Assembly (NCBI GenBank): GCA_001599715.1 | Contig: BCHU01000009.1 | Coordinates: 62,001 to 126,000 of the forward strand | Direction of reading: 5' to 3' | Source: Phaeotremella fagi | Taxonomy: Eukaryota > Basidiomycota > Tremellomycetes > Tremellales > Phaeotremellaceae | Length of the DNA stretch: 64,000 nucleotides | Part shown: positions 1 through 64,000 of the stretch, one piece after another | Layout of the letters: every line of letters starts with the position of its first letter | Position numbering within the stretch: the stretch's first letter is position 1 | Notes under the pieces: generated by a model | The model's database searches: none | Told to the model about the DNA's origin: nothing | The model's input: only the letters and a program-made list of their open reading frames with translations | Translations under genes and position numbers: made by a program

Positions 1-189
1 ACAGCGTTAGAACCAACTTACATAGTTTGAACCACTAAGAGGGGGTTAGACCATGTACCGCTAGAAGACTACAGAGAAACACGACACGACCCACCTTGCC
101 AAACCACAAATGACAGACATGGCGAAAACGACCATTCTTCTAGTATCAGTTGGAGTCCATTTTGATGGAGTGGGAGTCTTCGAGGACAT
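1..189 (-). CDS. MFS transporter, Mch1/nodulin-like, 5' end only
   Basis: The 5' part of a membrane transporter gene that runs off the left edge. The start codon is at 189-187. Exon 1 (189-95) encodes a short hydrophilic Ser/Thr/Pro-rich leader followed by the beginning of a hydrophobic helix (VVFAMSVICGLA). A 60-nt intron (94-35) joins in frame to a tiny second exon (34-22) that adds SGSNY before another GTAAGT donor at 21. The motif GLASGSNY at the end of the first helix is typical of fungal Mch1-type, monocarboxylate-transporter-like MFS proteins, in which a Y(V/I)(F/Y)SAYAPQL stretch normally follows; that part lies outside the window. Function (small carboxylate or other solute transport across the plasma or vacuolar membrane) is inferred from the family. 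About 40 residues are visible. Confidence 0.55.
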
Positions 190-392
190 GGTGATGTGGG
201 TGCAGGTGTGGGGATAGATATATGATCTATGATATGTATGAGATGTTGTTGAATGGTTAAAAGTCTGAAATCTGATAACACCAAAGACCATAACAACTGG
301 CTGGCGGCAAAGACCGACGGAGCAAAAACCCGCTTTATGCGATAGTCACGTGACTGACCACGCGACTCTCACGTTGAATATCTTGTCAACAA
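190..392. promoter_or_regulatory. Divergent promoter between MFS transporter and POT1
   Basis: A 203-bp gap separates two start codons on opposite strands, so both promoters must lie here or in the neighbouring 5' sequence. Two CACGTGAC/CCACGCGAC-like words stand at about 346-365, close to the POT1 start. They resemble E-box type sites, but no regulator can be named from sequence alone. Confidence 0.5.
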
Positions 393-3300
393 ATGTTTGA
401 ACTGGTGTTCATCAACAACCACCACCCCCCACCAAGGATGTCTATAGATCTGACTAAATCATCAGAGATATCACCAAAACAATTCATCAAAGACCAACAA
501 CTACCCAACAACACTCATCTCGTAGCCAAGTTCCAAAATATATGGCCAGTCAAAGAACCTCATCTCCGTCTCCAATGTCAACTCAAATCAAAAGATTCAC
601 CCGAATGGTCAAACAACTACACTTCAACTAAAGGTAAAACCTTGACCTATAAAATCGAGATCTGTCTGTTCTCTTCGTTACTCAAATCTCCAGATGGAGT
701 TATCACGCAGAATCTTCAAATCAGACAGAAAGTCTTGGAAGCTGTTAAATCGGATTACTCTGTCTTACTTGATAAATACGTCGGGAGGGAATTTAGAATA
801 AGTTGTCAAGGATTAAAAGTCGTCAGTGCCAAAGAAGATACAAAAGTTGGTCATTATCTCGTTGAACTCTCTGGGAGGGGAGAGAGGTCTATCCAAGTTA
901 AAGCGACACCCCAATTGGTGATTCTAAAGGGTATGTCTGACGAGCAATTTCTTTACTCACTTTAGATCCTCCTTTACCTATTGAAAACCCACCTCAACCT
1001 CAGAAAAGAGGTCCAACAATCCCCCCTCCAGAACTAGCTCAGGTCGCATCTACGTCCAAACTTCGACCTCTTTCCTTGGTTCAACCGGTATTTCGGGGTA
1101 CGCTCGAGACCGCACCAGGTAAACGGGTACGATCTGGGAACGATGATGTAGTTCCGGAGGGGATAATGAAGAGATCTAGACTTGAGGAATTGGTCGCTCA
1201 AAGGGGTTCTGGACATGTGAGAAGCAACTCTTTGCAACCAGGGATTGAGGGTGGAGGACACCGAGACGTTGTTCGATCATCAAAACGTCAATCTATGATA
1301 TACTCATCTTCGGGATCCAGACCAACATTGCCCAACCTAACTCAATCTGCTATTGAACCAGCTGTCAACACTAATCTACCGCACTTATCAGAACCCCTGG
1401 CGCCCGCGTCTGAATTAATACGACCCCGCGGTTCAGACCTTCCACATTCCAGTTCCACCCCCAATCCACCCCCAACCACACAAAGAACAAGTCAGACACA
1501 ACAAATACCCAGCACTCAAATCATTCCCTTATCACTCCCCACTCAACCTTCCAACACCCCAACGCCTCTACCTAAATCCACTCAAATGCTTCCTCCGACC
1601 CACCACACCTCAACCCCACAAACCTCACAGATCACCGATAAAACCCTACCCTTTCCTTTGGAACAACCGACCCCTCGTGTCGATTTTCGTGAAAAACGGC
1701 GAGTGGCTGAGGAGAAAGCCCGAGAAGCTGCTCAAAAACGTTTGGAAGAATCTAAAAGGATTCAACAGATTGAACAGACTTCCGTCCAAAGTTTGAAAAG
1801 ATCTTTTAGGACTAATGTAAGTCGTTGACATTACATTGCTGACGTTAGGGTTTACTTTACGAGACGATCGACAAGATAGGTGTTGGCAATGGAGTTAATA
1901 CCATGGGTATAGTTTTATCTACGAGGGAAGTTAAGAAATCTCGTATGTCGTTTAGAGATTTAGGATTGATGTTGTACTAATAACTGGGTAGGGGATTGGA
2001 TGATGACTCTAGTCATCACTGATCCAAGTCGATACAGTGGTGGCGCGACTGAAGATTTTGTAATCACGATATTCAGAAGACAGAGGGAAGGACTTCCAGA
2101 GAATATTAAACCTGGGACACCGATTCTATGGAGGGGATTGACGGTAGGTTCGCCTTTTTGCGACTGAGACCCCCCAACTCACGTCTTCAGATCAACATCT
2201 TCAAAGATAAACCGAAAGGTAACGCCTTCAATGATCCACCAGGAGGAAACACTTGGATCTATCTCGATGACGAGAATTTGATTCAAGAGGAGAGTAATTC
2301 TATGGAGGCTGATCAAATGGAAATCAATCGTTTGATAGCGTTACGTCGGTGGTGGCAGACTTCGGGTGGTCAATTTGGCTCAGAAACGAATGTTGGAAAT
2401 GGGGATGGAAGGATTACATTGGGTACAAGCTTTGCCAGTGGTTCTGGTCCAAGTGTTGCTACTGTTGCTGGCGGTATTAGTAACCGACCAGAGATGGTCT
2501 TAGGTGATGTTCAACATTATCAATTCTTCAATGGAGTATTTAAAGTAAGTCCCAATCAAAAACACAACTGACATCCCCTAGATCCTAGCCGTCTTCCCAA
2601 ACAAACCACCAACCTCTAAACCCGCATTAGAGATCTACATAACCGACGGGACCCTAACCAAAAGCCAACCAAGGAATTTCCACGGTTACACCCATCCCAC
2701 CCTCCCCCCCAAATCCATCTTCTGTCTCTCGATCCACGCACCAACCGACTCCGAAAGACAAGTACTCAAAACGGGCAATTTCGTTAAAATGGGTAATCTA
2801 CGTGGGAACGTTTATAGGAACGAGATGGAGCTTAAATGGTCTGAAAAAGTTTCTGAAGAGTTGGAGAGGGGGGGTTATAGACGGGCTAAATGTGAGATGT
2901 TGGGTCAGGGGGATCGGAGGGTAGAGGAGGTCGAACGGTAGGTGGGGTGTTTGGTCAGCGTGCTGATTACTCATTTAGACGTTTGAGTGAATTCGATAAT
3001 CTTCCATTGGAGGTTAGACCAAGAGGGAAATCGATTGTTCCTTTCAACAGAGCTGGATCCCGAGCCAGCTCTGTTCACGCGATTACAAGTCCTCTACAAT
3101 TGTCGAAAAGGTCGAACCCATTGACACCGATAACGAATCGAATCAATCAAACGATCCCTTCGAATCCACTTTCTAACCCAGAACTGGAAATCGCGAAACA
3201 CCTTTATACGACCTTTAAAGATCCCATAACCAACCCTCTGAGCACGATCAGGGAGATCAACAATAACCAAACTATCCCGAATAAATATAGAGTCAGAGCT

Positions 3301-3849
3301 AGAGTTGCACAGATCATACCTAGAGGCGGAGGGGAGATTATCACGAAATTCTGTAAACACTGTAATAGGGTGTAAGTGGACGTGAACTCCACAGTACAAT
3401 CAATGTTGATATTCGAATTAGGTTTACCAGCGAATATTGTCTTTCATGTAATGATACCGACCTAAACGACGCCGAATGGAGATATAGGTTCGTTCTAATC
3501 CTCCAAGATGGGGAGGATCGAATAGCGTGTCTAATCCCAGATGACGAGGTGGGTAGGGTTCCATCCAAGAAAAATCACTGTCTAACATGTATAGACGAAA
3601 ATCCTCCCAGCACTACCAAAACTAGAACCCCAAGGTGATCCTAAAGATGGCAGAACAACGAAAACCCAGTTGAAAGCTTGTAAAGATACCCTCCTGAATC
3701 TGTTTCAAGGTGCCAAGATGGATGATCGTCGATCGAGTCCGGTCATAGAATTCACATTGGAACTCGTAGAAGTTGGTCTCAAGAATGGTGGAGGTGGCGT
3801 GGTGGTTGCTAGGATCTTTGGGATGTCTACGGATCCTTTGGAAGTTTGA
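393..3849 (+). CDS. POT1: Telomere single-strand binding protein POT1
   Basis: Shelterin-type protein that binds the single-stranded G-rich telomere overhang and protects chromosome ends. I read nine exons: 393-930, 966-1816, 1849-1942, 1992-2143, 2191-2544, 2582-2937, 2979-3371, 3422-3548 and 3595-3849, giving about 1039 residues. A second in-frame ATG at 438 may be the real start. Residues 460-560 form the first telomere-binding OB fold (NTMGIVLSTREVKKSR then DWMMTLVITDPS). Residues 600-780 resemble the second OB fold. Residues 870-1035 carry the C-terminal OB with a zinc-type C..C pattern (CKHC then CLSC) preceded by NKYRVRARVAQIIPRGG. Ahead of these lie about 180 ordered residues plus a long Pro/Ser/Thr-rich linker ending in a charged helix. 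The protein is longer than human POT1 (634 residues). An extra N-terminal OB fold is known from Ustilago maydis Pot1, and the N-terminal block may be its counterpart. Confidence 0.85.
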
Positions 3850-4221
3850 CCTTGAAAGTGTCTTGTAGATATTTTTCGGCTTTATCCTCACTTGCAGATA
3901 GTAATCTGAATTAACGATCTTAATGAATAACGATATTTATGTGTTTGGAAATGTGTTTGTTTAATATTAAGATCAATATCATGATGCGTTACAATTTTCT
4001 ACAGGGTGAATCGTAACCTATCATCCCATGAAAGGTTTTGCAACTCTACAAAGAATAACTTGGTGATTGATTATACAACCAAGATACTGATTTACATAGG
4101 AGTGGAATACAATTGGTGAACTAGATTGGGGTATGAATTACAGGTCATCGATTAAGTAGACGATTAACGACATAATCCTTGACTTCCTGATAATCTTAAA
4201 AAGCCAGTCAGTACCAGTACC
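3850..4221. other. Convergent intergenic region
   Basis: AT-rich spacer between the stop codons of POT1 and the adaptin-like gene. It should hold both 3' UTRs. I see no gene, repeat or clear hairpin. Confidence 0.5.
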
Positions 4222-6041
4222 CTAGTCAAACATACCTTCCAAAAGCCCACCGACCAAATCCAAATCCAAATCCATCCTCCCATCACCAAAACATTTCAAA
4301 ATCTCTCTAAACCTTTCAACCAATCCCTCCCCCTCCCGCTCCCCCTCAATAACCCAAGCAATCTCGAATATCCTCTTCGCCAATTCCTTCTTCCCAATGA
4401 CGATCTTCTCTTCTAGGGATAACGAAGGGTCGATGTGGGGTGGTAAAACTAGATTCTTTGATTTGGTCAGTGATTCCAATGAGGTTTTGTAATTCATCTC
4501 CAAGAGTTCTGGGTAATTTTTCTTAAAGAGTCGAAGGGTCTGTTTATGGTTTAGCATCAGACTTGAGTTAAGTGAGAGGACCGGGACGTACACAGATCCT
4601 AACGAATTTATCAAAACTGTTCAATCCCTCCATCAAAATCCCCATCTCCCTTTCATCAAGTGTTTCATCCCAAGATTCCTTGGGTAGGTTGATCAAACAT
4701 TTCAAAACTAGGATATGGGTTTGGGGATCTGGTAATTCTATCGTTAAGGAGGTTGACATTGACGTTGACGTTGAAATCGGTTCTGGTGATAAACAGTTTT
4801 TGAGTTTGGCTACGACTTTGGAGGCTAGATTTGGGATTTTGGATGTTATTTTTGATATTTCCAGGAGATAGGCTGTAGGGGTTTTTATCAGTAATTGAGT
4901 CTGATTGAGACGGTAGACATACCCCCTTTCCAATTGACATCATCTAATCTCAGTCGATCTGAGATGTATTCTTCTATCCTAGTCAAAGATATCCTATAGC
5001 TTAATCAATATCCATATCCAAAGCTGGTAGAATTCCCATGACCCACTGAGAATCACCAAGAACAACATCCAAAATCTTAACCACAGTCATCTCCAATACC
5101 CCACCAGCACGAGAAGATTCAGATGATTCCAGTATCTTCTCAACAATGTATTCCCTCTCTATATCGTTTTGGATGGTATAACCATTCTAAAAATGTCAAT
5201 ACACCGTCCCAAACCACACCTACCTGAATGACAACCCCGATCAATCGATACAAAACCTCCAGGACACTCGCTTCAACCTCCCCAGAGATCAATTTACATA
5301 TCCTACTCATAGATAAAGATCCATTTAACACGATCAAAGCCTGGATAGTACGTTGTCTTATACTAGCTCTAAACGATTCAATTGAACATCCCACAAGGTA
5401 AACGTACAGTTTATGTTTGAGTAAGAGTTTAGAGGTTAATATATCCATCAAAGCTGTTGTGAGATCTTTAGAAGGGATTTTGATAACAGCGTTTAAAGCA
5501 AGTAAGATCCTTGATTCGTTTGATGAGGTTAGATCCTGAGCATTCGATTAACGTAGAAGTCATCAACGAAGTGCAGGAAAGAAATACCTTGGAGATAGTG
5601 TTAACAAGCATTAATTCAAGTTGATGACCTCTAGGTAAAAGTTCTTGGAGATATAGATAACCTAGATAAGATCAGTATCATATTCTGTACGGTAGTTGAC
5701 ATACCTATTCGTCGTTCTTTGATGTTAACACCAGAGGCAGCTAACTGCAAAGCGAAAATCAAAGCGAATTCAAGATCATGTTTTGAAAGTTGAAAACTAG
5801 ATATATGAAGTAGTATAATGAGTGTATCACATATTTTACTCTGGTGTTATCAGCAACAGTGCGAAAAAAGTAGACTTACAGATGACGGTCGATTCGATAG
5901 AACTTCCTGACAATCTTTAATGGTGGTTGTTATGATCTCTTCTTCGTCTTCTTGGTTGATCTTCTCGTTGAGCTTTGATAAGAGGGCATGATGGGATCTC
6001 GAGGAGGCTCCTGATATCAGATACGCTGGGAAGCGGGACAT
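4222..6041 (-). CDS. Adaptin large-subunit-like trunk protein (AP-4 epsilon-like)
   Basis: Start codon at 6041-6039, stop at 4224-4222, about eight exons and roughly 520 residues. The translation is an alpha-solenoid. The N-terminal block SHHALLSKLNEKINQEDEEE is followed after splicing by KERRIGYLYLQELLPRGHQ, then by MLVNTISKDLTSSNESRILLALNAV. This is the order seen in adaptin large subunits and is closest to AP-4 epsilon (KRxGYL, HEL, LVNTxxKDL, AL). Later exons contain further helical repeats (SIRQRTIQALIVLNG, ASVLEVLYRLIGVVIQ). Splice joins I could support include an intron with a TTACTGATAA branch site near 4925-4875 and one near 4595-4566. The border around 5000-5030 is uncertain because the frame meets TAA there. 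No hinge or ear domain is visible, so the protein is shorter than usual (gamma/epsilon adaptins exceed 800 residues). Likely role: coat adaptor at the trans-Golgi or endosome. Confidence 0.45.
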
Positions 6042-6332
6042 CTTGGATGGATGTTGTAGAGAGAGATGAGAGTTGATTTTTGAATGGCAATAACAATCAA
6101 CAACCGGTTATTCACCGTTGGCTTATTGCATTCATAAATCTATCCTCAAAAATGTTGCTGCAATGCAAAGTATAGTTCACAAGACCTCACAACGCACCAG
6201 CCCAAACATACTGTACATCTCAATTCTTTCACCCCATCCACATCCACAACCAAGTATAAACTATCTGTAAAGTGTTCTGTATCTCTGTATAAACCCGACA
6301 CGAAATGAAACCAAATTAACCCCAACCCCCGT

Positions 6333-7917
6333 CTAAGCTTTATAGATATAAGCATCTTCAGAAGCAGGTGTAAGTTTGTCATCTAGTTTAACGGCTAATT
6401 TCTGATATTCAGGATCAGAATCTACGTGGGTGAATTTGACTAATTCCCATGAAGTTCCAGCGGCAGCCTCATCTTTACGTCTTTGACGTTGTTCGTTCTA
6501 AGGTGTTTTCATTAGATTGTGAAATGGTGAAACGAGTTTGGACTCACTTCAATACGAGTTTTATCTTTGGCAGCTTCATCGTAGTTACCACTTCTGATTC
6601 CCTTTGCGACTTTTTCCCAAAGTTTACGACTTTCCCATTCACCTTGTTCTTCGATTGGTTTAACGATGATCTCCTCCTTTGGCACATTGGTATCAAGGAA
6701 GATTTGTGATTTATGACCACCGATCGTTGAGACACCGGTCCATTGACCTTCATAGGTTTGAATAGTTTTGCCTTCGTGTTGCAGGGTCGCTTTGAACGTG
6801 TGTGGTTTACCTGAAAAGTAACCTTTACCTTTGTAATCGATCTATGTGATGTCAGATGGTACACGATCTGTAATTGGGGATTGCCTACCACAGCGGTGAA
6901 ACCAGTGCTACTTTGAATAGCGTTCGTCTCTGCTAATTCAACATAAGGAGATCCCCAAACGATACCCTCAATTCGGAGTTTAGCTGTGGTCAAGTCAGTA
7001 ACGCGATGACGTGGTGAACAATGTGAACTCACGTAGAGTGATTAGATATTCCTCCAATTCTCCAGTTGGAGTGGTGACTTTTAACAAAGCATGACCAGAT
7101 TGCTTGACGTGAATCGCGGTACCGCTGAAAGAGGTTTTTTGACCAGAGTGACCTTGAAGAACGACACCGGCAGCTTTGTTCTCGATATAACTGGGGATGT
7201 CAGTTGATGTGTTGCTTACAACTCACTAAGCGGTCTAGAAAAAGTCAGCAAACGATATCAAGGCTGAATACAATCAACTACTCACGATTGGTGGATGATG
7301 GGAAACCTGTTCCACGGTAAGAGTAGTCTCACCACGACCATCGACGTCAGGCCATACACCATAGAACAATTCTCCGAGAACGGGATTGAGAGGCTGACGT
7401 CAACACGTATTCATCATGACTAATCTCACTTTTTTCTCGGAACCCATCTTTTCATTTCTCGTCTATAAACACGTATCGGTCAATACAGTCACATTCACCC
7501 CCTTGACCTAAGAGATACCCACAGTGTATTGTCCCTTGAGAGTAGCGATGAACCATTTCAAAACGCGTTCCATCCTGTCCTGGGGTGTAGTACCTTTTGA
7601 GATCGAAGCGAAAAGCAAAGGATGTTCACACCAATAAGCAGGGAATTCGGTTAACGAGATGGGTGAGAGGATGACTAGAGGGGGTCGATGATGTCCATTA
7701 GTTGTCATTCAACACAGTTGTTGAACGTGGACTACACTTACATGGCGGCGCAGTCATACTTGATAAATCACCAGTCATATGAGCTAGAGATTTGATGAAT
7801 GCTCCCCAACCTGCTTTTTGTTCTTGGGGTACATCGGCACCTGGGTTGGTCAGTTGGTTGTTAGATGTCATTGTGAGATTGATGCATGGATGACTTACCT
7901 TCTTCTTTTTCTGCCAT
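6333..7917 (-). CDS. KES1: Oxysterol-binding protein, KES1/OSH4 type
   Basis: Soluble lipid-transfer protein that exchanges sterol and PI4P between membranes. Start at 7917-7915, stop at 6335-6333, about seven or eight short exons and roughly 430 residues. After a 7-residue first exon comes the N-terminal lid region ([15 protein letters not shown]), then [17 protein letters not shown], then [15 protein letters not shown]. The family signature EQVSHHPP is encoded at about 7315-7290. The next segment ([19 protein letters not shown]) and the C-terminal basic helical tail ([21 protein letters not shown]) also match Osh4. There is no PH domain or ankyrin region, which places it in the short Kes1/Osh4 subfamily. 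The phosphate-binding HH of the signature is intact. It lies tandem and 291 bp upstream of the adaptin-like gene. Confidence 0.9.
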
Positions 7918-8340
7918 TGTGTATTAGAGATATAGGGGGTGTTGTAAGATCGATGCGCTGTTTGAAGGGGTTCGTGGGTTGTAGTATGTATTACTGTTTA
8001 CTGTTTAGTGATATGATATGTATCTACTATGTCTAGAGTATATGTATATGTTATATGTAAACACGTTGACGCTATCGTTCAAGTTGTTGTCGCTATCGTC
8101 GTTGTTGTTGTCATCACCCCCAATTCCAATTGAATATATAGATCTCAGTCCTACGTCACCCGGCGATTTCAACGTGGCACCATACATTCATGGTACGATT
8201 CTGGTGGCAAAGGCAATGCTAAAAGGCTGTTCGATCACATTATTCATATCAATCAATCACACCTAAGAAGACTACGCTGTTCATTCATTCACCCTCCATT
8301 AACCCTCCATTTTCAATCGAGGAAAAGAAAAACCCAAGTC
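7918..8340. other. Intergenic, upstream of KES1
   Basis: This 423-bp gap lies between the KES1 start codon and the stop codon of the next minus-strand gene, so it should contain the KES1 promoter and the other gene's 3' UTR. It holds a short GTTGTCGCTATCGTCGTTGTTGTT run near 8083-8114 but no supportable gene. Confidence 0.45.
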
Positions 8341-9717
8341 CTAAGCAAACTTCTCCCACGAATACTTAAGAGCCCTCTTGAGCTTCTTCTTCTCTGGACT
8401 ACCACCAGAAGCAGGTGAAGGGGACCCAGAACCCAAGCAAAGTCTACCGAATTGATCCTCCAATTGGATGATATCACGGGAAAATCGTACTTGATAACCA
8501 GAGGAAGAAGGTCTGGCGAAGTTTCGGAGGTATTCGATGTCAGAGTCTTGGGGATGGTGGGGTGGGGTAACCAATTGATCCTCCTTTGGACTCGATGATC
8601 GACTTTGACGTTGTCGTTGACGTTGACGTTGACGTTGTTGATTGGCCTTAATGGCATCGTACAGTTGTTGTTCTTGTTGTGGGAGTTGGGCGGTGAAGAC
8701 GTATTTGTCGAGTAAATAGATGACGAGGTCATACCAAAGAGAGAACCACCATTTGACGACGCGCCAAATCAAGATGTGAACAGGGACGTCTACGATAAAG
8801 TCGAATACCCAGTTACGATACTCTTCGGTGGGATACAAGATGGATACGTTTATAAAGTGGCTGACAAAGGTTTTCAAAGAAAAGTTGACGAAGAAATCAA
8901 TGTAACGATCGAAAGTACCGGCTGGTTTGAAGAATCGTTTGGTGGCTTGGATGAGTTGGTGAAGGTTACGAGCGGCTGTGACACAGTACATGACGCGAAA
9001 GACGATTTCTGGAACCGATTGATCGAAGCAACCATGGGTATATGTCTGTGGTACACTGACAAACGAGCAGCTGAAGGTGTTGTTAGCCAAATTTCCGGTA
9101 AGATCCAAAGACACTTACAATTGGAAGACCCGGATCGCGATGATGACTTTCCTATCGTCAAGTCTCATGAACAAACGTTTAGCTCTATCACCATGAGCAA
9201 TGTTCCAACAATGTCTTTCGATGACTCTCATAGCTTTACCGGGGAGTTTACAAAGACGAAGAGAACGCCAGCACCAGAAAGAGTTCAATTTACACCAGAC
9301 AAGGTAGTAAACGCCACCAGAAACCAGATGATAGAGTACCAAGAGAAGACCTGATTTGAGTCCAAATACGAATTGACTGGTGGTGTATCGCGGGAAGAGC
9401 ATTCGAATCAAGTTGTTACTGAACAAGAAGAAGTCTTTGTGGATTTGATCAATGAACCAGAAGAAATTGTTGAGGAAAACGAAGAAGTTGATGAAACAGA
9501 TGATGAGAACGTTGTAAATGACCTTCAAACCTTGATCGAATAGAACCATGAAACCATTAATACCGATTAAGACACGACCAATGAGCCAGAAAGCGAATGA
9601 GAAGAAGGAGGTGTCGAAGAGAGCGAAAATCAAAACCGAAAGACCGAAAACGGCGAGAACCTGGATGAACCAAAGTTTACCGCGGAATGCCTCGAAAATT
9701 TGGAGGTAGGAGATCAT
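8341..9717 (-). CDS. Multi-span membrane protein, unknown function
   Basis: Two exons (9717-9119 and 9070-8341) joined by a 48-nt intron with a GTAAGT donor, a GGCTAAC branch site and a TTCAG acceptor. The frame is kept across the junction. The product is about 442 residues. The first 120 residues contain several strongly hydrophobic aromatic segments (LWFIQVLAVFGLSVLIFALF, VLIICFINFFVFLNNFFWFI). A further segment (VHILIWRVVKWWFSLWYDLV) lies around residue 300. The C-terminal 130 residues are hydrophilic: a QR-repeat run from a CGTTGA-type hexanucleotide repeat, Ser/Pro-rich stretches and a Lys-rich end. I recognise no family. A similarly built gene lies at 16819-18515, on the other side of the small-gene island. 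A long open frame also runs antisense (8776-9354) but reads through the same membrane codons. Confidence 0.6.
8585..8640. repeat. Hexanucleotide CGTTGA repeat inside coding sequence
   Basis: Imperfect tandem GACGTTGTCGTTGACGTTG-type copies on the plus strand encode alternating Gln-Arg on the minus strand in the cytosolic-looking tail of the membrane protein. Such repeats expand and contract easily. Confidence 0.7.
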
Positions 9718-10288
9718 TTTGTGGATGTCAAAAATTGGAATTTGATAATAAAGATAAATGATAATGATATTGATGATGGATGGATGTTGATATGGGAATC
9801 ATCACGTCTAGAGATGTCTTGTATGACGAAAATTAGGTTTAGGGATAACTGGTCGAAATTGAAATTTCATTCAAAAAAGGGCGATTTTGGATTTGGATTT
9901 TGATTGGTTCGACCGTTTTGGTTTTTTGGGCTCTTGAAATGATGGTGTTAGAGAGGTACAGTATGTTTGGGTAGTCGCGGTGCTGGATTGTGGGATCATT
10001 GTTGTTTGATGTTGGTGGTGGTGAAGTGCGATACAATTCAATCTGGACCACCTGTATTTGGTTAGTCACCATGATGGGTGGCAAATTTTGATACTGAACT
10101 GTACGAGTACTGTAGGTGCGGTAAAGGGGAAACCTAGCTGTTTCTTGCACGTCATTTGGTGCCAGTTAGTGCATATATAGACCGGAGGACTACAACGCTA
10201 TATTCACAACAGTCTGCTTATAACCAATGTGACGGATTCACAACACTACATACATAAACTACGAACGATGTTACAGAACATTTCGGCC
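9718..10288. other. Intergenic region, no gene seen
   Basis: This 571-bp gap is AT-rich near 9750-9900. It should contain the promoter of the membrane protein (reading left) and the 3' UTR of the Nudix-like gene. Short open frames here show no coding character. Confidence 0.45.
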
Positions 10289-11040
10289 TTAATCCATTCG
10301 GGTCTTACCTGAACTTTCTCCAACTTCTTCCCCAACAACCTGGAGACTAGTTTGTTTCCCCTCACTCTTGTCTGTTCCAATCTCTTTTCGCATTAGCCCG
10401 TAAGCAGCGAAAGCCCTATCCAAGACGAATTTAGTATCGTCTGCAATAGTCTTCTGATCCATTTCAGAGATTTCATCGAACGTGAACCAACCTTGAGCAG
10501 TATGACTTTTACCTTTGAAGGAAAGTGAATCGAGCTCCGACCCATCTTCGCTATAGAGCGAACATGCGAGAACCGTATGTTCCCTTTTTTTGATCTTGTG
10601 AAAATACTTCATTGTCTTGAAGTGACTTCCCCATTTTACAAGCTGCTGCATTTTAAGATTCTGAATCACGATACCAGAGCATGTAGAAATGATCTTGCAC
10701 CAGTAGTGATCCATGTTGAAGTAGATGGATCTTGATGATCTGAAAGAGAACCCCCGGGTAACTCATATAGACGTTTAGAACGTCGACCGTCGTTTCTTTT
10801 GAACAAGAGTGTTTGAATCGTTTCTGGGTCGTCTGGATGTTGTCGCATAATTGAACCAAAGAAGCTGACCTCTGTTTTCTCCCCTTTGGGATCGAGCGAT
10901 TCTGGACAGCCAAAGTACCCTTCGAGCTTTTGTGAAACAATGAAACCATCTTTATGCTTCCAACCTTCTTCTCCGATCTTGGTATAGTGATTTGTATTTG
11001 CTTCATCCATCAAGGGGACTCGGGATTTAGATCTGGACAT
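10289..11040 (-). CDS. Nudix-like protein with degenerate box
   Basis: Start at 11040-11038, stop at 10291-10289, about 240 residues. A 32-nt intron (donor GTATCG, acceptor CAGCAG, near 10674-10643) restores the frame between two blocks that otherwise lie in different frames. The first block has the Nudix entry (TLLFKRNDGRRSKRLYELPGGSL), where the GG normally opens the box. The following helix reads GARSFLHALLVKWG, where a working enzyme would show REL.EE.G, so the acidic metal ligands seem to be missing. The second block (EHTVLACSLYSEDGSE, then GWFTFDEISEMD) fits the later strands and the E/W-containing loop of Nudix folds. Likely a Nudix-derived protein without normal hydrolase chemistry, perhaps a ligand-binding relic. 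Family assignment is by motif only. Confidence 0.5.
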
Positions 11041-11452
11041 GTCGTACGAGTAATATTGGTGTACTGTAAGTGGTGGCAATTGAACTGTGTTGAAAAACTG
11101 GAATAGGAAGAGTTGAAGGAAATTTGAAAAAGGGGGAAATGAACAAGTTCGAGAAATAAATAGCAATTAAACCCCTGTACATATCACTGAAGTATGTTCT
11201 TTCTTTGGATGGCTTAAACAAAAACGACATTGCCTCTTGGACAAAGTAGACTCTTCAATTTCAAAGACAGAAGGTTAAAGGAGTGCATGGACTGTGAATG
11301 TTTGTGAATGGAAATGGAACATGAAAATTTTCAAAAGACACTTCGTTTGTTCAACCATTGTTCGATTGTCTCACAGGCATTACATATAATACCCAAGTAA
11401 AATACTTTTTCCCCATTCAACTTGTCACCGTGCAAAAGATTCAAAAGACAGG
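11041..11452. promoter_or_regulatory. Divergent promoter between Nudix-like and Cys-pair genes
   Basis: This 412-bp gap separates two divergent start codons. It contains pyrimidine-rich tracts next to each start but no motif I can assign to a regulator. Confidence 0.45.
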
Positions 11453-12229
11453 ATGACATTGATCGACGGTTCTCATTATAGAGCTCTTTATACTTTTTCG
11501 ACAACTAACGATGAATTAAGACCCAGAGATAGGAACGGATTATGGTACAAACTATCAGGTACGTATATTTTTTACAACTTCCAAAACAGGAACTAACAAA
11601 ATCTTACAGGTATGGAAGTAGTGGTAAGGCAACTTTGCGGTGACCTCTTAACCAACTCCTGCCTGTCATACGAAAAACGCGTTAATCCAACTTTCTGTTT
11701 TTTGTGCTCTGAAGATATTCATGTCGGTGATAGGACGACACAAAACTCTCTCTGTAACAAAGAAGCTTCAAATTTGGTCTTTTTATCGAATCATAGTGAA
11801 AGGGATCGCAATCTTCTGAACAGCACACACAGTCGTCTGACCCACATCACCCATAGTCGTTGCTACTCAACCGCTTGTCAATCTATTTCCGAGATGATGA
11901 AAAACGTCTATACATCATCGTTATCTGATGGTTACTATACAACTGATTTATTGCAGGAAATAGAATCAAAATACAGAGAAGCTAGTACAAAAAAATCGAA
12001 CTCCAAAGCTAAAAAGTCGTGGTTGGCTAGAAAAACCAATGGAATTTTGGATCATCAGTGGGAAGTCGGTAAGAAAGATTACCTTTCAGAATACGGTGGT
12101 CAAAGTCTTTGTCCTTCTTGTACTTTGCCGATCAGAGATGGTGAAGTGATTTATCAAACTTCTTTGAAAGATCAATCTTTGGAGGTTCAAGTTCATTCCG
12201 ATTGTTTTAGATGGCCGAGGTTGGAATGA
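11453..12229 (+). CDS. Small protein with paired CxxC zinc-type motifs, unknown
   Basis: Two exons (11453-11558 and 11610-12229) with a 51-nt intron carrying a GAACTAACA branch site, about 241 residues. The protein has an early CFLC pair followed by DIHVGD, and near the C-terminus a second CPSC pair followed by PIRDGEVIYQ and, 20 residues on, HSDCF. The pattern CxxC...I..G(D/E)....HxxCF recalls PARP-type or similar structural zinc fingers, here apparently present twice, with the first copy's second half eroded or altered (NHSERD, HSRC). A Lys/Ser-rich segment separates the two. I do not recognise the family and no enzymatic domain is visible. It is convergent with the next gene (144 bp gap). 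Confidence 0.6.
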
Positions 12230-12373
12230 TGTGGGGCGGTACTATAGGATTTCTTTGGACGAGTGGTGTACTGGGTTTCCCCGTGTGGTTTATTTGTATA
12301 TGATTATGATATCAAGTCATGAGCGCTACGCTACGTGTTAATCATCTCTGAAGTACTACAAAATTACCAACCC

Positions 12374-12898
12374 CTATCTCCGAGATCTACGAGAATGTAG
12401 GCTAGGCATTGGTTTATTATCCAACTGGCGAACAATTGAACCAACGAGCTGTCTTCTCGCCTGATTGATTTCGTCTTGACTTGCACCTGGAGGCTGGACT
12501 ACACTAAGGCGATTCTTAGCTGTATGCTCTATTTTCCACATTTCGCCTTCCCATGTTTCTCCTTTCCGCATTTTGCGCGTACTCGTATAGAACTTTCTGA
12601 TGTCTAGACTACTGGAAATCCCCAACCTAACTCCACTTTCATCATAGAACCTCTTTTGAACGTATTCTGTTTTCCAATTCTCACTCTTATGTTCCCATCC
12701 CTCCCATCTGACTCTAGTAATAATGTCGGCCAGCCCCAGTTCTGACTTTACTGTGACAAATTCAGGCTCAGAAGCTCTATTCGAAGGACCACCAGGTGTT
12801 GTGCTACCGAAGAAGTCTGAGAGATCATCGTAGTCGTTTTTGATGGAGTATCGCCCATATACATCTCTTAAATCAACGTAATTATCTTCTGTACCCAT
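12374..12898 (-). CDS. Single-exon orphan protein, 174 residues
   Basis: Uninterrupted frame from ATG at 12898-12896. The N-terminal third is acidic and tyrosine-rich (NYVDLRDVYGRYSIKNDYDD). The middle is strand-like with many Trp/Glu (RWEGWEHKSENWKTEY, ETWEGEMWKIEH). The end is a helix plus basic tail (QARRQLVGSIVRQLD, then RRSRR). No known domain is recognised. The closing helix pattern resembles the end of the tandem family at 37-41 kb (for example VRKKAVSIINTHI), but this is only a by-eye resemblance. Confidence 0.5.
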   Translation of the reverse strand: MGTEDNYVDLRDVYGRYSIKNDYDDLSDFFGSTTPGGPSNRASEPEFVTVKSELGLADIITRVRWEGWEHKSENWKTEYVQKRFYDESGVRLGISSSLDIRKFYTSTRKMRKGETWEGEMWKIEHTAKNRLSVVQPPGASQDEINQARRQLVGSIVRQLDNKPMPSLHSRRSRR

Positions 12899-13365
12899 TT
12901 TGAGATAATCAATTTTAAAGTAGCAGCAACGGTGTTATGTTATTGGTTAAAAACCGAAGTGGAACTCGAAAGTCTTCATCACCTTTTAACTCAACTTGTA
13001 CAAGACCCGTACTGGACGAAGGAGGAGACATGCCTCCCAAGAAAGGATCAGATATACCGAAATGTCAAAGGTTATGAATCATATATTTCCAAATACTAAG
13101 GATATTGTCCCGATCATGGGAGTTTCTTGAGTGAAGCTCCACCTCCAACAAAGGACGTTCAGTAGAGCTCCACACTAGCATGTTCGTCGGGAAAACCAAC
13201 TTCGCTCCACAACTCACATACTGCTGAAAGGAACCTCGTCGTGAGAGAAAAGCCATGTAATTCGGAGATTGAAAATATCCACAGTACAAATGTCTTCTTT
13301 CAACATAACTTTGACTCCACCCAATTCTTTCCCCAAATCATCAAATATCTTCAAAGTAAAAGGCA
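12899..13365. other. Intergenic region between divergent small genes
   Basis: This 467-bp spacer holds the promoters for the minus-strand gene ending at 12898 and the plus-strand gene starting at 13366. A short frame beginning MPPKKGSDIPKC (13031) stops after 16 codons and is not called. Confidence 0.4.
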
Positions 13366-13803
13366 ATGTCTTCTGAAGCCTCCAAAAATCAATCTTCGAC
13401 CTTTCCGACCAACTATGGGACTTTAGGTTCGATTTCCAGTCGAGCCCTATCTTCCCCTCCCCGAGTATTTTTGGAAAGGCTCGCCGATGGGACCGTAGTA
13501 GACGAGCAAGGTCGATCAGGTCATTTTGTTCCCTTTTCTGAAGTGCCGCCTCCACAGTATATGGAGGCGGTACCTCCGTCACAACCGACTGATACTCAAT
13601 CACAACAGTCCAACATTCAATCACAATCACAAGTCACCACACGACACCAAAATTCAAACACACAACGGTCTCGTAGGGCACAGGGATGCTTCACAAACGA
13701 ATGCTTGTTGTCTGTCCTCAGTTGCTGTGTGGTTGCAGACGCAATCAGTGGAGGGATGTTATTGAAATGTTTGGAGTGCGGGGTGAGCTGTTGCGAGGAT
13801 TAG
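13366..13803 (+). CDS. PPxY-containing protein with Cys-rich tail
   Basis: Single exon, 145 residues. The N-terminal half is Ser-rich with a patch (FLERLADGTVVDEQGRSGHF) followed by a PPPQY motif, a possible ligand for WW domains of Rsp5-type ubiquitin ligases. The middle is Gln/Ser/Thr-rich. The last 36 residues contain eight cysteines in the pattern GCF, NEC, SCC, KCLEC, SCCED around a short hydrophobic stretch, loosely like cysteine-rich membrane-anchoring tails (CYSTM-type), where palmitoylation or a short membrane segment is typical. An antisense frame (13630-13214) overlaps it. I prefer the plus strand because of the PPxY and Cys-tail organisation. Confidence 0.5.
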   Translation: MSSEASKNQSSTFPTNYGTLGSISSRALSSPPRVFLERLADGTVVDEQGRSGHFVPFSEVPPPQYMEAVPPSQPTDTQSQQSNIQSQSQVTTRHQNSNTQRSRRAQGCFTNECLLSVLSCCVVADAISGGMLLKCLECGVSCCED

Positions 13804-14216
13804 TGGAGGATTGTGCTGTAGGTGATACTGCTGTGGATTTAGTAGACGGCAGGAAGTTGTACCTTGGATGTATTGTAAAGTAGTCGAGTCGTATGTAATG
13901 CTAGATCCTGTTGAATGGCGTTATGTACATAAATGTGATTAACAGTGAACTGCTTTCATGTCACTATTGATTGTTCGGGGGAAAATTTGCCTATTCAGCC
14001 CTAGTAGGGTTTTCAAGCTGTCTGTGCTGACTGTTTCATAAATTCAATTGAAAGTGATCATCTCTAATCTCAACGGTTTGTACCAGAACAAAATGTGATT
14101 TACATTCATATTTACGATTATCACAAGACTACAAAGACAGAACCTTGCGCGAAAACATCTCATCCCCCTTTCTCCGTTGAGTGCACTATGTATCTATTAC
14201 AGTTCCTCCAGATCCT
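13804..14216. other. Convergent intergenic region
   Basis: This 413-bp stretch lies between two convergent stop codons. It should contain 3' UTRs. No gene or repeat was seen. Confidence 0.4.
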
Positions 14217-14636
14217 TTACTGTACATACTGCTCCATGCCGCTGTCGACCCACTCAAAGATTGTACCAGCTAAATTAACACGAGCCTCCATTAAATACTC
14301 TTCCCTCCACGTCTCATCGAAACGCTGATAAGTTTCTTGTCTCATAGGTAGAAGGTAACGTGTTTCTTGACCCGACACACTGGAGGAGATGCTATCAAGT
14401 ACGAGGGTTTTTGATTTTCGAAAAACAGTACCATCGGTGTCGTATAAGTGATCCAACAAGTAGTCGACTTTATTTTTGGAGTAGTTTTCGCCTTCTTCTT
14501 TTATCAATCTACAGAACGATGGTCTACTGAGAGGTAGGTTGCGGTTGAAATAGATAGTTTCACTGTTCATTCTCTTGCGTAAGGTCTCATAGTCGTCTAG
14601 ATTGGATGGAATCCAGCCTGAATTTTTGCCGGACAT
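14217..14636 (-). CDS. Single-exon orphan protein, 139 residues
   Basis: Frame from ATG at 14636-14634. The frame stays open 66 nt further upstream, but that part looks non-coding. The sequence is hydrophilic and mixed alpha/beta: NLDDYETLRKRM near the start, a strand region around ETRYLLPMRQETYQ, and a closing helix REEYLMEARVNLAGTIFEWV. There is no recognised domain, no signal peptide and no membrane segment. It is one of four intronless orphans in this patch. Confidence 0.45.
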   Translation of the reverse strand: MSGKNSGWIPSNLDDYETLRKRMNSETIYFNRNLPLSRPSFCRLIKEEGENYSKNKVDYLLDHLYDTDGTVFRKSKTLVLDSISSSVSGQETRYLLPMRQETYQRFDETWREEYLMEARVNLAGTIFEWVDSGMEQYVQ

Positions 14637-14909
14637 GCTTTTGTAAATACAGTTATGAAGTGCGAATTTATGGAGAAAAAACAGGTTTCTTGATTGAAAC
14701 ACTTGGAAGTAGTTTGAACGATTGACGTGAGAGGGAAGAATCCATTATCCCACCTCTCAATATATGTCGCAGACGTCAAAGGACTAATGGAAGCCTACCA
14801 AGTTAGTTGAAGTACTACGGTATGGAAAATAGTAAAAGTGGCAAAAAGTTTTTGCCACCTTGGTCAACTATGTAGTAAAAATGTTTTCTGCATAAACCTA
14901 TGAAATGCA

Positions 14910-15602
14910 CTATTGCACAGAAACTTCAATCCTCTCATCAATCTCAACCTTGTCAACAAAATCCCACTCCTCCTTCCCAAAATCCTCCATATCAATAACC
15001 TCACACTCAGTAGACGAACCATCATCATCAAGTTCCTTCAATCCATTAAAATCAAACTCAACCTCTTGAGAAGGCGTAGGGGTATATTCTTCTGCCAAAT
15101 CCAAACTGTCCGGACGCATTTTTGAAATCAACTTGTCTCTATACTGAATCATACTATCACATTTTTCGGTTTGTATCAAGTCGGTTTTGATTGATCGATA
15201 CTGTTTTTGAACAAATAGATTGATTTGTAGTTCTGTAACTTCAAAACGTGTCGTGTAGAGATAGAGAGTCAAATAAGTTGAAATACAAGTAACAGCTATC
15301 CTCTTGGTCTCTGCATCTTTCCAATCGAACGCATCATCTCCAAGTAATCCAGTTAAATCGAAATCTGTTTTGAGAGGTGTACTTAACTGTTCAAGATGGT
15401 TATTGATTGAAAGATAGAATGGAGCTACTGATTCTTGCGATTCTAAAGGTTTTTTGTATCGATCATGAAAATTGGTTTCAACCCAATTCTCTGGATCATC
15501 TAAAAACTTGGGATCGGATTTGAGGATTTGAGGTAGGTCTACCGAGTAGATGTCTGTATCTATCTCATCGTTGTCAAAAAACTTGCTACCGAAAAAATCC
15601 AT
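14910..15602 (-). CDS. Single-exon acidic orphan protein, 230 residues
   Basis: ATG at 15602-15600, stop at 14912-14910. The N-terminus is acidic (FFDNDEIDTDIYSVDLP). A helical centre (KRIAVTCISTYLTLYLYTTRFEVTELQINLFVQKQYRSI) is moderately hydrophobic but too polar for a clear membrane span. The C-terminus is very acidic (LDDDGSSTECEVIDMEDF). No family is recognised. Confidence 0.5.
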   Translation of the reverse strand: MDFFGSKFFDNDEIDTDIYSVDLPQILKSDPKFLDDPENWVETNFHDRYKKPLESQESVAPFYLSINNHLEQLSTPLKTDFDLTGLLGDDAFDWKDAETKRIAVTCISTYLTLYLYTTRFEVTELQINLFVQKQYRSIKTDLIQTEKCDSMIQYRDKLISKMRPDSLDLAEEYTPTPSQEVEFDFNGLKELDDDGSSTECEVIDMEDFGKEEWDFVDKVEIDERIEVSVQ

Positions 15603-16072
15603 GGTGGGCAAAAAGGACAAATTGGAGTTTGAGAAATTTCCAACTTTTTACTTGTACAGCTAGCCCAGTTGCGCTTGGCACATCCTTTCATATACGAAGA
15701 CCTGGTTTTGGGATTTCTTCCTTTCTGCTCTGTCGGCCTATGCAATAAATATGCGTCTGGCAAATTTCATTTTCAATCTAGCGGAGTACAATATTAGACA
15801 CTTCATTTACGTTTATGACATTCTTCACCAATGAGACAAGCTCAAGGGGGAAGGGTTCTGAGACCGATTGTAATACGTTATGAAACAAAGCTACAGTTAG
15901 AAATTTGCAAGCAAAACCCCCACTGACCAAGGCGAGAATCGATTTATACATACACAAGGATGGAAGTTATATACTGTGACTACACATTTTCTCGCCACTC
16001 AACCCGTTGAACTCATTCCCTTCAGAGCATTTAGAAGCTCAATACGTCTGTGTGACCAATCTACCATAATAT
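15603..16072. other. Intergenic region, no gene seen
   Basis: This 470-bp gap lies between two minus-strand orphans. It should hold the promoter of the gene starting at 15602. A short open frame at 15560-15763 has no coding character. Confidence 0.4.
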
Positions 16073-16411
16073 TTACAAGAGATTATATCTTTCAGATGTA
16101 ACATCATACCATTCTAGCATTTGCCCCTGGGAGAACTCAAGTCTCGTAGCTGACTTATCCAACTCATCCTTCAATCTCGCCGATTCTGAATTTTCCTCCC
16201 AGTCAACAGTCTTCTTGAGTTGACTTTCGACTTCACTGGTGAATTCAATATACTTGTCGCGCATGACTTCTACCATTTTTCTGTGATAAGACTGTTTCAC
16301 CACGTTTGGTGTCGGTGCTGCTGGAGAAATGATGGAACCAGTGTCTTCACTTCTGGAGGGAGTTTCGGATGGTGCAGACTCTGCAATTGAATGGTTTTTC
16401 GTTGAATCCAT
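16073..16411 (-). CDS. Small orphan protein with coiled-coil-like helix, 112 residues
   Basis: Single exon from ATG at 16411-16409. The first 40 residues are disordered (Ser/Pro/Thr/Glu-rich). The rest is one long charged helix (YHRKMVEVMRDKYIEFTSEV, then RLKDELDKSATRLEF) with heptad-like spacing that could dimerise. No recognised domain. Confidence 0.4.
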   Translation of the reverse strand: MDSTKNHSIAESAPSETPSRSEDTGSIISPAAPTPNVVKQSYHRKMVEVMRDKYIEFTSEVESQLKKTVDWEENSESARLKDELDKSATRLEFSQGQMLEWYDVTSERYNLL

Positions 16412-16818
16412 TTTGTATGATGGTGGTTGTTACTTTCAAGTTGGAAGACAGGAAAGAACATATCTGAACTTATAGGTAACGGTCTCATACAGTACTGCTG
16501 GCTTCCGTTAAGAAGCCTTCTCATCTTTGGTCTTATATGAATGATTTTGCCGACAGACTACTGGTGACGCAATAGTAGCCGTTTGCTTCCTCACAGAAGA
16601 CCATTCATATATCGAGCTCGTATTGACAGTGCCCCTTACATTACACCCAAGAATGGAACAATGACGCGACTGATAATAGTTTGACAATACATGCATTGCA
16701 TTCTCCATAAAACTAAGACTAATTAATTCATAAGAAACCAAAGGTCACTGCCCAACATCCCTTCCGCTATCCTATTGTACTTTCACAAAAACTCCATGAG
16801 ACAAAACCTTAAAAACAA
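16412..16818. other. Intergenic region
   Basis: This 407-bp gap lies between the membrane protein's stop codon and the start of the small coiled-coil gene. No gene is supportable. Confidence 0.4.
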
Positions 16819-18515
16819 TCACATGTCCCCTCGAACACTGGTTTTACGAGTACGGAATGTGAGGTAAGAAGAAGGTGATTCGATTGGTGAACCGAATTCC
16901 CCGGCTTCAAGTGGTGGAGTAAGGATCATCGTCTCGATGGAGCTGTCAGAGAAGTTACGTTCCAACCTTTGAGTATATGGAAGGATCATTCGACCTTCAA
17001 AGATTTCATCGGAGTGTGAGACGGGTCTACCAGAGGTTCCTAGATTTTTGAAGAATAGTTTGATGGCGTTGAGACAGGTGACTAAACCGGAAATAGGATT
17101 TGGATGAGTGATACCAAAGTATTTATCGATGAGATCGAAAAACGGTCTGAGGATCACCAAGGACTTAATAAGTTGAGTCACAGCTGTTGAGGATTTGTAG
17201 AAGAAGCTGTGCAAGTGAATAAAATATAATAGAGTGTAGGTGACAGTGGTGTATTGTAACGACCAGAGGATAGCGATGGCCACTTGCTGTTTGGTAGGAG
17301 AAAGGTGAGAAACCATTGTTGAAGCACAAGTGACGATAGAGGTGAAGAATACCAGAGTACTGTTATAGAAACCGTTGATGAAAGTCAAGAATCGAGCTAC
17401 CATAATGTCTTTACGGTGGTAAACGAAGACACAGAGTACCGCGGAATAAGTTTTGGTGTAGAGGATAAAACGGTTGAGAACAGAGCGTGGGAGATGAACC
17501 AAGGATGACCAGAGCATTACCAAATCTTGCTTGATAAGGAACCAATAGATAGATATACAGTTGAAACCGTTGATAGAGATTACGATAGCTGTTTGATATA
17601 TTGATCGGAAGGTGTAGCAAGCAAGGATGGTCCAGCAAGCTCTAAATTGGGTGAAAGGTCCGAGTGGCATTGAGGTTTGTCGGTAAGACGACATGACAGT
17701 GATCACTGAAGATCTGACCTAGTGTCAGTGGTTATATTGTAAAGAGATATGTGAGGATTGACTTACAGTTGAACAAGACGGAAGAGAAGGTTGGAGCCAC
17801 GGAACTTGACATTGAGTTGTGAAAACCATGAACATTGATTTCGACCACGTTCAGACCATCGACTGTGTTCAATGAGACTGAAGGTTTTGAGGATCTCCCA
17901 GAAAGCTTTACAGCCTTCGAAATAGTATTTAACCAAGAGACCAACCAAGAGAAGGAAAACAGTGGTGAGGACGATATTTTTGATGACCAAGTCGAGCTCT
18001 TCGGCTTCAACCGTAATGATCTTGTTGTTGACGAAGTCGATGGAAGTGAAAATACGAGTGAAGATAGCGTCGACACCTTCTAAAGTCATACAGAAGAGTG
18101 AGAGAACACCTAGACTGAACTGGATCGAAAAGACAGTGAGACCAGTCATGACGAAGATGGTGTAACAAGGGAGATACCAGAAAAAGAACCATGGTGACCA
18201 GAACGCACAGTAAAGAGCACCAGGAAGAACTGTGAAGAGTACCCATCCGTAGAAACCAAGATTATAAAGCGCGTAGATGGAAAGACCCAAGAGGGTGAGT
18301 AAGAACAGACATTCGAATCGAACTTCGTTGATGAAAATCATTACCATTTGAGTCATGTTCGATCCCTCTTTGAAGTTGGCGATTTCCATTGGAGTTGTAC
18401 AGTCTTTTTCTGACTTTGGTGGAATCATTTTGTTTGATCTTTCTAGATTTGGTAGTAGTTTAACGTTATCAGGAGCTGGGTTGATGATGTGGATGATATG
18501 AAAGATATTGAACAT
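16819..18515 (-). CDS. Large multi-span membrane protein, unknown function
   Basis: Two exons: ATG at 18515-18513, exon 1 to about 17768, then an intron of about 50-60 nt whose in-frame acceptor is GTCAG near 17715, then exon 2 to the stop at 16821-16819. About 546 residues. At least six strongly hydrophobic aromatic segments are visible (LFLLTLLGLSIYALYNLGF, WVLFTVLPGALYCAFW, WFFFWYLPCYTIFVMTGL, LTTVFLLLVGLLVKYYF, and several in exon 2). A cytosolic-looking Ser/Thr/Pro-rich tail of about 80 residues ends the protein. I recognise no transporter or channel signature. Arrangement and composition resemble the gene at 8341-9717 (short LxDKY(F/V) stretch after the last span, disordered tail), so they may be distant paralogues; that is inference. 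Confidence 0.6.
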
Positions 18516-18933
18516 CTTTGGAGTATGTCCTAGGTCATATATCGCCCTATTCAAAATCTCCCTTTTTTCATTTCGGCCAAACCTTAATTCTCACTGGTCG
18601 TTTTTAAAATCCCCTCAAACGTCGTTTACTTCTTTTTGCAAGCATTATTTTGATGAAATGATTTTGAAGGCATTAGTGATAGATTTATTCCTGTATACAC
18701 CATTGCAATGCTCGACATTACGGGTTATGATGGGTGTCAAAAGATGTGTTTTTGAGATTTGAATTTGGACTGATTGTAATGCCACAGATCTACTTTGGGG
18801 CCACATTCACGTGTATATGGGCCTCCAAACATCTTGTACGTCTTCTTTTCAACAACAACCACAACAACGACCACGATAACTACAACAACAACATCGATAG
18901 CACAACATCCATCTACCTGAAATAATATACACA
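18516..18933. promoter_or_regulatory. Divergent promoter with CAA-rich tract
   Basis: This 418-bp region lies between divergent start codons. A CAACAACAACCACAACAACG-type tract (18849-18893) stands directly upstream of the F-box-like gene. It is probably 5' UTR, where unstructured CAA runs are common. Confidence 0.45.
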
Positions 18934-20285
18934 ATGACCAGATTCCAAGATCTACCCAGAGAAGTCATCAGATCAATCGCAACAAACATCTACAACCCAT
19001 TGTATCTAACTCAACAGGATAGACTAAGTGAGTGAAACGCAAGTGGATGCAAACAACACTAATTTTCCACAGCATGGGGAATCTTCTCAACGGTCGACAT
19101 GCATCAAGAACGTCAGGATGATCTCACATCCATAGTGAACTTCGGTAGTACATGTCGTAAAGCCAGGAAAGAAGTTCGAGTGATCACCCATCGATGTGTC
19201 AGGATACCTGGGATCAATGAAGCTGAAGAGTTGATCAGGAATAAAGATGGATGGGCGAGATATGTCAAGTGGGTCAAGAACTTTTTTCAAAACTAACACA
19301 TCGTTATAGGAGTATCATTATTGATTTGACAATGTTTGATGAAGAACAACCAAGATCGTTCTGGAGGGAATCGTCACTGTTAATCCAATTATTCAAATCC
19401 CTCCCATCACTTAATCACGTCTCGTTCTTCGCAGACGCATCCGACGACACGACATTAGCACTAGTGTTCGCCAACCTCATCCCCCATCCATCAAAACACT
19501 CGATCCCACAAACAATCCCCTCAACCCCAACAGATTCCTATCAAAACATCCCCTTCGCCCAGAGAATCAGATCATTCGGATGGAGACAACGAGCCGTCCC
19601 CCCAACCGATCTCAGACAATTCTCCCAATCATCAACCTTCGTCTCAACCCTTCATCTGATGAGACACGCAAATAAATTATCGTTCCTGGTCTTAGACGCG
19701 GATATGGATGAGATCATCCAACAAGATATCCTGCTGTTACTCAAAGAATTATCATTGAGGACAACACCTTTAGACGAGGTAACTGAGAAATTGAGTTTGA
19801 TGATTTGTGGACCAATCAAAGGGTGGGATAGGAAATTTCTGAAAGAAATGATTGAAGTCTTCAAGGATATAAAGGAGTTATTCATTGATAGACCATTAAG
19901 TAAATCCTCCCAAACGCAGATGACTTTCGAGGAATTCGTAAGTACCCCAAAAGTACAATAATCCTAACGAAAAAAGACAACCCTAGTCGAACCACTGAAT
20001 CAATTACCTTACCTCCAACTCCTGCAAATAGGATCATACACCTTCCCATCGAACCTCCAACAAGATATCGTGAATCATCTAGCGGAGAGTATCCCATCGT
20101 TACTGGTCGTAGGTCTTTTAGGTGAAGAGGGAGAAACGAATTGGTGGGGGATATGGAGATCGACTCATGGGTTCCACATCCTTCCTTTGGCTGATGGTCA
20201 TCTGAGGAAATTGGAGGCGTCTGTCGATGGTTATCTCAGTAGGAGGGGGTCAATCATGGTTGACAGCGGTGGTCGATTGGTTTGA
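18934..20285 (+). CDS. F-box-like protein
   Basis: Four exons: 18934-19027, 19073-19268, 19310-19937 and 19977-20285, about 408 residues. The N-terminus (FQDLPREVIRSIATNIYNPL) is an F-box-like Skp1-binding start. It is followed by the usual fungal pattern of a short domain, then an alpha/beta region of leucine-rich character (HVSFFADASDDTT, TLHLMRHANKLSFLVLDADM, LSLMICGPIKGW, LLQIGSYTFP). Likely the substrate receptor of an SCF ubiquitin ligase. Its substrate is unknown and no catalytic motif is expected. It is convergent with BRR2, 171 bp away. Confidence 0.6.
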
Positions 20286-20456
20286 GTTGTAGGGTAAACC
20301 CGGAATTAGGTATGAACGCTAGTCTTGAACAAATACGTAGGGAAATGAAACGGAACAAAATGCATACGATAATGCACATACTAAATCAATACCCAAACCA
20401 AAATCTTAAATTTAAACAATCATAGCTCTGATTAACAAATCCTTTTTTACTACCAT

Positions 20457-23400
20457 CTACTCCTCCATCTCTTCATCAGAATCATCATCTTCATCAGAAC
20501 TTTCACCTTCAGCAACCTTCAAAGTTTCCAGATCAAAGTCTTGATCGGCGCCTAAAGAACCCATCGTCAAGTCAGTCAAAGTTTTCACAAGAGTTGAATT
20601 CGTCACGTACCAGCATAAGAATCACAAATCAAGAACAATTTCAAATCATGTGAACCCTCCGTCAAATTGAATTCCAACTTGGTCTCCAATTTAGCCTTAA
20701 CAGTGACTTTCTTGATAGCATAAAGAGCTTTGGATTTAGCGTCACCAACGACGATCCACCAAGAAACCATTTTTCGACCTGGATAAAGTGCCGCGTCTGC
20801 TATTTGATCGTCTGGGTTTTCAGCGTCAACTTCACGATCTAGGGTTACGGATAACGTTATTGAATCGTTTGATTTGAGGTCGTCTTTGTCTTCGATTTCG
20901 TAGGTTACTTCAATGTTTGGATAGGAGTTGACGAATTTGGCAACTCGGGCACTGGATGTTTCATTAGAATTTCCTTCCAACTCAAGATAACCTAACTTAC
21001 AGTTGCCTATCTGACATTTGAAGTAAATCGTTTCTCTCCTCATCCTCTAATTCCATGATATCATAAACACTATCTTTACCAGCAGCCTTGAAACGACCCA
21101 AAACATCGTGATCGAAATAAGGAACCTGTTTCAAGGGACTATCCCGATCCCAAACAGCCTGAACACACATTTGACTGAGATCCATAGCGCCCAAACAGTT
21201 CAAGAAAGATTTGGACGACATGACATCAACACAGGCTGATAACAATCCAGTGATCTTGGTCAAAATGTTTGATTGATCGATTTTGAGATCAGGAGGTAAG
21301 TTGAGTCTCGAGAAATGAGCTTGTAAAAGTAGATAGGTTTTGAAATAGGGTGAATTGTAATCGGCCTTGGCTACTTTGACTGGGACTCGATCGTAGATCC
21401 TTTCAAGTAAAGTCTCTTCGTGATGTCTAATCGGGACAGTTTCGAATTCATGAGCAGAAGAAACGATTTCAAGTAATCCTTTTAGTTTAGTTGTTTCTTT
21501 GATTGACGCCGAGAAAGTTTCGACGGTAACATAAGAAATGTAGTAGAAAGAAGCGATCATACCCAAGTTATTAGGTAGAGTATCCATTTCATCTAAACGT
21601 TAGCTCTCGTCCATCACCGGACCCACCTTGAACAATGATACAATCAGAAGCAACCAAGTCGTTCAAAGTGTTTTCGACCAATTCACTCAAATAATCAGCA
21701 ACATGAGTACTGGTAGTACCTTGGAGATTATAGAACTAAGCCAGTCAGTATAAATACTCCAAGAAAAGTCAATTAACCTACCCCAGGATTCTGAGTTAAT
21801 CTACGATAGAACCATGTCCAAGTACACCAATCCACCGCGTCCTGTTTATTCTCAATAGTCTTAGCCACGATCTCAGCGTTGAAATGATCATGCAGGAAAT
21901 TAGGTAAAGACGATTCGACAGGTAACGCTTCACTCAAGAATTTTTTAAAGAATTCTTTACGAGTTTGTTGAGTCATTAAGACGCATTTTGAGGAATTATC
22001 GATGGAGGGTCGACAAGCCCTACCCATCATTTGGAGGACGTCGGCAATGGCGTAGTCTACGTAACGATGTTCTTGGCCGTCGAAAGATTGGACTCCCATT
22101 ATGATTACCATGTAGGAGGTTACGGGGAGTGACCAAGCAGTGTCCTACTTGTTAGTTCTATTACAGCAATAAACTCACCTTCGAAGCGACCAACACTTTA
22201 ATCGCACCCTCAGCGAACAGAGCGGTAACAATACGTTTATCAATCTTGCTCAAAGCCTCATGATAGAATCCAATACCATAACGTAAAGTTTCAACCAAAT
22301 CCCTATCCTCGATCCTTTCCAAATGAGGTTCCAACTCATCCTTGTCAACATTGAGGAAACGATATTCATCCTCATCAGCCATGCAGTAACTCAAAATATC
22401 CGATGCGGTCAATTTACATTGTTTCCTCGAAGCGACAAAAGCGATTGTCGGTTTCGTATTGGCATGTTCGATCATGGCGAGATAAGCTGGTTTAGCCATT
22501 GATAACATGAGCGAAGGGAAATGTGGGACGTTGAACGATTGAACATGAACTTCCAGAGGTAGAGGTCTAGCCGATGGTGAAAAGTTGTAAACTGTCGATG
22601 AACTCGCTCCAATCCAATCTCCAAGATCACGAGCGTTGGCTAAAGAAACTGAACAAGCGACGATTCGGGTTGGATTTTTAGTGGTCGCAGAAACGAATCT
22701 GGTTCTTGAAACTATAACTTCGTAAGTTGAGCCGATATCACCACCGATGAGTTGAAGTTCATCAGCGATGAGGAGACCAATGTTCTGAACGTCCTTTCTA
22801 GTTTTCCAACGACGAGACAATAAATCCCATTGGGAAGGTGTACAAACAATGATATCAGCTTTACGCAGTAAAGCCAAATCAGCCGTTGATTCACCGGTAA
22901 GAGCGACGATTTCCTTGTTCAAAACTTCAAACTTTTCTTTCCATTCAGTAACCCTCATATCAACCATCTCTTGATAAGGTTCAATACAAACTGCTCTAGG
23001 TGGATCCCTCTTACTCCATAATCGAAGTAAAGCGAATTCAGCACAGATAGTCTTACCGGAACCAGTCGGAGCACCGATGAAAACGTTTTCGTCTGAACTG
23101 AAAAGAGCTTGGAATACTTGAGTTTGGATTTTATTGAAATGAGTGAAAGGATAGAGAGATTCGAAATCCTTGTTGTGAAGTGCGCTTACTGGTAGAGGTT
23201 GAAGATCGAGTAATTGGGTGTGTGGTGGATAAGCCTCGGGTCGAATTAAATGTTGGAAAGAAATTGGTAAACGAGTTTCAGACTGGATCCATCTATCTGA
23301 AATAACTGAAATGTAGTAATTCGGTGGGACGGGTTCATGAATCGGTACAGTGATGGTAACGTAATGTTCGTCTTGAGCGAATCTCTCCCGTAAAATGAAG

Positions 23401-26400
23401 GTATCATGGAACAAAATGATTTCACCATCTACGTCCTCGACCAAAATCCAGAAAGCCTGACTGGCACCGTGAATCTCCCTATCCCAAACGAAGTCAGGTG
23501 TAATAGTGACGTTAACCTTGAGTAAAGATCTCGTGAGAGGTAAAACATGAGCTTGTAAATCCAATCTAGGGAATTTATGAACGAGAGATTCGATATGTTG
23601 ACCAGATTTAGGCATTCCGATAAGTTCACCTAATTCAGCGGCGTCAAGATCGAAATATCGATACCAAGGGAATTCCTTTCTTTCGGCTTTGGTGATAATC
23701 TCTTGTCTGATTTTAGGGAATTGTCGTAGAGGTGACATTGATTTCCACATTCTTCTTTCAACCATTTTACAAAGATCCAAAGCGGCTCTCGTAGGTCCTG
23801 CCCAACCTTTCTTCAAACAGATCTCAAACATTGCACGTAAAATACGTCCTGCTGATTGTTGAACGAAAACCATGTCGGTGACGATATCGAATCCAGAGAG
23901 TTTGAGTTGAGAAATGTAGGTTTGGAGAAGAACGTTGACTTTGGAAATAGGTTCGTCGACACCTTCTTTAACGGGTATAGGAACTCTTTCGAGTAATTTA
24001 GCTAATTCCAATTTCTCCTCTTGTCTAACTGGGATCAATTTGAATTCGTTTGATAGAGCGAAAACTCTGAATAGATCGATAAGACTGAGATTAGGTTTGA
24101 GATGTTTGTTATAAGTAGCCATGGAAGTGTAGGTGACGTAGTAGTGTGAAGCGATTCTACCTAAATCTGTTGATTGGAACACACCAGATGCACGATCGTA
24201 TTTGACCAAACCACCTTTTTCAAGTAGGACAGCGGCTGAATGAATTAAATCCGCTCGTTTCTGTACCAAAGCTGCGTCACCTTCGAGATAATCTGCACCA
24301 ACATTGTAAAGAGCTGGAGAACCGAGCATTCGAACGTATCTAAAGTCAGCTTTGTTCCCTGACGTGAACTCACAGATAAGTATAACCTAACCACTGAACA
24401 CCTTCGTCTCTATTTCTAACATTACCCAAAACAATCTCTGCGTTCAAATTATCGACCATTCTAGAAACAAATTGACTCTCGATAGGAAGTTGTTGATTCA
24501 TCAAACTGGTGTAATACTGTAATTCACCATGGTTGGTGATGATAATACCTTCACCATAAGTATCGAATTGAGGTCGTCCAGCTCTACCAAGCATTTGGAG
24601 GACATCTTGAGGAGACAGTTCTGACCATTTACCTTTTTCAGGGTTGTAAACTTGAGTGCCCTTGATGATAACAGTGTGAGCGGGTAGATTAACACCCCAA
24701 GCTAAAGTCGCGGTACAAACTAAAACTTGAATATGACCTTCCAAGAAAAGTTCTTCGACTGTCGATCGATCCTCACGAGTCATACCGGCATGATGAATAC
24801 CGAAACCGAACGGTAACAAGTCACCCAAATTTCTATCTTTAGCGTTCCGAGCTTCTTCCTGTAAAATCTCCAAAGAAGCTCCAGATGGATTGAGGAATTG
24901 AGTAAGAGTTTCCTTTTCCATCGCAGTGTCTCTCAAGAATTTCGCAGTTTTAGCAGTTTCCTTTCTTGAATGAACGAAAACGATGGTCTGGGATTTTCCA
25001 GCTTGATTCAAAACTTTTTCATAACACACTTCGTTGACGACTTGGAATCTCTTGATAGCTTTCTTTTCAGTGACACCGATGAATTGCTGTTTCAATCCGA
25101 CAGGTCGATAGGAAGCGTCAAAGTAGAATAAACCTTTTTTGACGTCAACACGTAAGAACGCCGCTACATCCTTGTAATTTGGTAACGTAGCGGAAAGACC
25201 GATGACTCTGACTTCGTCGTGAGTTTGATCCATTTTACGTATAGTTCTGGCGAGGATAGATTCGAGTACGGGTCCACGATCGTCATGCAACAAATGAATT
25301 TCATCAACGATAATCAATCGAACTAGATTGGTGTAACTCGTGTCCGTGGATTTACGAGTGATAACATCGTATTTCTCAGGAGTGGTGACGATGATTTGAG
25401 TTTCGGCAATTTGTTGTTTGGTAAGTTGACTGTCACCAGTGAGTTCAGCGACTTTGATATCAAGAGCGGAGAATCTTTTACTGAAAGCTTGAACCTGTTC
25501 TTGAACCAAAGCTTTCATTGGTGAAACATAGATGATCTTGAAAGCGTCCCTATCGATGAAACCCGATTCATCACGGAATTTAGAGATCGCACGGAGCATG
25601 GCCAAAGCGGCACAATTGGTCTAAAGTCAGTCATGATCAGATGTTGGAACTCACCTTTCCAGCACCGGTCGGTGCACAGATCAACATTGGTTCATCGGTT
25701 TCGAAAGCGATTGGGAAAACTTTGGATTGAATGGTGTTGAGTCTGGTAGCGTTGACACTGGCGAAAACAGGATGTGTCCAATCAGGCATAGAAGCGACAG
25801 CGACAGCTTCACCTGGTACGACTTCACGTTTCTTGGGTTCAGGAACATGGATTTCCTCGTAACCTTTCATTTGACGTTTGAAAGAACCTTCAGGAAGTTT
25901 AACTTTTTTACGTGACATCAAATGTCCACCCTCTGTGAATATCAAACTATCGATATCGATAACTCGACGAGGTTGAGCGACAGATCCAGGGGCTAAAGTT
26001 GCTTTTGTGGGGACGACGATTTCGGTAGATTCAGTGTCTTGTTTACGATCACCTTTGAGTGAACGTAGAATCCATCCGACTCCCTTTTCACGCATCGCAA
26101 CTTCGATATCACGTTTTTCGTCTTCACTACTTCTAGCAAGTTTCGTACACCAAACGATAACTTCACGATTCCTCGTTAAGGTGGTGACCAGTTCGAAATT
26201 TTCGTAACTGAACATGTCGGCCAATGAATTTTCTAAATCTCTCAATTCAGCTTCTGATCCAAGTAGTTCTAACGCTCTTGATGTGAAATCAGATGATTGA
26301 ACTGGATCAGGGTATGATGCCGCTATTAATCTTTGGAGCCAGAAACCGTCGACTTCGTGTGGTGAAACCTTGTCCGATTTAGCTTTGGTTTTAGTGGTTT

Positions 26401-27257
26401 CTTTGCCTAGTATCAAAGCGTCGTCTTCGTCCATTGGTTCAGCTTCGTCATCGTCGTCCTCCTCTTCCTCTTCATCATCTTCATCCTCATCTTCGTCCTC
26501 TGAATCTCTAGCCTTGACTTCGAAATTGTCACCATCCTCGTCGTCGTCATCGTCCTCGAACAAAACTGCGACCCCTTCAGCATCAACAGCACGTTCCCTA
26601 TCATCCCCAGCAGGAGCTTCTTCCTCTTCTCCATAATCGGTAACCTTCTTTCCTAGATTAACAATTTGATTCCACATTTCTTCAGCGACCGAACCACCAA
26701 GAACTTCTTCGACGTCTTTACGTTTATCGAATTCCTTCAGATCATCTGATTTAAGAGTCTCCAAAACAGCGTCGGTAGCTGATCGAACGACTTCCTGAGT
26801 TTGATCACCTAAAGTACTATGAATGAGACTCAACAAGAGTTCATAGATATCTCTAGTCTCCGCTGTTCGAGGTCTATAACGTAAACCCTCCATTTGCTGA
26901 ACACTCTCCAAAACATCTGCAGCACCGAATCTAGCGTTTGTAGTTTCTTGAGCTCGTCTGATTGATTTTTCAACAGCGTCAGCAGAGTTCAACAACGCTT
27001 TAGCCTTTTTCTTTTCGAGATCTTTAGGTGCTTCTCTGGTAACTCTTGAACCCATTTCTTTGACTGAGATACGACCAACGAGAGATTCAGCAGTTCCGGT
27101 GGGTTCGTTGTCACGACGAACAGAGCGGTCTGAAAGGTTGTGGAGTGATCAGATGTGATTGCCACTGGGGGGAAAGGGGTGACTTACCTTGGTTAACAAC
27201 CAGCCTACTCATCGCCCCATAGTTGAACTCTGACAAATCTCTTTTTTGACCCGACAT
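20457..27257 (-). CDS. BRR2: U5 snRNP RNA helicase BRR2 (SNRNP200)
   Basis: Ski2-like helicase that unwinds U4/U6 to activate the spliceosome. Start at 27257-27255, stop at 20459-20457. There are about nine exons with introns of only 34-58 nt; examples read in full are 27187-27130, 25654-25621, 24373-24340, 22178-22145 and 21781-21736. The product is about 2170 residues, the normal length. The N-terminus matches Brr2 ([14 protein letters not shown], and further on FNY and ITDY-like motifs) and contains long acidic runs at about 430-500 in place of the usual linker. The first cassette has [51 protein letters not shown] and [12 protein letters not shown], all intact. The second cassette has APTGSGK but ADELQL in place of DExH and GRACRPS, as in other Brr2 proteins where cassette 2 is regulatory. 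Two Sec63 units follow, and the tail is Glu/Asp-rich. Confidence 0.95.
26413..26640 (-). repeat. Acidic low-complexity coding tract in BRR2
   Basis: Reiterated GAR/GAY codons encode nearly continuous Asp/Glu runs ([12 protein letters not shown], then [20 protein letters not shown]). The opposite strand reads as poly-Ser, which creates a false open frame. Confidence 0.8.
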
Positions 27258-28243
27258 GTTGAGGTGGAGGTGGATGGGTTAAGGAGGGGAGGGGGAGGGA
27301 TGGTTGGATGGATTAGATGATTGATATCGAAATCGATTCTCTCGATCCCAATTTTTTTTTTCTCCTGAAGGAAGAGATAGGTGATGAAATGGATAAGTGG
27401 GGCGTAGCAGAGCTGTCCACTGTAAATGTCGACCTGATGCTCTGTCTACCAGAGGGGGAATGAGAAAGACGAAAGAGAGAAGAAGGATAAAAAGAAAGAA
27501 TAGAACAAGATGTAAGAAATGTAAGAAATTGATGTTCAACGACACACGTTAAAACGCCTTGAATTTCCGATGAATTTTGAGGGAAATCTAAGGGCCAACC
27601 ACGTGGTGTGAGATCTTTATTACTGATTATAGTAATTCTACCTCCCAGTTTTCTCCTTTTTCCCTTAAAATTTTCCCTTTGTGTTTTTGAGTAGATTTGT
27701 TGTGAAAGAGAGAAAAGAGGAGGTTACATTTATTCACTTTTATTCACTTTTTATCTCTTTTTCTTCATTCTCACTTTCGCTTTTCAATATCATCCAGCAA
27801 TAGTTATATCACTCATAAGTCTTCAAAAGTAGTCCCCAACTACCATCCTACGATTCACTCCCCAAAACACACTGGACTACACCTTTCGAATCATACTAAA
27901 CTCGCCACCATTCACTTTCCATGGCACGTCTTTAAATATTCAATTCACTCCTTACACATCAATCTATAACACTGTGAGTCATTCATCTTTTCATTGTATC
28001 ATACACTACAGTACATGAAACTGTTCCAACGGTTCCTTCAATCAATACCTCACCTTCGTCATATACTAACACCACACAGTCTACAACCGCAACATCGAAC
28101 CCATGATATCTCTGTAAGGCCCTTTGCCTCTAGCGCTCCCTGTCAAAGACCCATCGCTCATTCAATAAAAAAGACTTTATAGACCGTTACGAACCCTTTC
28201 TTAAAACTCAGACTATCCAAGAAGGAGTAAGGGAGAAACGCGT
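27258..28243. promoter_or_regulatory. Divergent promoter of BRR2 and the SET3-type gene, with spliced leader and uORF
   Basis: This 986-bp interval separates two divergent start codons. Next to BRR2 it is purine-rich. The half nearest the SET gene holds TCACTTTTTATCTCTTTTTC-type pyrimidine tracts (27720-27790). A plausible 5' UTR intron (GTGAGT at 27974 to ACTACAG at 28011) is followed by an upstream open frame of 56 codons (28015-28182) that ends 61 nt before the main start codon. Confidence 0.5.
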
Positions 28244-31200
28244 ATGTCAACAACACAAAGAACCAAAACTAAGTCAACAGTATCAATCAACATGAATCCC
28301 AATCCACCCTACACCGTTGAAGTCAATCTAGACGGATCGATAGTCGTCCCGCCACCACACAGTCATCTCAACCCCTCCAGTCCTCTTAAACCTGCTGATA
28401 GCGTTTTGGAAGTTGAGAAAGTTTTATCTGAAGATACACCAATTGAGACTCGAGAATCGATATCGACTGAACGAGGACGCGTTGAAATGGATCCAGTTCA
28501 AGTTGAGAAGATTGAGAATCATGGGGGAACAGAAGAGGTGGAAACGGTGGAGTCAAAGGATCCAGTTCAATCGATTGATTTAGCAACGACAACGGAGGAA
28601 TCTGTGACCGTCGAGATACAAGCAGACACCACTACCATCGACGAAAACGCCATCACGAATTCAATCGCATCTCAAGAGATTGCTAATCTTTTGGGTATAT
28701 CGACATCTACTCAACCCGAGCATCCAGTCGAAGTTCCAGTTGATCAACCTATTCGTCCACCCTCACCCCCAACCACCACCACCAACCCTCTCCCCACAAC
28801 CGAGACAATCACCCCTCCAATCGAAATCGAATCCCAACCCGCGCCTCAACCCAAACCCAAACCCAAACGTAAAAGAAACGCAACGGCTGGACCATCACGT
28901 CGAGCGTCTGATCAAACAGCCGTACCTGATCATTACTTGGGTGAGGATAATCAAATCATTCGATGTATCTGTGGTATAATAGAAGATGATGGGTTCACGA
29001 TTCAATGTGGTATCTGTGGAGCATGGGAACACGCTCTTTGTTTTGGATACACCAACGAAAGTCAAATTCCCGAAGTGTACTTGTGTGAAATATGTGAACC
29101 AAGACCGTTCGATGCTCAGGCGTCTAAAATCAGGTTATTACGTCGATTCGGTTATTCACTTCAATCATGGGACGATGAGAAGACTCTGGAAGCAGTCGAA
29201 GACCCCGACGACGAATTTAATAGGTTGAAAAGAGGGAAATCGAAACGCCCAAGAACTGAAAGTCTGGCTGATGGGGATGATCGGGATGATTCGAGTGTTA
29301 TCGCAGCTAGAGAATCGAGTCCGATTACGATGGCACCTCCGATTGGGAAACCTAAAAGAAAGAGTGGACCTGGACCAAAACCGAAACCTAGATCCAATGA
29401 TCAATCGAATTCAGTCAACATAGGTGGCTTCAAAGAACCACTCCCACCTCCACCTTTATTAGTTCAACAGCAACCACTTCAACAGAATCAATCTGATGTC
29501 AACGAAGATTATTTCAAAATCGATCCTTGGGAATTGGAGTATACGCCGATAAAAGAAAACGTCGTCAGGGGTCTATCAGCTCGAAAGATTTTATCTGGTT
29601 TCTATAAAGAATGGGTTGAAGATGGTAACGAGATTCCAAAGGATACATCCAAAAGGGACAGAACTATTCAAGATGAATCTGGATTACCTTCACCTACCGA
29701 ACCTGGATCAACAATTGGGTTATCACCTGACGATTTCTTATCACCACCCGATTTCTCAATTCTAGCCCCACCCATTCCACCTGTAACGATAACCAATCAA
29801 GACCTCAGTTCAATTCAAGCATCAATAAGAATAAAGTCGATCAACGCAACATCAAGTTTTTTACCTCTAGATTATGTCGAACAGAATTCACAGAACGGTA
29901 TCTACAGTCGACCATCGATCTATGGATGTTTCTCGGATGAATTCTTAGACGAAGGAGCGTTCATTGGAGATTACAAGGGAGAAATCATGGATTCCGAATC
30001 GTACAGACACGATCCGATCAATCAATATGCAGGTCTTGGAATCCCGAAACCATTCGTTCGTAGTGTAGGACCACCGATCAATCTGATAATCGATAGTAGA
30101 GGTTACGGGAGTGAATTGAGATACATCAGGAACGGTTGTCATCCGAATTCAGTCATCAGACCGTTCCTACATAAACGGAATGAACACGATCATTTTCCTA
30201 AATTGAAATTCGGTGTTTTCGCTTCAAGATCGATCAATAAAAAAGAAGAAATAGTCCTAGGTTGGGAATGGGATGATCAGCATGTTATCCATTCACTGAA
30301 ATCGTTGATTGAATTCGGTCACATTAATGGTAACAACCAATCGACAACGATTTCGATGATAATCGAAAAATCATCTTCAGTCATCACTCATTTGTTGGGT
30401 ACATTCTCGTCATGCGCTTGTGTCGTTAACAGTAATTGTGCTATCATACAACTATGTCGATTGATCGAAGGGAAACCGTTTCTTCAAAGGGGACCAGGTC
30501 CAGTTCCGAATCCAACATCACATGGACCAGGTCGTAAACCCAAGAAACCTGATATGGGTAAATTGATCGGCGCTGTACGAGGATGGAGAAGAAGGGAGAT
30601 TGAGATTCAACAATCGAAAAGATTTTCTACACCCGATGGATTCTCTGTTGGGACTGGGTTTATTGCGAATGCTAGGATATCTTCTCCTCAGTCGATAGAC
30701 GCTCATGGTGATTGGGCCGATGACGACGACGTCGACGTCGAGATGGAACATGAACCGGTCGAGCAGAAACATGAAATCGTGGTTAATCTCAATGAATCGA
30801 TACCACCTCCAAAGACTATTGAGATCATGTCACCGGTGACTGTTTCAGTTTCACCCAAAAATTCGTTGAAAAGAAATACGTCTTCTTCGTCTTTATCATC
30901 AGCTGCGTCGGCTTCGGCTACACCTTCTGTTCCATCAGCTTCATCGAGACAAGACGATGATGGTGATCTGTCAGATGCTACCACTGCTACGATCAGTAAA
31001 TCAGTGTTTTCAGATAGTGAGAGTGAAGATGGTGATACCCGTATGGGTCGGGGTGAATCTGAACTTGACGGGGGTGACTCGAACGATGAAGATGAAGAAG
31101 TTTACCAATCAAGTTTCAAGTCGAGAAACCACAGACGTAGGGTTTTATCGCCTGTTCAAGTGACGATCACGAAGTCGAAACCCAATAAACAATCTTCACC

Positions 31201-32674
31201 CGCTTTAACCACTAAATCGGCGAAATCTGAATCATCAGTTAAATCCAAATCGAAGCCTGCTAAACCGAAAGCAGAGGTTGTTGTCAAAGTCACTAAACAG
31301 AAATTGGTCAAGGAACCTAAAGTCAAGGAGAAGAAGATTAAAGCTGATCGATTGATCAGTAAGAAGGATATTGCTGATGGTCGGAAGAGTCAGACACCTC
31401 AGAGGGGTGGTAGGAAACGGATCATCACGTCTGAAGATGAAGATGAAGGTGAGGGTGAGGTCGACGGTGGAAATGGGACTGGAACTGGGGACGTGAAAGT
31501 TGGAACGGACGTTGGAGAGGTTGAAGGAACAGAAATCAATTCCAAACCCGATATCCCAGAAAAGGAATCTACACCCCGAGAACCAACTCCACCACCGAAA
31601 AACCCAACACCTCCACCGAAAGAACCTACACCCCCACCACCGAAGAAAGTTTCTTTCGCCGAATGGATGAAATTGAGGAAAGAATCGCAACCTGGTCCAA
31701 TCGTTTCTGGATCCGGATCCACCCCAGAAACCAAGGAGAAGGAAAAGGACGAGTTTGTGATTCCAGGATTCTCACCTCAGAAACCGTCTCCTCAGAAATT
31801 AGCCAATCATCTACCAACTCCAACCCCAACGTCAACTTTGGAGGAGACATCCCCGAAATCCAAGAATTCAACTTTGAACCTCAATTTGAATTTATACGAA
31901 CACCTACCAACTTCACGTTCGGTTTCACAACCGAGTATGGGATTAGGTCTGACTTCAACGCCAACATCGATTTATCCGAATGGGTATCCGTTTACACCGA
32001 CACCAGCTGAATCACCACGTACCTCGAGCAGTTATACCCCTCGAACGAGTTTCGGTGCGGGATCGAGCAGTACGATAGATTACTTTGGTCAAACACAGTC
32101 GTCGATACCGGTACCCGTTCCGGTCCCAGTCCAAACCCCAACACCTAGTAGTGCCTACGTCCCAAGAAACACTAGTGGTAGTTATGTACCTCGACAATCT
32201 GATAGTTTCGGCTCTATGGGGATAACATCGAATATCGGTTTAAATCCAAATCCAACTCCAATTCCAATTTCCACACCTACACCCAGTCTATCCTTATCCG
32301 ACCATTATCAACGACAATCACCCCTGAAACCCCAAATCCCAGGTCTAACCACCCTATCCAATTCACCAGCGACAACCCCACTCCCACCTCCAGCACAAAG
32401 AGAACCTCCTCCTCACACCATAACCCCAAATAAACCATTACCGACAGGACCCAAAGTCCCACCCAAAGGTCCACGTTCATCTTGGGAATCAAGTGCAGTA
32501 GTAGTCCCAGCTGGAGGTGGACATATCGAAAGAGAAAGAGATGATGGGACACCTAGGGAACGTGAGAATTTCATTCCGGGACCGAGGTATAGTGGGGCGT
32601 TTAGAGGTGCTGGTGGAGGTTATGATCGGGGATTTTATAGAGGGAGAGGAAGGGGGTTTAGAGGGAGGGGTTGA
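28244..32674 (+). CDS. SET3: PHD finger plus SET domain protein, SET3 type
   Basis: Chromatin protein expected to act as the scaffold of a Set3-type histone deacetylase complex that reads H3K4 methylation. Single uninterrupted exon, 1476 residues, which is unusual in this intron-rich segment. Residues 238-285 form a PHD finger (RCICGIIEDDGFTIQCGICG, WEHALCFG, YLCEIC) with the C4HC3 ligands in place. Residues about 540-685 form a SET domain (IYGCFSDEFLDEGAFIGDY, ELRYIRNGCHPNS, FGVFASRSINKKEEI, GWEW). Where active methyltransferases have RF.NHSC.PN this protein has RYIRNGCHPN, the Set3/MLL5-like variant thought to lack normal catalysis. The C-terminal half is disordered: acidic/Ser tracts, Lys-rich AT-hook-like RGGRKR, PTPPPK repeats and a final RGG box (RGRGRGFRGRG) typical of RNA binding. 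The symbol rests on domain order only. Confidence 0.75.
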   Translation: MSTTQRTKTKSTVSINMNPNPPYTVEVNLDGSIVVPPPHSHLNPSSPLKPADSVLEVEKVLSEDTPIETRESISTERGRVEMDPVQVEKIENHGGTEEVETVESKDPVQSIDLATTTEESVTVEIQADTTTIDENAITNSIASQEIANLLGISTSTQPEHPVEVPVDQPIRPPSPPTTTTNPLPTTETITPPIEIESQPAPQPKPKPKRKRNATAGPSRRASDQTAVPDHYLGEDNQIIRCICGIIEDDGFTIQCGICGAWEHALCFGYTNESQIPEVYLCEICEPRPFDAQASKIRLLRRFGYSLQSWDDEKTLEAVEDPDDEFNRLKRGKSKRPRTESLADGDDRDDSSVIAARESSPITMAPPIGKPKRKSGPGPKPKPRSNDQSNSVNIGGFKEPLPPPPLLVQQQPLQQNQSDVNEDYFKIDPWELEYTPIKENVVRGLSARKILSGFYKEWVEDGNEIPKDTSKRDRTIQDESGLPSPTEPGSTIGLSPDDFLSPPDFSILAPPIPPVTITNQDLSSIQASIRIKSINATSSFLPLDYVEQNSQNGIYSRPSIYGCFSDEFLDEGAFIGDYKGEIMDSESYRHDPINQYAGLGIPKPFVRSVGPPINLIIDSRGYGSELRYIRNGCHPNSVIRPFLHKRNEHDHFPKLKFGVFASRSINKKEEIVLGWEWDDQHVIHSLKSLIEFGHINGNNQSTTISMIIEKSSSVITHLLGTFSSCACVVNSNCAIIQLCRLIEGKPFLQRGPGPVPNPTSHGPGRKPKKPDMGKLIGAVRGWRRREIEIQQSKRFSTPDGFSVGTGFIANARISSPQSIDAHGDWADDDDVDVEMEHEPVEQKHEIVVNLNESIPPPKTIEIMSPVTVSVSPKNSLKRNTSSSSLSSAASASATPSVPSASSRQDDDGDLSDATTATISKSVFSDSESEDGDTRMGRGESELDGGDSNDEDEEVYQSSFKSRNHRRRVLSPVQVTITKSKPNKQSSPALTTKSAKSESSVKSKSKPAKPKAEVVVKVTKQKLVKEPKVKEKKIKADRLISKKDIADGRKSQTPQRGGRKRIITSEDEDEGEGEVDGGNGTGTGDVKVGTDVGEVEGTEINSKPDIPEKESTPREPTPPPKNPTPPPKEPTPPPPKKVSFAEWMKLRKESQPGPIVSGSGSTPETKEKEKDEFVIPGFSPQKPSPQKLANHLPTPTPTSTLEETSPKSKNSTLNLNLNLYEHLPTSRSVSQPSMGLGLTSTPTSIYPNGYPFTPTPAESPRTSSSYTPRTSFGAGSSSTIDYFGQTQSSIPVPVPVPVQTPTPSSAYVPRNTSGSYVPRQSDSFGSMGITSNIGLNPNPTPIPISTPTPSLSLSDHYQRQSPLKPQIPGLTTLSNSPATTPLPPPAQREPPPHTITPNKPLPTGPKVPPKGPRSSWESSAVVVPAGGGHIERERDDGTPRERENFIPGPRYSGAFRGAGGGYDRGFYRGRGRGFRGRG

Positions 32675-33183
32675 GTTTAGGGGATGTTATGTATTTATGT
32701 TACATGTTTTTTTCATTTGATTTGGTTGGTACGGATTTCTTAGTTGCCTCATTGAGATATTCTCGCTTCTTATGTACACCATTCGAGTAACTCTCCAGGC
32801 CTTAAACAACCACCAAGCCTTAACCTGCTCCAAAATGTCAGTATCCTCGCAACAATGGGAAAAAGAAAATGAAACATTCCCTATCCCTAAATTGATGTGC
32901 ATGATGAAATGTGCATGATATGAGTCTTTTCACGATTGCCTAATTGTACTGTACTGTACCTAATTTAACCTAAAAAAATGAGAAAATGAAAATGAAAATG
33001 AAGAAAAACGAAAAATGAAGGAAATCGCGACCATGTAAATCAGAATAAACATTTGGATATTGGGAGGTTGAGAAGACTGGTATAGAGCTTGATTGTTGTA
33101 AAAAAATGGAATGACATGATAGGGATGATTCTCTATTCTCCACCTAGCGTCAGCTTGGTCCTCCTCCTCCCAAACATTTACTT
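32675..33183. other. Convergent intergenic region, 3' UTRs
   Basis: This 509-bp gap lies between the stops of the SET gene and the E2 gene. It contains an A-rich AAAATGAGAAAATGAAAATG-type run (32973-33020). No gene seen. Confidence 0.45.
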
Positions 33184-34195
33184 TTACTCACAATCATAAG
33201 CCTCTTCAGCCGATCTTCTAGCTAATCGTTTAACTTTCTTCCTGTATGCTGAAAATTGACGTCAGCAATAAAGAAAGTTAATCACGATATCAGCCCCGAC
33301 TTACATGGGAAATCTTCTCTGACTTCTTTAGCGGCATCTACGTTCGCTGGTGAATTCAAATCTGGTGAGTCTTGTGATAACAATGAAATAACCGAAACGA
33401 GCTATGATCGAGTTTCATCAGTCTCTGACTCTCTGTTCATGTTAGATTCGACGTACAACACTTTCAACTGTATGCACCGGTAACCATCTTTCACCTGCAT
33501 CTTCGTATCCCCATTCATCGTCTCCTGGATTATGCTATATGGGGTCAGTTGGTATTCGTGGAGGGAAAAAACATTTTGAACATACTAAGATGGATACACA
33601 AACTTCTCCTTTCTTATCACCTTTGTGATACACTACGAATGGTCAGATCAAGTCAGTGATAGGTTCAGCATACCGTTCGGATGCCACATTTCAGAATCAA
33701 AGACCATCTTGGGCGGTAGCAGTGGATACTCCTGTTCGAAGTTAGTCCAGCGACAAGGATCGGTTGATAGTCTAGTCTACTCACGGTAGGAAATATTAAT
33801 CTGGCTTTGAGGATGGCTCCTTCGTATAGAGTATCGGCGGGACTGGGGAATTATCAGCTACGATGACATTGGATGCTGAGTACAGCACTCACCCCATGAT
33901 AACAATCTGCCATTCAAGGATGTTATCATCATCCACCAATCCAGCACTAAATCCATCAACAGGGTTCTTTTGTAGATCTAGAAGGTGAGATGTTCAGGTG
34001 TTAGACCAATCATTCCGGATATATCACAGCTAACCCACCTAACAACTGTTTCCGTAATATCAAAGATGAATTGGCGGTTGAAGAGATGACAGGAGTTCCA
34101 GGTTTTGAGTTTGAATTGTTTGGTCTGGAAGTTGGATAAGCCATTTTGGATGATGCTGATGAGGATGGTGCTGTTGATGTCCTTGTTGGGGGCAT
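33184..34195 (-). CDS. Ubiquitin-conjugating enzyme E2, UBE2G1/Ubc15 type
   Basis: Start at 34195-34193, stop at 33186-33184, about nine short exons. The first ~40 residues are a Ser/Thr/Pro-rich extension. The UBC core then reads SSLILRKQLLDLQKNPVDGF, MGPADTLYEGA, FPTEYPLLPPKMVFDSEMWH, the HPN tripeptide and a catalytic Cys in GEVCVSILH. The acidic loop GDDEWGYEDAGERWLPVHTVE and the tail SPANVDAAKEVREDFP are the marks of the G1 branch (human UBE2G1, fission yeast Ubc15) rather than Ubc7 proper. Between HPNV and the catalytic Cys this protein has YHKGDKKGEV, four residues more than human UBE2G1. Splice joins were read by frame and fit throughout. Acts in ubiquitin transfer, often Lys48 chains. 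Confidence 0.85.
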
Positions 34196-34432
34196 GTAAC
34201 GTGAGAAGGGGGTGGTGTTGAGATGGGATAATAGATGGGTAGATGGTATAAATTGAAGGTGACTGTGACTGTGATCGTATATATAGTGGTGGCAAACGCG
34301 TTCCTTATCAATAAACAGTCTCAAAATACACGTCATAAACCACGTGCTTCGAGATATAATTTCTGAATTTCACCTCCTCAAAGATGTTGTTAAAATTTTG
34401 ACCAACAATATCACATATCCATCCTACCAAAA
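34196..34432. promoter_or_regulatory. Divergent promoter of the E2 gene and NOC4
   Basis: A 237-bp gap between divergent start codons. A CACGTG core lies at 34342-34347 on the NOC4 side. Confidence 0.5.
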
Positions 34433-36652
34433 ATGCCTTCCTCACTACCGAAACCCAAATCAATATCATCCAAGGTAGCCTCCTCATCCACCTCCTCACC
34501 CTTGATCCAAATCCCAAAACTCGAAACCTCACTTCTATCCTCGCCGTACAACCCCAATCCTCTTCTCTCCTTGACCCAACTGTCAAGACATCAATCACCT
34601 GAAGTCGTTCATAAAGCCATCTGGGCTTTACACAGGGTATTCATCGTATACATCAACGAAGGGAAAGTCGGTGGATTAGCTGGTGGAGATGGGAACGGTG
34701 TTTCCAAGAGTGAAGCGGTCGTTACCGAAGATGGTGACGCTGAATCACATTCTAGACAAGTGAAAGGTTGGGTACGAGAACGATTCATCGAATATGTCGA
34801 TGTTCTTGGGGGACTGCTACGTGATTCAGAGGCAGGTTTACGAGTGAGTCACCTGATCATACTCCACTGACATCTAGTCTTCTGCACTACCATTGTTGTT
34901 TTCACTACTTGGACCGCTCTCCTTATCGTCCTCCCCCCCACCTAATCCAGCCATCATCCATACTCAATTTTTCCGTCTCATACTTCGTTTCCTTCTTTCA
35001 CCTACACCATCACTCCGAGGTTCCTCCACACCTTCAGCTTCTACTTCAGAAAACGCAATTAAATGGGTGACCAAAGCTGACAATCAAATTCCACTCGAGG
35101 AAGGGGTTTTACCACTGGACGTCATCAAAATTATTGTTGATGAATATTGGGCTAAACATGATGATCTTCGATGGGCATTCTTCAAGGAAGCTACGTAAGT
35201 AGTGTCAGCTGAAACAGACCACCCACTAATATCTCACTAGTCACTACCTCCAAAACTCCACTCTCGACCATCCCGAGAATCTGTTATCCCAATTAACACC
35301 ACTCACGAATCTACCCAAACTTCCAGAAGATCTCAATACATTTTTCCTCCCCTCGTTAGCCACCAAACCTAGTGGAACCTCATCAAACAAAAAAGTCAAA
35401 CTATCCAAACCTAAACCCAAAAAGAACGGTAAAATCGCCGGTGAAAACGACGCAACACCAGATTGGATGGCATATTACGATTCGGAAAGTGAAGAATCCG
35501 AAGCAGAAGATTTATCGATAGGTAAAAAAAGAGCTTTACCGGGATCAACCAATGGAATCCGAACATCCAGTTTATCGATTCATGCGTCGATACATTCAAT
35601 CCCATCTCATGTAGGTTTGTATACGACACTTTGGGAAACTTTATTATCGAATATCAGATTAGATGAGAATTGGACTAGAAAAGTTTTGGTTGGTTTACAT
35701 GGTGAAAAGGGTATTTTGGGTCATATGAAACCGGAAAGAAGAGTTAGAGTCGCAGATTGGTTAGGTGGTTTGGTTGATGGTGGAGGTGGATTGGCTATGT
35801 TGGCAATGAACGGGTTGTTCGTTTTAATGACTAAATATAATCTGTAAGTGGTGTCGTTCATTGGCAAACCTTACTAACCTTGAAATAGTGATTATCCAAA
35901 TTTCTACATCCGACTATATGGCTTACTAGATAAAAACGTTTTACATGTTAAATATCGAGCGAGATTTTTTAGATTACTAGATACATTCCTAAAATCAAGG
36001 TAAGATTTTCATCACCTCATTTCTATCCCTCTGACCCGAATAGTCTCCTACCATCGGCACTAATCGCCTCATTCATTAAAAGATTATCAAGACTTGCCCT
36101 AAAAGCTCCACCAGCAGGTATAATAATGTTAATCCCGTTCATCTACAATCTCTTCAAAAGACATCCAGGATGTATGGTGATGATCCAACGTCATGAATCT
36201 GAAGAGACGGGTGAGTCCATCTTGGCATCCTGAGAAACACCTAACGAAGTTATAGATCCATTCGATGAATCCGAGGAATCACCATTCGTCACCAAAGCCA
36301 TTAATTCATCTTGTTGGGAATTAGGTGCCCTGCAACATCACTATTTAGCGTCGGTCTCCACACTAGCTAAAATATTTACGGAGGTATTCACCAAACCTGA
36401 ATACAACCTAGAAGATTTTCTGGATCACGGATACGGTACTGTGAGTCGTCTTTTTCCACTGCTTTTCATAAAGTTACGCTTACACTGTGACAGCTTTTCG
36501 AAACTGAGATCAACAGGAAAATCAAGAACCCACCTGCGCTTTCACTTTCACTAGAGTTACCTGATTCTGCTGTTGGTGTTGTCTTCCCTGGTGAAGTGGA
36601 AGAAGAGGTCAGAGCTTCTGGAGACGTCGTTAGTCAATTATGGAAGTTTTAG
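34433..36652 (+). CDS. NOC4: Ribosome biogenesis protein NOC4
   Basis: Nucleolar protein of the CBF/Mak21 family that works with Nop14 in maturation and export of the 40S subunit. About seven exons; introns lie near 34842-34879, 35196-35240, 35845-35888, 36001-36042, 36210-36255 and 36441-36493. The product is about 600 residues. The C-terminal half carries the conserved Noc4 block in order: DYPNFYIRLYGLLDKNVLHV, RFFRLLDTFLKS, LPSALIASFIKRLSRLALKA, IPFIYNLFKRHPGC, DPF, AINSSCWELGALQHHYLASV and PEYNLEDFLDHGYGT. The middle has a Lys-rich disordered patch (KVKLSKPKPKKNGK) and an acidic Ser/Glu run. The last exon is less conserved. The stop lies 118 bp from the convergent stop of the first tandem-family gene. 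Confidence 0.9.
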
Positions 36653-36769
36653 GTGTATCCCAATATCTTGTCTGAAGACGTATGCATCTCTTGCTACAAG
36701 AACGCAGCACATATGGCTTCATAACAATCCATCAGCATTGACTACTGAACTATATGATCTATCGAAAGT

Positions 36770-37361
36770 TCAACGTAACGCTGAACCATCTCCACTCATA
36801 CCCAAGAACTTCTCGCGAGTCCGAAGATGAGCCTCAACAATCGTGTCTCTATTCTCTTTAACCACAGATCTAAACTTTTCAAACTCCATCTGTTCAACTG
36901 TCCCAACGATAACCGTATCAAGCAAAGACAACCAACGAGTTTGATCACAAAGTATCAAACTCGCCTCAGGAGCCTCAATAACCTTCTGAATTTCATTTTC
37001 GTGCCCGATCAAATTCGATCCATCGTGCACGAAATACATCCAAGCCTGTTCTCTGAGTACCGAATCGGAAAGGTCCAAAGATGCAGAAAGCTCGCATTTG
37101 TAATGACGTTTCTTGATATCGTTGGAATTAGGTGTATCGTTGGAGTCGTCGGTGTTCGATACGAATTGAAAAACGGTGAAGAGTTCTTGATATTCAATCT
37201 CTCTAAAACGTATTCATCTGTCAATCGAATCATCCTTCATTCGATGAACTGTACTTCAGAAAGACTACTCACCCTTTATCTGAGTTCGTTACCCAGAACT
37301 GGGATTGGAGACTTCCATTTTCAACTGGATGGGTGATGATTTCAGAAGGGACAAGTGGCAT
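36770..37361 (-). CDS. Tandem small-gene family, member 1
   Basis: Two exons: ATG at 37361-37359; short exon 1 ends at GG of a GGT/GGA codon (phase 2); a roughly 70-nt intron (GTGAGT ... GTTTTAG); exon 2 to the stop at 36772-36770. About 172 residues beginning MPLVPSE. The middle is strand-rich (IEYQELFTVFQFVSN, KKRHYKCELSASLDL) and the end is a helix RDTIVEAHLRTREKFL. It shares the start (MPL), intron position and phase, size and closing helix with the neighbours at 37893 and 38743. No known domain, signal peptide or membrane span. Confidence 0.6.
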
Positions 37362-37892
37362 TATTTTCGCAGTAAGTCTTTAATTTGTGAATCAATGAAC
37401 AGTGGTTGGAGAGGAAATACTTTGCTCTGAGGAAAGAGATAACATAGCACACGTTCAGTAATTGATGCCTTCCCATTAATACAAAAGATCCTTCAGAGTC
37501 ATACAAAAAGAAGCGAACGAGTCTTATTCATCAATAACCAGTCCATTCCAGCATGTACCTCAAAATACGAAAATCGGCCATCCTCGAGGTCCCAAATTTC
37601 TTTGGCTTGTGATTTCAATTACTTGAAGTAGTGTGAGTGGTCGAAAAGAGAATGTATTGATGACCTAACGGAGTTACGAATCCACGGTATAATGAGGTCT
37701 CTTCTTGCCTTCTGATGTGATAAAGGATGTCTGAAGAGGCCGAGAGGGACTTCCCATTGTCTTTGTGTAATTCAAACCCAGATTGATTTTGGAGTTTTCA
37801 GGCATTTTCTAAAAGACTGTACTGATAGTTGAGTCTAAGCGATTGACGCCGCATACGTTACATCTCTATATGAACACATGATGGCCTAACCT
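37362..37892. other. Intergenic spacer in tandem family
   Basis: This 531-bp gap holds the promoter for member 1 and the 3' UTR of member 2. No gene or repeat was recognised. Confidence 0.4.
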
Positions 37893-38425
37893 CTAAGACG
37901 AATCCAAAGATTCCGCCTCTACTGAATATACCTGACTCACAATCTTCTTCCCGTTCTCATCGTATTTCAAAATCTCTTTACGTTGCGAGAGATGAGCCCC
38001 GATGATAGAATCAACATTTCTTCCAACAAAAGCACTGAAAACAGGAGTATTTGCGAACCGAATACTATTGTTGATCAAAGCAGTCCAGCCACTATAAGGT
38101 ACCAGTTCCTCGCTGTTCCACTCAAAACGTCGAACTCCGTCCCAACCCAAAACCTTCTTTCCACGTACAATCGAAACTTTTTCGAAGATATTGACAGACG
38201 GAATATCACTGATTGAAGTGGATAGAACGAGTCTTTCTTTTTCATCACTCGTGTTAAACGTATAAGAACTTGTTTCTAAGGTTTGCGAAACAGTGGAGCT
38301 GGAATAAAGCGGTTACTTTAAAAGTTGGATTCCAAAATAATATCGACTTACCCTTCATCATTCGTTTTTGAATCATAATTGGTATGGATGAAACCGCTGT
38401 CGTTCTCAAGAATTATGAGCGGCAT
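37893..38425 (-). CDS. Tandem small-gene family, member 2
   Basis: ATG at 38425-38423. Exon 1 (about 25 codons) ends TNDEG with GG before the donor GTAAGTCG, so phase 2. Exon 2 opens with STVSQTLETS and runs to the stop at 37895-37893. About 160 residues. The closing region VDSIIGAHLSQRKEILKYDE, then NGKK, matches member 3 closely (VSIINTHISERGKLLKYDE, then TGKK). This clear pair anchors the family. Function unknown. Predicted soluble, strand-rich then helical. Confidence 0.6.
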
Positions 38426-38742
38426 AGGAGGAGACTTGGCTTTCTCGTTTTGCGAAATTGAATGAATGCGTTGGGAGAAGATACTGTACAATTATCATTG
38501 CCTATCATTCACATACATTGTAGTCTTCGCAGGTTCAAGTGTGAAACCACAAATGACGAATGTGCCCAGAAAGGACTGATCATGATAATTGTCATCATGA
38601 AGTGTGAACCAGTGGACAGTCTTCTACAGGTTGGGGTCTTTGGTAACATTAGTACAATAATGCATCTCTGTGAACTATCACGTTGAAGCCGCATACATAC
38701 AAAGAAGTGGAACACAAGAGACAAAGCCTATATACAGTAGCC
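38426..38742. other. Intergenic spacer in tandem family
   Basis: A 317-bp spacer between members 2 and 3. An imperfect GATCATGATAATTGTCATCATG inverted repeat (38578-38599) is the only structure noticed. Confidence 0.4.
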
Positions 38743-39331
38743 TCACTTCACCTCAGTAGGTGACTCCTCCATCTTCTTCCCTGTCTCATCGTACTTAAGG
38801 AGCTTTCCACGCTCAGAAATATGAGTGTTGATGATAGAAACAGCTTTCTTTCTGACAAGATCAGAAAATACTTGTCGATCGGGAATTTGACGTGATGTAG
38901 CTGAACCCAAGAGAATCCACCATCCCTCAAAATCCCCAAGTCGATCCCCGACCAAACTTTTGAAATACTGACGAGAGTCCCAATCTACCCTTTCCCTAGG
39001 CACCATTTTCCCATCCACCCTGCCCCTAACTACGAACCGCGCTGCTTCCTCGACATTGGCTCTATGGTCCTTGAAAATCGTAGTGGTGAGAACAAATTCC
39101 TCTCTCTCCTCATTGGACTCGAATGATCGAAAAGTCGATTGCAATTTTTGAGAGATGGTAGAGCTGGTAGATATGAAGTCAGACTTTTACTATTCAGAAA
39201 ATGAGTTGAACCAATTCGACCTACCCTGCATCATTTGTTTCTAAAGTATAATAGGTCTCAATGAAACAGACGTCTTCATCGTCACTTTCATCAAGTATAG
39301 TCAGGTTTGCTCTGGAAACCGAGATGGGCAT
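38743..39331 (-). CDS. Tandem small-gene family, member 3
   Basis: ATG at 39331-39329. Exon 1 ends TNDAG with GG before GTAGGTCG, phase 2. The intron ends at ATCTACCAG, and exon 2 opens STISQKLQSTF. Stop at 38745-38743, about 177 residues. The body has a longer insertion than member 2 (VVRGRVDGKMVPRERVDWD). The region GWWILLGSATSRQIPDRQV precedes the closing helix shared with member 2. Exon 1 boundary residues (TND.G) and the start of exon 2 (ST.SQ.L) are nearly identical in members 2 and 3. Function unknown. Confidence 0.6.
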
Positions 39332-39835
39332 GATAAGAGATTTTGGGCTTTTTTCTAAAACTGAAAAAAAAATTCCTTTACGGTAGGGAAGAAGAAGAGT
39401 TCTGTTTGTTTTACTTCCCATCATTACATTTCTATACTCCCGAATGTTTTCTGACTCCGAAATCAAAGATAGCGAGTATTAGGAGAAAGTCACAAAGGAT
39501 AGAATGTGGTCTTCGTCTTTTTGAGGTTGCATCATATTGATGGCGCCTCCTTCCAGGAAGTCTGACGCTGACATAAAACAGAATACATACCTCAATGGAA
39601 ATCCTTTTATTACCTACTTGGCCTCCTCTATCTTCCTCGACAAACATGTGTCAAGGATTCAAAAAGCATTTGTAAATCCAGGATATCAAAATGGTTTCCA
39701 AATTTAAACAGCCTTTTGCTAAGTGGCAAAACAGCTTTTGCCACACTGTTAGAAAGTTCCAGTTCTCCTCTGTTACCTTTCATGCATATGACTAGAGAAC
39801 TACTTGCACCAGCGAATGGAGATAAATACCTTACC
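39332..39835. other. Intergenic spacer in tandem family
   Basis: A 504-bp gap. It includes an inverted word GCAAAAGCTG / CAGCTTTTGC-like (AGTGGCAAAACAGCTTTTGCCACA, 39721-39744) with about 8-bp arms. No gene supported. Confidence 0.4.
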
Positions 39836-40368
39836 TCATTCCCTTCTTGTATCTCTCACCCCCTCGAAGCTCTCTGTTTTTCTACGCTCCTCAGCAATCT
39901 TGAAAAGCGTCTCGCAACCCTCCAAATGAGACTTGATGATCCCGTCCATACAATCTTTCGTACAAAAGACCGATTGAAAACTTTCATCAACCTCAAATTT
40001 CCACCGCGATGCCAGATCTCTTAGAGTAGATTTCCACACCTTTTCTGGTGAATGTTTCGAGTATCTCGTTAGAGTTACCGCTAGGATTTTTATACCGTCG
40101 TCGTTGACTTTAAAGGGTGCTTGACTTTCGTAGGGGTTGGGATTCCCAATTTTGCATATACGTGCTGTGACGACTACTTGTTTTTCTCTGCATTTCAGAC
40201 TGTTCAGTGTAAGTCTAAGCGAAGGGTGTTCGGGATTTTGAAAGAAACTGTCGACTCTGTATGTGTGTTCTTGAGCACTGCGGATCGGTCAGTGAAACCG
40301 AAGCACTTGCAGTACCTACAGGTTGATAGAATGAGTGGTGAGAGTGCAGACGTCTCCATATATCTCAT
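39836..40368 (-). CDS. Tandem small-gene family, member 4 (diverged)
   Basis: Start at 40368-40366, or at the next in-frame ATG 40359-40357. A short exon 1 is followed by an intron read as GTACTG ... CCGCAG, whose phase-2 junction gives an unbroken frame to the stop at 39838-39836. A GTAGGT donor 4 nt earlier would break the frame. About 165 residues. The body is strand-rich with several Cys (LNSLKCREKQVVVTARICKI, FCTKDCMDG). The closing helix DGIIKSHLEGCETLFK aligns with VDSIIGAHLSQRKEIL of member 2. Sequence is strongly diverged, but gene structure is the same. Confidence 0.5.
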
Positions 40369-40749
40369 CCGATGAAAATAGAGTGGTAGTTGTAGTTGTA
40401 GTTGTTGTTGTTGTAGTTGTTGTACCGACATCAGACATGACGATGAGTAACAACAGGCTAAGGTTTTGGTAAACAGGCTATAAGTTAGCAAAGATAAGTG
40501 GTTAATCGTGCAATGTTTTTGTACTCCGAGATTGACAACATCGAAGGCAACTTTCTTTCTAAGACCATCGGCATTTGATTTTATGTCCTACTGATCCCTA
40601 ATTCCGCAGAGAGAGTAGAATTCTTAAAGTTTCGGTCAAAATGTGAGCTGGATCATGTAAAAGATAACTAAAAATGGACAAGCAGAAGGAGTTACAAGAT
40701 AATCACATCCAAACTTCCATACTGATCAGTAAAAGCCCCACGCTCCTCA
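40369..40749. other. Intergenic spacer in tandem family
   Basis: A 381-bp gap between members 4 and 5, holding the microsatellite noted separately. No gene seen. Confidence 0.4.
40385..40424. repeat. GTTGTA/GTT microsatellite
   Basis: About 40 bp of GTAGTT/GTTGTT units directly upstream of member 4, probably in its promoter or 5' UTR. Confidence 0.8.
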
Positions 40750-41271
40750 TTAAGTAGACAAGAACCTCGAACAAAAACTCATCTGCACCAAAAACATCGT
40801 CTTCAAACTCTCCCTGACCTCAGTATAAATCCTCTGTTCAACCCCCTCTGTCCATTCCTCTTCGATATCACCAACGTTCTCTGGTAAATCTCTACCCTTC
40901 TGATCATCGAAATCTGATAACTTGTATTCCACCAAAACCTTTTCACCAAGTCCGGGATGTAGACAACTACAAACTCTCGTGGTTGACTGGGTGACTTGCA
41001 TTATTGCTGCCAAGTCTTGGATTTTGTCTTCGGGGTTTTGGATGTTGGTGAACGATAATCTTAGATAGGGGAGATGTTGATGTTGAAGGGTAGTGCTAAC
41101 ATCTTTCCACGTTTCTCCACTTATAGGATAAGCACTACAGTGTTTGCCGGTGAGTTGAAACACGAGTTTTGATGTGAGGTGCAGTACTTACATTGTGGAA
41201 TATTGGGTATAGAATTTGATTTTATCGCTATAACAAGTTTTGAAGATTTCGGATGGATCCTCAGACGCCAT
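40750..41271 (-). CDS. Tandem small-gene family, member 5 (diverged)
   Basis: ATG at 41271-41269. Exon 1 of 27 codons ends in AT before GTAAGTAC (phase 2). The intron ends CACTGTAG and the frame then runs to the stop at 40752-40750. About 154 residues. Body: YLRLSFTNIQNPEDKIQDLA, SCLHPGLGEKVLVEY, then an acidic turn and a closing helix VEQRIYTEVRESLKTMFLVQ. The link to members 1-4 rests on size, orientation, position and the same phase-2 intron about 27 codons in; residue identity is low. Confidence 0.5.
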
Positions 41272-41721
41272 TTTGTACTGATACAAGTAAAATAGTAATC
41301 TGAAAAGGTGGATCGATGACAAGCCTGAAAGTGAACATAGTGTGTCCAGTTCGATCTGATTTACCCGAGTGTGGTCTCATTGGAAGCTCAGTCTTCTAGC
41401 TTGCTTACCTTCGCCTGACAACAATTATCTTGGAAGGGTCTTTGGAATGAAAGAAGACTCTCCATCTCTCCGATTTAGTCATGATGATCAGTTGGAAAGT
41501 GCTAAAATTCACCTCCATCAGGCGATGTACTGTAAATGTCAACAACCAGTAACTTACAGTACCAAACCCTTCTTAGTGGCACGCCACAGGTAGTAATCAC
41601 CATCACTGACTGACTGAAGCACACAAACAGATCCTCATCACCCCCAATCCACGCCTAAACCGAACAGAAACGTATCATAACCATCTTGACCATCTTGATT
41701 ATCCTGACATTTCCCAAAGAA
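41272..41721. promoter_or_regulatory. Divergent intergenic region
   Basis: A 450-bp gap between divergent start codons. A Gln/His-type plus-strand frame (41369-41593) lacks coding support. The region presumably carries both promoters. Confidence 0.4.
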
Positions 41722-42550
41722 ATGTGGCCATATCATTTCCCGCAACAAAGCCAAGTCCAAGTCCAAGTCCCACCACCAGCTCCCCTCCCTGAGCCAGCAC
41801 CAAGAGACTCGATCAAAGGTACACCCCCGGATCTCCTACATCAAATCCGTTTCTTCGTAGAAGGTATAACGAACGGTGATCCAACTACTGGCATCGATTA
41901 TGCAACTTGGATAGAGGTCTATAAATCTTGTCAATCTAGGTCAGTACCTCTCTCCCATAGTCCTATTTTGATACTTACAGTCGACGGCGATATTATAGTG
42001 AAACTCGAAGTATCATCGAGAAGATAGTTACTGAAAGATTAAAACTTCCTTGGCCTTATAATCATAAAGTACGTCCATCTCCCATTTACTGATTTAGATC
42101 AAATGAGTGATGATAGGCCCTACTCCTATCACAACTCCTTCCTGCTCGATCCCTACCCCCCCTCCTAGAGAATCTTAAACCTTTAGCCAAACTCCCCGAT
42201 CCAGATCCCCACACCGGTCAAATATACAATTCAACAGATGCAACAATCTACACCAATCTTTTAGCTTCACATATAAAAGCACTCGGTAAATTCCACGATT
42301 CAGTATATCGTTATACGTAACTGACAACTGTACCCCAGGTGAAGCTCAAAAAGCAGTTGACGAAGAAGAAAAAGTGAAAAATAACTTCCAACTGTTCAAT
42401 TCTTTCTATGGTCAATCCAAAGTCGCTTGGAGACCTCTACCGAAACCTGATGTTCGATGGGGTCAATGGGTATTACCTGGTACAGGTAGTTCAGGATTTT
42501 CAGCGCAAGATTGGTGGGTTGTACGTAAAGACGATGATCAGGTTGTGTAA
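41722..42550 (+). CDS. Unrecognised protein of about 225 residues
   Basis: Four exons, with introns near 41940-41981, 42070-42117 and 42286-42335; frames join cleanly to the stop TAA at 42548-42550. The N-terminus has a VQVQVPPPAP-type Pro-rich stretch. The next part is helical (PDLLHQIRFFVEGI, YATWIEVYKSCQS, RSIIEKIVTERLKLPWPY, LLENLKPLAKLPDPDPHTG). The C-terminus is Trp/Gly-rich (YGQSKVAWRPLPKPDVRWG, then SAQDWWVV). The conserved look of the exons suggests a real gene, but I do not recognise the family. No signal peptide or membrane span. Confidence 0.6.
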
Positions 42551-42950
42551 TGTACTTTTACAATAGTTGTAGTGATATGCATTCCACTTTTCAAACTATG
42601 AACCAAAACTTGAGAGAAATAGGGTTTGGGGTATCAAAATGCTATAAACGGGAAACAAAAACAGGCTAGCTAGGAAAGAAGAAAGATAAGAAAGTGAAAA
42701 AGGAAAAAGTCAAAAATCAAAAGGGTCCATGTGAAATGAAATGATATACCATCTTGTGGTATTCAATTGATGATTAATGGATCGAATTAAAATCGTAGTG
42801 TAATGATATGATAATTTTGTTATGCTTCAAGTTCCTGTTTATTTGTCGGTATGCGATGTGATGCGTTTACTATTTGTTATAATTGGATTCTGTTTTTTCG
42901 TTTTTGTTTTTGTGATTGTTTCTTGATGTTGATGTCGTACCGACCGTAGT
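42551..42950. other. Convergent intergenic region, AT-rich
   Basis: A 400-bp gap between the stop codons of the unknown gene and HMG-CoA reductase, rich in A/T runs (GTTTTTTCGTTTTTGTTTTTG near 42893-42913). Probable 3' UTRs and poly(A) signals. No gene. Confidence 0.45.
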
Positions 42951-45900
42951 TCACTTTGGAGGACTCAACCCCAACCCAGCCATAGGTTTCAACGGAGTCA
43001 TCGGAACAAACGGAGTAGCAGCTCCAGGTGTACCGGCGACTGAACGGTTATGTTTCATATGAGCTTGAATCAAATGACCAGCCGCCAAAGCCGACATGAG
43101 CGAGAGTTCACCAGCCATGACGGCAGCTGAGATGATCCTAGCCAACCTTTGAGCGTTGCTACCAGGTGATGTTGGATGGGCACCTGCGACACCCAACATT
43201 TCTAGCATCGCTCGTTGCGGAGCGAGAATGGTTCCACCTCCAACTGTTCCTACTTCTATCGATGGCATTGAACAGGTGATGAGTAAATCCTGGCCGTCGT
43301 TGATACTAATAGCTATTAGCAAAAATAGGGAGAAGAGAAAAACAACACTCACGGTTCCATCAACGTCATACAGTTTGAACTTTCAACGTTTTGGGCTGGA
43401 TCTTGACCGGTAGCCAAATAAATAGCAGTGAGGATGTTCGAAGCATGAGCGTTGAAACCACCAACAGCACCAGCCATAGCTGAACCAATCAAATTCTTCT
43501 TGATGTTGAGATTACATAAATCCTGAACCGTAGTTTTGAGTACCGATTTGACCACATGCCCAGGGACGACAGCTTCAGCAACGACGGATTTACCACGACC
43601 TTCGATCCAATTGATAGCAGCTGCTTTCTTGTCGATACAGTAATTACCGGATAACGCCAACAAGTTCATCTCGGGGTATCGTAATTCGAGGACTTTGAGA
43701 GCAGCTTCTACACCTTTGGAAATCATGTTCATTCCCATTGCGTCACCAGTTTGAGTTGCAAACCTGACGTATAGAGTACGACCTGCCATTGCACATTTTA
43801 ATGAAGACAATCTAGCGAATCTCGAAGTTGAATTGAAAGCTTCTCTGATGATGTTGAAACCTTCTTCTGAATCCAGGAAAATACGACATTGAGATGCCAT
43901 GATGATTGATGGGAAATCGATAGCTGGGCCACGAGTCATGGCGTCTTTAGTCAATACTGTCGTTACTCCACCACCAAGATTGAGTGCTTTACATCCACGT
44001 GAAGCTGATGCAACCAAAGTTCCTTCAGTGGTAGCCATAGGGATATGTAACAATTGACCATCGACGTTTAATGGTCCAGCGACACCAACCGGTAAAGGCA
44101 TGTAACCAATGACGTTTTCACAACAAGCACCAATGATAGCTTTGTAATCGTAATCAGCCATCGGTAAAGCTGAAGCCTCGAGGGTCTGAGTAAGTGAAGT
44201 TCTTGAAGTAACAGCCCGTCTAACTCTAACAGCTCGTTCGAGATTCTTCAAAACTTTCTCTAAAGCATAAGTAGCGATTTTACCTTTTTCAACCAAGAAA
44301 ATGACCTCTTCGTCAGACAGGTTATTGGCACCAACACCACCTGCAAAGATTTCCACACATTCGTCCAGAGATCTTCTGCCGAATGTCATTTGAAGTGAAG
44401 AGGGGGAAGAGGAAGTGGAGGAAGGGTTACTGGCAGCCATTGTTGGTTCGGCGATGATTGGGATTTTAGGTGTTCCAGGGATGACAATGTGACCGAGGGC
44501 AGGTTTTGTGTTGGGAGGATGACCGTTGGCGTGTCCGTTGGCATGTCCGTTACTGTTTGCGTGACCGTTTTCATTCGTTGGCGTTTGATCACCTTCAACG
44601 GGACGAAGCATGGTTGCTGGTAACGGTGTCTTGTCTCGACCCCTTGGTGTGATTGATCTAGCATCTCGTCGGAATTGTTCGAGTTGAGAACCGCCACTCC
44701 ATCTTCGTCTTTTGACTGGTTCCGTACCGTCGAACACGCTAACCAAAGCTTGAGCAGCTGCTGCGACAGGACCTTTACCACCGATTGAATTTGAAGCAAT
44801 TCCTTTGAGTAGATAACCGTTAAGCAATACACTGATTCCCAAAGCGACTACTATCCATTTACTCAAAACTGGATCACCAACAAGAGTAGACCATTCACTC
44901 ATGAAATGGTCAATCGAAGCCATACGCGATGAAGCGTAACCGTCTAGTGACATGACGATATGAGTTGGGGGAATGATTTGAACGACCATGTCAGTTTCAA
45001 CAGGTTGGTTGTTGTATATCGATTCCAAAATGGGTGAAAGTGATGGGGATCTTGGATCGATTCTCGGTGGACTGGGTAAAGAATGAGTTGAATGACGTTT
45101 CAGAGCGGTTTGCTCTGTAAGTGTGGTACAGAGGTTGAGAATGTGGAGAGTGAGGAATGAGACGATGAGGAATAGTTTTAATCGAACGACTGGATTTTCA
45201 GGTTGATCGACTTTTGATAGGTTTGGGGTTTGTTCGGCGGATCCATTGAGAGAGGTTGATGAGGAACTTCGATGAATTGATTTAGCCCTTCGGTTACCTC
45301 TGATCAACTTGATTCGATGGACTTCAACCATGACAGCGAGGATGGCGACGTAGAATGAAAAGAGGAAGATGCAATCAGCTGCCATGATTAGTGCAGCTAG
45401 ATAACAGAATTCCCGTAAACCTCCAATACCACTTGCAGCTCCAACACTCAGAACAGCGATCTCGACGATGTAATCCCTAACAATGCTGACACCAACTTTT
45501 CCAACAGCTTCAACAACGATTTGTTTAGCAGCAACCGGTGCTGCCCATCTAACACCTTTCCCTTCAGCCAATCTCTGTAACCTCTCCAAAGGAGCTAAAC
45601 CCTTGTGTAAAGCACCCAAATCTAATCCTAACCCAACAGCGTCCGAATCTAATTCTCTGGTTGGTGACATTTCAGGTGAAGCTGCTATAGGGGCGATTTC
45701 TGGATTTTGGAAAACAGCACGGGCGAGTTGGAAAGGTTTATCGAAACCGACTGTGATGACCAAAAAGGGGAGAGCTTCTGATAAACAGACAGGATCGACG
45801 GGTACGTTCAATAAGTATGCAGCGAGAAGAGCGGCGAGGAAAGCGAAAATAGATGAAATCAAGGTGGCGAAAGCTAGAACAATAGATGGTTAACAAAAGA

Positions 45901-47021
45901 TTTTTTTTTCAAAGGATGGCAAATCTTTGTAGACAAAAACTCACGAAGCCAGAAGCTACTTCCCATCTTTCTCATGTTGATGAATAAATTCACAAATGTG
46001 CCGTGCATCAGTATGTAACCAAGAAGGACAACGAAGATATCGGCGGAATCGGCATTCTATCGTCAGAAAGGACAAACAAAAATGACTCACCTTGGCCAAC
46101 GTATAAAACCTCATTACCAAAGTTCTAGCAGCGTAAGTGAACCATTTGACATTTCTCAACCCGGCCAACATGTCATTCTTTTCTTCTTTTTCCGCTTGAC
46201 TAGAGGACGATAAACTGGAGAAAAGACCGGAACCATCGAAAGAAGGGAAGAAGCCCCAGGACGATGAAGAAGGTAAAAGACGGAAAGTCGTATTTGAAGC
46301 TGAAGTGAAAACGGGTAAATGTTGGAGTTGTTGGAGATATGTTAAAGTTGGAGTGTCAGGTGCTGGAGGACGTAGCAACATTGTTAAAGTTGATTGAGTG
46401 GAGTGAAGTGGATGAGGAACGAGTTGAGCGTCACAATCGAAACATAAATCTTTGAAAGTAAACTGCTTTTCCCCAACCTCGACACTGAAATCGTTCAACA
46501 ACCAATTCGACCATTCCTCAACCCCATCACCTTCCTCCCTAACCACGGTTAACTGTTTAACCAAAACGACAACAGCTTGATCACCCTGTGAATTTCCACC
46601 TAATTCAGGTGAGAAGACATAACCACCTTCTAAAGCGTTGGCTTCTAGTATCCGACGGAAATCGGTGGTAGGCAATGGAGCCCATGTGTTTGAATTTGAA
46701 AAAGTTTGATAGAGAGGTGATGAAGGTGAGGGGAGGAGATATGGACTATCGTCGATCTGTGCTGGATGAGATAGTCGAACTAGATGGATAGGTCTAGCTG
46801 GTGGTGCTGTGGGGGGTACATTGAAGCTGAGCGAGAGTTAGTGGTGAGCAACAGAACTAAAGAAGACTTTAGACTTACAACTCCGATCCCTTGATTGCAT
46901 GAAGCAATTGAAAGTAAACCAAGGTAACGATGATGAAAGTAAGAGTGATAGCTTCAATAGGTGAAGTAGCCGTTAACCCAGATAGAGAAATGAGTGTAGA
47001 TCGAAGGTTCGAGCTTATCAT
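42951..47021 (-). CDS. HMG1: HMG-CoA reductase
   Basis: Rate-limiting enzyme of the mevalonate pathway in the ER membrane, reducing HMG-CoA to mevalonate with NADPH. Five exons (about 47021-46879, 46827-46093, 46056-45944, 45875-43353, 43312-42951), roughly 1280 residues. After one N-terminal span and a long luminal-type loop come spans resembling the sterol-sensing domain ([18 protein letters not shown], then [21 protein letters not shown]). A variable linker rich in Ser and [10 protein letters not shown] repeats precedes the catalytic domain from about residue 830. It has [16 protein letters not shown] (catalytic Glu), [13 protein letters not shown] (Asp), [16 protein letters not shown] (Lys) and [10 protein letters not shown] (His), all present. 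[13 protein letters not shown] and the glycine-rich N-terminal half also match. Sterol feedback is expected from the SSD, not shown. Confidence 0.95.
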
Positions 47022-48359
47022 TGTGATATTAGATTTATAGCCCGAGCGATGAATCGATTTAGAAGGGGAATAAAATTATAAAAATTCAAGGTATGGTTGG
47101 TAATAAACGTCGATCTATCCGTCTAACGCTCTATCCTCTATCACTTCTGGTATCTGATCTTGTGATCCTGTGTTGAACAAGAGCACTTGACTGAGACCTT
47201 TGAGAAGGAGTTGAGGTTTCAAGTTGAATAAGAATTTGATGAACGAAAAAAGTCTATTGTTCGATGGATATCAGTAGTCGCGTCGCCCTGTGGGCTAGGA
47301 GGGGAGAGAGTTGTTCTTCCTTGCCGTCTTTGATTGTATGTGTACCTCTGTTTGGGTATGTGAGGTGGTGTTACTACACTATAATATGTATATGATAGAT
47401 GGAATAAAGGTATATGTATAAAGTAGACACCTGGTGCTGTCAATAAATCCTGCACTAACAACATTCCACTCCTCCCCCAAAAAGGGATCGTGCGATGCCC
47501 TGTTAAACCCTGAAAATAGCAAAGTGGCACCACCAACAACAACAACAACGCAACAACAAATCATACTATTAGTAAATCTCAAATGCATCCACCTGGGTCA
47601 GCAGCAAAGCACATCACAGTGGACGCTACGAATCCTCCCCTCCAAACACATTCTCCAAACCACCGTACCATACTCCCAACTCATCTCCAAATACTCCCCC
47701 AATTCCTGATCCCAACCCTCGACGCGTCTCGCCACCCAATCTCATTTTCGTCTCCAGTCAGCAGACGCAGCCCGTCAATCGTACCATCTTCAATTAGTCT
47801 TCTTTCGTGCCATCTCTTTATGCATAGCAATTTTCATCTTATTCCAAATTTAATCTGATTACGCAAACGAATTATCATACAATATGAAATGGACTGTCAT
47901 TTAGCATCCGTGTTCATCAGATTTATGCAACTTAAACTCTATCGGAACTACTAAATGATCGGCTTGTCCGAATAGAGAACTGTAATTCTTGAATTGAGCA
48001 TTCTTGAATTGAGCATTCTTCAAATGAGTGATCCAAAGAAGTCAAGCAGCTAATGACGTTGTCTGCAAACATCAAAGGAAAGAAGTTTCTGGTGTTGACT
48101 TGAAAGGGAAGTCTCGGGGAAACAATCAGGAGATTGAGAAGTCCTTTCTATTCGTTGGAAGATGACATACGAGCATGACGATAATACCTCTTTTGTTGCA
48201 GTGGAGCTCTAGAAGAAGACTTGGTGGTTTCGTGGAAGCCCTCCCCCAGAAATAAAGGTATGAAGGATTCATCCACCCGACTCAACACCTCAAGTTTTAA
48301 TCAATTACATCCACTCAAACCAAATACCAAATACCAAATAAACTCCACGTCTCAAATCA
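47022..48359. promoter_or_regulatory. HMG1 upstream region, 1.3 kb without a gene
   Basis: Long divergent spacer with no frame that looks coding. It holds CAA-rich runs (47520-47560), several ACACC/GGTGG-type words and a 15-bp tandem repeat (see 47985). HMG-CoA reductase promoters in related fungi answer to the sterol regulator Sre1, but I could not find a convincing site by eye. Confidence 0.45.
47985..48019. repeat. 15-bp tandem repeat, about 2.3 copies
   Basis: ATTCTTGAATTGAGC occurs at 47985 and again at 48000, followed by a partial third copy (ATTCTT). Confidence 0.85.
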
Positions 48360-48935
48360 ATGACCTTCTTTTCACAAGTTCCCAAAGACACATCAATTTT
48401 GAGATTCAGGTTATTGAATAAATTAGAATCAGGAGAACTTCTTGTTTCGATAACGTCTTACCAGATACTGGATACGAAAAGCGAACCGTACTTAGGTGAA
48501 TATCCACGCTGTTATATCAACCCCAAAGAGAAGACAATAAGAAAAGAAACGACAGGTTTCATGTGCGAAACCAGGTGGTCCTATGTTGGTGAACTCTCTA
48601 TCACGATTGTTGATGATATCAGTGCAGAAGATCGTACCAAATATGAGACGGAGATTGTAAAACTCAATACTGCTGTCAAAACGCTACATACAGAGCTGAA
48701 GAATTCTTCTCAAGGTCTCGACGAACAATACCCCATATCTGAAGGAAGACCAAGTATGATTATGATGAATCGTTATAAGAAACTGAATGAAGCCACTCTC
48801 AAACTTTATAAAGATTTTCGTGAGAAGTATCCAGAAGATCAATACAGGATTTATAAGACTGGAGAGATCAATGGTGTTTTCACTAGAACCTCTCGTTCTT
48901 CTCATCCTGAATCTCATACCTGTAGTTTTCAATAG
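48360..48935 (+). CDS. Tandem duplicate orphan, copy A
   Basis: Single exon, 191 residues, from ATG at 48360 in the context TCTCAAATCAATG, matched by copy B. The N-terminal half is strand-rich (TSILRFRLLNKLESGELLVS, GEYPRCYINPKEKTIR, WSYVGELSITIVDD). The second half is helical and charged (SAEDRTKYETEIVKLNTAV, NRYKKLNEATLKLYKDF). The end is TRTSRSSHPESHTCSFQ. Aligned with copy B: Y(P/R)RCYINP/YYINP, IRK/IRN, WSY.GE(L/I)S.T.VD, S.E.R..YE, (I/M)GEI..V.TRTS. No known family. Beta domain followed by helices, as in the 37-41 kb family. Confidence 0.65.
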   Translation: MTFFSQVPKDTSILRFRLLNKLESGELLVSITSYQILDTKSEPYLGEYPRCYINPKEKTIRKETTGFMCETRWSYVGELSITIVDDISAEDRTKYETEIVKLNTAVKTLHTELKNSSQGLDEQYPISEGRPSMIMMNRYKKLNEATLKLYKDFREKYPEDQYRIYKTGEINGVFTRTSRSSHPESHTCSFQ

Positions 48936-49463
48936 AAAGGTGGATGATAAAGCGGTGTTTGAATTTTCGAAAGGAGGTTGAAAGGAGATACAGTATTGTG
49001 AATGTATGATTTGAATGCTTTCTCATTCTTGATCACAGCAGGTTCGATGCAGAATATTGTAACGCAGTATCATTCTCACCGTTTGATTCTTATCAACCAA
49101 ATGTTCTTGACCACGAGGTAACCAGGGAGGCAACTATTTACTCGTTCATCAAGCAGATTTTCCATCACTCAGAACCAGCTCAGTATATGTACAGAATCAA
49201 ACCAAACTCCGTCATCTTAAAAATGAAGAACCATTCCTCTCCCAACGCACTGAAACAATTATTAGATATGACTCGTCTAAGAACTGATCACGAACGCGCT
49301 CCCTCTTCCATTCACCTGTGGAGCTCTGGAAGAAGACTCGGTCGTCTCGTGGAAGCTCTCCCTCCTAAAATAAAGGTATGAAGGATTCATTCACCCAACC
49401 CCCCAGTTTTTAACAAATTACATCCACTCTTATCAAATACAAATAAATCCACCTCTCAAAACA
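48936..49463. other. Duplicated spacer and promoter of copy B
   Basis: A 528-bp gap. Its right part (49315-49463) is the copy of the copy-A promoter. The middle (49060-49310) is unique sequence between the two units. No gene. Confidence 0.5.
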
Positions 49464-50027
49464 ATGAACTCGTCTTCAGAAATTCCCCAAGAAACGTCAA
49501 CTTTCACGTTCAAAGTCATACAAGAGTATGGTCCAGCATCGCTTTATGTTTCGATAATCGACTACGAGAGAAAAGATACGAGAAGCGATTCTCACTTCGG
49601 TAAATATCCACGCTACTACATCAACCCAATACAGAAGACAATAAGAAATGCAGATATCGACGAAGACACATGGTCCTACGATGGTGAAATCTCTTTCACA
49701 GTCGTCGATAAACTCAGTCCAGAAGAACGTTCAGAATATGAGAAGGCTTTGAAAACTTATGTGGAGACTCGCAATATGCTCGCTGCACCAGGGATCAACT
49801 ATTTTCGCAGTCTCGATAATGCATCCTTCGATACTGAAGAAGCACGAAACAAGTTGAGAAGATTCAATGATGATTGGGACGAAGCCAACGCCAAACTTCG
49901 TAAAGATCTTTTTGAGAGATGTCCAAGTGATCGTTACGAGCTTGATATGATTGGGGAGATCGAATCAGTTATCACTAGAACCTCTCCTTCTCGTTATCAT
50001 GAACGTCATAGCTGTACTTGTTCATAG
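49464..50027 (+). CDS. Tandem duplicate orphan, copy B
   Basis: Single exon, 187 residues. Strand-rich N-terminus (TFTFKVIQEYGPASLYVSII, GKYPRYYINPIQKTIR, WSYDGEISFTVVDKLSPEER) then a charged helical part (EARNKLRRFNDDWDEANAKL, LRKDLFERCPSDRYEL) and an end rich in Ser/Cys/His (TRTSPSRYHERHSCTCS). It aligns with copy A along its length at roughly 40 percent identity by eye, whereas promoter and 3' flank are more alike, suggesting relaxed or diversifying selection on the protein. Confidence 0.65.
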   Translation: MNSSSEIPQETSTFTFKVIQEYGPASLYVSIIDYERKDTRSDSHFGKYPRYYINPIQKTIRNADIDEDTWSYDGEISFTVVDKLSPEERSEYEKALKTYVETRNMLAAPGINYFRSLDNASFDTEEARNKLRRFNDDWDEANAKLRKDLFERCPSDRYELDMIGEIESVITRTSPSRYHERHSCTCS

Positions 50028-50636
50028 AAAAGTTGGTTGATAAAGCGGTGTTCGAATAATTGGAAGGAGATTGAAAGGAGTTATAGTGGATGTATGATTT
50101 GAATGTTTTTCGTTCTTGATTACAGCAGCCTCGACCCAGGATATCAGTACAATTCTGCCTTTGGTTCTTTGTTAACGAAGATTGATTTCTCTTGCGTTCT
50201 CATTCATGTTACTCTACTGCTCGATACCCAACCATAACCGCCCAAGAGACACTAAGCGGAATTAATACGTAACAACCCTTTCGGCTTCAATGAGCGTTCA
50301 TTGAAGCCGGGTTCATTGTATCTTCATTGTAACTACAATGAACTTTCTTCCCGATATACTCTGAGGTATAAATAGTAAGCAAGTAATTCCCGGAGTCTCT
50401 TCTTCTCCTCATTCGCGACTTTCCAACTTTCCAACATCCAATCCAGTCTGTTTTTCACCGAAAAGGTTTGAAACAACTGAACTCGGGCGCAGGGCGTAAA
50501 TCAATTACGGCATCGAGAACAATAACAAAAACGCTCATTCCTCCCATCCATTTCTTTTGACATCTTCTTCCTTCTTCACTGAAGAAGTGCATCCAGACAG
50601 CATTCACAGATACGCCCATACTAAACATCCAGTACC
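50028..50636. promoter_or_regulatory. Intergenic region with inverted repeats, upstream of F-box-like gene
   Basis: A 609-bp gap. The first 120 bp belong to the duplicated 3' flank of copy B. The centre holds two adjoining palindromes (50282-50343). The last 250 bp are the probable promoter and leader of the next gene. Confidence 0.5.
50282..50343. repeat. Cluster of perfect inverted repeats
   Basis: CGGCTTCAATGA (50282-50293) pairs with TCATTGAAGCCG (50298-50309) around a 4-nt loop. GTTCATTGTA (50311-50320) pairs with TACAATGAAC (50334-50343), and inside it TTCATTGTA (50123-type word at 50323-50331) also pairs with TACAATGAA. The word TTCATTG or its complement occurs six times in 62 bp. Confidence 0.85.
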
Positions 50637-52718
50637 ATGTCAAAAGACTCCATCCCGCGACGTTCATTCGCCGATTTATTCAGTAACCCAGCCCACGAAG
50701 AGTTATTGGAAGAAGTCTTGCGTCTGTGCGATGTCAAGACAGTTCTTCGTGCATCAAGAGTAAGTCTAATCATTGACGACGTACTGATGTACAGCTAAAC
50801 AAACACTGTGATCATTTGATCAACGAATCGACCCTACTTCAATTACCCATTCATGAACAGTTCTATCAATACGATTCGACGAAAACTTGGAAGACCGCTG
50901 GTCCCAACGATAGACTTAAGAATCTCAAATCACTCCAATCGAATTTAAATAATCTCAACCCCAAATCAGTCTCATACATTGATACACCTTCAATAGCAAT
51001 GTATCGAATTCTGAATGAAGGTATACTACTGGCTGGACCTAATGTAATGGCAGCTCCAATGCTGTTCAATGATAATGTAAAACCCTCTGAAGCTACTCTC
51101 AAACCTGCACCTTTTCTCTTTTATGATTTAAGAGGAAATCAACCATTTCAGTCTCCTACTAATACTTCGACTGCAGGACCGTCGGTGATTTCTCTTGGTG
51201 AAAACGAGATTCTGAAACGGTGTTTAAAACCTACAAAGGTTATTGATCCTGTCGAGAAACCTTGGTGGATCCTGTTACAAACGACTTTCAGAGTCGAGGA
51301 CGATATATTCGTCGTTGCAAGGGCGTAAGTGGAATATGAACGATTCAACTGACAATCTCTAGACAACTGGATCCTTATTCAAGATTTCGAATTTACTTTT
51401 ACAAAATGCCTTCGTTGACTCCTGATCTGAACGACGGTTTAGAAAATACAGACGAAGTCGAGCTTGAAAGTCACCCGCATGCTGTTCCGTTTATCGATGT
51501 TGTCTTTCCACCCAACTGGGACGCTATGATTGATGGGTCGTACAACACCTTTGAATTAGTCTTGGGACCTGGACATCAACTCGCTGTGATTGCTCGTGAC
51601 ACTATCAGGGTATTCGATTGGATTTCTGGACAATGTACTGTAAGTCGACGTATTTAAAGTCAACTAAACACTGTATAGACCTTGGTACCACCATACCAAG
51701 ATGATCATATAGACACAACCCTTGTTTTCCCTGCACAACATATCATCGTTACACTTCATTGGCAACCTGGAGATCGAGGTGAACCTGGATTCATCATCAG
51801 GGGATACATGAGTGTAGCAGCAGGAGGAGGATGGAGATTGATTTTCGAATTGGATCTACCTAGATCAACGGTACTTCCAGAAATCCAATTGACAGGTCCC
51901 GAAAAAGCATTCACCGTTTTACCTAAAAATCAATTTCAAGAGGTAACAATACTGTTTGAAATAGAATTGACCACTCCACAATCGAATCAACAATTATCAT
52001 TCGAAGGTCAATACAGAAGATCCTTGCGTGGTAGAATACCATTAAGTCTCCAAAGGTGGACATCTTTGGCGAAATTATACCGAAAATACAAAAATAATGG
52101 TTTAGCCAACATACCTCTAGAAAATTGGTCATCATTCTCTCAACTCTGTTTAACAAGATTCGACAACGAACCTCTCTCACGTGAAACTATGCCATCTTTA
52201 GAATGGGGTTACAAAGATTCATTAACGACTTATATGGTGAAAACTTCAAAATTGTTTGAAGACAATTTTGAAGAAGATGAAATTGACCCTGATGAACCGG
52301 AAGGTGAATTGGGTAACTTCTTCTGGTTATATTTGAACGATCAAAATCAGAGAATAGACAAAGCTGTCAAGTTGCGTAGTAAGAAGTTCGAACCTCCATC
52401 AAGGGGTTTAAATCAAGTAAGTGTCCGATACCTACTGTATCCTTGTTATCACTGATCACCGGGGCCGAATAGATTTTTGAACAAGAGAATATCAGAGAAA
52501 AAATCGAAAAAGTGTTTCCGATAAGTAACAAGAGTTTATGGAAAATCCATAAAAACTCTTCACGAAGACTTCGGAAAGAGGTGATTGAATTTTTGAGATA
52601 TGGTACGAGGCAAGATCGAATGGTTGGTTGGCATGATGGACCTAGACATGTTACCCCTGCTGTCAAGTTTGATGGTCAGAGGATTATGTTGAATGTGAGT
52701 GCTACGGGTTTGTATTGA
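50637..52718 (+). CDS. F-box-like protein with propeller-like region
   Basis: About five exons: 50637-50759, 50795-51326, about 51361-51640, 51680-52417 and 52474-52718, roughly 635 residues. The N-terminus (FADLFSNPAHEELLEEVLRL then CDVKTVLRASRLNKHCDHLI) is an F-box-like start. The centre is beta-rich, with repeats reminiscent of a WD-type propeller (HQLAVIARDTIRVFDWISGQ, AQHIIVTLHWQPGD, GPGHQLAVI). The C-terminal third is helical and acidic in part (EEDEIDPDEPEGELG). Probable SCF substrate adaptor of the expanded fungal F-box group. A GTGAGT near 52695 could mark one more intron, so the extreme C-terminus is uncertain. Confidence 0.55.
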
Positions 52719-52940
52719 TGAGATGACATTTCACTGACTTTGGTAGTGCTACGAGAGGGTGGTTGTACTTCATTTTTAATGCGGGGGAGCTCATATCGTG
52801 AATGCCCTCAGACCAAGTTGGAAAGGAATGCCAACCTGATTTCACATCGAGTATATGTACATAATTAGGAGATGTATGAAACAAAGCAGATCAACGACTA
52901 ATCACAGTGCCAACCTCATCTCATCATATAACTTCCCCTT

Positions 52941-54056
52941 CTACAACCCGGGAGTAGAGTCAACACCTCCGCTCTTCCACGCTTCAATTTCATCTTCATC
53001 ATAGACACCTTTCCATCGTCCCGCATCAACCCATTCTCCCATAGTCATGAAGTTGATCTCTTCTTGTCTTTTGTCCATCATTTTTTTATCTTGTGGAAAA
53101 AGAAAACTTTCTTTTATTTGCTCTCTGAAGCGACTTTCGAAATTGTCTTTAACTGTCTTTCCATCGCAAGTGGGAACCGACATCCATTCGGGATTGATCG
53201 AATCAAAGTTGACGTATGTTATATGGGCCTCAGAGTAGAGCACCCAAGGAAGAGCAGTGTAGATTAGTGCGCTGATAGTTGGACTGACATCGCGAGGATA
53301 GGAATAATATCTAGAGTCTCTGAGTTTCATAATCTCAGAAAGATACCCTTCGAGTGGTGGGAGACCTTCTAGAACCAATTCAAAATGACGAACCCCTCCT
53401 TCGTTTCTATAGCGGTAAAACCAATCTGTCCATGTAATCCATGAGCAAAAAACTTCTTTGAGTGGATCCAGAGTGAAAACCATTCTTCGAGATCGAGTTT
53501 CGAAAAGTTTCATTGACGAATTGAGGGTATCGTGATGATCCAGATACATGGATAAACCTCGTACAGTCAGGGTGTCCAAAGAAAGTGATCCGAGAAATAA
53601 TAACTCTTCTTCACGGGGTGTTGATCTGTGGTGACAGTCTGAGATCGATGTAGGAAAGAGGCGAACACATTGAAGAGCTTTAAGGGATGACATATGTGGT
53701 GTATTGAATATTGCCTCCAAATTTGATTCGAAATGAATATCGAGAATTTCAACCTGACCGAGTAGGTAGTGTTTGAACGAAAGATCTGGGGTATCTCGTC
53801 GAGCGATAGTCGTAGAGCTAGATACCAATAGATCGTCATCTGATCTGTGTTCGTTGTTGTTTTCTGAAATTGGAAAATCTTGGAAAGGGGAAATACGTTG
53901 TGAAGCATCAATTGAAATCTTTTGATAGATTTTCTTGCCAACTGTTTCGAAGACATCGCGAGAGATTCGTAACCATGAAGCTGGTGGATTATCGATATAT
54001 GAGAGGATGTGGGTAATGACCTCTTGTGGTATTGGTTTGCTTCTGAATTCACTCAT
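52941..54056 (-). CDS. F-box-like protein, single exon
   Basis: ATG at 54056-54054, stop at 52943-52941, 371 residues. The frame stays open 99 nt further upstream, but the downstream ATG begins the F-box-like start (SKPIPQEVITHILSYIDNPP then WLRISRDVFETVGKKIYQKI). The body has irregular leucine-rich strands (HYLLGQVEILDIHFESNLEA, LKALQCVRLFPTSI, GSLSLDTLTVRGLSMYLD), as in fungal F-box receptors. The C-terminal part contains an EWVDAGRWKGVYDEDEIEAW stretch. Convergent with the propeller-like F-box gene. Substrate unknown. Confidence 0.55.
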   Translation of the reverse strand: MSEFRSKPIPQEVITHILSYIDNPPASWLRISRDVFETVGKKIYQKISIDASQRISPFQDFPISENNNEHRSDDDLLVSSSTTIARRDTPDLSFKHYLLGQVEILDIHFESNLEAIFNTPHMSSLKALQCVRLFPTSISDCHHRSTPREEELLFLGSLSLDTLTVRGLSMYLDHHDTLNSSMKLFETRSRRMVFTLDPLKEVFCSWITWTDWFYRYRNEGGVRHFELVLEGLPPLEGYLSEIMKLRDSRYYSYPRDVSPTISALIYTALPWVLYSEAHITYVNFDSINPEWMSVPTCDGKTVKDNFESRFREQIKESFLFPQDKKMMDKRQEEINFMTMGEWVDAGRWKGVYDEDEIEAWKSGGVDSTPGL

Positions 54057-54343
54057 GGTAGGTATGATAGTGATATGATCAGTGCTGATAATGTGATGTT
54101 GTATGAAACACACTTGCATGGCTTTCAGTTCAAGTGGCACTTTCGATGATGGCAAGAATCGTGTATCATTTTAGGAACAAGTGGTAGTGTACAATTCCAA
54201 GTGTTACGGGGTGTAAGATAGACAGACAGCTACTGTCGATTACCACAGTAACGGTATGAATGAATGTACAGAGATAATTGTCCATCGATATTTATTTTCT
54301 CGTTTTGTCCAAAACCCCCAAAAAACATATTATAGAAGACGCC
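54057..54343. other. Intergenic region
   Basis: Gap of about 290 bp between the F-box start and the probable end of the secreted protein gene. It carries the F-box promoter. No other feature seen. Confidence 0.4.
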
Positions 54344-55593
54344 CTAAACCCTAAAACAAAATTGCAAGTGACTATAAAGAAGAGAAAGCGAATTTCTAAA
54401 CAGAAGATTAATTTCAATCCTGCCAACTAAACACCCCCAAACACTCACCAAAACAAAAACAGAATCAGAAATCCCTTGACTCGATTGTTCATTCTCATAA
54501 GCCAAGACGTTCCCAGTAAGTCCAAAAGATCCTATCCAACCCAAAACGCTCAATCACAATCCCAAGAAAGAACGATATGGACATACTATAATGGATACTA
54601 TCGATTATCACTGCATTTGGTGAATCACCATTAGGATTGGTCCATTGAGCGGTGATTTCTTGGGTGTCTGCGTTGTATACCCACTAAGGTACTTTTAGTA
54701 CAGTCTAGGTTCAGACTTACGATGGCTGTTTCGACGTTGGCTGGATTGGTGGTGGTTGAGGTATAACTGTTTGAGATTCCACTTTTAGCCGTAGAATCTG
54801 ATCCAACTTTAATTGAATTTTAGTCAAATTTAACACCAAATATGATGGAAATCATTTACCACTTGATCCGACTTGAGCCATGAACACGAAACTGAGACAT
54901 AGTGTCAACTTTGAATAAATCCCCATACTGTATTTAGTGTTCTACTCACTCCCCCGAGGTAGATGTTAGATCAGCATTCGGATTTTGAGTGGGGGCAACT
55001 ATCCAGTCAACACAAATACGAACGTACGACCTACCAGCTCCGAAATAAGTTTCAGTAGGAAATTGTAAATTACTTGGATCCATGGTGATCTCAATACCAT
55101 AAGTAACACCAGTGGCGGCCGCTTTGAAATTGAAGATGATAGCTTGGCTACCCTAAAACGCGTATTTGATCCATGTTAATATACTCTCTGTCATGGTCAA
55201 ATTGAGATTTGACGTACAGCAGTGTTAGCATTGACGATAGTACCCAGAGCAGATAACGTCGGTGTCATATAACCAATCGTGAATCCCAAATCAACGTTTG
55301 AAACGACGATATATCCTCTGTAACTGAGGTCCAAAAGCGGGTGAGCGAGCCCGTAAAGAACAAAGATGGAGTCAATACCTTAATATAGGAGGAGGAGAAT
55401 TCCTAGGTCTCAAGGCCTTTTTCTTCGCATTCCGTAAAGATCGATTAATCCGTAGACACTCAGCGTTGGTTTTACAATCCGAATTACCCATCGAAAGAAG
55501 TCTACGGGATGGGATGGTGGTACTAGGTGAATTTGGGATTGCACATGTTGATACTACTGTTAAAGCAAGTACGAAGATTTGATATATCTTCAT
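54344..55593 (-). CDS. Secreted basidiomycete-type glycoprotein
   Basis: ATG at 55593-55591, five or more introns, about 300 residues. A cleavable signal peptide (IYQIFVLALTVVSTCAIP) is followed by SDCKTNAECLRINRSLRNAK, a short Cys pair plus basic linker common in secreted basidiomycete proteins. The mature domain has SYRGYIVVSNVDLGFTIGY, GSQAIIFNFKAAATGV, FVFMAQVGSS, AIWVYNADTQEITAQW and SFGLTGNVLAYENE, a beta-rich family of unknown function found in many mushroom and yeast genomes. Intron joins near 54930 and 54530 were chosen to keep the frame; an intron of 55 nt (donor GTATGT) before SFGLTG gives the best family fit. The 3' end is uncertain: reading on gives a stop at 54344, while an extra splice could end it earlier. 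Confidence 0.55.
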
Positions 55594-55855
55594 TATGGGA
55601 ATAAGTTGAGGAGGATGAAAAGATGATTGTTACAAGAATGCTTTGTGCTATACGGGGTAGATACTCCGAGATCTATTCTTGTAAAAAAAGCCACGGCCAA
55701 GAGCCACAGGGACCAGGAACCCTTTTTAATTCTAAAAATCTAAAGTACATACTCACGTTCTTGCTCGCTTCAGTTTACGCCATGGCCATACTATTGTCTG
55801 CAGCTGCAGCCCCGGTAGAGGTGAATAACCAGATTTTCATTAAATTTTAGCACAA

Positions 55856-58471
55856 TCAGTGCGTCACACCGACCCAACCTCTAATTCTACCGACTCTATC
55901 TAAAATCTCTTTGCCCTTGCCTTCAACACCACCCAAAGCCAATCGATAACCCTCCAAATCTTTAATCTCAACACTTTCCTTCCATCTCTCCAACTCCTCC
56001 CATTCGACATCAAGTGCTCTAACAGCGTTAGACAGATAGCCCAAATCAGAAGCCAACTGAGCCGAACCGTGTGTAGATAATTGATTGATCAGCGGTAATG
56101 TCTGATTGGTCAGATCAGATAAAAGTGAGAGTGACAACGACGAAACCCAGGTCGAAAGGACGGTTTCACTATTCAAACCGTGTTCATTTTTGATCACCAA
56201 ATCTAAAGATTCTTTATCGACGTAGGGTAGAGTTTCTATAGAAAACGCCAGGGCGTCGTCCGTAGCGTAAACCTCGAAAACACGTAGTAAGTTTAACAAA
56301 CCTTCCGAAAGTCTGGCTACAATGTCCGTGGGTGAAAGTGAGAAACTTGGGATTTGGAGTTCACCTCTTCGAGGTGCTTTGTCGGGTTGTGACCAAACCG
56401 ATAAACTTGGGTAGGACGCTAGTTGCGAGCGTAACGGTGAAAGGATGATGTCTTGTAGGAAGAGTTGTGCTTTTTTGGTGAATTCAGATAAAGTTTCTCG
56501 AGCCATGATGAGTGGGTAAGTGGATTCAGTTGATGTTGAGAGTGAGGTCGAAATGTCGTGTAGTTGGATTGAATTGAGTGGTGATTGTTGAAGGAGAGTC
56601 AAAACTCCGTTGGTACTGGTATGAGTTGACTCGGACTGCTGTACCATCATCGATAACAAAGAAGTATACAGTTTTCCCTCAAAAACACCCAATCGATCCC
56701 GAATATCACGAACCGTCTCAAGTAAGTGTAAACCCAATTGAAAACTACCCCAATCTTCGGTAGAATAATCCAAACCGTCAAAATCCAATTCATCATGATT
56801 GGACGAAACCGATTGTTTCCCGTTTGATTGTTTAGCCAAATTGATAGTAGTCGTCATATGAGATTCCAAGAAATCAGATAGAAATTGATTCAAGGCAGAA
56901 ATCAATCCTTCAGCTCCATAACCGTGAGTCAAGGAGTTACATCTTCCAATGGCATCATCCGCCATTCCAAATATCGTAACTGCTTTTTCCCAAAGTAATT
57001 TAGCTGCACTATCTTGTCTTGATGAAGTTGAAGTGAACGCTGGATCGTTTTTCAGTTGATACGATAGATAACGACGTTCTAACGATGGATACGAAGTTTG
57101 TAAATCCAAGAAAGGTTCGTACAGAGTCGTTTCCCAAATTGATGACCCGATCGTAGTCTCTGCGCGAGAGAAACGACTCGACATGCGTCGGTTTCTAGGT
57201 ATACCAGGACTAACATCGGAGGTACCACTGTTGACACCGCCTTGGGAGTTGAAAGCGACCTTGTCCATGACACTTTGTATCGCGACACCCAACTCCTCAG
57301 TCGCTTTGAAAGCACGAATAACTTCAGGTAACGCCTCTGAACCGTAATGATCCACCATAGCCCCTAAACGAGATTGCATCGAGGGTTCCAATGAATCCAG
57401 AGTACTTTGAACAAATGTCGATAAAATCTCTGCAGCTTCGTCATGTGGGAAAATCAATGAAACCTGACTCCGTTCAGTTGTAAGGACGCCCAACAAAGTC
57501 GTGTAAAACCTAGGTAAGAAGGAAGTTAATTTCATTGGAGTCGATGAATCCTGAACAACGACGGAAAGTTGTGTTGAATCGAGTAAAACCACATCGTTCC
57601 ATTCATCTAAAATAGGTGTTCGTCTAGCGTTGAAATAGTAATTTCTGAATTCTTGACCCCTCTCCATTAATTCAAAGATATCATAGAACTTTGCACAAGC
57701 TTCCGTATCAGATCTAGCCAAACATTCCTTTAACGCAGTACTGGAAGAAGTTTCCAATTCATTTTGTAAACTAACCAAAAGGGTTTTACGATTTTCATAT
57801 TCCGAGGGAGTGTTTTGAAAGACGACCATTGATTTTGAAGCTTCCGCCAAACGTTCACCAGCTTTGTTCCATGCTTGTGAAGCTATCAGTGAAGTGATTT
57901 CAGATTCAAGCGTTGACCAAGATTCAGCTTCGCGTAAAACGTCTCTAGCAGATTCCATCCTGGTTTTGACTTTATCGAGATACGATAGTTTCTCCAACGA
58001 AACCTGAGTTTTAACTTCATCGCTTTGTTTGGAATTGTTTTCTGGGTTCGTTTTGGTGTTGGTGGTAGAGGCCTGTCTAGCTACTCTAGTTTGAACGGAT
58101 TGTAGATTCGCTTGAAGGGAGGTAGCAGATTCTCTCATGAATTGAAGATCATAAGTTAATCTTGGAACTGTCCTTGAAATGTCGTGGATGGATTGTTCGA
58201 GTGAAGAGGATGTATCCTGTGTAAGAATGGTTAAGCGATTTGAAAGATCGTTGAGATGTTTGTCAAGAACTGGTAGGTCAGGTTGAGCGTGAGGTTGAGA
58301 TGAGGGAGGGAGTAATGGTGCCAGCAGTTCGTTTAGGAATGAGGCGATGTCTGAGGTGTAGGTGTCTAGTGAATTCGCTAGAGTCGATGTGGAAGCTAGA
58401 GGTTGATCACTGGGTGGTGTAGATAGATCTACGTGACCGTTTGTAGGTCTAGAGGAGAGTGGGGAGGTCAT
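55856..58471 (-). CDS. COG7: Conserved oligomeric Golgi complex subunit 7
   Basis: Subunit of the COG tether that captures retrograde vesicles at the Golgi. One uninterrupted frame of 871 residues, close to the fungal norm. After a disordered Ser/Thr-rich start comes the helical N-terminal leg: VPRLTYDLQFMRESATSLQA, then LEKLSYLDKVKTRMESARDV and LREAESWSTLESEI. The mid part includes ECLARSDTEACAKFYDIFEL and FRNYYFNARRTPILDEW, as in Cog7. The rest is all-helical with no membrane segment or catalytic motif. A single long exon is notable beside heavily split neighbours. It is divergent from the XLF-like gene, with 173 bp between the start codons. Confidence 0.8.
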   Translation of the reverse strand: MTSPLSSRPTNGHVDLSTPPSDQPLASTSTLANSLDTYTSDIASFLNELLAPLLPPSSQPHAQPDLPVLDKHLNDLSNRLTILTQDTSSSLEQSIHDISRTVPRLTYDLQFMRESATSLQANLQSVQTRVARQASTTNTKTNPENNSKQSDEVKTQVSLEKLSYLDKVKTRMESARDVLREAESWSTLESEITSLIASQAWNKAGERLAEASKSMVVFQNTPSEYENRKTLLVSLQNELETSSSTALKECLARSDTEACAKFYDIFELMERGQEFRNYYFNARRTPILDEWNDVVLLDSTQLSVVVQDSSTPMKLTSFLPRFYTTLLGVLTTERSQVSLIFPHDEAAEILSTFVQSTLDSLEPSMQSRLGAMVDHYGSEALPEVIRAFKATEELGVAIQSVMDKVAFNSQGGVNSGTSDVSPGIPRNRRMSSRFSRAETTIGSSIWETTLYEPFLDLQTSYPSLERRYLSYQLKNDPAFTSTSSRQDSAAKLLWEKAVTIFGMADDAIGRCNSLTHGYGAEGLISALNQFLSDFLESHMTTTINLAKQSNGKQSVSSNHDELDFDGLDYSTEDWGSFQLGLHLLETVRDIRDRLGVFEGKLYTSLLSMMVQQSESTHTSTNGVLTLLQQSPLNSIQLHDISTSLSTSTESTYPLIMARETLSEFTKKAQLFLQDIILSPLRSQLASYPSLSVWSQPDKAPRRGELQIPSFSLSPTDIVARLSEGLLNLLRVFEVYATDDALAFSIETLPYVDKESLDLVIKNEHGLNSETVLSTWVSSLSLSLLSDLTNQTLPLINQLSTHGSAQLASDLGYLSNAVRALDVEWEELERWKESVEIKDLEGYRLALGGVEGKGKEILDRVGRIRGWVGVTH

Positions 58472-58644
58472 TGTGTGGTGATGAAGTGGAAGTGAAAGTG
58501 GAAGTGAATGTGATACTATCAGTAACTCTTCGAATGGTTGTCCTTACGCGGTTACATCCTACACGTAATTTGGCAGTCAAGACTACCTTGAATAACATCA
58601 ACAACCTTTGCAACTACAACTACAATAAATATGTGATACATACA

Positions 58645-59874
58645 ATGTCAACCTTCACAGATGTAAGTAGAGAGTACTAGATTCCACTGATAGGAAGAAA
58701 CATGACGAAGCCCTGCTTTCATCACCATGGCTTCCAAATTCGACCTCTAAAGGTCGATATTTGATCGTAAGTCAAAACCAAACATTAAACCCTGACAACA
58801 GAAATACGCTCCTCATCCAGAAAGACCAGGATACATAATTCTAGTATGACCAATGAGTGGACACGATCTAACTTCTCAGATTACAGATCTATCTAAAGTT
58901 TATTTCGAATCTCTAACGACACCAGCGTTCTCCTCTAGGTTTCTACAGATTGATGCGCATGAATCGTCAAAGACACGGAAATCTAATCAGAAACCCAAAG
59001 CTCATTCTAGACCTAGTGAGATTGAAGTGGAAGATCTAAAGAGAAGGACTGAAGATGAATTGTTGAATTTGGATAGATTGATGAGCAGTGATGATTGGGA
59101 AGATGTTGAGATTGGTTTAGAATCTGATGATTATTTCGTATGTCCAAGTGATCAACAATGGTGTTAAAGTACTTTCAGGACGCGGTCTTTGTCATCAAGT
59201 CAAATGATTTTAGTTGGATCTTTAATACCACGGAAATCAGAGATAACTATCTATCGATAATCTCGAAACATCTGTTCATACCTCTAACAGGTCTGATCGC
59301 AGACGCCAGATCGATCAAGGTATGTCAACCGTCTAAGCAATCACTAATGCATTTAGAGTAAAGGGAAACCATCGGTCGATTCTTCAATGAAGATACTCTC
59401 TGATAATCAAGTCTCGAGGGAGCTGAGTTCTTGGGTAGATAAATCTTATGGTCCACCGAAGAAATTTATTGCTTCTACCGGTACGACACCAGCGGATGAT
59501 AATGAAGAAGCTGAAGAAGAGGTTTATGAAGACGAAAACAAAGAGAAGAACGTAACCCGATCACCATCACCAGAACCAAAGAGATCCACAACCAGAACGT
59601 CGAAAAGAATACTCTCACCCTCACCAACGAAATCGATCTCACCACCCTCATCAGCCCAAAGACCGGTACATCATCAAAAAGAATCGACTCCAGCTGAAGA
59701 TGATGACGATGGGATAGAACCAACTCCTCCGAGCCCTTCCCCTCCCCCTCTTACTCATCTAAGAAAGATAAAGAGAAGGAAGAAGAGGAGGAATTGGAGA
59801 AGAAACGTGAAGCTCTTAAACGAAAGATGCAATCTGGTGGAGGTGGGAAATTGGGTAAGAGGAGATTGAGATGA
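58645..59874 (+). CDS. XLF/Nej1-like non-homologous end-joining factor
   Basis: Expected to bridge broken DNA ends with XRCC4/Lif1 and ligase IV. Small exons spliced by frame: 58645-58662, about 58693-58751 (opening KHDEALLSSPWLP), about 58801-58840 (KYAPHPERPGYIIL), 58886-59139 (ITDLSKVYFESL), 59181-59320 (VFVIKSNDFSWIFN, then ISKHLFIPLTGLIADA) and 59357 onward. The early head pattern W-L...LIKY...Y.I.LTDL..V..E and the later FSWIF...SKHL..PL.GL fit the XLF head domain. A disordered Ser/Pro tail follows. At the end two readings exist. Without splicing, a basic tail stops at 59869. Removing a 98-nt intron (donor GTACATC near 59665, acceptor ATCTAAG) gives a charged helix EELEKKREALKRKMQ and a GKRRLR end at 59874, which suits the family better. 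Confidence 0.65.
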
Positions 59875-60209
59875 GGGTTGTGATGGGGGATGCCACACTA
59901 TCGAATGGATGATGAGATTTTTAGTTCTTTTGGAGTTTGATGGGGTAGGTGATCGCTATGGGTTTACGAGTATGAGATGCGTTCAGATCTCATGCTTGGG
60001 TGTCCTTGAATTCTACTGTATGTATGGATGTATTTACGGCGATAGATGCTGAGTGTGGATTCACTATGAAGTAACGAATTAATGACGTGTAATTAAATTT
60101 CAACTTTAAAAAGTTGAGAATGAAGATCTTCATCTTAAATTTCAAAACCATACATTCTTTGAATATTTTACAAAATTATAACCAAGAGTTATAAAAAGAA
60201 TATCCAAAA
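59875..60209. other. Intergenic region
   Basis: A 335-bp gap in tandem orientation with the next gene. The AT-rich sequence just before 60210 (TTACAAAATTATAACC) is probably its promoter/leader. No other feature. Confidence 0.45.
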
Positions 60210-61368
60210 ATGGCACCATCAAAAGAAGCCTCAACCTCAACACCCAAGATAGTCCAACAACTACCCAAAAACTTTTCCGAGAAACAAGCGAAAAAAGCTG
60301 TTGAAGCTCTGTTGAAACATAACTCCAAAGTCGTTGCTGAAAGAGAAGAAACCGAGTTGTTACCAAGGGAAGAATATGTTTATTTGGTTATCAACACTAA
60401 GACTGGTAGTACGAAGAAGAAGTTGATGCCTATCAAAATGTCAGTAAAGATCCCAATCAAACCAATATCGTCAATTAACGTTTGACCAGAATCCTACCTC
60501 ATCCACCACTCCCACCACCCCCCGCAACCTCAGTTTGCTTATTCACCAAAGACCCTCAAAGAACTTACAAAGATCTCCTCGCAACGCACGAAATCAAATT
60601 CATCAACCGAGTCGTTGGAACCTCTAAACTCGGAGGTAAATTCAAACCATACGAGGCTAGACGTCAGTTACTCCGTGATCACGAGTTGTTTCTGTGCGAC
60701 GACAGGATCTTGGAGAAGATGCCTGGGTTGTTGGGTAAAATGTTTTTTGAAGCTAAGAAGTGGGTCATCATCCCCTTTACACAGTAGATAGATCGGGGTT
60801 ACTGATATATGGTATAGACAACCTATCCCAGTTAATCTCGCTCGTAAAGATTTGAAAGCAGAACTAGGTCGAGCAATCTCCTCAACATATTTCCATCCAT
60901 CAACCGGAACTTCGTTGTAAGTCCCCTTACCCCTTACCCCCTGGCCCCTCCTAACCCAATTATAGTTCAATCAGAATCTCCACACCTAAATCATCAACTC
61001 CCACCCAAACCCTCGAAAACCTCCTATCAGCCCTCACCCCAGTCCTCCAACATATCCCAGGTGGGACAGACAACCTCTTGAGTATAGGTGTTAAAACCTC
61101 TACCAGTCTTTTGTTACCGATTTGGAATTCTGGTTTAAGTGGACGGTTCGATGGTAAGAAGACTGAGTCTGAAGGGTTGGATGTTGAAATGAACGAGGTG
61201 GTCGAGGAAGAGGTGGTTGAACCTGTCAAAACTAAGACGGTTAAATCTGATTCAACTTCTACTTCGAAGAAGGTCGATGGGAAGAAATCCTCTGATGGGA
61301 AAAAGAAATCTTCAAAACTTATCGGATCTGCTGGTCAACGTGCGAAGAAAGCCGTTATTGGTGCTTAA
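60210..61368 (+). CDS. Ribosomal L1-domain nucleolar protein (UTP30/CIC1/RSL1D1 type)
   Basis: Four exons (60210-about 60438, 60490-60759, about 60817-60915, 60965-61368), roughly 330 residues. The L1-like domain reads FSEKQAKKAVEALLKHNSKV, EYVYLVINTKTGSTKKKLMP, SVCLFTKDPQRTYKDLL, VVGTSKLGGKFKPYEARRQL, HELFLCDDRILEKMPGLLGK, FFEAKK, PVNLARKDLKAELGRAISST. This order is that of the yeast Cic1/Utp30 and human RSL1D1 group, which joins early pre-ribosomes in the nucleolus. The C-terminal 60 residues are Lys/Ser-rich, as in the family. Which of the two yeast paralogues it matches cannot be settled by eye. Confidence 0.8.
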
Positions 61369-61564
61369 AAGGGACGTGTGTTTCGGTTTTCAAAAGTGTT
61401 ATTGGGATTCTGGTTAATTAGATCATGTATGCATATACCCATGACTCCATCAGAAACGAATCTAAATAAACTTCTATCCTGGACCCAATTGTAATCCCAG
61501 TTCCAAACCCAACTTCCACTTCACCCTCAAAGCAATCCCCATCGTCTCCTACTCATAAAATAGT

Positions 61565-63287
61565 CTACTGCTTCTTCCTCTCATCGTTCTCGACCCATTG
61601 ACCATTACTGTCCTTATGTCTAACAGTGAAACAGGCAATACCAGTATGTTCCGTACTACCCCCATCGATCAGCAATCCGAAGATTCAACTTAAGAAGTTT
61701 TGACTCACATTTGCCAAATAACCTCTCGAGCAAATCGAACATAATTGAACAGAGCTACCAAGAACGACATGCAGATGAAAACGTTAGCCGCGACCGGTGA
61801 AGATTGGACCAGAGGTTCTCTACGATATCAATTAGTACGAGGTAGAGGTTTTCATTTTGGTGGGACCCACCTGCCGAAAAGATATTGGGCGTTGGCGTCT
61901 ATAGCACCGAACAATGAGAAAACCATCATACCGTTCCAAAACGGGAAAGGCGATTTGGTGACATGAGCGAGAATGAGTTGACTGACTTGGTAAGAGAAAC
62001 TAACAGGTGGGTCAGTGAGCTATTCAAATTCAGTGCTATTGACAGAAAGAAATGGACATATATCCCCAACTCACCTCATTCCCCAGTACCCCATGAACGG
62101 TAGTAATCTAGCATCATGGACTAGAGACACGCCACCTCTTATACCAGCTTGTAACCAACTGACCAGAATCGCGGTGTGGAGTAAGAAAGGTAATAAACCC
62201 AATAGAGGCGGTAAGATTGGTTGATTATTTTTACGTTTCGAAATGATAACGTTCCAGTAGCTATAACCAGACGATCGGTCATCTCTGTACTAGTGCAGAG
62301 AAAAGAACAACCCACGCATTAACTATATTCCCCACAGTACCAAAAGCCGCAAAAATCATGAAACCAATATTAACAGGAACGTCTTCAAGTTTATAAACCC
62401 CCTTCAAACCCAGAACCTCATCGATCTTGAGCGAAACCTCCAAACCCGATTGACCCAAGAAAGAGACTATCGGTTGTTTCCAAAATCCAGTCCCTAACGG
62501 ATGGAACGCTGTGATAAGGTAGATGGCGCAGATGAGGAGGATCCCTTCGACTGGACCTGAGAAAGCTGAGAGGTAGAGGGTGCCTGTATGGTATTCTTCC
62601 CAGGTTGAGAGGTAGAAATTTGAGAGGGTTGCTGCTTGACTGGCTACTGTCCACCATGATCTGTTTAGACCTAGGGCATGGGAACATAGGATAACTTCGA
62701 GCTAGGTGGTTAGGTCAGGTTTGGGGTCGGGGCTTGGGGGTTTGAGAAGTTACATACGGTCGTGTTGATAGCGTCTAGTTGTGTTGATTAATTGTCGATG
62801 CGTAGTGAATTAAGGGGATACTCACCACATCCATGATCAAACATTTCACCAAGTGGACCAGCCATACCAGTCCGTCTAGCTTGTTTACCATCAATAGCGT
62901 CCATACCTATAACCCCAATTCAGTACAGCACCAGCACAACATCCAACGTGAACCCACTCTGATAAGCGAACAACCCAATAGCCCAAGACAAATAAACCCA
63001 AGAAGAAAGTTCTTTGCCCGTATAAGTCAAATCAAGACATAACAACGTTGCGACGTTGATGAAAACGAAACAAAGACCAAGGAAGGTTATCTATCGTGTA
63101 ATCAGAATAAGTGTTGAAAGTGGGAAAACTCAAGTCGACGTACAGCGTTAGGAGCTAAACTCATTGGAAACAATCCAACCAACCAATTCCAATATGGACC
63201 CAAGACATGACGGGAGACTACTGATTTATCCGTTCCAGAATATTTGTATTGGTCTAAACCTTTGAATTGGGTTTTGGAGATACGCAT
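61565..63287 (-). CDS. CDP-alcohol phosphotransferase (choline/ethanolamine, CPT1/EPT1 type)
   Basis: ER/Golgi membrane enzyme that transfers phosphocholine or phosphoethanolamine from its CDP form to diacylglycerol. Start 63287-63285, stop 61567-61565, about eight exons, some very short (for example ACGCTATCAACACGACC only). The N-terminus [20 protein letters not shown], then [16 protein letters not shown], is family-typical. The catalytic CDP-AP signature reads [26 protein letters not shown], shown here as [15 protein letters not shown] and FDHGCD, with all Asp ligands present. Later exons add multiple spans ([29 protein letters not shown]). The C-terminal hydrophilic tail ends [15 protein letters not shown], then ENDERKKQ. 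The variant DAIDG is found in the CEPT1/CHPT1 branch. Substrate choice cannot be told from sequence. Confidence 0.85.
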
Positions 63288-63722
63288 GGTAGGTCGTGGT
63301 GTGGTGTGGTGGGATGTGATGTAAAAATGGAAATGGGAATGGAAATCAAAATCAAGAAAAATCTGACTTTGATTTGATCTTAAAAACGTCATACTTATCC
63401 GTGGCGTGGCATTCACACAATCCAACGATATTTGCCCCATCATACTTGTAAACTCGAAATTTCTGCATAACTAAAATAGTAAAGAGTAAGGACGAAGGAG
63501 GTCGAAGTAGGAGTTGAAGTAGAACTATAAAAGTCGAAACTGAAAACTACATGAACGAAAAGTGAATAAACAGCGAAAAATGAAAAATAACCGGATCGAA
63601 ATAAATAAAATTGGATTCAAGTGGAAAGGGGTTACAACCTAAATAGCTTGAAAGAAAAAAAGAAACAAATCAAAAGTATAGAGGATGGTATAAAAAGATC
63701 CCGAATCGAAATCTGATCAGAT
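63288..63722. promoter_or_regulatory. Intergenic region upstream of phosphotransferase gene
   Basis: This 435-bp gap contains the promoter of the phosphotransferase (reading left) and the 3' UTR of the HMG-box gene. A purine-rich AATGGAAATGGGAATGGAAATC-type run (63326-63347) is the main low-complexity feature. Confidence 0.45.
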
Positions 63723-64000
63723 CTATTCATCATCAGAATCCTCTTCGTCTTCTTCAGAAGCGACGCTAATGAACCACCAAATCAGTCCAAAATTCACCTC
63801 CTCAAAAAAAGTAGAATCAACTCACGCCTCAACTTTCTTGGAAGAACTAGCTGGTTTCTTAGTTTTCTTACCGATAGAAGTGTCATAAGCAGCTTTATCG
63901 GTAGCGGCACGTTCTTTATCACGAGCAGCGGCGGTTTCGTATGGCTAGAAAGTGTGTACAGAATTAAGCAATGAGAGGGTGAAAGAGTGAATACAGTTTG
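63723..64000 (-). CDS. NHP6-like HMG-box protein, 3' end only
   Basis: Stop at 63725-63723. The last exon (from about 63765) encodes VASEEDEEDSDDE. The previous exon (about 63944-63826) encodes PYETAAARDKERAATDKAAY followed by DTSIGKKTKKPASSSKKVEA. The first block is the end of an HMG box (PY...A..DK.RY...KAAY in Nhp6), and the basic then acidic tail fits a fungal Nhp6/HMGB protein that bends DNA and assists FACT. The 5' part lies beyond the right edge. The intron between these exons (GTGAGT ... TTCATTAG, about 60 nt) is clear. Confidence 0.7.

Follow-up and report, generated by a model that had tools for sequence, protein, structure and literature searches.

We found that the minus strand of a 64,000-nucleotide stretch of the Phaeotremella fagi genome (hereafter, the window) carries five co-oriented small genes lying head to tail between positions 36770 and 41271, three of which are related in sequence and are probably joined by the fourth. 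Comparison of the sequences supports local duplication of a two-exon gene as the origin of the first three genes, g1 to g3, and makes the same origin probable for g4. The array most likely represents a tandem family of soluble proteins that is lineage-restricted and of an ordinary kind.

The genes, read from the sequence and numbered from low to high coordinate, comprise 154–186 codons. Each fits a two-exon model whose frame runs uninterrupted between the ATG and the stop codon and which contains a single GT..AG intron, in phase 2 and predicted from the sequence. The g1 gene (36770..37361, minus strand, as for all five) encodes 173 aa and consists of exon 1 at 37361-37273, an intron of 70 nt at 37272-37203 and exon 2 at 37202-36770. 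In g2 (37893..38425; 159 aa), exon 1 at 38425-38352 is separated by a 53-nt intron (38351-38299) from exon 2 at 38298-37893, and in g3 (38743..39331; 175 aa) a 61-nt intron (39224-39164) lies between exon 1 at 39331-39225 and exon 2 at 39163-38743. The g4 gene (39836..40438; 186 aa) is composed of exon 1 at 40438-40320, a 42-nt intron at 40319-40278 and exon 2 at 40277-39836, while g5 (40750..41271; 154 aa) possesses exon 1 at 41271-41192, a 57-nt intron at 41191-41135 and exon 2 at 41134-40750. The introns, all of 42–70 nt, are positioned after 24–39 full codons, and their donors (GTGAGT, GTAAGT, GTAGGT, GTAGGT and GTAAGT, from g1 to g5) all fit GTRNGT. According to the model coordinates, the intergenic gaps along the array measure 531, 317, 504 and 311 bp.

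These coordinates and open minus-strand models agree with the preliminary description of the locus as five co-oriented, head-to-tail two-exon genes, and its assignment of phase 2 to all five introns is likewise borne out. As for the junctions, the phase stands everywhere, but the AG|T junction formerly given for g4 would require another start and a 38-nt intron (still in phase 2); a first exon at 40438-40320 with the junction CT|T and the donor GTAGGT, which is also the donor of g3, is likelier from the sequence. With this preferred model, the end of g4 exon 1 (...YGDVCTLTTH) looks by eye like that of g3 (...DEDVCFIETYY). The same exon includes a run of 14 threonines, most of which is encoded by a short repeat with a period of 6 or 15 (40382-40424). 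Judged by codon usage, with five long ORFs from the window as the reference, the coding frame of exon 2 is the top-scoring one among the six frames in all five genes, with small margins and a score below zero for g4. A scan of the genome for a donor/branch-site pattern was uninformative (3 matches vs. 14 for the reversed control). The GC content of the array (0.40–0.43 in 1-kb steps) is similar to that of its surroundings and gives no sign of foreign origin.

On its low-coordinate side, the array is neighbored by a NOC4/UTP19-like gene of the CBF/Mak21 family (34878..36652, plus strand; the outer limits are ORF limits), which is convergent with g1. Its ORF 35230-35847 has 60 protein matches (best identity 65%), of which those named by their source are U3 snoRNA-associated protein 19, ORF 36234-36554 matches Pfam CBF (E 2.2e-7), and ORF 34878-35198 looks by eye like the start of P0004. 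On the other side, an apparent plus-strand gene begins near 41.7 kb, two of its ORFs being without a Pfam match, and beyond it lies an HMG-CoA reductase ORF (43349-45889, minus strand). The window also holds a Brr2-type helicase ORF and, on the minus strand, an orphan ORF of 186 codons (12374-12934), for which Pfam gave nothing at E ≤ 0.1 and contig C20 gave a faint match (E 0.008) that contains two internal stops.

Further along the window, we observed a second orphan pair on the plus strand (48342-48935 and 49374-50027), whose members are 41% identical. Like the genes of the array, these are adjacent, co-oriented small ORFs with no Pfam domain above cut-off; in contrast to them, they have another sequence, lie on the other strand and show a faint third match elsewhere (contig C1, E 0.0013). 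The match within the first copy of the pair starts upstream of the ORF and crosses one TAA. Together with the array, the pair at 48.3–50.0 kb would make two small tandem orphan families in the window.

Within the array, g2 and g3 are certain to be paralogues on the evidence of their sequences. The clear match already described for them was recovered at 34.7% identity over 150 columns, with an E-value of 1e-24 in a search among the five proteins only. In the 3′ flanks of the two genes, no more than 120 bases from the respective stops (37893 and 38743), we observed by eye a near-identical word, ATGCGGC[G/T]TCAA, which is perhaps a remnant of their duplication.

The g1 protein belongs with this pair. 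Its global alignment scores with g2 and with g3 were reached by none of 500 shuffles and, in both directions, by none of 1,000 ORF pieces, the latter being random, overlapping pieces of 25 stop-to-stop ORFs (180 codons or more) from other parts of the window, some of which are perhaps not genes. The local score was significant for g1-g2 (1 of 500 shuffles) and not for g1-g3 (P 0.12). Profiles were searched against 4,699 six-frame ORFs of at least 30 codons from 244 kb, where the g2+g3 profile retrieved g1 as the top non-training ORF at E 0.039, with the runner-up at 0.19. In leave-one-out searches, ranked after removal of all training ORFs and of the array's five exon-1 ORFs, g1, g2 and g3 each ranked first among the non-training ORFs with both training sets (with and without g5), the E-values of g1 being 0.0095 and 0.064. 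Searches with single sequences were weaker than those with profiles, g1 reaching g2 at E 1.2. When g1-g3 were aligned at full length, blind to introns, the glycine codons split by the introns (36 in g3, 25 in g2 and 30 in g1) fell in one column. The membership of g1 is well supported because it ranks first in both leave-one-out searches and its intron occupies the same alignment column.

The same approaches point to g4 as a probable family member. For the g1-g3 profile, it is the top non-training ORF among the 4,699 (E 0.17; runner-up 1.5), and its global score with g3 was reached by 3 of 500 shuffles and, whichever direction was taken, by none of 1,000 ORF pieces. Global alignment of g4 with g1 (score attained by 4.8% of shuffles and by 2.5% and 3.2% of ORF pieces) and with g2 (5.2% of shuffles; 7.6% and 2.7% of ORF pieces) was marginal, and the g2+g3 profile placed it tenth among all rows (E 2.6). 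None of the local alignments of g4 was significant (g3-g4, P 0.09), and the best non-self match of g4 as a single sequence was a non-family ORF (E 0.48). The intron of g4 lies approximately three residues off the position shared by g1-g3 in the alignment, an offset for which a small indel would account.

It seems unlikely that the family is limited to g1-g3, with g4 and g5 being unrelated orphans whose gene plan is alike by chance. Such a limit would fit the weak E-values of both genes, the marginal scores of g4 with g1 and g2, and the finding that no promoter word is common to the array (none in the 300 bases upstream of all five genes, with four word settings). Yet, the g3-g4 global score that no ORF piece attains, the top rank of g4 for the g1-g3 profile and the same intron phase five times running argue against it.

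As for g5, the profile of g1-g4 ranked it 656th among the non-training ORFs (E 270). Of the single five-gene family proposed initially, g1-g3 are retained and g4 is probable, whereas g5 is not recovered as a member. A search with the g5 sequence gave a non-family ORF as the best non-self match (E 0.24). We regard it as an even question whether all five genes are nevertheless one family, in which g5, and partly g4, diverged past sequence detection. The common orientation and adjacency of the five genes and their single phase-2 intron after a short exon 1 speak for it, as does a C-terminal layout that looks alike by eye in a five-row alignment, where the sole invariant column is a tryptophan. 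Of the shuffles, 2.8% attained the g4-g5 global score, compared with 2.4% and 0.8% of the ORF pieces, but the best P-value of g5 is marginal given four comparisons. Moreover, besides the rank of g5 in the profile search, its inclusion in the training set pushes g4 from the first to the third rank (E 1.6), and the g4+g5 profile retrieves g2 only at E 3.1, after two unrelated ORFs. When exon 2 of g5 was modelled from its sequence alone, the elements came out in a different order than in the model of g3 (see below), but a pLDDT of 41.7 makes the g5 model unusable for comparison. The g5 gene may be a copy of greater age and divergence, or it may be unrelated to the others and merely lie next to them with a similar gene plan.

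Selection was assessed on g2 and g3, all other gene pairs being saturated in the codon comparison. Over 152 codons, we obtained dN 0.59, dS 1.40 and dN/dS 0.42 by NG86, and dN 0.65, dS 1.18 and dN/dS 0.55 by YN00. Selection on this pair looks purifying rather than diversifying, and relaxed selection is possible; the diversifying selection suggested earlier is not supported, dN lying below dS in both counting methods. A stop would arise from around 4.4% of all single changes to g2; at the synonymous distance between g2 and g3, an unconstrained frame should therefore carry many stops, and none was found. A maximum-likelihood codon model gave an unreliable estimate (omega 0.25, 2dL 15.96): among 12 unrelated control pieces, two had a larger 2dL than g2/g3 and six had negative values from unconverged fits, and because of these controls the ML estimates were dropped. 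Rapid change under diversifying selection, as in conflict or effector genes, would agree with neighbours that are at most 35% identical and with protein searches that returned no relatives. We consider it highly improbable in view of the dN and dS values, of the negative mean hydropathy of all five proteins and of their N-termini, in which no hydrophobic signal was seen by eye.

None of the five proteins reaches a curated Pfam cut-off, in line with the earlier statement that no domain could be recognised in them, and the whole window is devoid of Rfam matches at gathering scores. In the protein database, g3 alone yielded 59 candidates, none at E ≤ 1, and exon 2 of all five genes yielded 635, without a single one at E ≤ 10. 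The NOC4/UTP19-like ORF, with its 60 matches, served as the control; since its best identity is only 65%, the database is too distant for the absence of fast-evolving genes to say much about sister species. When the P. fagi genome itself (22.6 Mb, 24 contigs) was searched with the five proteins one at a time, the array alone was found at E ≤ 10, among the first-look candidates that were scored (1–3 per query). The sequence profile of g1-g3 exon 2 gave a single PDB match, a TehB homologue (E 0.091), which we judged to be due to chance. Such an array is absent from the titles and abstract openings that we consulted, although a prior publication may exist.

Structure models cover exon 2 of g3 and g5 only, without exon 1. 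For g3 exon 2, with the g2 and g1 rows, the best AF2 model predicts, with low confidence, a fold of four strands followed by two helices (pLDDT 63.1, pTM 0.53; 37–51 for the remaining four models), and fold searches with this low-confidence model returned weak and mixed matches. An intracellular location of the five proteins would follow from the lack of a hydrophobic N-terminus. An amphipathic contact face on the last helix was not demonstrated, as the hydrophobic moment of this helix was not above that of shuffles in g1, g2, g3 and g5 (P 0.36–0.66) and was borderline in g4 (P 0.06). The profiles recognise the last-helix region between members, and our best guess is that this region would serve as a contact surface for a partner or for self-assembly.

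Taken together, we think it rather probable that an ancestral two-exon gene was copied locally to give g1-g3 and probably g4, and that the copies, with soluble products, were kept under purifying selection. The ancestor would have been one two-exon gene, flanked by the NOC4/UTP19-like gene and, on the other side, by the apparent plus-strand gene that begins near 41.7 kb, and would have been duplicated in place several times, presumably by unequal crossing-over. Purifying selection would have retained its descendants as working genes despite the extensive divergence of their sequences, and their products may be soluble, intracellular proteins in which a beta-meander precedes two helices.

Such an array resembles the general kind of lineage-restricted tandem families of fungi in its head-to-tail copies, open frames and absence of both a domain and database relatives; its only distinctive trait compared with them is the shared single phase-2 intron. 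It is doubtful that all five genes share a new fold and form a single family, restricted to P. fagi and close relatives, whose gene structure has survived longer than any recognisable likeness of its proteins. If true, the locus would hold a series running from 35% identity to none, with g5 as the extreme. The array is not unusual in kind and enlarges the set of lineage-restricted gene families in fungi only modestly. The g2/g3 pair, g1, g4 and perhaps g5 would form a graded series along which homology detection fails stepwise while exon structure persists, and the array may thus serve as a within-genome test of the origin of orphan genes, by divergence or by new origin.
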